Below, in pieces: positions 1 to 32,176 of a stretch of 32,176 bases of DNA. Within the stretch, counting starts at the first letter, position 1. Every line of letters begins with the position of its first letter. A program made the position numbers and the translations under genes. Source of the DNA: Nevskia sp. (lineage in GTDB: Bacteria > Pseudomonadota > Gammaproteobacteria > Nevskiales > Nevskiaceae); the NCBI GenBank assembly GCA_031291075.1, contig JARLJS010000216.1:1-32176 (forward strand), read 5' to 3'. The notes beneath the pieces are model-generated. The model had not been told where the DNA came from and did no database searches. It saw nothing but the letters and a program-made list of their open reading frames with translations.

Positions 1-127
1 CGTCGATCTGCTCGGAGTCGACGAGCTCGGTCAGGTGGTCGGATACCTCCGCGAACGTGAGGTAGCCCTTCTCCTTGCCGAGTGCGATCAGGTTCTTGAT
101 CTGGGATTGCTGGTCGGATGCGCTCAT
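1..127 (-). CDS. rpoD: RNA polymerase sigma factor RpoD, N-terminal fragment
   Basis: This is the first 42 codons of the housekeeping sigma-70 factor, which directs RNA polymerase to most promoters. The gene starts at the ATG read from 127 to 125 and leaves the window at base 1. The peptide begins MSASDQQSQIKNLIALGKEK and continues GYLTFAEVSDHL...DSEQID. This is the sigma region 1.1 pattern (LxxxGKExGYLTxAEVNDHL...VDxEQIED), the autoinhibitory acidic domain of primary sigma factors. In many gammaproteobacteria dnaG lies just upstream of rpoD. Here the upstream gene is a spermidine-synthase-like protein on the same strand, about 100 bp away. Only region 1.1 is visible, so the identification rests on that motif. 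Confidence 0.9.
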   Translation of the reverse strand, partial: MSASDQQSQIKNLIALGKEKGYLTFAEVSDHLTELVDSEQID

Positions 128-230
128 CAACCGTTTCTCATTTTGTGGAACCGACCGAGGAGAGCCAGCTCAGAATAGAAAGTTTCACTACAAGCCCGTC
201 CGAGGGATATCCTCCGAGAGCAGTTCGCGA

Positions 231-1169
231 TCAGGAACGGCGCATGCTGATCATCGCATCGGGCTCGTCGCCACTTGAGCCTAACACCTGCCGCGCATAG
301 CTGCGTTGCAACTTCCGCGCGAAAGCGGGGAAATCGAGACCATGCCGCCGCGCAAGCTTCCTGGCATCGCGCTCGATCACCGACCAGTCCGGCGCACGCC
401 AGGGGTCGTTGAAAGCGAATACCACGCGGTTGCCTTCGGTGGCGACGTTCTGGACGATGACCTGGCCTGGAAATGTATCCGCGATCAGCCGGCGGTGCAT
501 TTTATGGACGTCCGGTGGGCCGACCAGGTTTGCGACGAGGATTCCGCGGGGCTGCAGGCGTGCGCGCAAATTCTGGTAGAAGCGCGGATTGCCGAACTCC
601 GGCGCGATGCCGCACGCATCGCAGCCATCCAGGAGGATGACGTCCGCGCGTTCTTCAGTGGTGGCGAAATACTCCACAGCGTCGGCGTGAACGATCCGCA
701 TCCTTTCGTCTTGCGCCGGGACGTCGAAGAAGTCGCTGAACCCGATCACGTCCTCGTCCTTTTCCACGGTCGTGATCCGGGCGCGGGGAAGCTGGCCGTG
801 GCAGAACTTGGTCAGGGAACCGCCACCCAATCCGACGACGACCACGTGCTTGGGGCGAGGCAGAAACAGCAGAAACCCCATCATCTTCCGCGTATACGCA
901 AGATTCAGGGCATGGGGCTGGTCGAGGCTCATCGCGCTCTGCACGAAGGCGGGGCTGAAGTGGAGGCTCCTGACCGCGCCATCGTCCATCACGAACGGCT
1001 TCGAGTAGTCTCCTTGGCGCAGGCGCGCCTTCAGGTCGTGAACGTCCGCGTCGAGAGGTTCCCTCAGATAGATCTGGCCGTAGCCGTTGAGAACGTCCGC
1101 TGGCACGGCGCACCGAGAGGTGTCCCTGGTCAACGGCGTCTCCGGGGCTGAGCTTGCACTTTCATTCAA
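231..1169 (-). CDS. Spermidine synthase-like (SAM-methyltransferase fold) protein
   Basis: About 312 residues with the fold of spermidine synthases and related SAM-binding enzymes. A strand VVVVGLGGGSLTK (near residues 109-121) is the nucleotide-binding motif I. An acidic residue follows in TTVEKDEDV, and ADVILLDGCDACG forms the loop that carries the catalytic aspartates in true SpeE. In SpeE that loop is normally D-[ST]-x-D-P. Here it reads DGCDACG, so polyamine synthesis is uncertain and the substrate is unknown. The chosen start is a TTG at 1169, ten bases after GGAG. An upstream TTG at 1220 is also in frame, but it would place a perfect 26-bp palindrome inside the first codons. The first ATG lies well inside the conserved part. 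The C-terminus is basic. The gene is followed at about 100 bp by rpoD on the same strand. Confidence 0.7.
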   Translation of the reverse strand: MNESASSAPETPLTRDTSRCAVPADVLNGYGQIYLREPLDADVHDLKARLRQGDYSKPFVMDDGAVRSLHFSPAFVQSAMSLDQPHALNLAYTRKMMGFLLFLPRPKHVVVVGLGGGSLTKFCHGQLPRARITTVEKDEDVIGFSDFFDVPAQDERMRIVHADAVEYFATTEERADVILLDGCDACGIAPEFGNPRFYQNLRARLQPRGILVANLVGPPDVHKMHRRLIADTFPGQVIVQNVATEGNRVVFAFNDPWRAPDWSVIERDARKLARRHGLDFPAFARKLQRSYARQVLGSSGDEPDAMISMRRS

Positions 1170-1192
1170 CGTAATGGTTCTCCAGGGCCGGC

Positions 1193-1218
1193 GCCTCCGG
1201 ACCGCCGGGTCCGGAGGC
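1193..1218. repeat. Perfect 11-bp palindrome with 4-base loop
   Basis: GCCTCCGGACC, a GCCG loop, then GGTCCGGAGGC. The stem is perfect and very GC-rich but has no T-run on either side, so it is not a classical terminator. It lies in the leader of the minus-strand spermidine-synthase-like gene, just upstream of its probable ribosome binding site. It could be a leader hairpin or a protein-binding palindrome. Confidence 0.7.
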
Positions 1219-1465
1219 AAGCTCTTCAGGTTCGCCGCAACTGTCTCAGAACATGGGCCCCGCGCCGATGTGAGCGGGGGCTTCCGCAGGAGTTTATCGG
1301 CACGCTCTCTCGTGGAGGTGGGGGCTGACCGCTTCGGGACCTGCGGGTCGTCACGAAGAGCTGTGAATCGGCTTATCCCGGGGAGCCCGGCCCTGGTTGA
1401 ACGCGATTCCTCCCCACGGGCATTCGGCTCCTGCGCCCAACGAAGAACGTAGACCGCCCATAGGC
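1219..1465. other. Intergenic stretch without a recognisable gene
   Basis: I see no credible coding sequence, RNA gene or terminator here. Together with the palindrome before it and the promoter after it, it makes up the divergent region between the spermidine-synthase-like gene (minus) and the ribbon-helix-helix gene (plus). Confidence 0.5.
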
Positions 1466-1535
1466 TTGACTTATGAGGGTGACATTATCATGCTAAGCGC
1501 CAATTAGTTCAATAACATGATAATAAAATGATAAT
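1466..1535 (+). promoter_or_regulatory. Promoter and repeated operator half-sites of the RHH-GNAT pair
   Basis: A -35-like TTGACT (1466-1471) is followed after 17 bases by a weak -10-like CATGCT (1489-1494). An eight-base motif occurs three times. It is inverted as ATTATCAT at 1484-1491, and direct as ATGATAAT at 1517-1524 and 1528-1535. The first and second copies form a perfect inverted repeat (ATTATCATG/CATGATAAT). The third copy contains the start codon of the ribbon-helix-helix gene. Repeats overlapping the -10 and the start codon are what autoregulation by a small ribbon-helix-helix protein usually looks like. That this protein binds here is inference. Confidence 0.6.
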
Positions 1536-1731
1536 CGAAGAGCGGACCGCCCGGCTCACGATCCTCATTGATCCGCGCAAGAAAGCGGTTCTCGAAAGGC
1601 TGTGCGCGCTGGACGACACGACGCCGTCACGTGTGGTGCGCCAGCTCATCAGGGATTACCTCGAGAAACGCCTGGGGCATCCCTGGAAGCCGCAGGAGAA
1701 CGTGGAGGAAACTCTGCGTGGGAATTTCTAG
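1528..1731 (+). CDS. Ribbon-helix-helix (CopG-like) DNA-binding protein
   Basis: A 67-residue protein. A short N-terminal beta strand (RTARLTILIDPRKKAVLERL) is followed by two helices (ALDDTTPSRVVRQLIRDYLEKRL), the layout of CopG/Arc/MetJ-type regulators, which dimerise through the strand and insert it into the DNA major groove. The start ATG at 1528 lies within the third copy of the ATGATAAT repeat. The stop TAG is directly followed by the GTG of an acetyltransferase gene, so the two are very likely co-transcribed and translationally coupled. A small RHH protein in front of a GNAT enzyme resembles GNAT-type toxin-antitoxin pairs. However, this RHH is shorter than the DUF1778 antitoxins of those systems and may simply be the operon repressor. 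Confidence 0.8.
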   Translation: MIIEERTARLTILIDPRKKAVLERLCALDDTTPSRVVRQLIRDYLEKRLGHPWKPQENVEETLRGNF

Positions 1732-2184
1732 GTGGAACGCCTGATCCGCCCGATGACAGTGGCGGATGTTGCGGCCTGCCTGACCTTGTGGCGGCAGACC
1801 GAGGGCCTGGTGGTGCGCCTGGATTCGGACAACGAGATCGCAGTCACCCGCTTTCTCAAGCGCAACCCGGGCCTGAACTTCGTCGTCAAATCGGACGGCG
1901 AACTGGTCGGCAACGCCTTGTGCGGTTGCGACGGGCGCCGCGGCTACTTGTACCACCTCGCGGTAGCGCGTGGCTTTCGCCGGGAAGGATGCGCTTCCGC
2001 GATGCTGTCGGCGGTGTTCGCCGCGCTCAGGAAGCAGGGCATCACTCGCTGCCATGCTTTCGTTCTTTCGAGCAATCTGACAGCGCAGAAATTCTGGGCC
2101 GGGGTGAACGCGAACCAACGGCAGGATATGCGCGTCATCACGGTCAACGTTGAAGAGGCGGCACTGACGGCCGGCACCGAGTGA
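1732..2184 (+). CDS. GNAT-family N-acetyltransferase
   Basis: A 150-residue acetyltransferase of the GNAT fold, which transfers acetyl from acetyl-CoA to an amine. The acetyl-CoA pyrophosphate-binding motif is R-R-E-G-C-A (residues 83-88, matching [QR]xxGx[GA]) after the strand YLYHLAVA. The C-terminal part has the usual N-x-x-A-x-x-F-W pattern (NLTAQKFW). Overall it looks more like YpeA-type enzymes than like TacT/AtaT toxins. It starts with GTG immediately after the stop of the ribbon-helix-helix gene, with no spacing. The substrate cannot be read from the sequence. A toxin role is possible from the context but not shown. Confidence 0.8.
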   Translation: MERLIRPMTVADVAACLTLWRQTEGLVVRLDSDNEIAVTRFLKRNPGLNFVVKSDGELVGNALCGCDGRRGYLYHLAVARGFRREGCASAMLSAVFAALRKQGITRCHAFVLSSNLTAQKFWAGVNANQRQDMRVITVNVEEAALTAGTE

Positions 2185-2263
2185 CGACGCGAATCGCCGT
2201 CCGGCTGAGCGAGCTATGCGGTGCGGCAATCCATTCATGGATGCGCCCGGCCGGGGTGGCGTG

Positions 2264-2776
2264 ATGGATGCCGCGACATTAAGCGCAGAGGCCCATGCGT
2301 CGCTGTTTGATATCAGGGCCATCATGGGGATGCTCCAGCACCGCTGGCCATTCCTGCTGGTCGACAAGGTGATCGCGTACGAGAAAGGCACATCGCTGAC
2401 CGCCATCAAGAATGTCACTTATAACGAGCCATTCTTCGCCGGTCACTTCCCGTTGCTGCCGACCATGCCCGGGGTGCTGATCCTGGAGTCGATGGCCCAG
2501 GCCTGCGGCCTGTTGGCGTCGCAGGAGCTGGGGCTTAGGTCGGATGCTGGCGTGCTCTACTACTTCGCCGGCATCGACGACGCCCGCTTCAAGCGCATAG
2601 TGGTGCCGGGCGATGTCCTAACCCTGGAAGTGGTGATCGACAAGGTCAAACGCAGCTTGTGGAAGTTCAAGGCCAGGGCAAGTGTCGACGGCGAGCTCGC
2701 CTGTGAAGCCGGCCTGACTTGCGGGATCAAGAATGTTGGCAAGCCGGTCGCGGCCCCGGCACGCGAAGACGCCTGA
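2264..2776 (+). CDS. fabZ: 3-hydroxyacyl-ACP dehydratase FabZ
   Basis: FabZ removes water from (3R)-hydroxyacyl-ACP in fatty-acid elongation. The family hallmarks are present: MLQHRWPFLLVDKV near the start, NEPFFAGHFP with the catalytic His, then PGVLILESMAQACG with the catalytic Glu, and FAGIDDARFKRIVVPGD. The length (about 170 residues) is slightly above the usual 145-155 because of a short C-terminal tail. The chosen ATG follows a GGGGTGG stretch and puts about ten residues before the conserved DIRAIM. An in-frame ATG at 2216 would add 16 non-conserved residues. In most Gram-negative bacteria fabZ sits in the lpxD-fabZ-lpxA cluster. This copy stands alone, so it may be a second or specialised dehydratase. 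Confidence 0.88.
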   Translation: MDAATLSAEAHASLFDIRAIMGMLQHRWPFLLVDKVIAYEKGTSLTAIKNVTYNEPFFAGHFPLLPTMPGVLILESMAQACGLLASQELGLRSDAGVLYYFAGIDDARFKRIVVPGDVLTLEVVIDKVKRSLWKFKARASVDGELACEAGLTCGIKNVGKPVAAPAREDA

Positions 2777-2898
2777 GGACGGGAGCGTCCAGGGCGAGGT
2801 GACGCGAGACCGCTTACCCGAATCCCGGCACAACCCGACCGGACCGGACGCTCATCGAGACGATTTCAATTCACACAACTATTTAAGGACAAACAGAC

Positions 2899-3177
2899 AT
2901 GCTGAAAATCTACGCCGGCAACCTTCCGTCCGATACCACGGAGAAGGAGCTGGCCGAGCTGTTCTCGGCGCATGGCCGGGTGCGGTCGATCAAGTTATCG
3001 CACGACGTGTTTTCCGGTAAATGCCGCGGCTTCGGCTTCATCGAAATGGAAGGGCACGAGGCCCGGGCCGCGATCGCGGCTCTCAACGGCAAGGAGCTAC
3101 GCGGCAATCCTCTGCGCGTCAACCAGGAACGTCCGCGCGATGCGAAAGGGCGCAGCGGTGGCCACCGCCATCACTGA
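2899..3177 (+). CDS. Small RRM-type RNA-binding protein
   Basis: A 92-residue protein with a single RNA recognition motif. RNP2 is KIYAGNLP (residues 3-10) and RNP1 is KCRGFGFIEM (41-50), including the aromatic residues that stack on RNA bases. The core ends with LRGNPLRVNQERPR. The tail is basic and ends in G-G-H-R-H-H. Bacterial single-RRM proteins of this kind are often cold- or stress-linked RNA chaperones. The leader is relatively AT-rich (about 2860-2898) and carries AAGGAC before the ATG. The gene appears to be monocistronic. Its RNA target is unknown. Confidence 0.88.
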   Translation: MLKIYAGNLPSDTTEKELAELFSAHGRVRSIKLSHDVFSGKCRGFGFIEMEGHEARAAIAALNGKELRGNPLRVNQERPRDAKGRSGGHRHH

Positions 3178-3311
3178 GTGCGCTCCCACTTGCGCCGACA
3201 CCGGTGAGCCGCGGCGATATCGAATGGCGTCCGAGGGCATCCGCAGACGTCCTTCCTGCGCTTTCGCAGCGGCGTCGGCAAAGATGCGCGTCACGAAGCA
3301 AACATAACGGG

Positions 3312-3659
3312 CTACAGCGAGCAGGACATCACAAAGTCGTGTTGGCGGGCGATGATGTCGAAGTCAAAGCCATGCTCCAGCCTTGCGCCGATGTCATGGC
3401 TGCTGGTGCGCACGATAGTGCCAATGATTGTTTGCTCTTGGGACCGCAGGAAGTGCACCGTGGCACGGAAGCGTTGGCTAGGGGTGATCTCGCCGCTTCC
3501 GGGCCAAGCAAGGCGGATGCCGTACTCGGAGATATCAAGCACCTCCCACTCACGTGGGCCGATACTCAGAACGGGACGGAGATCGGCCGGATAGTGAAGG
3601 CGATGCTCGACTCGCCGTTCCTTTGTCCTCCATGTTGAGGAAGCGTGTTGTGCGTTCAT
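3312..3659 (-). CDS. PilZ-domain protein
   Basis: A 115-residue PilZ protein. The family binds cyclic di-GMP through two motifs and both are visible: RxxxR within ERRVEHR (Arg16, Arg20) and DxSxxG as DISEYG (residues 42-47), followed by a beta-barrel ending in GARLEHGFDF. There is no further domain, so it is a stand-alone c-di-GMP-responsive adaptor. Such proteins act on motility, pili or exopolysaccharide machinery, but no partner gene lies nearby. It is flanked by about 130 bp (towards the RRM gene) and 260 bp (upstream) in which I see no gene. Confidence 0.87.
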   Translation of the reverse strand: MNAQHASSTWRTKERRVEHRLHYPADLRPVLSIGPREWEVLDISEYGIRLAWPGSGEITPSQRFRATVHFLRSQEQTIIGTIVRTSSHDIGARLEHGFDFDIIARQHDFVMSCSL

Positions 3660-3918
3660 AGCGTAACCTCACTGAGTTTGCGCCAAAGTGATCGAGAGGG
3701 TGAGGCTGGTCGTCCTCAATGATTAGGTTGTCCGCCGCATGCTTAGTCATATCGAACCACGCTGGATTTGGTGCGCTGCGACATAAAGCGTTACCCGCCG
3801 GTATTTGGCTCCAGATTAGACACCCGGGAAGCTCGGAAGTGCTTTGCTCGGTGAGGTGTGAAGTGGAGCGGGAGATACCTTGCTCGACCGAAGCCGTCTT
3901 CACACGAGAGACCTGAAT

Positions 3919-4701
3919 CTATAGAGATCGACGCCTTTCATGGGATCTAATCGAGAGGAACTGGGCGCCGTAGTCATCCGCGAGTACTTGCACGCGCGGT
4001 GCACCGGACTGTGACGCGGAAACAGGGGCGAGGTAGCCGGAGAACTGATCGATTGTTCCGGCGCAGGAGCGTACATAGCTGACGCGATACACTTCACCGG
4101 TGCGGGTGTTGCTGAAGGAGCCTTTGTACATACAGCCCTTGGAGTCTGCTGCCACGAGATCGCCGTTAGCCCGCAGCGTCAAACCCACCCCAAAGCCATC
4201 TGTTTGGTAGCTCCACGTCCCGTTGATCGGTTGGCCCGGCCCTCCAGCCTCGCGGGTGGGCTGAAGCGACAGGCTCTCCCTGTTGCCTTGCCGATCCTCA
4301 ACAGTCGCGTCGAGGCCGGACGGGTAAACATTGCCGGAGACCACGCCCGAGGTTGACCTGGTACCGTCGGCAAATGCACGGTCTGTGGAATAGCCGGCGA
4401 GGTCACCACGGAGCGCTCGGCCGGCGGCGTCAAGCGTCAGGCGGTAATAGGTTCCATCCTGGGCGGCCATCCTGCCATCGCCGTTGTTTCCGAATATCGC
4501 AACGACCGGAGTCCGCTGTCCGCTGCTATCGCCGCCGAGCGTGCCGCGATAGAGCGCATCAGGGGGATAACAAGCGGAATAGCTGGCGCAGCCGCTGCCC
4601 CCGTAGTAGTAGTAAGTGCCGCCGCTGTGGCCTCCGCAGCCGACCAGGATCGTACCGCTGGTAACCACGATGGCGGGCACGGTATGACGTCGATGGGGCA
4701 T
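3919..4701 (-). CDS. Putative lipoprotein of unknown function
   Basis: 260 residues. The N-terminus (MPHRRHTVPAIVVTSG, then TILVGCGG) is a lipoprotein signal peptide: basic start, hydrophobic core and an LVGC lipobox, so the mature protein should be anchored through Cys23. The mature part begins with a Gly/Tyr-rich linker. It continues with beta-rich repeats of the style GTYYRLTLDAAGRALRGDL, NGTWSYQTDGFGVGLTLRANGDL and GCMYKGSFSNTRTGEVYRVSY, suggesting a small beta-barrel or sandwich. I do not recognise the family. The ATG at 4701 is preceded by GGGGAGAG. A longer in-frame extension to 4962 is rejected because it runs antisense through a cytochrome P460 remnant. The ribosome binding site straddles the inferred inversion breakpoint at 4710/4711, so the native promoter may have been replaced. 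Confidence 0.7.
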   Translation of the reverse strand: MPHRRHTVPAIVVTSGTILVGCGGHSGGTYYYYGGSGCASYSACYPPDALYRGTLGGDSSGQRTPVVAIFGNNGDGRMAAQDGTYYRLTLDAAGRALRGDLAGYSTDRAFADGTRSTSGVVSGNVYPSGLDATVEDRQGNRESLSLQPTREAGGPGQPINGTWSYQTDGFGVGLTLRANGDLVAADSKGCMYKGSFSNTRTGEVYRVSYVRSCAGTIDQFSGYLAPVSASQSGAPRVQVLADDYGAQFLSIRSHERRRSL

Positions 4702-4710
4702 GACACTCTC

Positions 4711-5013
4711 CCCGACGGCGCCAAAATGGCGAAGATCCATTGGATCCCGAAGAAGAACGAATCGGCCCCGGGCCAGCCACTGGTGGCCGGCACGCTCCAT
4801 GATGTTGACTTCATGGAGAAGGATAGTAAGAGGTTCGCGGACAGCGGCGGATGGGGATATGCCGAGTTTGAATATGACACCGCGTCCGACACGTTCAGGC
4901 CCGGCACACTGGCGGATCTGCCGCCACAGGGAAACGACGCCAAGTGCGGGTTCGCGTGCCACACGCTGGCGAAGAAGCAGGACTACGTTTTTACGGAGTA
5001 CCCCAAGAGGTGA
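4711..5013 (+). pseudogene. Cytochrome P460, C-terminal half (displaced)
   Basis: One hundred codons starting at PDGAKMAKIHW and ending DYVFTEYPKR. They include DSKRFADSGGWGYAEFEYD and the haem-c motif C-G-F-A-C-H. These are the hallmarks of the second half of cytochrome P460-family proteins, periplasmic c-type haem proteins linked to hydroxylamine or NO detoxification. There is no signal peptide, start codon or first half on this strand. The reading frame to the left runs antisense into the lipoprotein gene. The missing N-terminal half lies at 5597-5839 on the opposite strand. Confidence 0.85.
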
Positions 5014-5596
5014 CGTCTTGTCTGTTGCTCCGGCGATCTAGTCCGAAGCAGCCTTTTTCCACGCCCTGAAGCGGCCACGAAAGCATGGCAATAAAGGTCA
5101 ACGCCAAAGCTCCTCCGGCTTGGCAGCGCAATCGAGCGGCAAGCTGATCTGTGGCGCCCGCAGAAAGCGCGCCGGACAAGCTTGCGAGAGCATAAGCTGA
5201 TGCGTGGGGAGATGGCGTAACGCTGCCCAATATAATCCAACCAATTCAATGACTTAGTCTTTACCGTCCCACCCCTTGGGCCCCAACGGGCACGTTTGCG
5301 TGCCGCAGGACACCAAGCCCTGGGGCAAGCCGCGACAGCGAAACCCCGGCGCACGCCCGCAAGCGCAACCATGCCATCTGTGTGTGCCGCGCGCTTTCCC
5401 GCTTCGGCCATCTCGGCCAGACTCACGAATTTGTCACGGGATTCGAATCAGCATTGATTTTCCCGTTCGCTCGACGCATTTAGGTGAGAGGACAACATTG
5501 GTCCGCTGCGGAATATCGCAGCTCCGCAGCGTGGGTTGAGGCGCTGTAGTGCCGTGCTTCCCGATGGAAGTCCAGGCTGCCTTGCTCGCCAACGGA
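4711..5596. other. Inferred inverted segment splitting the P460 gene
   Basis: If this 886-bp segment is turned round, the codons at 4711 onward join the minus-strand codons ending at 5597. The junction reads G-N-G-K-P-F/P-D-G-A-K-M-A-K, in frame, giving an intact P460 of 181 residues with signal peptide. Apart from the P460 half, the segment (5014-5596) contains no gene I can recognise, only a small hairpin at 5289-5304. A five-base inverted microhomology (TCTCC at 4707-4711, GGAGA at 5594-5598) lies at the breakpoints. I see no long inverted repeats and no recombinase gene. Exact breakpoints are uncertain by a few bases. Confidence 0.7.
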
Positions 5597-5839
5597 GAAA
5601 GGCTTGCCGTTACCTGGAACACCGGCCTTGTAGGCGTCGATCATCGCGGGGTTCCCGAGGATCACGGCAATCTTGCCTCCATTCTGACTGAGGGAAATCG
5701 TCTGCCAGCCTTCGTATCCCCTGAACTCGGAGAACGCGAGCCCATTCGGCACTTCGAGGGCGTACCTGTCCTGGGCGCAGGCCAGGCCACTGGCGGCCAC
5801 CAGCGCGGCGGCGGACAACAGCTTCTTGAAGTTGCTCAT
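5480..5839 (-). pseudogene. Cytochrome P460, N-terminal half
   Basis: This begins at an ATG (5839) behind a good ribosome binding site (AGGAGAGC). The signal peptide is MSNFKKLLSAAALVAASG followed by LACA, cleaved before QDRY. P460-type sequence follows: VPNGLAFSEFRGYEGWQTIS, then ILGNPAMIDAYKAGVPGNGKPF. Similarity stops at Phe81 (5597). The remaining 38 codons (SVGEQGSLDF...) are unrelated and run to a stop at 5480. The haem-binding half is missing, so this product cannot be a functional P460. The promoter region upstream (5840-6045) looks otherwise empty. Confidence 0.85.
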
Positions 5840-6045
5840 GTGAGCTCTCCTGATGTCGTGAAGAAAGCGGCACTCAGCCCGCCCGCTCATCGAATGTTCT
5901 CGGCTGGAACCAAGCGGATGCCGGCCTCCGTACGAGACACACGATAGGCGCATCATGGAGTGTCTGCAATGTCACATATGCAACATTTTAGGACATGACC
6001 GGGGCGCCTGCGCAACGCATCGGAATGGCGGTGTACCCGGGCTAG

Positions 6046-6699
6046 AGTTCAGCGGCAGGCCTGTGGCACCTCGACGAGAAGCGCGTGGGCCGGCTGCCGG
6101 CCACGCAGGCCTTCATCAACTACGCCTATTTCGACGAGGCCCGCCTGTTCGACCGCGGCAGCGTCAACGGCTACATCGTCAACGTCGACCAGCCCGGCCA
6201 TGCCGACCGGGTCAGCGCTGCGATCGATGCCCTGTTCGCCAATTCCTCCGCGCCCACCCGTACGCAGAGCGAGCAGACCTTCAAGCTCAACATCCTGCGG
6301 CGCATCGGCGATATCGGCCTGATCGTGGGCGCCGTTCTGGGCGCGGTGCTGTTCACGCTGCTGCTGGTGGCCGGCAACACCATGGTCCAGGCCTTCCGCG
6401 AGCGGATTCCGGAGCTGGGCGTGCTCAAGACCATCGGTTTCACGGATGGCGCGGTGGCCCTGCTGTTCGTCACCGAGTCCTTGCTGCTGGTTGCCGCCGG
6501 CGCGGCGCTCGGGCTGGGCCTTGATGCGGTGCTGATTCCGCAACTGTTCAAGCAGGCGTTTGGGGCGCCGGCACCCATGCCGGTGGAGACGCTGCTGACG
6601 GGTGGCGCCTCTGCGCTGGTCATCGCCGTGGCCGTGGCCCTGATCCCAGCCTGGCGCGCGAGCCGGCTGAGCGTGGTCGAAGCCCTGGCCGTGCCGTGA
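6046..6699 (+). pseudogene. ABC transporter permease (FtsX/MacB type), 5'-truncated
   Basis: This is the C-terminal half of an ABC exporter permease: the end of the periplasmic domain (LPATQAFINYAYFDEARLFD), then the FtsX core. The core has a membrane segment (IGLIVGAVLGAVLFTLLLVA), the coupling loop FRERIPELGVLKTIGF, and two more membrane segments ending ALIPAWRASRLSVVEALAVP. The frame is open from 6046, directly after an in-frame TAG, and the first 40-50% of a normal permease of about 380 residues, with its first membrane helix, is absent. A GTG at 6085 could start translation but would make only a fragment. The stop overlaps the GTG of the next permease gene, as in an intact two-permease operon. 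The ATPase gene usually found upstream is also missing. Confidence 0.85.
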
Positions 6700-7877
6700 A
6701 AACGATCCTGCGGCTGGCGGCGATGAACCTGCGCAGCCTGCCGGCGCGCTGGAGCGCCTCGCTGGTGCTGGTGATCAGCCTGGCTGGCGTGGTCGGGGTG
6801 ATGGTGTCGGTGCTGGCCATGGCCGCCGGCTTCCAGAAGGTGTTCGCCGACAGCGCCCGGCCCGACCGCGTGGTGATCCTGCGCAGCGGCGCGCGCAGCG
6901 AGAACGAGAGCCAGATCACGCGCGACGAGGCCGACACCCTGGTGGCGCTGCCCGGCTTGGCCCTTCTGCCCGGTGGCGGGCCGCTGGCCTCGGCGGAGCT
7001 GTACTACGGCTCGGCGCTGTCGCGAAAAGGCTCCGGGGAGGAGGGTGGCGTCACCATCCGCGGCGTGGGGCCGCAGGCATTTGCGGTGCGCCCCGAAGTG
7101 AAGATCATCGCCGGCCGGCTGTTCACGCCGGGCCTGCGGGAGGTGATCGTCGGCGCGGCGGCGCAACGCGGCTTCGCCGGGCTGGAGCTGGGCGGCACCG
7201 TGGCGCTGAGCAACGTGGCATGGACCGTCGTCGGCGTGTTCGAGACTGGCGGTGATCTGCACGAAACGGAGATCTGGACCGACCTCGCCACCGCCCAGTC
7301 GGCGTTCCAGCGCGAGAACGTGAACACCATCACCGCCCGCCTGGCCTCCATCGCGGCATTCGCCGCCTACAAGGACGCGGTCACCACCAATCCGGCGCTC
7401 GACCACGAGGTGCTGCACGAGCGCGACTTCTACGCCCTGCAAACCGAGACCACCAGCGGCGTGATCCGGGTCTTCGGCTACACCATCGCCGGCATCATGG
7501 CCCTGGGCGCGCTGTTCAGTGCCGTCAACACCTTGTTCTCCGCAGTCCGTGCGCGCCAGGTGGAGATTGCGACCCTGCGCGCGCTCGGCTTCGGCGCCGC
7601 CCCGGTCCTCTGCTCCGTGCTGATCGAAGCGCTGGTCCTGGCCCTGTTCGGCGCGAGCCTGGGCGGACTGGCGGCATATCTGCTGTTCGACGGTTTCAGC
7701 GCCTCCACCATAGGAGGGGACTTCAGCAGCGATGTGATGTTCCAGTTCCGGGTGACGCCCAGGCTGTTGCTGCAGGGTGTGCTGTGGGCGACGGCAGTGG
7801 GCCTGCTCGGCGGAGTGCCGCCGGCCGTGCGGGCGGCGCGGCTGCCTGTGGCGGACGCGTTGTGCGCCCACAAGTAG
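6696..7877 (+). CDS. ABC transporter permease (FtsX/MacB type)
   Basis: 393 residues and complete. It has an N-terminal membrane helix (SLVLVISLAGVVGVMVSVLA), a MacB-like periplasmic domain of about 220 residues, then the FtsX core with three membrane helices. The cytoplasmic coupling loop is VRARQVEIATLRALGFG and the end is PPAVRAARLPVADALCA. Such permeases work in pairs with an MJ0796/LolD-type ATPase, moving lipids, peptides or drugs out of the inner membrane. The GTG start overlaps the previous stop by four bases. Because its partner permease is truncated and no ATPase is present here, the system is probably inactive unless subunits are supplied from elsewhere. Confidence 0.87.
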   Translation: MKTILRLAAMNLRSLPARWSASLVLVISLAGVVGVMVSVLAMAAGFQKVFADSARPDRVVILRSGARSENESQITRDEADTLVALPGLALLPGGGPLASAELYYGSALSRKGSGEEGGVTIRGVGPQAFAVRPEVKIIAGRLFTPGLREVIVGAAAQRGFAGLELGGTVALSNVAWTVVGVFETGGDLHETEIWTDLATAQSAFQRENVNTITARLASIAAFAAYKDAVTTNPALDHEVLHERDFYALQTETTSGVIRVFGYTIAGIMALGALFSAVNTLFSAVRARQVEIATLRALGFGAAPVLCSVLIEALVLALFGASLGGLAAYLLFDGFSASTIGGDFSSDVMFQFRVTPRLLLQGVLWATAVGLLGGVPPAVRAARLPVADALCAHK

Positions 7878-7978
7878 GCGGCTTGGGCTGCGGCAAGGAA
7901 ACCGCGCCCGGCGCTGGTTTCGATCCGGGCGTGCCGCTGTTACATTCGGCGGACTCGAAATATCACAGGAGGATTTTC

Positions 7979-8404
7979 ATGAAACTGGAAGGTGGCTGCT
8001 ACTGCGGCCAGGTGCGTTACGAAGCGACCGGCGAGCCGATGATGCGCGGCCAATGCCATTGCCGCGAATGCCAGTACATCAGCGGTGGCGGCCCCAACAT
8101 GTTCATGCTGATGCCGCTCGACGGTTTCCGTTACACCCGGGGCGAGCCGAAGCGCTTCACCCGCACCGACCTCGACGAGCCGGTCACGCGCGAGTTCTGC
8201 GGCGAGTGTGGCACCCACCTGACCACCCGGCGGCCGGGTCTGCCGGCGGTGATCGTGAAGGTGGGGACGTTGGACGAGCCGGCCCTGTACGGCGGGCCGC
8301 AGATGGTGATCTACACGGTGGACAAACAGCCGTTCCACCTGATCCCGGACGGCCTGCCGACGTTCGAACGGCTGCCGGACCAACGGCGCCCGGCCACCCG
8401 TTAG
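7979..8404 (+). CDS. GFA-family (glutathione-dependent formaldehyde-activating-like) protein
   Basis: 141 residues of the GFA/DUF636 family, small zinc proteins named after an enzyme reported to help formaldehyde react with glutathione. Most members have unknown substrates. The zinc-binding cysteines are all visible: GGCYCGQVRYEA (Cys7, Cys9), GQCHCRECQ (Cys27, Cys29, Cys32) and EFCGECGTHL. The ATG follows a strong ribosome binding site (CAGGAGGATTTTC). The gene is separated from the ABC permease by about 100 bp and runs convergent with a small minus-strand gene. Confidence 0.88.
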   Translation: MKLEGGCYCGQVRYEATGEPMMRGQCHCRECQYISGGGPNMFMLMPLDGFRYTRGEPKRFTRTDLDEPVTREFCGECGTHLTTRRPGLPAVIVKVGTLDEPALYGGPQMVIYTVDKQPFHLIPDGLPTFERLPDQRRPATR

Positions 8405-8429
8405 AAGGGTACGCTATCGCGCCGGCGTT

Positions 8430-8624
8430 TCAGTGCGGGCGGCGCGGGGCCTTGGCGGCAGCCCGCGATGCCTTCTTTCCCGGCGGCGGTTCGGTGCCTG
8501 TTACCGAATTGCGCTCGCGCTCGCGCAGCGCTACGGCGATGAAGAACGCTTCCGCCTCTTCGCGCGTGTTGAAGGTGTAGTCGCCGCGGTCCGTCTTCAC
8601 GGTGTTATGGATCAAGGTGCGCAT
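8430..8624 (-). CDS. Small basic protein of unknown function
   Basis: A 64-residue protein. The folded-looking part is RTLIHNTVKTDRGDYTFNTR, then EEAEAFFIAVALRERER. A basic, Ala/Pro/Lys-rich tail follows (PGKKASRAAAKAPRRPH). The ATG is preceded by AAGGAGG at ideal distance, and a sigma-70-like promoter lies at 8658-8686, so I take it as a real gene despite its size. The tail resembles nucleic-acid-binding tails, but I do not recognise the family. Confidence 0.6.
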   Translation of the reverse strand: MRTLIHNTVKTDRGDYTFNTREEAEAFFIAVALRERERNSVTGTEPPPGKKASRAAAKAPRRPH

Positions 8625-8657
8625 GACCGGCCTCCTTGCAACGCATATACAGCGATC

Positions 8658-8686
8658 ACAATGAACCCGAAGCATGATCCGGTCAA
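8658..8686 (-). promoter_or_regulatory. Candidate sigma-70 promoter of the small basic protein gene
   Basis: On the minus strand TTGACC (8686-8681), 17 bases, then CATTGT (8663-8658). The -35 matches five of six consensus bases and the -10 three of six. It lies about 35 bp upstream of the start codon. Confidence 0.4.
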
Positions 8687-8819
8687 TTGAAAATCCCCGC
8701 CCGGCGGGAGCCGACGGCGCGTCCGGCCGGGAAAGGTTGACGATCCGCTCCATGGAGTGGCAAATAGTCCGTATGAATCAGCGACATGAAGCAGCGCAGC
8801 CGCGCGCGGGGGCAGCATC

Positions 8820-9473
8820 TTGAGCGAGCCCGCCATTCCCGGCTCGATCTGGATCGTCTCCGCCCCCAGCGGGGCCGGCAAGACCAGCCTGACCCGCGCC
8901 CTGGTGGAGCGGCTCGGCCAGCGTGGCGTGCCGGCCGCCATCTCAGTGTCCTACACCACCCGCGCGCCGCGCGTGGGTGAGGTGGATGGCACTCATTACC
9001 ACTTCGTCGACGACGCCCGCTTCCTGGCAATGGTCGAGGCGGGGGAATTCCTGGAGCATGCCGACGTATTCGGCCGGCGCTACGGTACCGGCATGGCGGA
9101 GACCGACCGCCAGCTGGCCGCCGGCACCGAGCTGCTGCTGGACATCGACTGGCAGGGTGCCCGCCAGATCAAGGGCCGCCGTCCCGGCGCGCTGGGCGTG
9201 TTCGTGCTGCCGCCCTCGGCGGCGGAGCTGGAGCGGCGCCTGCGCGGGCGCGGCCAGGATGACCCGGCGGTCATCGCCCAGCGGATGGCGGCGGCCCGGG
9301 CCGAGATGAGCCACTTCGCCGAGTACGACTACCTGATCGTCAACGACGACTTCGAGCGCGCCCTGGACGAGCTGCAGACGCTGGTGCTGGCGCGCCGGCT
9401 GCGGCTGCCGGCGCAGCAACTCCGCCATGCCGACCTGCTGGGCGGCCTGCTGGCCGCGAATGGCGTCGAATGA
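8820..9473 (+). CDS. gmk: Guanylate kinase
   Basis: Converts GMP and ATP to GDP and ADP. 217 residues, normal length. The P-loop is APSGAGKT (residues 15-22). The GMP-binding region follows with SVSYTTRAPRVGEVDGTHYHF and GEFLEHADVFGRRYGT, then LLLDIDWQGARQI and the lid region with RLRGRGQDD. The start is a TTG with GGGGG seven bases upstream. It is the only start codon between the upstream in-frame stop and the P-loop. A -35-like TTGACG at 8737 may belong to its promoter. The gene is followed by rpoZ and spoT, the usual gammaproteobacterial order linking guanine nucleotide supply, RNA polymerase and (p)ppGpp. Confidence 0.95.
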   Translation: MSEPAIPGSIWIVSAPSGAGKTSLTRALVERLGQRGVPAAISVSYTTRAPRVGEVDGTHYHFVDDARFLAMVEAGEFLEHADVFGRRYGTGMAETDRQLAAGTELLLDIDWQGARQIKGRRPGALGVFVLPPSAAELERRLRGRGQDDPAVIAQRMAAARAEMSHFAEYDYLIVNDDFERALDELQTLVLARRLRLPAQQLRHADLLGGLLAANGVE

Positions 9474-9520
9474 CCCGACGCCCGTCGGGCAGGTGGCCGG
9501 GCGGAAAGGGCGCGGCACCC

Positions 9521-9549
9521 TGGCCGACCGGCCCGCGGTGGGCTATAAT
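9521..9549 (+). promoter_or_regulatory. Promoter of rpoZ
   Basis: A perfect -10 TATAAT (9544-9549) lies 34 bases before the rpoZ ATG. The -35 17 bases upstream is weak (TGGCCG). It implies that rpoZ is transcribed separately from gmk. Confidence 0.6.
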
Positions 9550-9582
9550 TCCAGTCTTCACAAGCTTTCCCGCAGGTAACTC

Positions 9583-9846
9583 ATGGCACGCGTCACCGTC
9601 GAAGATTGTCTGGCCCGCATCCCCAACCAGTTCGAGTTGACCCTGGTCGCCGCCAAGCGCGCGCGCCAGCTCGCGCGCGGCGCCGAGGCCCGGCTGCCGT
9701 GGGGGAGCCACAAATCGACGGTGCTGTCGCTGAAAGAGATCGCCGACGGCTATGTCGACACCTCCGTGCTGAGCGAGGCCGACCTGCCGGCGATCCAGCA
9801 GCCCAAGATGGAGCTCGAAGCGCTCGACCCGAGCTTCGACCTCTGA
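9583..9846 (+). CDS. rpoZ: RNA polymerase omega subunit
   Basis: 87 residues. It begins MARVTVEDCLARIPNQFELT and continues VAAKRARQL, the signature of the omega subunit, which wraps the C-terminus of beta-prime and helps assembly and the ppGpp response. The conserved KSTVLSLKEIADGYVD follows, where many omegas have KxTVxALREIxxG. It has its own promoter and a rho-independent terminator 43 bp after the stop. Confidence 0.96.
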   Translation: MARVTVEDCLARIPNQFELTLVAAKRARQLARGAEARLPWGSHKSTVLSLKEIADGYVDTSVLSEADLPAIQQPKMELEALDPSFDL

Positions 9847-9888
9847 GCCACAGCCGGCGGGCTTGCCCGCCGCCGCTGCCGCAACAAG

Positions 9889-9911
9889 AAAGGGCCGGAA
9901 GGCCCTTTTTT
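9889..9911 (+). terminator. Rho-independent terminator after rpoZ
   Basis: Stem AAAGGGCC/GGCCCTTT with a GGAA loop, running into six T residues. The element is correctly placed after rpoZ and separates it from spoT. Confidence 0.88.
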
Positions 9912-9959
9912 GTTGGGCAATAGTACTTACCGGCGCGCAGTCCGGGCGGCCGGAACTGG

Positions 9960-9979
9960 ATTCCCGCCCGGGCGGGAAT
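9960..9979. repeat. Short dispersed palindrome (ATTCCCGC...GCGGGAAT)
   Basis: A perfect 20-bp palindrome ATTCCCGCCCGGGCGGGAAT, flanked by CTGG and GACA. It belongs to the same family as three copies near 15.5 kb (common pattern GTCATTCC-hairpin-GGAATCCAG). Such REP-like palindromes are scattered between genes in many proteobacteria. Confidence 0.75.
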
Positions 9980-10031
9980 GACAATGGGCTAAAGGGGGAG
10001 GTGGACGCACCGCCGCGGTGCGGGCCCAGTC

Positions 10032-10037
10032 TATACT
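10032..10037 (+). promoter_or_regulatory. -10 element close to the spoT start
   Basis: TATACT lies only six bases before the spoT ATG and no ribosome binding site is visible. If used, transcription would start at or next to the ATG. No good -35 is seen. Confidence 0.35.
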
Positions 10038-10043
10038 GCATTC

Positions 10044-12212
10044 ATGGAATTCCCGGTCATCCAGCGCATCGGCACCGCTCTCCGCACCCAGCGCGTGGCG
10101 CGCGAGTACGGCATCGAGGCCTTGTGCCGCGTGCTGCAGGAATACCTGCCTGAAGACCAGATCGCCGAGGTGCGGCGCGCCTACGAGTTCGGCGCGCGCA
10201 TGCACTCCGGCCAGGCGCGCGAATCGGGCGAGCCTTACATCTACCACCCGCTGGCGGTGGCGCGGATCCTGGCCGAGATGCGGCTGGACGTGACCACCCT
10301 GTGCGCCGCGATCCTGCACGACGTGATCGAGGACACCGCGGTCGAGAAGTCGGAGATCGCCAAGCACTTCGGCAAGGACGTGGCCGAGCTGGTGGACGGC
10401 GTCAGCAAGTTCCACAAGGTGGAAGGCATGACGCGCACCGAGCAGCAGGCGGAGAGCGTGCGCAAGCTGCTGCTGGCGATGGCGCAGGATCTGCGCGTGA
10501 TCCTGGTCAAGCTGGCCGACCGCCTGCACAACGCGCGCACGCTGGAAGGGGTGGAGCCGGCCAAGCGCCGCCGGGTGGCGCGCGAGACGCTGGAGATCTA
10601 CGCTCCCATCGCGCAGCGCCTGGGCATCAACACCTTGCGCAACGAGCTGGAGGACCTCAGCTTCCTCAACCTTCACCCCAAGCGCTACAGCGTGTTCCAG
10701 CGCGCGGTGAACGAGCGCCTGGGTGACACCAAGAGCCTGATCAAGGAGACCGAGCACAAGCTGGAGCGCGCCCTGCGCGAGGAGGGCATCGGCGCCTCGG
10801 TGGTCGGCCGCCAGAAGAACCTCTACGGCATCTACGAGAAGATGCAGCGCAAGCGCCTGCGCTTCCTCGACGTGATGGACCTGCTCGGCTTCCGCATCAT
10901 CGTCGCCAAGGTGGATGACTGCTACCGCGCGCTGGGCGTGGTGCACCACGTCTACCGGCCGATCTCCGAGCTGTTCAATGACTTCATCGCCAACCCCAAG
11001 GTCAACGGCTACCAGTCGCTGCACACCACCTGCGTCGGCGCGCAGGGGCGCAAGATCGAGGTGCAGATCCGCACCCGCGACATGCACCACATCGCCGAGA
11101 GCGGCATCGCCGCCCACTGGCAGTACAAGCTGGGCGGCCGCACCGACCCCGGTTCCGCGCCGCAGGTGCGCGCGCGCGAATGGCTGGGCAACCTGTTCGA
11201 GATGCAGGGCGGCTCGGGCGCGCTGGACTTCATCGAGAACGTCAAGGTCGACCTGTTCCCGGACGAGGTCTACGTGTTCACGCCCAAGGGCCAGATCCGC
11301 CGCCTGCCGCGCGGCGCCACCGCGGTGGACTTCGCCTACTCGGTGCACTCCGAGCTGGGCGACCACTGCGTGGCGGCGCGCATCGACCAGCAGCTCGAGC
11401 CACTCAACACCCCGCTCAAGAACGGGCAGACGGTGGAGATCATCACCGCCCGCCACGCCCGCCCCAACGCCGCCTGGCTCAACTACGTCAAGACCGCCAA
11501 GGCGCGCTCGCACATCCGCAATTTTCTGAAGAATCAGCGCGAGGACGAGGCCATCCGCCTCGGCCGACGGCTGCTGGAGATCGCCCTGCGTGAGCTCCAT
11601 GTGCCGCTGTCCTCCCTCAAGGAAGGCGCGGCCGAATCGGTGCTGAAGGCCTTCAACCTGCAAGACATGGAAGACCTCTTCATCTCCATCGGCACCGGCG
11701 CGCGGCTGGCGCCGCTGGTGGCGCGCCACTTCCTGCCCAATCCAGACCAGGCCCACGTGTCGGGCGAAAGCGTGCCGCTGGCGGTGGAAGGCACCGAAGG
11801 GCTGGTCCTCGACTACGCCAAGTGCTGCCACCCGATCCCGGGAGACGACATCTGCGGCTACGTCAGCGTCGGCCGCGGCATCGTCATCCACCGGCTCGAA
11901 TGCAAGCACGTGCAGACCCGCAAGGGCGGCCCGCTGGAGCGCGTGCCGCTGGTCTGGTCGGAGAAGGTGCAGGGCGACTTCCTCGCCGAGCTGCGCCTCA
12001 AGGCCGAGAACCGCCGCGGCCTGCTGGCGGTGGTGGCCGGCGAGATTTCCAGCTCCGGCGCCAGCATCGAGAACGTGCAGATGCCGGAACGCGACGGTTC
12101 CGAGGCGCTGGAGATGCGCTTCGTCATCACCGTGCGCGACCGCGTGCACCTGGCGCGCGTGTTGCGTCGTCTGCGCCGGCTGCCGGCGGTGCAGCGCGTG
12201 TTCCGGGTCTGA
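10044..12212 (+). CDS. spoT: Bifunctional (p)ppGpp synthase/hydrolase SpoT
   Basis: 722 residues. The HD hydrolase domain has YIYHPLAVARIL, AAILHDVIEDT (His92-Asp93) and VKLADRLHNARTL. The synthetase domain has RQKNLYGIYEKM, DLLGFRIIV and NGYQSLHT. It is followed by a TGS domain (DEVYVFTPKGQIRRLPRGAT), a zinc-finger-like region (AKCCHPIPGDDICGYVSVGR) and a C-terminal ACT domain. The intact HD motif shows it can degrade (p)ppGpp. It makes or destroys the alarmone in response to starvation. The first 25 residues before ALCRVLQEYLP are not typical, and a GTG at 10095 is an alternative start. It lies downstream of rpoZ and upstream of ridA and recG. Confidence 0.95.
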   Translation: MEFPVIQRIGTALRTQRVAREYGIEALCRVLQEYLPEDQIAEVRRAYEFGARMHSGQARESGEPYIYHPLAVARILAEMRLDVTTLCAAILHDVIEDTAVEKSEIAKHFGKDVAELVDGVSKFHKVEGMTRTEQQAESVRKLLLAMAQDLRVILVKLADRLHNARTLEGVEPAKRRRVARETLEIYAPIAQRLGINTLRNELEDLSFLNLHPKRYSVFQRAVNERLGDTKSLIKETEHKLERALREEGIGASVVGRQKNLYGIYEKMQRKRLRFLDVMDLLGFRIIVAKVDDCYRALGVVHHVYRPISELFNDFIANPKVNGYQSLHTTCVGAQGRKIEVQIRTRDMHHIAESGIAAHWQYKLGGRTDPGSAPQVRAREWLGNLFEMQGGSGALDFIENVKVDLFPDEVYVFTPKGQIRRLPRGATAVDFAYSVHSELGDHCVAARIDQQLEPLNTPLKNGQTVEIITARHARPNAAWLNYVKTAKARSHIRNFLKNQREDEAIRLGRRLLEIALRELHVPLSSLKEGAAESVLKAFNLQDMEDLFISIGTGARLAPLVARHFLPNPDQAHVSGESVPLAVEGTEGLVLDYAKCCHPIPGDDICGYVSVGRGIVIHRLECKHVQTRKGGPLERVPLVWSEKVQGDFLAELRLKAENRRGLLAVVAGEISSSGASIENVQMPERDGSEALEMRFVITVRDRVHLARVLRRLRRLPAVQRVFRV

Positions 12213-12218
12213 AAGATT

Positions 12219-12304
12219 GTGAGACGTGAGACGTGAAACGTGAGACGAAAAAGCCGGGCGTAGCCGCCACGCCCGCGTCTCGCGTCGCACCTCTCATGTC
12301 TCAC
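12219..12304. repeat. Heptamer-arm hairpin element, copy 1
   Basis: The left arm has four heptamers at 12219-12246 (GTGAGAC twice, GTGAAAC, GTGAGAC). A 30-bp centre with its own stem (GGGCGT/ACGCCC) follows. The right arm has four heptamers at 12277-12304 (GTCTCGC, GTCGCAC, CTCTCAT, GTCTCAC). The arms are inverted relative to each other. It fills the gap between spoT and ridA. Confidence 0.85.
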
Positions 12305-12327
12305 GCCGTTGCGTTCAGGAGACAGCG

Positions 12328-12714
12328 ATGAGTCGCCAGATCATCCACACCGATCAGGCCCCGGCCGCCATCGGCACCTACTCGCAGGCCGTCCGCTACG
12401 GCAAGACCGTTTACCTCTCCGGGCAGATTCCGCTCGACCCGAAGACGATGCACCTGCACAACCACTCCATCGAAGCCGAGATCCATCAGGTGTTCAAGAA
12501 CCTGCGCGCGGTGGCGGAAGCCGCCGGCGGCGGGCTCAAGGACGTGGCCAAGCTCAACGTCTACCTCACCGACCTGGCCAACTTCCCCAAGGTCAACGAG
12601 ATCATGAGCGAGTACTTCGAGCAGCCGTTCCCGGCGCGCGCCGTGGTCGGTGTGGCCGCCCTGCCGCGTGGAGCCAGCATCGAGGCGGACGCGGTGCTGG
12701 TGTTGGAAACGTGA
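12328..12714 (+). CDS. ridA: RidA family reactive enamine/imine deaminase
   Basis: 128 residues of the YjgF/YER057c/UK114 family, trimeric enzymes that hydrolyse reactive 2-aminoacrylate-type imines made by PLP enzymes. Family signatures: [56 protein letters not shown] and a C-terminal [22 protein letters not shown] carrying the substrate-binding Arg and Glu. A ribosome binding site (AGGAGACAGCG) precedes the ATG. The stop codon TGA lies inside the first heptamer of the second hairpin element. The spoT-ridA neighbourhood is common in gammaproteobacteria. Confidence 0.95.
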
Positions 12715-12793
12715 GACGTGAGAGGTGAGACGAAAAAGCCGGACGTAACCGCTGGGACGCTTGCGTCTCACGTCTCACGTCTCACGTCTCACG
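12711..12793. repeat. Heptamer-arm hairpin element, copy 2
   Basis: The left arm has three heptamers at 12711-12731 (GTGAGAC, GTGAGAG, GTGAGAC). The centre starts GAAAAAGCCGG, as in copy 1. The right arm has four perfect GTCTCAC at 12765-12792. The left arm contains the stop codon of ridA. The right arm ends six bases before the GTG of recG. Confidence 0.88.
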
Positions 12794-12798
12794 TTTAA

Positions 12799-14886
12799 GT
12801 GGCCCGCGTCGTCAGCGGCGGCAAGCCGCCAGTCACGCTTGCCACCGACGTCACCTATCTGAAGGGTGCCGGACCGGCGATCGCGACGCGGCTGCGCGCG
12901 CTCGGCATCGAACGGGTGCAGGACCTGCTGTTCCACCTGCCCAGCCGTTACGAGGACCGGCGGCGCATCGTGCCGCTGGTGGAACTGCGCGACGGCGACG
13001 AGGCGCTGGTGCGCGGCCGCGTGGTGGGCGCCGACGTGCGCTTCGCCGGGCGGCGCAGCCTGCGGGTGGTGATCGACGACGGCGGCAGCAGCCTGCTGCT
13101 GCGTTTCTTCCATTTCAACGACACGCAGAAGCAGGCCTTCACCGAGGGGCGCTGGGTGCGTGCCTACGGCACCGTGCGCACCGGCGCCAACGGCCTGGAG
13201 ATGGTGCACCCGGAATACCGCGTCGCCGACGACCCGGCGCAGCTGCCGCCGGACACCGCGCTCACCCCGCTCTATCCGCTGGCCACCGGCGTCACCCAGC
13301 AGCGCCTGCGCGGCCTGATCCAGCAGGCGCTGCAGGCCGCCGCGCGCGACCCGGCCTTTCTCGCCGAGCTGCCCGGCCTGGCGCCGCCGGACACGCTGAG
13401 CGCGCTACGCGTGCTGCACGAACCCGCCGGCACCGACCTTGGCGACCTGCTGCTGCAGCGCCATCCGGCGCAGCTGCGCCTGCTGCGCGAGGAGCTGCTG
13501 GCGCACCAGCTGTGCATGCGCCTGCTGCGTCGGCGCACCTTGGCCCAGCCCGGCGCCCGCGTCGAGCATGTGCTGCCCGCCTCGGCGCGGCTGCAGGAAA
13601 CGCTGCCCTTCGCCCTCACCGGCGCACAGCGCCGCGTGATCGGCGAGATCGCCCACGACCTCGCCTCCGGTAAGCCGATGCTGCGGCTGCTGCAGGGCGA
13701 CGTCGGCTGCGGCAAGACCGTGGTGGCCGCCGCCGCCATGCTGGGCTGCGCCCTGGGCGGATTGCAGGCGGTGCTGATGGCGCCGACCGAGCTGCTGGCC
13801 GAGCAGCACGCGCACAACCTCACCGCCATGCTCAACGCGGTGGGCGTGGAGGTCGGCATGTTGTCCGGCCGCATGAAGAAGGCCGAGCGCGAGGCGGCGC
13901 TGGCGCGCGCCCTGCGCGGCGACATCCGCGTGTGGGTGGGTACCCACGCGCTGTTCCAGTCCGACGTGCGCTTCGCCCGCCTGGGGCTGGTGGTGGTGGA
14001 TGAACAGCACCGCTTCGGCGTCGGCCAGCGGCTGGCGCTGCGCGACAAGGGCCCGCGGGGCGTCACCCCGCACCAGCTCATCATGTCGGCCACACCGATC
14101 CCGCGCACCCTGGCGCAGACCCTCTACGCCGATCTCGACGTCTCGGTGATCGACGAGCTGCCACCGGGCCGCAGCCCGGTGCAGACGGTCGCCCTGTCCA
14201 ACGAGCGCCGACCCGAAGTGCTGGAGCGCATCGGCGAGGCCTGCCGCTCCGGTCGGCAGGCGTATTGGGTCTGCACCCTGATCGAGGACTCCGACCAGCT
14301 GCAGGCGCAGGCCGCCGAGGAAACCTACCGCCAGCTGCGCACCGAGCTGCCCGAGCTGCACGTCGGCCTGGTGCACGGCCGCCTAAAGTCGCCGGAAAAA
14401 GATGCCCAGATGCGCGCCTTCCAGAACGGCGCCACCCAGCTCCTGGTCGCCACCACCGTGATCGAAGTGGGTGTGGACGTGCCCAACGCCAGCATCATGA
14501 TCATCGACAACGCCGAACGCCTCGGCCTTGCCCAGCTCCACCAGTTGCGTGGCCGTGTCGGCCGCGGCACCGCCGCCAGCCAGTGCGTGCTGATGTACCA
14601 GGCGCCGCTGTCCGAGGCGGCGCGCACCCGGCTGGAAGTCATGCGCACGACGCATGACGGGTTCAAGATCGCCCAGCACGACCTGGAACTGCGCGGCCCG
14701 GGCGAACTCCTCGGGCGGCGCCAGACCGGGCTGATTGGCTTGAAGATCGCCGATCCGGTGCGGGATGCGGAGCAGATCCCCGGCTTGCAGAAGCTGGCGG
14801 ACCGCTGGCTGTCGGCATCGCAGGCGGAGGCGAGGATTGTGATTGCGAGGTGGGTGGGGGATGCGGAGAAGTATGCGCAGGTTTGA
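12799..14886 (+). CDS. recG: ATP-dependent DNA helicase RecG
   Basis: 695 residues, normal length. RecG remodels stalled replication forks and Holliday junctions. The N-terminal wedge domain (VTYLKGAGPAIATRLRALGI...DLLFHLPSRYEDRR) is followed by the helicase core. The core has Walker A GDVGCGKTVVA, the DEQHRFGV box, SATPIPRTLA, ATTVIEVGVDVPNA and QLRGRVGRG, and ends with the TRG-type motif GPGELLGRRQTG. The start must be the GTG at 12799, since an in-frame TAA lies directly before it. No ribosome binding site is visible: the region upstream is the right arm of the heptamer element. That arm could fold with its partner in the mRNA and hide the start. Confidence 0.95.
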   Translation: MARVVSGGKPPVTLATDVTYLKGAGPAIATRLRALGIERVQDLLFHLPSRYEDRRRIVPLVELRDGDEALVRGRVVGADVRFAGRRSLRVVIDDGGSSLLLRFFHFNDTQKQAFTEGRWVRAYGTVRTGANGLEMVHPEYRVADDPAQLPPDTALTPLYPLATGVTQQRLRGLIQQALQAAARDPAFLAELPGLAPPDTLSALRVLHEPAGTDLGDLLLQRHPAQLRLLREELLAHQLCMRLLRRRTLAQPGARVEHVLPASARLQETLPFALTGAQRRVIGEIAHDLASGKPMLRLLQGDVGCGKTVVAAAAMLGCALGGLQAVLMAPTELLAEQHAHNLTAMLNAVGVEVGMLSGRMKKAEREAALARALRGDIRVWVGTHALFQSDVRFARLGLVVVDEQHRFGVGQRLALRDKGPRGVTPHQLIMSATPIPRTLAQTLYADLDVSVIDELPPGRSPVQTVALSNERRPEVLERIGEACRSGRQAYWVCTLIEDSDQLQAQAAEETYRQLRTELPELHVGLVHGRLKSPEKDAQMRAFQNGATQLLVATTVIEVGVDVPNASIMIIDNAERLGLAQLHQLRGRVGRGTAASQCVLMYQAPLSEAARTRLEVMRTTHDGFKIAQHDLELRGPGELLGRRQTGLIGLKIADPVRDAEQIPGLQKLADRWLSASQAEARIVIARWVGDAEKYAQV

Positions 14887-14927
14887 GGCGCCATTCGGCG
14901 CTCGGCGTTCTTGGCGCGAACCTCCGG

Positions 14928-15354
14928 CGCGTGCGCTTGCGCGCGTGTGGTGGTATCCGGGATTGAGAGCGCGTATTCCGCCTGCGGCGGGTTACTCTTC
15001 TTTGCGTCGCCAAAGAAGAGTAACCAGAAGAAAGGCGACCCGGCGGCTGCGCCCTCTCATCGCGAAAAGCAGAACTCACCCAGCCGTCCCTGGCGCGGTC
15101 TTGTCACTCTGTCCACCCCCGGCCCGGCCATCCTTGGCCGGGCGTTCGGTCTCGCAGGCGATGACATTGAGTCATCGCCAAAGCGCGAGCCCTCACCCTG
15201 CGCTTCTCGCCCGCGACGGGTTCCGCACACAGGCCATCCATGGCCTGCGTGCGGAAGCATCGGCATCCTGCCTCGCCTCGCGCCAAACAGGCGCGAGCCT
15301 GTATCGCCGCGGGCTGCGATGCTCGGCGCAGCCAACGGGGATGAACGTCAAAAA
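14928..15354 (+). repeat. Repeat island element, copy A
   Basis: A stretch of about 427 bp after recG. It is rich in hairpins: a perfect 15-bp stem GGTTACTCTTCTTTG/CAAAGAAGAGTAACC (14990-15025), a stem CCCGGCCA/TGGCCGGG near 15122-15142 and GGCGATGAC/GTCATCGCC (15157-15179). It shares long stretches with copy B (15660-15979) in inverted orientation. These include the beginning (GCGTGCGCTTGCGCGCGTGT), TATTCCGCCTGCGGCGGGTT, CCCTGCGCTTCTCGCCC and the end (CTGCGATGCTCGGCGCAG, then GAACGTCAAAA). I regard it as non-coding. Confidence 0.75.
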
Positions 15355-15360
15355 CAAAGC

Positions 15361-15438
<78 letters not shown>

Positions 15439-15451
15439 CTCCCACCTCGTC

Positions 15452-15582
15452 ATTCCCGCGCAGGCGGGAATCCAGTTTTCGAGCGCACGTTCCACTTTAC
15501 CTGGACCTCGATCAATTCGTCACCCCGGCGAAAGCCGGGGTCCAGCGCATCGGCCTTCCTGGATTCCGGCTTTCGCCGGAAT
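15452..15582. repeat. Cluster of three short dispersed palindromes
   Basis: ATTCCCGC-GCAG-GCGGGAAT at 15452-15471, ACCCCGGC-GAAA-GCCGGGGT at 15522-15541, and ATTCCGGC-TTTC-GCCGGAAT at 15563-15582. The first two read GTCA...TCCAG and the third is turned round (CTGG...TGAC). They are the same family as the palindrome at 9960. Confidence 0.8.
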
Positions 15583-15659
15583 GACGGTTTTCGATTTGTT
15601 CGGGCCTTTGTCGCCGCATACAACCGAAGCGTGTTGTGCTTTCGCTTTTCGTTTTTCGC

Positions 15660-15979
15660 TTTTGACGTTCCCTCCCCGTTGCCTGCGCCGAGCATCGCAG
15701 CCCATGGCGGACATGAGCCGGCGCGTGTGTTCGCGCCGGGCGAGGCAGGATGCCGAAGCTTCCGCCGTCAGGCCAGGGATGGCCTGTCGGCGGAACCCGC
15801 CATGGGCGAGAAGCGCAGGGCACCGATCAATCGCGCTTCTTCTTTTGCGATTGATCGGCGCAGGCTCCGGGGTTGTTTCTTTTGGTTCCTTTTCTTGTCG
15901 ATACAAGAAAAGGAACCCGCCGCAGGCGGAATACACGACTTCAAGCTGGGAAAACACCACACGCGCGCAAGCGCACGCA
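15660..15979 (-). repeat. Repeat island element, copy B (inverted)
   Basis: About 320 bp. Read on the minus strand it follows copy A from start to end, but with diverged hairpins. The first stem is GGTTCCTTTTCTTGT/ACAAGAAAAGGAACC (15884-15917), 15 bp and perfect, in the place of copy A's different 15-bp stem. A second stem, CCGATCAATCGC/GCGATTGATCGG (15823-15858), stands where copy A has other hairpins. Stems change in sequence but stay paired, which suggests selection on folding. The start codon of ubiA lies 35 bp beyond. Confidence 0.75.
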
Positions 15980-16014
15980 GCACGGCATATGGTGTGAGCG
16001 GGCGCAGCAGGACC

Positions 16015-17730
16015 ATGAAATCCCGCCTCCTCGACTACGCCCGCCTGATGCGCCTGCATCGCCCCATCGGCATCTGGCTGCTGCTGTGGCCGACGCTGTG
16101 GGCCCTGTGGTTCGCCTCCGGTGGCGTGCCGCGACTGAAGCTGCTCGCCATCTTCACCCTCGGCACGGTGCTGATGCGCTCCGCCGGCTGCGTCATAAAC
16201 GACTACGCCGACCGTGGTTTCGACCCGCACGTGGAGCGCACCAGGGATCGCCCCATCGCCGCCGGACGCGTGTCGCCGCGCGAGGCGCTGGTGCTGTTCG
16301 CGCTGCTGTGCCTGGCGGCGCTCGCGGTGGCATGGCCGCTCAACGCGGCGGCGTTGGAACTGGCGTTGCCGGCGGCGGCGCTGGCGGCGAGCTATCCCTT
16401 CGCCAAGCGCTTCCACAGCCTGCCGCAGGCGCACCTGGGCATCGCTTTCTCCTGGGGTATCCCGATGGCTTACGCGGCGGTGCGCGGCAGCGTGCCCTGG
16501 CTGCCGGCCAGCCTGCTGATGGCGGCGAACCTGTGCTGGGTGATCGCCTACGATACCTACTACGCGATGAGTGACCGCGAGGACGATCTCAAGATCGGCG
16601 TGAAGTCGAGCGCCATCCTGTTCGGGCGCCACGATCGGTTGGTCGTCGGCCTGCTCCACCTGGCGGCGCTGGTGCTGCTGGCGCTGGTGGGCGTGCTGGC
16701 GCGCCGCGGATTGTTGTACGACCTCGGCCTGCTGGTCGCGGCCGCCTTCGCGGTGCGCGAGCAGGTGATGACGCGCCGGCGCGAACCGGCCGCCTGCTTC
16801 CGCGCCTTCCTCGACAACAACGCTTTCGGCGCCGCCGTGCTGGCCGGGCTGGCCTGGGATTACCTGCTGGCGGCGCTGGCCGCGGGTGGCGCGGTGGCGG
16901 CGGGGCTCGGCGGCGTGGCCACGCTCACCTCCGGCTCCTGCGCCATCCCGCTGGCGGATGGCAACGATGTCGCCGATCGCGGCTACTGCGTGGAGCGGGA
17001 CATCGCCTACACCCCGGAAGGATGGCCGCAGAAGCTGCGGCTCGATGTGTTCATGCCGGCGGATGGCAACACCGCGCCGGTGGTGTTGCTGATCCACGGC
17101 GGGAGCTGGAAGGCGGGGCATCGCCGCGACATGGAGCCGCTTGCCACAGCGCTGGCGCGGCGCGGCTATGTCGCCGTCGACGTCTCCTACCGCTTCGCGC
17201 CGCGCTTCCGCTTCCCGGCGCAGCTGCAGGACCTGCAACAGGCGGTGCGCTGGGTGCGAGGCCATGCCGCCGCGCTGCACGCCGATCCGCAGCGCCTGGG
17301 CGCGTGGGGGTTCTCCGCCGGCGCGCACCTGGCGGCGATGCTGGCGCTGGTCGGACCGCAGGATCCCTGGGGCGCGGCCGACGTGCACGTGCAGGCCCTG
17401 GTCGGCGGCGGTACGCCCACCGACCTGCTGCTGTTCAACGACAGCGACGAGCCACAGCTGCTCGGCGCCACGCCGCAGCAGGATCCCGCGCTATACCGCC
17501 ACGCCTCGCCCGTGTACCTGGTGACACCGCACGCTCCGCCTACCTTCCTCTACCACGGCAGCGCCGACGCCGAGGTGCCGCTGCAGCAGGCGGTGCTCCT
17601 GAGCGATGCGCTGAGAAGCGCCGGCGTGCCGGTGCAGCTCGACGTGCTGCGTGGCGGCGGGCACAGCGCAATGCCAGCGGCGGCGGTGGAGGCGGCGGAG
17701 GAGTTCCTGGACCGGACGCTAAAGCCGTGA
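16015..17730 (+). CDS. ubiA: UbiA prenyltransferase fused to an alpha/beta-hydrolase
   Basis: 571 residues in one uninterrupted frame. Residues 1 to about 285 are a 4-hydroxybenzoate polyprenyltransferase, the membrane enzyme of ubiquinone synthesis. It has MRLHRPIGIWLLLWPTLWAL, the first Asp motif NDYADRGFDPHVERTRDRPI (62 onward), the second motif SDREDD near 187, several hydrophobic helices and the typical end FRAFLDNNAFGAAVLAGLAW. After an Ala/Gly-rich hydrophobic stretch, residues of about 330-571 are an esterase/lipase-type hydrolase. It shows the HGGSW oxyanion motif (near 361), nucleophile motif GFSAG (near 432), an Asp in YHGSADAEVP (near 516) and His in GGGHSAM (near 548). UbiA alone is about 290 residues, so this is a fusion. 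The ATG at 16015 begins the known UbiA N-terminus. Frame upstream of it is repeat DNA. The stop TGA lies in a heptamer element. Confidence 0.88.
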   Translation: MKSRLLDYARLMRLHRPIGIWLLLWPTLWALWFASGGVPRLKLLAIFTLGTVLMRSAGCVINDYADRGFDPHVERTRDRPIAAGRVSPREALVLFALLCLAALAVAWPLNAAALELALPAAALAASYPFAKRFHSLPQAHLGIAFSWGIPMAYAAVRGSVPWLPASLLMAANLCWVIAYDTYYAMSDREDDLKIGVKSSAILFGRHDRLVVGLLHLAALVLLALVGVLARRGLLYDLGLLVAAAFAVREQVMTRRREPAACFRAFLDNNAFGAAVLAGLAWDYLLAALAAGGAVAAGLGGVATLTSGSCAIPLADGNDVADRGYCVERDIAYTPEGWPQKLRLDVFMPADGNTAPVVLLIHGGSWKAGHRRDMEPLATALARRGYVAVDVSYRFAPRFRFPAQLQDLQQAVRWVRGHAAALHADPQRLGAWGFSAGAHLAAMLALVGPQDPWGAADVHVQALVGGGTPTDLLLFNDSDEPQLLGATPQQDPALYRHASPVYLVTPHAPPTFLYHGSADAEVPLQQAVLLSDALRSAGVPVQLDVLRGGGHSAMPAAAVEAAEEFLDRTLKP

Positions 17731-17802
17731 GACGTGAGACATGAGACGTAAAAGCAAGCGCGCTCTGGGCTTGCGTCTCACCTCTCACGTCTCACGTCTC
17801 AC
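17727..17802. repeat. Heptamer-arm hairpin element, copy 3
   Basis: The left arm has three heptamers at 17727-17747 (GTGAGAC twice, ATGAGAC). A centre with its own stem (GCAAGC/GCTTGC) follows. The right arm has four heptamers at 17775-17802 (GTCTCAC, CTCTCAC, GTCTCAC twice). As in copy 2, the stop codon of the upstream gene is inside the first heptamer. It lies between two convergent genes, so it may act as a shared transcript end. Confidence 0.87.
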
Positions 17803-17809
17803 AATCCTT

Positions 17810-18499
17810 TTATTCAACCCGGGCCGCCGTCCACACCTCGATCCGCCCCGCTCCGGCCTGGCGGCAGACTCGCGCCAGCTCGGCCAGGGTGCTGCCGGTG
17901 GTCATCACGTCGTCCAGCAGGGCGATATGCTTTCCCTGCAGGCGCGCGGCATCCACGGCGAAGGCGTTCTTCACGTTGCGCCGGCGCTCCACGGCGGTCT
18001 TGCCGATCTGGTCGGTGGTGGCGCGCAGTCGCCGCATGGCACCGGTGTCGACCGTCACGTCAAGCGCGCGGCCGATGACGCGCGCCAGCTCCAGTGCCTG
18101 GTTATAGCCGCGCCGCCGCAGGCGGCCGCCGTGCAGGGGCACCGGCAGCAGGAGCTGCGGCATCGGCTGCGGACGCTGCGCCAGCAGCCGTGCCATCTCC
18201 AGCCCCAGCCAGCGCGCGTTGCGGAAGTGGGCCGAGTACTTCAGGCCCTGCACCGCGCGGTCGATGGGCGCGGCGTAGCGGAACGCCGACCAGGCGGCGT
18301 CGAACGGCGGCGGCCGCCCGGCGCAGTCGCCGCAGACGTAGCTGGCGGCGCCGGTCTGTGGCCGCGCACAACGCGGACAGGCGACCCGGTTGTGTGGCAG
18401 GCCGGCGCGGCACTCCGCGCAGAGCGGGCCCTGCACGTGCAGGCAGAGCACACAGCGCTCCGGCAGCAGCTGTTCGCGGATGGCGTGGAGAATGTTCAC
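17810..18499 (-). CDS. comF: ComF family phosphoribosyltransferase-like protein
   Basis: 229 residues. The N-terminal zinc-ribbon-like part carries CVLC, CAEC, CPRC and CGDC pairs. The C-terminal part is a type I phosphoribosyltransferase fold with the PRPP-binding loop ALLDDVMTTGSTLAE and the family motif LPVPLHGGRLRRRGYNQALEL. ComF/GntX proteins are required for, or associated with, DNA uptake in competent bacteria. The enzymatic role is unknown. The start is a GTG at 18499, since the frame beyond it is not conserved and would overlap the divergent MFS gene. In many gammaproteobacteria comF sits next to the biotin operon. Here two unrelated units separate them. Confidence 0.88.
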   Translation of the reverse strand: MNILHAIREQLLPERCVLCLHVQGPLCAECRAGLPHNRVACPRCARPQTGAASYVCGDCAGRPPPFDAAWSAFRYAAPIDRAVQGLKYSAHFRNARWLGLEMARLLAQRPQPMPQLLLPVPLHGGRLRRRGYNQALELARVIGRALDVTVDTGAMRRLRATTDQIGKTAVERRRNVKNAFAVDAARLQGKHIALLDDVMTTGSTLAELARVCRQAGAGRIEVWTAARVE

Positions 18500-18567
18500 C
18501 GTTCCAGTGTCGAAGCGCCGCCCGATAAAATCAAACAAACCCCTCCCGTCCCTTGCGGAGACCGTCC

Positions 18568-19782
18568 TTGACCAGCCAGGCCCCCGTCCGCACCTTGCGG
18601 CGCATTCCATCCGGCGTGTGGGTCCTGGGCGGGGTGAGCCTGCTGATGGACGTCTCGTCGGAGGCAATCCACAGCCTGCTGCCGGTGTTCCTGGTCGGCA
18701 CCCTCGGCTCCAGCGCCTTCATGGTCGGCCTGATCGACGGCGCGGCGGAGGCCACGGCGCTGATCGTCAAGATCTTCTCCGGCGCGCTGAGCGACTACCT
18801 CGGCCGGCGCAAGCTGCTGGCGGCGATCGGCTACGCCCTGGGCGCGGCCTCCAAGCCGCTGTTCGCCCTGGCCTGGAGTCCCGCCTGGGTGCTGCTGGCG
18901 CGGCTGGTGGATCGCACCGGCAAGGGCATCCGCGGCGCGCCACGCGATGCGCTGATCGCCGACATCGTGCCCGCCCAGCTCCGCGGCGCCGCCTTCGGCC
19001 TGCGCCAGTCGCTCGACACCGTCGGCGCCTTTGTCGGTCCGCTGTTGGCGATGGGGCTGATGCTGCTGTGGCACAACGACTTCCGCGCCGTGTTCGGCGT
19101 GGCGGTGATCCCCGCCTTCCTCTGCGTGCTCCTGCTGCTGCTCGGCATCAGGGAGCCCGAGGTCGCCGCGCCGCAGCGGCGCGCCAATCCGCTGCGCCTG
19201 CGCAGCCTCGACCGCCTGCCGCGCGACTATTGGCGCGTGGTGATCATCGGCGCGGTATTCACCCTGGCCCGCTTCAGCGAGGCCTTCCTGGTGCTGCGCG
19301 CCACCCAGGGCGGCTTGCCGGTGGCGTTCGCGCCGCTGGTGCTGATCGGCATGAACGTGGTCTACGCCTTGTCCGCCTATCCCTTCGGCAAGCTCGCCGA
19401 CTCGATGGAGCCGACCCGGCTGCTGGTCCGCTCGCTGCCGCTGCTGATCGCGGCGGACGCGGCCCTGGCCTGGAGCAGCGCCTGGCCGTGGGTGTGGCTG
19501 GGCATCTCGCTGTGGGGCCTGCATATGGGCATGACCCAGGGCCTGCTGGCGAAGATGGTGGTGGACACCGCGCCGGCCGAGCTGCGCGGCACTGCCTATG
19601 GCTTTTTCAACCTGCTCAGCGGCCTGGCGACCCTGGCGGCGAGTGCGCTGGCCGGGTTGCTATGGGACCATTTCGGCGCCAGTTACACCTTCTGCACCGG
19701 CATGGGTCTGAGCCTCGCCGCGCTGGCGCTGCTGCTCGGCTTGAAGCGGGCGCCCGCGTCCGGCCCGGCGGCTTCCCGTTAA
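18568..19782 (+). CDS. Major facilitator superfamily transporter
   Basis: About 404 residues with about twelve hydrophobic helices. The N-terminal half carries the MFS loop motif GALSDYLGRRKLL between helices 2 and 3, and also DRTGKGIRGAPRDALIAD, typical of a subgroup of MFS permeases of unknown substrate. The second half begins near YWRVVIIGAVFTLARFSEAF. The start chosen is a TTG at 18568 (TTGACCAGCCAGGCC), seven bases after GGAG. A TTG at 18553 is the alternative. The gene is divergent from comF across about 70 bp. Neighbours do not reveal the substrate. Confidence 0.83.
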   Translation: MTSQAPVRTLRRIPSGVWVLGGVSLLMDVSSEAIHSLLPVFLVGTLGSSAFMVGLIDGAAEATALIVKIFSGALSDYLGRRKLLAAIGYALGAASKPLFALAWSPAWVLLARLVDRTGKGIRGAPRDALIADIVPAQLRGAAFGLRQSLDTVGAFVGPLLAMGLMLLWHNDFRAVFGVAVIPAFLCVLLLLLGIREPEVAAPQRRANPLRLRSLDRLPRDYWRVVIIGAVFTLARFSEAFLVLRATQGGLPVAFAPLVLIGMNVVYALSAYPFGKLADSMEPTRLLVRSLPLLIAADAALAWSSAWPWVWLGISLWGLHMGMTQGLLAKMVVDTAPAELRGTAYGFFNLLSGLATLAASALAGLLWDHFGASYTFCTGMGLSLAALALLLGLKRAPASGPAASR

Positions 19783-19785
19783 CGC

Positions 19786-19813
19786 TTTACTCGCGGCATT
19801 CCGCCCGTACAAT
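19786..19813 (+). promoter_or_regulatory. Candidate promoter of the patatin operon
   Basis: TTTACT (19786-19791), 16 bases, TACAAT (19808-19813, five of six consensus). The -10 sits in the loop of an inverted repeat CGCCCG/CGGGCG, which could be an operator. It lies just past the MFS stop codon. Confidence 0.5.
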
Positions 19814-19866
19814 GCGGGCGCTGCAATTGCACCAATACTTCGTCTTCGCACCACCGGGGCCGTGCG

Positions 19867-21639
19867 ATGTCGCAGGAACAAGAACGACACCTGACACCCA
19901 GCGAATCGCCGACGGTGAGCACCGCGCGGCGGCCGATCTTCGCCATCTTCGAAGGCGGCGGCGCCAAGGGCATCGCCCACGTCGGAGCGTATGCCGCGGC
20001 GGACTCCATGCAGCTCGAGTTCGTCGGCGTGGCCGGCGCCTCGGCCGGCTCCATCGTCGCCTCGCTCATTGCGGTCGGCTTCCGCCCGGCGGAGATCTTC
20101 GATCCGCAATGCCGCAGCGGCGACATTCTCTCCACCAACCAGCTCACGCCCCTGCAACTGCTGGGGGAAAAGGAATGGAACGCCTTCGTCCGCGCCAGGC
20201 GCTGGGCGCCGGTGATCGCGGTGACGCTGCTGCTGTCGCTGCTCGCCACCCTCGTCTGCGCCGAGGCCGGCTGGAAATGGCTGGCGCGGTCGGCGGCGGC
20301 GCTGAGCATCGGGCTGGTCGTGATCGCCGTGCGCTGGCTGCGCTCCTGGCTGTCCAAGCGCGGCATCTTCGATCCCGGGCGGCTGCAGGTCGAGCTCAAC
20401 CGCATCCTGCGCGAGCGGGTCAAGCTTGCCTACGCCGAAGCGGGCCGGAACCCGGACGAGGTGCCCGACAAGATAACCTTCCGCGACATCCAGCCGGAGC
20501 GCACCGCCTCGTTTTGCCGCCTGAAAATCGTGGCGACGGACGTCTCCGGGCAGCAGCTGCGCATCTTCGACCACCGCACGCCGGACGTGGTGGTGGCGGA
20601 GGCGGTGGCGGCATCGATTGCGATCCCCGGCGTGTTCAAGCCGGCGACCATTCCCTCGTTCGAGGATCCGGATGCGGCGCCGGGCGTGCCGTCGTTCTAT
20701 GCGGATGGCGGACTGGTCTCCAACCTGCCGGTGTGGAGCTTCGCCGAGGAAAAGCTGGCGGCAGAGCGGCGCATGAAGAACAACGCCGCCATCCCGGTGG
20801 TGGCTTTTACGCTGGAGGACCTGACGCCGGAGCCGATGCCGCAAGACGGCGTCCGCCACGCGCTGCGCTATTTCACCCGCGTGATCCGCACCGGCATCTT
20901 CGGCGGTCAGTCGGTGGTGCAAGAATTCGTACCCGACCTGGAGGTCATCCGCCTGCGCACCGCCCTCGACGTGCTGCGCTTCGACGCCACCTGGGACGAG
21001 GCGAAGGAGGCGTACACCGCGGGACGCAACCAGGCGCTGGCCCGCCTGCGCTGGAGCCTCGACATCAAGCCCAGGCAGTCCAGGGAACTGCTGAAGAGCG
21101 CCTACGACAGCGTGAAGAAACAGCTCGCGGACTATTACGGCGGCCTGGGCAAGCCACAGGCGATCCACCTGCGCGCCTGCGTGTTCGAGCCGATCAAGGC
21201 GTTGCGGCAGTCCTCCACCACCTTCGTGACCGCCTATCGAGCGACCCACGCCTTCAATATGGAAGAGGATGCCGACGATCGCATTACCCTCGATGCCGAA
21301 TGCCCGGGCGTGCCGGAAGCCTTCGAGCAGCGCAGCGTGACCTTCCTTGGCCCCAGTCATGGCGCCGCCCGTAAGGTCGTTATGACCAAGTACGAGGTCG
21401 CGCTGATCCGGCGGACCATGAATTCCGGGCTGTGCGTCCCCATATTCGAGGACGAGGAGCAGTGGAGTGTACAGGAAGGTGAAAGAAATCAACCAGTTGC
21501 GGTCGTCAGCTTCGACAGCGACAATGATCTGTCGGCGTTTTTCACCGACAGCAAGCTGCGGACAGAGTTGCTAGAATCGGTGATCGAGGCGACGCTGGGT
21601 CTGAGTTCCCTGGTATCGAAGCCCGAATGGACGCAATGA
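19867..21639 (+). CDS. Patatin-like phospholipase with membrane insert and GAF-like tail
   Basis: 590 residues. The patatin catalytic parts are complete: oxyanion motif GGGAKG (30-35), nucleophile motif GASAG with Ser59, and the DGG motif with Asp280. This makes it a probable lipid acyl hydrolase. Between the Ser and Asp parts lies an insert with two hydrophobic segments (about 114-131 and 143-156) that should place the enzyme at the inner membrane. The last 150 residues resemble a GAF sensory domain. The stretch YRATHAFNMEEDADDRITLD, then CPGVPEAFEQRSVTF, matches the pattern of GAF domains, and LCVPIFEDEEQW...VAVVSFDSDNDLSAFF matches the second half. Thus lipase activity may be controlled by a ligand or partner. 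A 61-codon gene follows after one base. No nucleotide cyclase or other defence gene is nearby. The GAF assignment is by eye. Confidence 0.82.
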   Translation: MSQEQERHLTPSESPTVSTARRPIFAIFEGGGAKGIAHVGAYAAADSMQLEFVGVAGASAGSIVASLIAVGFRPAEIFDPQCRSGDILSTNQLTPLQLLGEKEWNAFVRARRWAPVIAVTLLLSLLATLVCAEAGWKWLARSAAALSIGLVVIAVRWLRSWLSKRGIFDPGRLQVELNRILRERVKLAYAEAGRNPDEVPDKITFRDIQPERTASFCRLKIVATDVSGQQLRIFDHRTPDVVVAEAVAASIAIPGVFKPATIPSFEDPDAAPGVPSFYADGGLVSNLPVWSFAEEKLAAERRMKNNAAIPVVAFTLEDLTPEPMPQDGVRHALRYFTRVIRTGIFGGQSVVQEFVPDLEVIRLRTALDVLRFDATWDEAKEAYTAGRNQALARLRWSLDIKPRQSRELLKSAYDSVKKQLADYYGGLGKPQAIHLRACVFEPIKALRQSSTTFVTAYRATHAFNMEEDADDRITLDAECPGVPEAFEQRSVTFLGPSHGAARKVVMTKYEVALIRRTMNSGLCVPIFEDEEQWSVQEGERNQPVAVVSFDSDNDLSAFFTDSKLRTELLESVIEATLGLSSLVSKPEWTQ

Positions 21640-21640
21640 A

Positions 21641-21826
21641 ATGAGCAGGAATTTTCATTCATACCGCGCCTTGGTCGCGGACGCGCTGAGCCCCAAGGCC
21701 GGCGAGAGCGGCGACGTGGTCGTGGTCAGGGGCCTGCGCTTCAAGCCCAAGCGCGGCGCCGTCGAGGAAGCGAACGAAATCCGCCGCCGCATCCAGACCG
21801 AGATGGCGGAACCGCGCCAGAACTGA
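21641..21826 (+). CDS. Small protein encoded with the patatin
   Basis: 61 residues, starting one base after the patatin stop (TGA-A-ATG), so it depends on translational coupling; no separate ribosome binding site is evident. The middle part (GESGDVVVVRGLRFKPKRGA) is strand-like and basic. The C-terminal part (VEEANEIRRRIQTEMAEP) should be a helix. It has no membrane segment. I do not recognise a family. Its tight linkage suggests it is a regulator, inhibitor or subunit of the phospholipase. Confidence 0.65.
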   Translation: MSRNFHSYRALVADALSPKAGESGDVVVVRGLRFKPKRGAVEEANEIRRRIQTEMAEPRQN

Positions 21827-21860
21827 TCGTCGGCCCGCTGCGAGCTTCATCCTCCACCTG

Positions 21861-21916
21861 CTGTAAACAAAAGAACCACTCATAAGTTGACAGCCGCCCG
21901 ACGCGGCGGCAACACT
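21861..21916 (+). promoter_or_regulatory. BirA-type biotin operator and bioB promoter
   Basis: CTGTAAAC (21861-21868), 17 bases, GTTGACAG (21886-21893) form an inverted repeat with one mismatch. The known BirA operator is TTGTAAACC-N15-GGTTTACAA, so both the half-sites and their spacing fit. The right half contains TTGACA, which can serve as a -35. An AACACT 18 bases later (21911-21916) is a weak -10. Biotinyl-BirA binding would therefore block bioBFD transcription when biotin is plentiful. Confidence 0.72.
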
Positions 21917-21951
21917 GTGCGCCACGTCACCATCCACGACGAGGGGCAGGC

Positions 21952-23004
21952 ATGTCGGAAGTACCGGTTGCGCGCCACGACTGGCGCCGCGAGGAAGTGC
22001 AGGCGCTGTTCGCGCTGCCGTTCAACGATCTGCTGTTCCGCGCCCAGGCGGTGCACCGCGCCTATTTCGATGCCAACGAGGTGCAGCTCTCCACCCTGCT
22101 GTCGATCAAGACCGGCGCCTGTCCCGAGGATTGCGCCTACTGCCCGCAAAGTGTGCGCTACGACACCGGCCTGAAGGCCGAGCCGCTGATGCCGCTGCAG
22201 GAAGTGCGGCGCGCGGCCGCCGAGGCCAAGGCCAACGGCGCCACCCGCTTCTGCATGGGCGCGGCTTGGCGCTCGCCCAAGGACCGCGACCTGGAGCAGG
22301 TGGAAGCGATGGTGCGCGCGGTCAAGGCGTTGGGCCTGGAAACCTGTGTCACCCTCGGCATGCTCAAGCAGCACCAGGCGCAGCGCCTGGCTGAGGCAGG
22401 GCTCGACTACTACAACCACAACATCGACACCTCGCCGGAGTTCTACGGCGAGATCATCACCACCCGCAGCTTCGAGGACCGGCTGGAAACGCTGGCCCAC
22501 GTGCGCGACGCCGGTATGAAGGTGTGCTGCGGCGGCATCGTCGGCATGGGCGAGTCGGCCGGCGACCGCGCGGAGATGCTGCGCGCGCTGGCCAACCTGC
22601 CGCAGCATCCGGAGAGCGTGCCGATCAACGAGCTGGTGCAGGTGCCGGGCACGCCGCTGCAGGGCACCGAGGCGATCGACCCGTTCGACTTCGTGCGCAC
22701 CGTCGCGGTGGCGCGCATCATGATGCCGCGTTCGCACGTCCGGCTGTCGGCCGGCCGTACCCAGATGAGCGATGAGTTGCAGGCCCTGTGCTTCCTCGCC
22801 GGCGCCAACTCGATCTTCTACGGCGAGCGCCTGCTCACCACCGCCAATCCGCAGAACGAGAAGGACCGCCGGCTGTTCGCGCGGCTGGGCATCCGGCCGC
22901 AGGGGCAGGTGGAAGCCGCCGCTCACGGCTGCGGCCACGACCATGAGCACGAGCGCACCTGCGCGGCGCAGGCCGCGGAACGCGCGGCGGCGCCCTCGGC
23001 CTGA
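21952..23004 (+). CDS. bioB: Biotin synthase
   Basis: Inserts sulfur into dethiobiotin to form biotin; a radical-SAM enzyme. 350 residues. The 4Fe-4S cysteines are in [13 protein letters not shown] (Cys57, Cys61, Cys64). The family blocks [45 protein letters not shown] and [11 protein letters not shown] (with the cluster-ligand Arg) are present. The C-terminal extension is His/Cys-rich ([13 protein letters not shown]), which may bind metal. GAGGGGCAGGC precedes the ATG. It is the first gene of the bioB-bioF-bioD operon. Confidence 0.96.
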
Positions 23005-23026
23005 GCCCGCGCGCGCGGTCGATCCC

Positions 23027-24322
23027 GTGGACGACGGCGTGGTTCCCCCCGGCCTGGAGCAGCGGCTCGCCGCCGAGCTGCAGCGTCTGCGCGCGGTCGA
23101 CCTGTACCGGGTGCGCCGCGCGGTGGAAGGCGGCCACGGTGTCAAGCTGGTCGTCGACGGCCGCGCCTGCGTCAATTTCTGCAGCAACGACTATCTCGGT
23201 CTGGCCGCCGACCCGCGCCTGGCCGAAGCCGCCCGGCGCGCACTGGGTACCTGCGGCACCGGCAGCGGTGCCTCCGCGCTGATCTCCGGCTACAACGCGG
23301 AGCACGCGCGGCTGGAAGAGGAACTGGCGGACTTCCTGCAGCGGCCGCGCGCCCTGCTGTTCTCCAGCGGTTGGGCCGCCAACCTCGGCGTATTGCGCGC
23401 CCTGCTGTCGAAGAACGACACGCTGGTTGCCGACGAGCTGAACCATGCTTCGCTGATCGACGGTGGGCGGTTGTCGGGGGCGCGGTATGTGAAGGTGCCA
23501 CATCGCCACGTCGGTACGTATGAACGGGTACTGATTCAAAGCCGGGACCCGGGACCGGGGACCCGGGACCCGGGAACAGCGGGGCACACCATGCTTGTGA
23601 CCGATGCGGTCTTTAGCATGGACGGCGACCTCGCTCCGCTGCCGGAGCTTTCGCGCTTGTGTGAGCGCCACGGCGCAACGCTCATGGTGGATGACGCCCA
23701 CGGTTTCGGAGTACTCGGAGACAAGGGGCGCGGCGCGCTGGAGCTTTTCCCGGGTCCCGGGTCCCAGGTCCCGGGTCCCGGCGTCTACGTCGCCACCCTC
23801 GGCAAGAGCCTCGGCGCAGCAGGCGCCTTCGTCGCCGGCTCGGACACCCTGATCGAATACCTGGTGCAGCGTGCGCGCAGCTGGGTGTTCTCCACCGCGC
23901 CGCCGCCGGCCATCGCCGCCGCCGCGCGGGCCGCCTTGCGCATTGTGCGCGCGGAACCTGAGCGACGTCAGCGGCTCCACCACAACGTGGCGCGTTTTCG
24001 CGAAGGCCTTGAGCAGTTGAGCGCTGCTGTTGGTGTCTCCCGCCTCCCACCTCCCGCCTCCCACACCCCGATCCAGCCGCTCGTGCTCGGCGCCGAGGCG
24101 CGCGCACTGGCGCTGTCGCGGTTCCTGCTGGAGCGCGGCTACTGGGTGGCCGCGATCCGCCCACCCACGGTGCCACGCGGCACCTCGCGCCTGCGGATCA
24201 CGCTGTCGGCGGCGCATACGCCGGAGCAGATCGACGGGTTGCTGAACGCGCTGGCGGAAGGCTTGAGGACGGTAGGGCGGGCCGTGCCCGCCGAAGAGGG
24301 CGCGCCGGATCGGCCAGGTTAA
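23027..24322 (+). CDS. bioF: 8-amino-7-oxononanoate synthase
   Basis: PLP enzyme joining pimeloyl thioester and alanine in biotin synthesis. Typical blocks: [71 protein letters not shown] and the lysine motif [12 protein letters not shown] (Lys near residue 260), ending [22 protein letters not shown]. It has 431 residues against about 385 in E. coli. Three of the extra pieces are encoded by heptamer tandem repeats (23544-23571, 23752-23779, 24037-24064) in loop positions. A fourth is a C-terminal tail encoded by a small hairpin repeat. All are in frame, so the enzyme may still work. The start is a GTG, 22 bases after the bioB stop; a GTG at 23039 is possible. Confidence 0.92.
23544..23779. 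repeat. Inverted pair of four-copy heptamer arrays inside bioF
   Basis: The left array, 23544-23571, is GGGACCC, GGGACCG, GGGACCC, GGGACCC. The right array, 23752-23779, is GGGTCCC, GGGTCCC, AGGTCCC, GGGTCCC. The right is the reverse complement of the left. They are separated by 180 bp of ordinary bioF sequence. Each array codes for a Pro/Gly-rich loop ([11 protein letters not shown] and [12 protein letters not shown]) that ordinary BioF lacks. Confidence 0.88.
24037..24064 (+). repeat. Four-copy heptamer array in bioF
   Basis: CTCCCGC, CTCCCAC, CTCCCGC, CTCCCAC. Again exactly four heptamers, coding for the loop [11 protein letters not shown] just before the conserved IQPLVLG. I found no inverted partner close by. 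Confidence 0.88.
24276..24292. repeat. Small GC-rich hairpin in the bioF tail
   Basis: GGCGGGC-CGT-GCCCGCC, part of a GTAGGGCGGGCCGTGCCCGCC sequence of a common dispersed type. It encodes part of the bioF C-terminal extension ([14 protein letters not shown]). Confidence 0.65.
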
Positions 24323-24997
24323 ATGGCCGACGCCACGATCTTCGTCACCGGCACCGATACCGGTGTCGGCAAGACGCGCATCGCCTGCGCCCTGCTGCAG
24401 CGGCTGCGCGCGCAGAGCGGCACCGCCGCCGGCTTCAAGCCGGTGGCCAGCGGCGCCCGCCGCACCCCGCAAGGGCTGCGCAACGACGACGCGCTGGAGC
24501 TGCTGGCGCATTCCACGCCGGGGCTGGATTACGCCGCGGTGAACCCCTGCTGCTTCGAGCCACCGATAGCGCCGCACCTGGCGGCGCGGGAAGCCGGCAT
24601 GGAGATCGATTGCGCGGTGCTGGACGCGGCCCACGCGCGGCTCGCCGCCGGCCACCGGCACGTGGTGGTGGAGGGCGCCGGCGGCTGGCTGGTGCCCCTC
24701 AACTCGCGGCAGACCTTTGCCGACTGGGTGGCGGAGCGCGGCTGGCCGGTGCTGCTGGTGGTGGCGGTGCGGCTCGGCTGCATCAATCACGCCTTGCTCA
24801 GCGCCGAGGCGATCGAGCGCCGCTGCCGCCTGTTCGGCTGGGTGGCCAACGTCATACCGCCCGCGCCGGAACGCCTGCAGGAAAACATCGAATCCCTGCG
24901 CGAACGGTTGCCTGCACCGCTGCTGGCCACGGCCGGCGCCGGCGCGGAGCCGGCCGCGATCGCCCGGATTTTTCGGGGTCCCGGCCTGTTCGAATGA
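24323..24997 (+). CDS. bioD: Dethiobiotin synthetase
   Basis: ATP-dependent carboxylation of 7,8-diaminononanoate to dethiobiotin. 224 residues. The P-loop is GTDTGVGKT near the N-terminus, followed by GFKPVASGA and VVVEGAGGWLVPLN, which are the conserved BioD blocks. The ATG follows the bioF stop with no gap, so the genes are translationally coupled. bioC, bioH and bioA are not in this window. Confidence 0.95.
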   Translation: MADATIFVTGTDTGVGKTRIACALLQRLRAQSGTAAGFKPVASGARRTPQGLRNDDALELLAHSTPGLDYAAVNPCCFEPPIAPHLAAREAGMEIDCAVLDAAHARLAAGHRHVVVEGAGGWLVPLNSRQTFADWVAERGWPVLLVVAVRLGCINHALLSAEAIERRCRLFGWVANVIPPAPERLQENIESLRERLPAPLLATAGAGAEPAAIARIFRGPGLFE

Positions 24998-25006
24998 AGG
25001 TTGTGC

Positions 25007-25036
25007 TTTACGCCTGCGGAGGCCGGACCCTAGAAT
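25007..25036 (+). promoter_or_regulatory. Candidate promoter ahead of the oxidase gene cluster
   Basis: TTTACG (25007-25012), 18 bases, TAGAAT (25031-25036, five of six consensus). It lies between bioD and the DUF2244-like gene, where a promoter for the DUF2244-coxB-ctaD-ctaG-ctaE series is expected. Confidence 0.5.
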
Positions 25037-25091
25037 ACGTCTGTTTTGCGGCTTCGGCGGCTTTTTCGCAATGACGCCGGTCAAGGCGAAT

Positions 25092-25607
25092 ATGCATCAG
25101 CCGGTCAATACACGTCTGGTGATCGGACCCAACGCCTCGATGAGCGTGCGTCAGGCAGTGTGGCTCATGGGCTGGATGAGTGCGGTATCGTTGGCGATCG
25201 GCGGCTTCTTTGCCCTGCGGGGCTTATGGCCGATCCTCCCGTTTGCCGGACTGGAGCTGGCCGCCCTCGGGGCGGCGCTGGCGGTGAGCCTGCGGCGCAA
25301 CCGCTATCGCGAAGTGGTGAGTTTCGACGGCGATGGGATTCTCGTCGAGGTAGGGGAAGTCGGGCGCGGTGCCGGCCTGAGCGTTCAGCTCAGCCGTTCC
25401 GCGACGCGCGTGCTGCTGGAGCGCGGTCCCAACCGGCACAGCCCGACACGGCTGTTGCTGAGTTGCCAGGGACAGCTGCTGGAGCTGGCGCGTTGCCTCA
25501 CCGACGAGGAGCGTGCGCGCCTGGCGGCGCGGATGCGCGAATTGATACATCCCGGCTGGCGCCAGGCGCCGGCAGGCAGTCCGGAGTCCGCTCCGGCCGA
25601 TATTTGA
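25092..25607 (+). CDS. DUF2244-like membrane protein
   Basis: About 171 residues. The sequence RLVIGPNASMSVRQAVWLMG, with two hydrophobic segments (MSAVSLAIGGFFALRGLWP and LPFAGLELAALGAALAVSLR) followed by a soluble part, is the layout of the DUF2244 family, often found beside cytochrome oxidase genes. The function is unknown, with an assembly role suspected from gene neighbourhood. The ATG at 25092 has AAGG six bases upstream. An in-frame ATG at 25071 would add seven residues but has no ribosome binding site. Confidence 0.75.
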   Translation: MHQPVNTRLVIGPNASMSVRQAVWLMGWMSAVSLAIGGFFALRGLWPILPFAGLELAALGAALAVSLRRNRYREVVSFDGDGILVEVGEVGRGAGLSVQLSRSATRVLLERGPNRHSPTRLLLSCQGQLLELARCLTDEERARLAARMRELIHPGWRQAPAGSPESAPADI

Positions 25608-25642
25608 AGATGGAAATGGGCGTGTCTTTTTTGGAGAGGGGA

Positions 25643-26899
25643 ATGCCGAACCTGAGCCCCAGATTTAATCTGGTCCAGCGCACTATTGCCGCCGCCTGCT
25701 TGTCCCTGGGGTCGAGCTTCGCCGCCTCCGCGGCCGACACCATGGACAACGCGCACTGGAACATGCCCAAGGGCGTCACGGCGATCAGCCGCGAGGTCTA
25801 CGGGCTGCATATGTACGTGTTCTGGATCTGCGTGGTCATCGCCGTGCTGGTGTTCGGCGTGATGTTCTACTCGCTGTTTGCGCACCGCCGCTCCAAGCAC
25901 CCGGTGCCCGCCACCTTCCACGAAAGCACCACGGTCGAAATCGCCTGGACCATCGTGCCGTTCCTGATCCTGATCTTCATGGCCGTGCCCGCAGCCGGCA
26001 CCCTGATCAAGATGTACGACACGCGCGGTTCCGAGCTCACTGTCAAGATCACCGGCTACCAGTGGAAGTGGCAGTACGAGTACGTGGACCAGGGCGTGAG
26101 CTTCTTCAGCACCCTCGAGTCCAAGGCCAACCTCGCGCGCCAGCTCGGCTCCGGCATCGACCCCAAGACCGTGCCGAACTACCTGCACGACGCCGACAAC
26201 TACCTGGTGCTGCCGGTCGGCAAGAAGGTGCGCTTCCTGCTCACCTCCGACGACGTCATCCACGGCTGGTGGGTGCCGGACATCGCGGTGAAGAAGGACG
26301 CCATCCCGGGCTACATCAACGAGATGTGGGCCGACATCGAGGAACCCGGCATCTACCGCGGCCAGTGCACCGTGCTGTGCGGCCGCGACCACGGCTTCAT
26401 GCCGATCGTGATCAAAGCCGTGCCGGAGGCCGAGTTCAAGCAGTGGCTGGCGCAGCAGAAGGGCGCCAACACCGTTGCCGCCGCCGCGCCGGCCGCCGCC
26501 AGCGACGCGGCGCCGGTCGCGGCCGCTGCCCCGGCTGCAGCGCCTGCCCCGGCCCCCGCCGAGCCGGCCAAGCCCGCCGCCGCCCCGGTCAAGCTGGGCC
26601 ACGACGACCTGGTGAAGAACGGCGAGAAGATCTACACCGCCAACTGCGCCGCCTGCCACCAGGCCACCGGCAAGGGTATGGCGCCGGCCTTCCCGCCGCT
26701 GGTCGGCAGCAAGGTGGTGGCCGGCCCGGCCGAAGCGCATATCACCCAGATCATCAAGGGCAAGAACGCCATGCCGCCGTTCGGCCCGCAGCTGTCCGAT
26801 GCGGACATCGCCGCGGTGGCGACCTACGAACGCAATTCCTGGGGCAACCACTCCGGCGACGTCGAACCGTCGCAGGTGGCCGCCCTGCGCGGCAAATAG
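25643..26899 (+). CDS. coxB: Cytochrome c oxidase subunit II with C-terminal cytochrome c domain
   Basis: 418 residues. A signal peptide ends near residue 31 (SFAASA-ADTM), followed by two membrane helices (MYVFWICVVIAVLVFGVMF and TIVPFLILIFMAVPAAG). Then comes the periplasmic CuA domain with WKWQYEY, IHGWW (His207) and CTVLCGRDHGFM (Cys242, Cys246, His250, Met253). An Ala/Pro linker leads to a cytochrome c domain with haem motif CAACH (335-339) and axial Met near 376. It accepts electrons from cytochrome c and passes them to subunit I. The usual Glu between the two cysteines (CxELC) is Val here. The start has GGAGAGG five bases before it; an upstream in-frame start is not preceded by such a site. 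Confidence 0.95.
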   Translation: MPNLSPRFNLVQRTIAAACLSLGSSFAASAADTMDNAHWNMPKGVTAISREVYGLHMYVFWICVVIAVLVFGVMFYSLFAHRRSKHPVPATFHESTTVEIAWTIVPFLILIFMAVPAAGTLIKMYDTRGSELTVKITGYQWKWQYEYVDQGVSFFSTLESKANLARQLGSGIDPKTVPNYLHDADNYLVLPVGKKVRFLLTSDDVIHGWWVPDIAVKKDAIPGYINEMWADIEEPGIYRGQCTVLCGRDHGFMPIVIKAVPEAEFKQWLAQQKGANTVAAAAPAAASDAAPVAAAAPAAAPAPAPAEPAKPAAAPVKLGHDDLVKNGEKIYTANCAACHQATGKGMAPAFPPLVGSKVVAGPAEAHITQIIKGKNAMPPFGPQLSDADIAAVATYERNSWGNHSGDVEPSQVAALRGK

Positions 26900-26961
26900 G
26901 TCCGGCGCGGTTATTCCCGTAGCGGACGAAGCAAGACTGAATTGAGGTAGGAGCTGCAGCC

Positions 26962-28596
26962 ATGGCACAAGCACAAGACGCTCACGATCACAGCCACGAC
27001 CACGACCATGATCACGCGCACGGGCCCGAGAAGGGCATCATGCGCTGGATCAAGACCACCAACCACAAGGACCTGGGTACGCTGTACCTGTGGTTCAGTG
27101 CCACCATGTTCTTCATCGGCGGCCTGATGTCGCTGGCGATCCGCGCCGAGCTGTGGCAGCCCGGCATGCAGTACATGGATCCCGAGCTGTTCAACCAGTT
27201 CACCACGGTGCACGCGCTGGTGATGATCTTCGGCGGCGTGATGCCGGGCTTCGTCGGCCTCGCCAACTGGATGGTGCCGATGATGATCGGCGCCCCCGAC
27301 CTGGCCTTGCCGCGCGTCAACAACTGGGGCTTCTGGATCCTGCCGTTCGCCTTCACCCTGCTGTTGTCCACCTTCTTCCTGCCCGGCGGCGCTCCCGCCG
27401 GCGGCTGGACCATCTACCCGCCGCTGGTGCTGCAGACCGGCAACTCCTTCCCGCTGCTGATCTTCGCCATCCACCTGATGGGTGTCAGCTCCATCACCGG
27501 CGCCATCAACGTGGTGGTCACCATCCTCAACATGCGCGCGCCCGGCATGACGCTGCTGAAGATGCCGCTGTTCGCCTGGAGCTGGCTGATCACCGCCTAC
27601 CTGCTGATCGCCACCATGCCGGTGCTGGCCGGCGCGGTCACCATGCTGCTCACCGACAAGTACTTCGGCACCAGCTTCTTCAACGCCGGCGGCGGGGGCG
27701 ACCCGGTGTTGTTCGAGCACGTGTTCTGGTTCTTCGGCCATCCCGAGGTGTACATCCTGATCCTGCCCTCGTTCGGCGTGATCTCGACCATCATCCCTAC
27801 CTTCGCGCGCAAGCCGCTGTTCGGTTACGCCTCGATGGTGTACGCCATGGCCTCGATCGCCTTCCTGTCCTTCATCGTGTGGGCGCACCACATGTTCACT
27901 GTCGGCATCCCGCTGGCGGGCGAACTGTTCTTCATGTTCAGCACCATGCTGATCGCGGTGCCCACCGGCGTGAAGGTGTTCAACTGGGTCGCCACCATGT
28001 GGCGCGGCTCGATGACCTTCGAGACGCCGATGCTGTTCGCCATCGCCTTCGTGTTCCTGTTCAGCATCGGCGGCTTCTCCGGCCTGATGCTGGCGCTGGC
28101 GCCGGTGGACTTCCAGTACCACAACACCTACTTCGTGGTGGCGCACTTCCACTACGTGCTGGTGCCGGGCGCGGTGTTCGGCATCATCGCCGCGGTGTAC
28201 TACTGGATCCCCAAGTGGACCGGCGTGATGTACAACGAGACGCTGGGCAAGCTGCACTTCTGGCTGTCGGCCATCTTCATCAACGTGCTGTTCTTCCCGC
28301 AGCACTTCCTGGGCCTGGCCGGCATGCCGCGCCGCATCCCGGACTACGCGGTGCAGTTCACCGACTTCAACCAGATTTCCACCATTGGCGCCTTCTTCTT
28401 CTTCGCCAGCCAGTTCATCTTCTTCTACAACATCCTGCGCTGCGTGCTGTGGCGCAAGGGCCTGCAGCCGGCGCCGGCGCGGGTGTGGGAAGGCGCTCAT
28501 GGCCTGGAGTGGACGGTGCCGAGCCCGGCGCCGTACCACACTTTCGAAGAGCCGCCCACCGGTATCGACGCCGAAACCCCCTGGGTGGCCCACTAA
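26962..28596 (+). CDS. ctaD: Cytochrome c oxidase subunit I (aa3 type)
   Basis: 544 residues, twelve membrane helices. The catalytic subunit reduces O2 to water and pumps protons. Ligand motifs: TTVHALVMIF (haem a), FFGHPEVYI (CuB His and the D-channel Glu, A1-type), WAHHMFT (two CuB His) and VAHFHYVLV (haem a3 and haem a). The N-terminus before the first helix is His/Asp-rich, with seven His between residues 8 and 20, and may bind metal. A good ribosome binding site (AGGTAGGAG) precedes the ATG. It is the second structural gene of the oxidase operon. Confidence 0.97.
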   Translation: MAQAQDAHDHSHDHDHDHAHGPEKGIMRWIKTTNHKDLGTLYLWFSATMFFIGGLMSLAIRAELWQPGMQYMDPELFNQFTTVHALVMIFGGVMPGFVGLANWMVPMMIGAPDLALPRVNNWGFWILPFAFTLLLSTFFLPGGAPAGGWTIYPPLVLQTGNSFPLLIFAIHLMGVSSITGAINVVVTILNMRAPGMTLLKMPLFAWSWLITAYLLIATMPVLAGAVTMLLTDKYFGTSFFNAGGGGDPVLFEHVFWFFGHPEVYILILPSFGVISTIIPTFARKPLFGYASMVYAMASIAFLSFIVWAHHMFTVGIPLAGELFFMFSTMLIAVPTGVKVFNWVATMWRGSMTFETPMLFAIAFVFLFSIGGFSGLMLALAPVDFQYHNTYFVVAHFHYVLVPGAVFGIIAAVYYWIPKWTGVMYNETLGKLHFWLSAIFINVLFFPQHFLGLAGMPRRIPDYAVQFTDFNQISTIGAFFFFASQFIFFYNILRCVLWRKGLQPAPARVWEGAHGLEWTVPSPAPYHTFEEPPTGIDAETPWVAH

Positions 28597-28608
28597 GAGG
28601 CCGGCGGC

Positions 28609-28740
28609 GTGAGCCAGAGCAAGCACGGGCGGGCGGTCCCCGGCAGCAGGCGCAACCTGCGCACGGCCCTGTGGCTGACCCTGGTCGCGCTCGGCTTCTA
28701 CGCCGCCTTCTTCTGGTCAATGAGCCATCGCGGTGGCTGA
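28609..28740 (+). CDS. Small single-helix membrane protein in the oxidase operon
   Basis: 43 residues: a basic N-terminus (SQSKHGRAVPGSRRNLR), one membrane helix (TALWLTLVALGFYAAFFW) and a short tail. It starts with GTG twelve bases after the ctaD stop, behind GAGG, and overlaps the start of ctaG by eight bases. Tiny single-span proteins are often found at this position of oxidase operons and are called small assembly proteins. That role is inferred from position. Confidence 0.7.
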   Translation: MSQSKHGRAVPGSRRNLRTALWLTLVALGFYAAFFWSMSHRGG

Positions 28741-29317
28741 AGCCTCCTCCAGCGGCAAGGCCCATCGCGGCAGCTGGAAGCTGGCCGCGGTGGTGGCGTG
28801 CATGTTCGGGTTCGGCTTTGCGCTGGTGCCCTTGTACGGCGCCATCTGCCAGCTCACCGGCCTGAACGGCAAGAACGCCGGCATGTTGGTGTCGGCCAAG
28901 GTGCAGGAGCAGGTCGACAGCAAGCGCACGGTCAAGGTGGAGTTCCTCACCACCGTCAATGGCGGGCGGGTGTGGACCTTCAAGGCCGAGCAGCCCGCCA
29001 TCGAAGTACATCCTGGCCAGCTTTACACCGTGTATTTCGACGCCGCCAACCAGCAGGACCAGGATGTGGTGGGGCAGGCGGTGCCGAGCGTGGCTCCGTG
29101 GAGCGCTGCCAAGCACCTGCACAAGACCGAATGCTTCTGCTTCAACCAGCAGCCGTTCAAGGCGGGCGAGGCCAAGCACATGCCGGTGCGCTTCATGCTC
29201 GACCCCGAGCTGCCGGCGGATGTGGACACCGTCACCCTGTCGTACACTTTTTTCGACGTGACGCGGCTGGCCCAGCAGGCCGGCGGCCGCGACAAGCCGA
29301 ATTCACCCAAGAGCTGA
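28733..29317 (+). CDS. ctaG: Cytochrome c oxidase assembly protein CtaG/Cox11
   Basis: 194 residues. It is anchored by an N-terminal helix (LAAVVACMFGFGFALVPLYG), with a periplasmic Cox11 domain that delivers copper to the CuB site of subunit I. Hallmarks: PLYGAICQLTG, VDSKRTVKVEF, the copper-binding motif ECFCFNQQ and MPVRFMLDPELP. The GTG start overlaps the preceding small gene by eight bases, implying coupling. Confidence 0.95.
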   Translation: MAEASSSGKAHRGSWKLAAVVACMFGFGFALVPLYGAICQLTGLNGKNAGMLVSAKVQEQVDSKRTVKVEFLTTVNGGRVWTFKAEQPAIEVHPGQLYTVYFDAANQQDQDVVGQAVPSVAPWSAAKHLHKTECFCFNQQPFKAGEAKHMPVRFMLDPELPADVDTVTLSYTFFDVTRLAQQAGGRDKPNSPKS

Positions 29318-29335
29318 CACACCGAGGATAGCTTC

Positions 29336-30232
29336 ATGGCGACCCAAGACGCGCACGCCGCGCATGACACCGGCAGCAGCCGCTACTTCGTGCCCAATCC
29401 CAGCGCCTGGCCGTTCTACCTCACGGCCAGTCTGGCGCTGGTGGTCTACGGCGTGGCGACCTACCTGGAAGACCGCCCCTATCCCTGGAAGGTGATGGTC
29501 ATCGTCGGCGCCCTGCTGGCGTTCACCGTCATTTTCCGCTGGTTCCGCGGGGTGGCGCTGGAGAGCGAGTCCGGCAGTTACAACCTGCAGGTGGATCGCA
29601 CCTTCCGCTGGGGTATGAGCTGGTTCATCTTCTCCGAGGTGATGTTCTTCGGCGCCTTCTTCGGCGCCCTGTTCTACACCCGCATGCTGTCGGTGCCCTG
29701 GCTCGCCGGCGACGGCGCCAAGCTGCTGACCAAGCTGATGCTGTGGCCGCAATTCGAGGCCGGCTGGCCGAGCAACGGCCCCGCCCACGTCGGCGGCGAG
29801 TTCAAGGGCATGGAGGCCTGGGGCCTGCCGGCGCTCAACACCCTGCTCCTGATCACCAGCAGCTTCACCGTCACCTGGGCGCACCACGCACTGAAGGACA
29901 ACAAGCGCGCCAAGTGCATCGCCTTCATGATCCTGACCGTCGCGCTGGGCGCCACCTTCCTCTACTTCCAGGCGACCGAGTACGCCCACGCCTACACGGT
30001 GCAGAACCTGACCCTCCACTCCGGCGTGTACGGTTCCACCTTCTTCATGCTCACCGGCTTCCACGGCCTGCACGTGACGCTGGGCACGCTGATGCTGATC
30101 ATCATCACCATCAGGCTCGCCCTCGGGCACTTCAAGCCGGACCGCCACTTCGGCTTCGAAGGTGTGGCCTGGTACTGGCACTTCGTGGACGTGGTCTGGA
30201 TCGGCCTGTTCACCTTCGTCTACGTGCTCTAA
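29336..30232 (+). CDS. ctaE: Cytochrome c oxidase subunit III
   Basis: 298 residues with seven hydrophobic helices. Family blocks: FVPNPSAWPF, SWFIFSEVMFFGAFFGALFYTR, the subunit III pattern TGFHGLHVTLGTLML and the C-terminal VAWYWHFVDVVWIGLFTFVYVL. The protein stabilises proton uptake in the aa3 complex. It is the last gene of the operon before a strong terminator. Confidence 0.96.
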   Translation: MATQDAHAAHDTGSSRYFVPNPSAWPFYLTASLALVVYGVATYLEDRPYPWKVMVIVGALLAFTVIFRWFRGVALESESGSYNLQVDRTFRWGMSWFIFSEVMFFGAFFGALFYTRMLSVPWLAGDGAKLLTKLMLWPQFEAGWPSNGPAHVGGEFKGMEAWGLPALNTLLLITSSFTVTWAHHALKDNKRAKCIAFMILTVALGATFLYFQATEYAHAYTVQNLTLHSGVYGSTFFMLTGFHGLHVTLGTLMLIIITIRLALGHFKPDRHFGFEGVAWYWHFVDVVWIGLFTFVYVL

Positions 30233-30254
30233 GGCGCGGACGGTTTGGAACAAG

Positions 30255-30281
30255 AAGGCCCGGCCAAAGCCGGGCCTTTTT
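30255..30281 (+). terminator. Rho-independent terminator of the oxidase operon
   Basis: A ten-base-pair stem AAGGCCCGGC/GCCGGGCCTT with CAAA loop, followed by a T-run, placed 22 bp after the ctaE stop. Confidence 0.9.
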
Positions 30282-30333
30282 GCTTATTTGAACAGTCCGT
30301 TCAGGGACGAACGGTGCTTGGACAGGAAGTCCA

Positions 30334-30549
30334 CTACTGCCCCACGCCGTGCGGGTGAATCCAGCCCATGAAATACGCCAGTGCCAGGAACAGCGCGAAC
30401 GTGATCGACAGTGCCACGCGCACCGTCAGCGCCCGCACCGTGCGCCGGCTGTTGCTGGTGCTGGGGTCCTTGAGCAGGAAGTACAGGCCTGAGAACAGCG
30501 ACGCCAGGATGGCGACGAGGAAGGCCACGATGATGATCTTGACGAGCAT
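30334..30549 (-). CDS. DUF2909-like twin-transmembrane protein
   Basis: 71 residues with two membrane helices (VKIIIVAFLVAILASLFSGLYF and VRVALSITFALFLALAYFMGW) joined by a short polar loop (KDPSTSNSRRTVRALT). The layout matches small DUF2909 proteins that lie between ctaE and the SURF1 gene in many gammaproteobacteria, usually in this opposite orientation. Its function is unknown. The ATG at 30549 starts the conserved part (MLVKIII). An ATG at 30579 would add ten residues. Confidence 0.78.
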   Translation of the reverse strand: MLVKIIIVAFLVAILASLFSGLYFLLKDPSTSNSRRTVRALTVRVALSITFALFLALAYFMGWIHPHGVGQ

Positions 30550-30606
30550 TGCTGCACTGAGCGTGGAGCGAAGAATCATATTAGCCCCAAGCGGCGGACC
30601 GCGCTG

Positions 30607-31335
30607 ATGGCCTGGACCTTCCGTCCTCCGCTCTGGGCGGTGCTGGGCACCGCCGCCGGCTGCGCGCTCACCCTCTATCTCGGGGTGTGGCAGCTCCATC
30701 GCGGTGTCGCCAAGCAGGCCCTGGACCGGCAGTACGCGGCCGCCCTGCAGCAGCCCCCGGTTCCCTTGGACGTCGCGGCTGCGGCGGGTTCGAGCCTGGT
30801 GGCGGTGCCGGTCATGGTGACAGGGCAATACCTGGCCGACCGCCAACTCCTGCTGGACGATCAGCCCCACGGCGATACCTTTGGCTACCATGCCTGGACG
30901 CCGCTGCGCCTGGCCGACGGCAGGCTGCTGATCGTCGACCGCGGCTGGCTGCCGCGCGGCGGGGACAGCCAGGTGCTTCCGGCATTGCCGGCGCCGTCCG
31001 GCGCGTTATCCCTGCATGGCCTGTGGCGCTCGCTGCCGGAGCCCGGCGTGCGCCTGGGCGGTTCCGGCTGTGAGCCGGCGCACCCGCCAGCGAACTGGCC
31101 GCGCACCGTGTTGTACCCTACGGCGGCCGATCTGCGCTGCTTCTACGGCCAGCCGGTGCTGGATGGCGAACTGCTGCTCGCTCCCGACGCAGCGGACGGA
31201 TTCCTGCGCGACTGGCAGCCGGGGACGCAGGGCTTTCCGCCCGCGCGCCACTACGGCTATGCCGCGCAATGGTTCGCCTTCTGCCTGACCCTGCTGGCCC
31301 TGTTCCTCAAGCTCAACCTGAAACGTTCGCCGTGA
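30607..31335 (+). CDS. SURF1-family oxidase assembly protein
   Basis: 242 residues. There is one membrane helix at each end (WAVLGTAAGCALTLYLGVWQL and WFAFCLTLLALFLKL) and a periplasmic middle part with the family features LGVWQLHR, VTGQYLADRQLLLDDQP, LLIVDRGWLPRG and HYGYAAQWFAF. SURF1 helps insert haem a into subunit I. It is divergent from the DUF2909-like gene, and its stop overlaps the GTG of the next gene by four bases. Confidence 0.93.
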   Translation: MAWTFRPPLWAVLGTAAGCALTLYLGVWQLHRGVAKQALDRQYAAALQQPPVPLDVAAAAGSSLVAVPVMVTGQYLADRQLLLDDQPHGDTFGYHAWTPLRLADGRLLIVDRGWLPRGGDSQVLPALPAPSGALSLHGLWRSLPEPGVRLGGSGCEPAHPPANWPRTVLYPTAADLRCFYGQPVLDGELLLAPDAADGFLRDWQPGTQGFPPARHYGYAAQWFAFCLTLLALFLKLNLKRSP

Positions 31336-31949
31336 CCACCGACTCCGCCAAGCTGTATGCCTCCCGCCGCGTGTTCCTGATCCTGCTGGCCATCTTCGTG
31401 CTGCCGGTGGCGGTGGCCTGCCTGGTGTACTTCGCCTTCCCGCAATGGCGTCCGACCGGCACCACCAACTATGGCCAGCTGCTGACCCCGGCGCGCCCCT
31501 TGCCGCCGCTGCAGTTGCGCGACGCCGACGGCAAGGCGGCCGACGCCGGCCTGTTCAAGGGCAAGTGGAGCATGGTCTACGTAGGCGCCGCCGCCTGCGC
31601 CGAGGCCTGCCGCACCGAGATCCACCTGAGCCGGCAGGTGCGCACCGCCCTCAACCGCGATGCCCGGCGCCTGCAGCGCATCTACATCGCGCCGGACGCG
31701 GCGGCGCTGGAAGCCGCCCGCGGACTGTTCGCGGCAGAGCATCCCGACCTGCTGCTGCTGGCGGACGCCGGCGCGCCGGGCAGCCGGGCCGCCGATTTCT
31801 TCCAGCCGGCGCCGGCCGACACCCTCTTCCTGGTCGACCCGCTCGGCAACTGGTTCATGCTCTATCCGCCCCGCGCGGATCAGCCGGCTGATTTCAAGGG
31901 GATTCTCAAGGACCTGAAAAAGCTGCAATCCCTGTCACAGGTGGACTAG
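31332..31949 (+). CDS. SCO1/thioredoxin-like membrane protein
   Basis: 205 residues. One N-terminal membrane helix (VFLILLAIFVLPVAVACLVYF) is followed by a thioredoxin-fold domain: PLPPLQLRDADGK, KWSMVYVGAAACAEACRTEI with a CxxxC pair as in SCO copper chaperones, then DTLFLVDPLGNWFMLYP. SCO proteins need a third copper ligand, a His shortly before the last strand. Here that position reads PAPADTLFLVD, without a His. So it may be a thiol-disulfide partner of CuA assembly and not a copper carrier. The GTG start overlaps the SURF1 stop. Confidence 0.8.
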   Translation: MTTDSAKLYASRRVFLILLAIFVLPVAVACLVYFAFPQWRPTGTTNYGQLLTPARPLPPLQLRDADGKAADAGLFKGKWSMVYVGAAACAEACRTEIHLSRQVRTALNRDARRLQRIYIAPDAAALEAARGLFAAEHPDLLLLADAGAPGSRAADFFQPAPADTLFLVDPLGNWFMLYPPRADQPADFKGILKDLKKLQSLSQVD

Positions 31950-31979
31950 GGCCTGTTGACAATTACTTTGACGCTGCGA

Positions 31980-32076
31980 CGGGGACTATTTTCGCGCAGT
32001 GCAAGGAACGAGCGACGACGTGTACTTGAAGTACATGAGGAGCGAGAGACGCCGCAATGCGCGAAAATAGCCCCCG
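31980..32076 (+). repeat. Large palindromic intergenic element, copy 1
   Basis: Outer arms CGGGGACTATTTTCGCGC (31980-31997) and GCGCGAAAATAGCCCCCG (32059-32076) pair with one mismatch. The centre holds the palindrome GTACTTGAAGTAC (32022-32034). It follows the SCO-like gene, after GGCCTGTTGACAATTACTTT. Confidence 0.85.
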
Positions 32077-32095
32077 TCCCGAAGGGTTGGCCCCG

Positions 32096-32176
32096 GATTT
32101 GCGGCCATGCGGCGTTGCTCGTCGCTTACGTACTTCGAGTACGCTGCGCTCCTCGCGCCTTGCCTGGCCGCAAATC
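32096..32176 (-). repeat. Large palindromic intergenic element, copy 2 (inverted)
   Basis: Outer arms GATTTGCGGCCA (32096-32107) and TGGCCGCAAATC (32165-32176) pair perfectly, and the second arm ends exactly at the window edge. The centre is GTACTTCGAGTAC (32130-32142). Read on the minus strand, the inner part matches copy 1 at most positions (GCAAGG..CGAG...GTACT.GAAGTAC...CGAG..ACGCCGCA), so the two copies are head-to-head. Confidence 0.85.

Follow-up and report, generated by a model that had tools for sequence, protein, structure and literature searches.

The window analysed here is the whole of contig C101 (32,176 bases) from a draft Nevskia genome (G000; 5.65 Mb in 302 contigs, estimated to be 96.9% complete). 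It holds a cytochrome P460 gene in two parts that lie on opposite strands. On one side they are followed by a predicted lipoprotein gene, and on the other by a short upstream stretch, an apparent regulator start and the C-terminal half of an ABC permease gene (Table 1).

Table 1. Features of the split cytochrome P460 locus, in window coordinates
Feature	Position	Strand	Length	Description and basis
Predicted lipoprotein gene	3919-4701	minus	260 aa	ORF; lipobox-like ILVGCGG (by eye)
Left breakpoint (4710/4711)	4703-4720			Inside the lipoprotein ribosome site; junction sequences, flank comparison
Cytochrome P460, C part	4711-5013	plus	100 residues and stop	Begins PDGAKMAKIHW; heme motif CGFACH, equivalents of the cross-link lysine and distal acid
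Flipped segment	4711-5596		886 bp	Turning it round joins the P460 parts in frame
Stretch between P460 and lipoprotein gene if turned back	5014-5596		583 bp	
Right breakpoint (5596/5597)	5589-5604			Junction sequences, flank comparison
Cytochrome P460, N part	5839-5597	minus	residues 1-81	ORF; start codon, ends GNGKPF; the frame then continues into the flipped segment
Stretch upstream of P460	5917-5995	minus	79 bp	83% identical to G000:C23:18445-18522
Apparent start of a divergent AraC/GlxA-type regulator	5995-6045	plus	16 codons	MTGAPAQRIGMAVYPG, stop at 6043-6045
MacB/FtsX-type ABC permease, C-terminal half	6058-6699	plus		Pfam FtsX; N-terminal half missing

The original prediction held that the two P460 parts would be joined in frame if the segment between the breakpoints were turned round, and its coordinates and frames are right. 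The parts join at Phe81/Pro82 with no codon lost or gained, and the alignment runs through the join without a gap. Compared alone with the Pfam Cytochrome_P460 profile (PF16694), the C part matches profile positions 42-125 (E 7.5e-23, 81.7 bits, cut-off 27) and the N part matches positions 2-38 at a level below the same curated cut-off (E 0.0063, 17.3 bits). The two stretches of the profile are complementary. The N part has, by eye, a signal-peptide-like start. One orientation of the flipped segment is present in the assembly; a 1501-bp query found neither the other orientation nor a second copy of the P460 locus elsewhere in the genome, returning only itself and a 79-bp stretch on contig C23.

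For comparison, 64 homologous loci were collected by a contig scan (L045 was dropped as a duplicate of L075, which was added). They come from Bradyrhizobium, Rhodospirillales, Acidobacteria and others. A distant P460-like match with similarity to the C part only (L079, G012:C469) was left out. Both P460 parts lie on the same strand in all 64 loci and are inverted in none, and in 59 of them the parts are in one frame and exactly adjacent. In the other five (L012, L070, L072, L073 and L074) the parts are in different frames; frameshifts, be they genuine or introduced by sequencing, are thus not uncommon in P460. The 59 loci with adjacent parts in one frame, together with the joined protein of the window, form an alignment of 60 rows, in which position 81 is occupied by Phe (55 rows) or Val (5 rows) and position 82 by Pro throughout. 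Among relatives, the comparison that the original prediction had proposed gave a whole gene of 181 aa in the other Nevskia genome, G012 (contig C40). The gene occurs in 2 of the 85 genomes of the order, its own included (E 1e-20), and the one other has it whole. Since it is this rare in the order while the 64 loci span many groups, the gene looks acquired and dispensable. Among 72,556 plasmid records, three match the P460 locus, solely within the two P460 parts, and one of these matches is annotated as a cytochrome P460 family protein.

Alignment to Methylococcus capsulatus McP460 (PDB 6hiu) places equivalents of Lys78 and Asp102 in the window protein. The cross-link lysine is Lys in 60/60 rows and the distal acid is Asp in 57/60, the window having both. 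According to the available portion of PMC11928373, these two residues accompany hydroxylamine oxidation in McP460 and NeP460. The heme motif of the window protein is CGFACH, that is, CX3CH and not CXXCH. The same spacing is found in all 60 rows, and CX3CH is a property of this P460 branch and not of the broken gene. Ten of the 60 rows also hold CX2CH elsewhere in the frame. Neither a start nor a signal is evident in the C part; the export signal belongs to the N part, which lacks the heme site, the cross-link lysine and the distal acid. With these elements divided between the two parts, the P460 product has probably been lost.

The predicted lipoprotein matches no Pfam or NCBIfam model. Its relatives (a paralogue in the same genome, G002 and G016) are 31-34% identical and are found in 3 of the 58 genomes of the family, its own included (E 1e-10). 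Within the 64 P460 loci it has only chance-level matches, in three of them (E 0.5-0.8). A synteny test of the lipoprotein-side junction was dropped, as neither these distant relatives nor the chance-level matches gave a usable homologue. In both orientations the lipoprotein gene lies downstream of the P460 start and on the same strand. The inversion alters the 583 bp between the two, which bears out the view that it swaps the upstream region of the lipoprotein. Likewise, its ribosome binding site does straddle the left breakpoint and is usable both ways. On the minus strand, the sequence before its ATG (4701-4699) is now GTCGGG/GAGAGTGTCATG; with the segment in the opposite orientation it would be AACGGA/GAGAGTGTCATG (the slash marks the cut). 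A GGAG lies 6 nt before the ATG now and would lie 8 nt before it after turning. The ribosome site would thus be kept, while any promoter or terminator in the flipped 583 bp would now face the opposite way, and lipoprotein expression may have been changed by the inversion. A scan of 4600-6150 gave one promoter-like match (plus strand, 4700-4727, across the left breakpoint; 0.4 in shuffles) and one terminator-like match (1.3 in shuffles), neither of which we count as evidence. Rfam had no match in positions 1-12000 of the window.

The 79-bp stretch upstream of P460 has its C23 counterpart between a gene for an SDR-type reductase and one for an AraC/GlxA-type regulator, which form a divergent pair. 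Among NCBIfam models FtrA fits that regulator best, with a score of 213 bits where the cut-off is 425. An operator-like 27-base word, GTCCTAAAANGTTGCATATGTGACATT, occurs with at most 3 mismatches at two sites of the genome only, one in each of the two stretches (a control pattern gave none), and may serve as the operator for a regulon with two members. The codons that begin at 5995 resemble the start of the C23 regulator, MLRTAIVLYPGF. As this putative regulator start has a basis of 16 codons, it is less certain than the truncation of the permease. A regulator beside P460 does not appear to be a conserved feature, with a match to the C23 regulator in one of the 64 loci (L060).

The permease has an open frame of 217 aa, compared with at least 384 aa in 23 other matches of the genus (E up to 1.8e-45). 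By tblastn coordinates, 4 of 14 relatives align to it from 6064 on, and the others start further in. Its N-terminal half was sought in the same genome with one query from a relative, which matched two paralogues on contig C113 only (E up to 0.01). A translocation at this place, as opposed to a deletion or insertion, was considered and rejected: besides that permease query, one regulator query (E up to 1e-8) returned itself and three distant relatives of 26-32% identity. The second permease gene, at 6696-7877, is complete, and none of the genes beside the permease genes was recognised as coding for an ATPase. Apparently, then, a truncated regulator-like start has become joined to a truncated permease at 6045-6058, about 450 bp from the P460 inversion and at the edge of DNA of lower G+C content (61.1% in 1-6042, 68.1% from 6058 to the end of the window). 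One of the larger G+C steps of the window lies near 6180, and equally large ones lie near 14,460 and 16,220. This second scar may have arisen by deletion, mark the border of an acquired segment or stem from a chimeric join in the contig. The P460 locus itself is probably decaying and situated at the margin of acquired DNA. With apparently truncated gene(s) at 5995-6699, a decaying or newly assembled locus fits better than a regulated one.

The original prediction also called the event recent. From residue 21 onward the alignment has 48 near-invariant columns (at least 95% agreement among the other rows), and the joined P460 of the window keeps all 48, the 59 other proteins departing from them 1.0 times on average and 9 times at most. 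By rough arithmetic, had free mutation brought about 3% substitutions per site, zero changes in these 144 nt would be unlikely (about 5%). The absence of decay suggests that the event is recent, or that the cell still has an intact gene, which would make the split an artefact or a switch.

In the case of an artefact of assembly or amplification, chimeric molecules or a wrong contig would have produced the split, P460 would be whole in the organism and the G+C step and truncated permease at about 6050 might reflect a chimeric join too. The assembly is a draft in 302 contigs, neither P460 part has decayed and the G+C content steps at the second scar, all of which would suit this explanation. Moreover, amplification chimeras are described in the available portion of PMC1855051 as mostly inverted, with joins that often show 2-21 nt of complementarity. 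However, the same text describes intervening deletions in such chimeras, and the P460 junction that can be compared lost nothing. In addition, an artefact requires a pair of false junctions that both fall on the same two points, the words common to the ends are too short for a repeat-driven misjoin, and the window contains no N. We consider an artefact unlikely, though the most probable of the alternatives to a single accidental inversion.

The breakpoints themselves offer little homology. The plus strand at 4710/4711 reads ACACTCTC/CCCGACGG and the minus strand at 5597/5596 reads AGCCTTTC/TCCGTTGG. In register, the ends have TC in common before the cut and CCG in common one base after it. Within 15 bases of the cuts, the longest word that the ends have in common measures 5 nt, a length that half of random pairs reach. 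The 5-bp inverted homology noted originally, TCTCC, is indeed in both ends, but it was rejected as the crossover, since it is offset by 2 nt from the register of the in-frame join and a crossover there would shift the P460 frame. A search of 4500-6000 gave 24 inverted pairs, of which not one links the two breakpoints. In-register similarity of the ends was compared with that of 20,000 random pairs at 11 sizes, the fractions being uncorrected and non-independent. With ends of 2, 3, 4, 5 and 6 bases on each side, 3/4, 4/6, 6/8, 7/10 and 7/12 positions match (random fractions 0.063, 0.047, 0.0065, 0.0054 and 0.021). With 8, 10, 13, 15, 20 and 30 bases, the matches are 10/16, 12/20, 12/26, 14/30, 15/40 and 18/60 (0.0031, 0.0022, 0.029, 0.017, 0.10 and 0.33). 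The 12/20 similarity is a weak lead only.

A phase-variation switch had been thought conceivable, in which an invertase flips the segment back and forth, toggling P460 and giving the lipoprotein a different upstream region. The inversion is exact, frame-preserving and apparently recent, the lipoprotein ribosome site is usable either way and the ends are 12/20 similar, as such an inverton might have them. However, inverted repeats of 10-40 nt are expected of invertons, as far as the available portion of PMC11892184 goes, and no such pair joins the P460 breakpoints. Recombinases were sought in the whole genome as matches to two families: there are three Resolvase matches (PF00239; contigs C211, C96 and C103) and 17 Phage_integrase matches (PF00589; 16 of them above the cut-off), but none on C101. 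Moreover, in the 64 homologous loci the P460 parts adjoin each other, exactly or almost, and are never inverted, the assembly holds a single orientation and the adjoining genes look truncated. On this evidence the idea of a phase-variable inverton is not supported, and we regard it as very unlikely.

Serine recombinases can use a 2-bp non-palindromic core with little further identity. Theoretically, a serine recombinase could thus have carried out a one-off site-specific inversion between two sites that resemble each other weakly and share a TC core. The 12/20 similarity of the ends and the Resolvase-family matches in the genome would agree with it; on the other hand, all three matches are on contigs other than C101, no dyad symmetry is visible by eye, and a shared core of at least 2 bp is expected by simple arithmetic at about one in six random junctions. 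We give this event only a slight chance. The chance is equally slight for a repeat-poor switch, in which a recombinase acting at the TC core of the 12/20 sites would reversibly toggle P460 and swap the upstream region of the lipoprotein.

We favour, with a probability of about 0.7, a single recent conservative inversion of 886 bp, with ends sharing only TC, that cut an acquired and dispensable P460 gene between codons 81 and 82. In the assembly the gene is split, its parts join exactly, its homologues are whole, its conserved columns are free of decay and a truncated permease adjoins it. The mechanism would most likely be illegitimate recombination, given that the shared core at the ends is only 2 bp. 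Some observations count against such an accident. First, the in-register similarity of the ends exceeds that of most random pairs (6/8, fraction 0.0065; 12/20, fraction 0.0022), which would also be expected of a site-specific event. Second, the genome has both serine and tyrosine recombinase matches. Third, the absence of P460 decay also fits a gene that is whole in the cell, as with an artefact or a switch. Finally, the exact join is established on the P460 side, the lipoprotein-side junction having no homologue for comparison.

If a single accidental inversion is the right reading, the locus shows very cleanly how an inversion whose ends share almost no homology can break a gene. Finders of inverted repeats would miss such an inversion, and gene callers would give two unrelated fragments. 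The literature matches listed contained no report of homology-free short inversions in bacteria, and a search for Nevskia with cytochrome P460 found none.

The window can be compared with three known systems. With cytochrome P460 (PF16694; McP460, PDB 6hiu) it shares one profile, covered by two complementary stretches, and the Lys78 and Asp102 equivalents. In contrast to McP460, the window gene is split and inverted, and its heme motif is CX3CH where that of McP460 is CX2CH. With invertons, as described in the available portion of PMC11892184, it shares an exact inversion that alters both a coding region and the upstream region of a neighbour; unlike them it lacks inverted repeats 10-40 nt long, the recombinase matches of the genome lie on other contigs and a single orientation is seen. 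If the segment does flip, it would represent a type of switch invisible to repeat-based searches. Pseudogenes produced by illegitimate short inversions are known in kind, and the window resembles them in that an accessory gene is broken by inversion and a neighbour is truncated too. The break in P460, which is real as far as the assembly goes, is ordinary in this sense. It differs from such pseudogenes in being unusually clean: the junction that can be compared lost no codon, and neither part has been damaged further.
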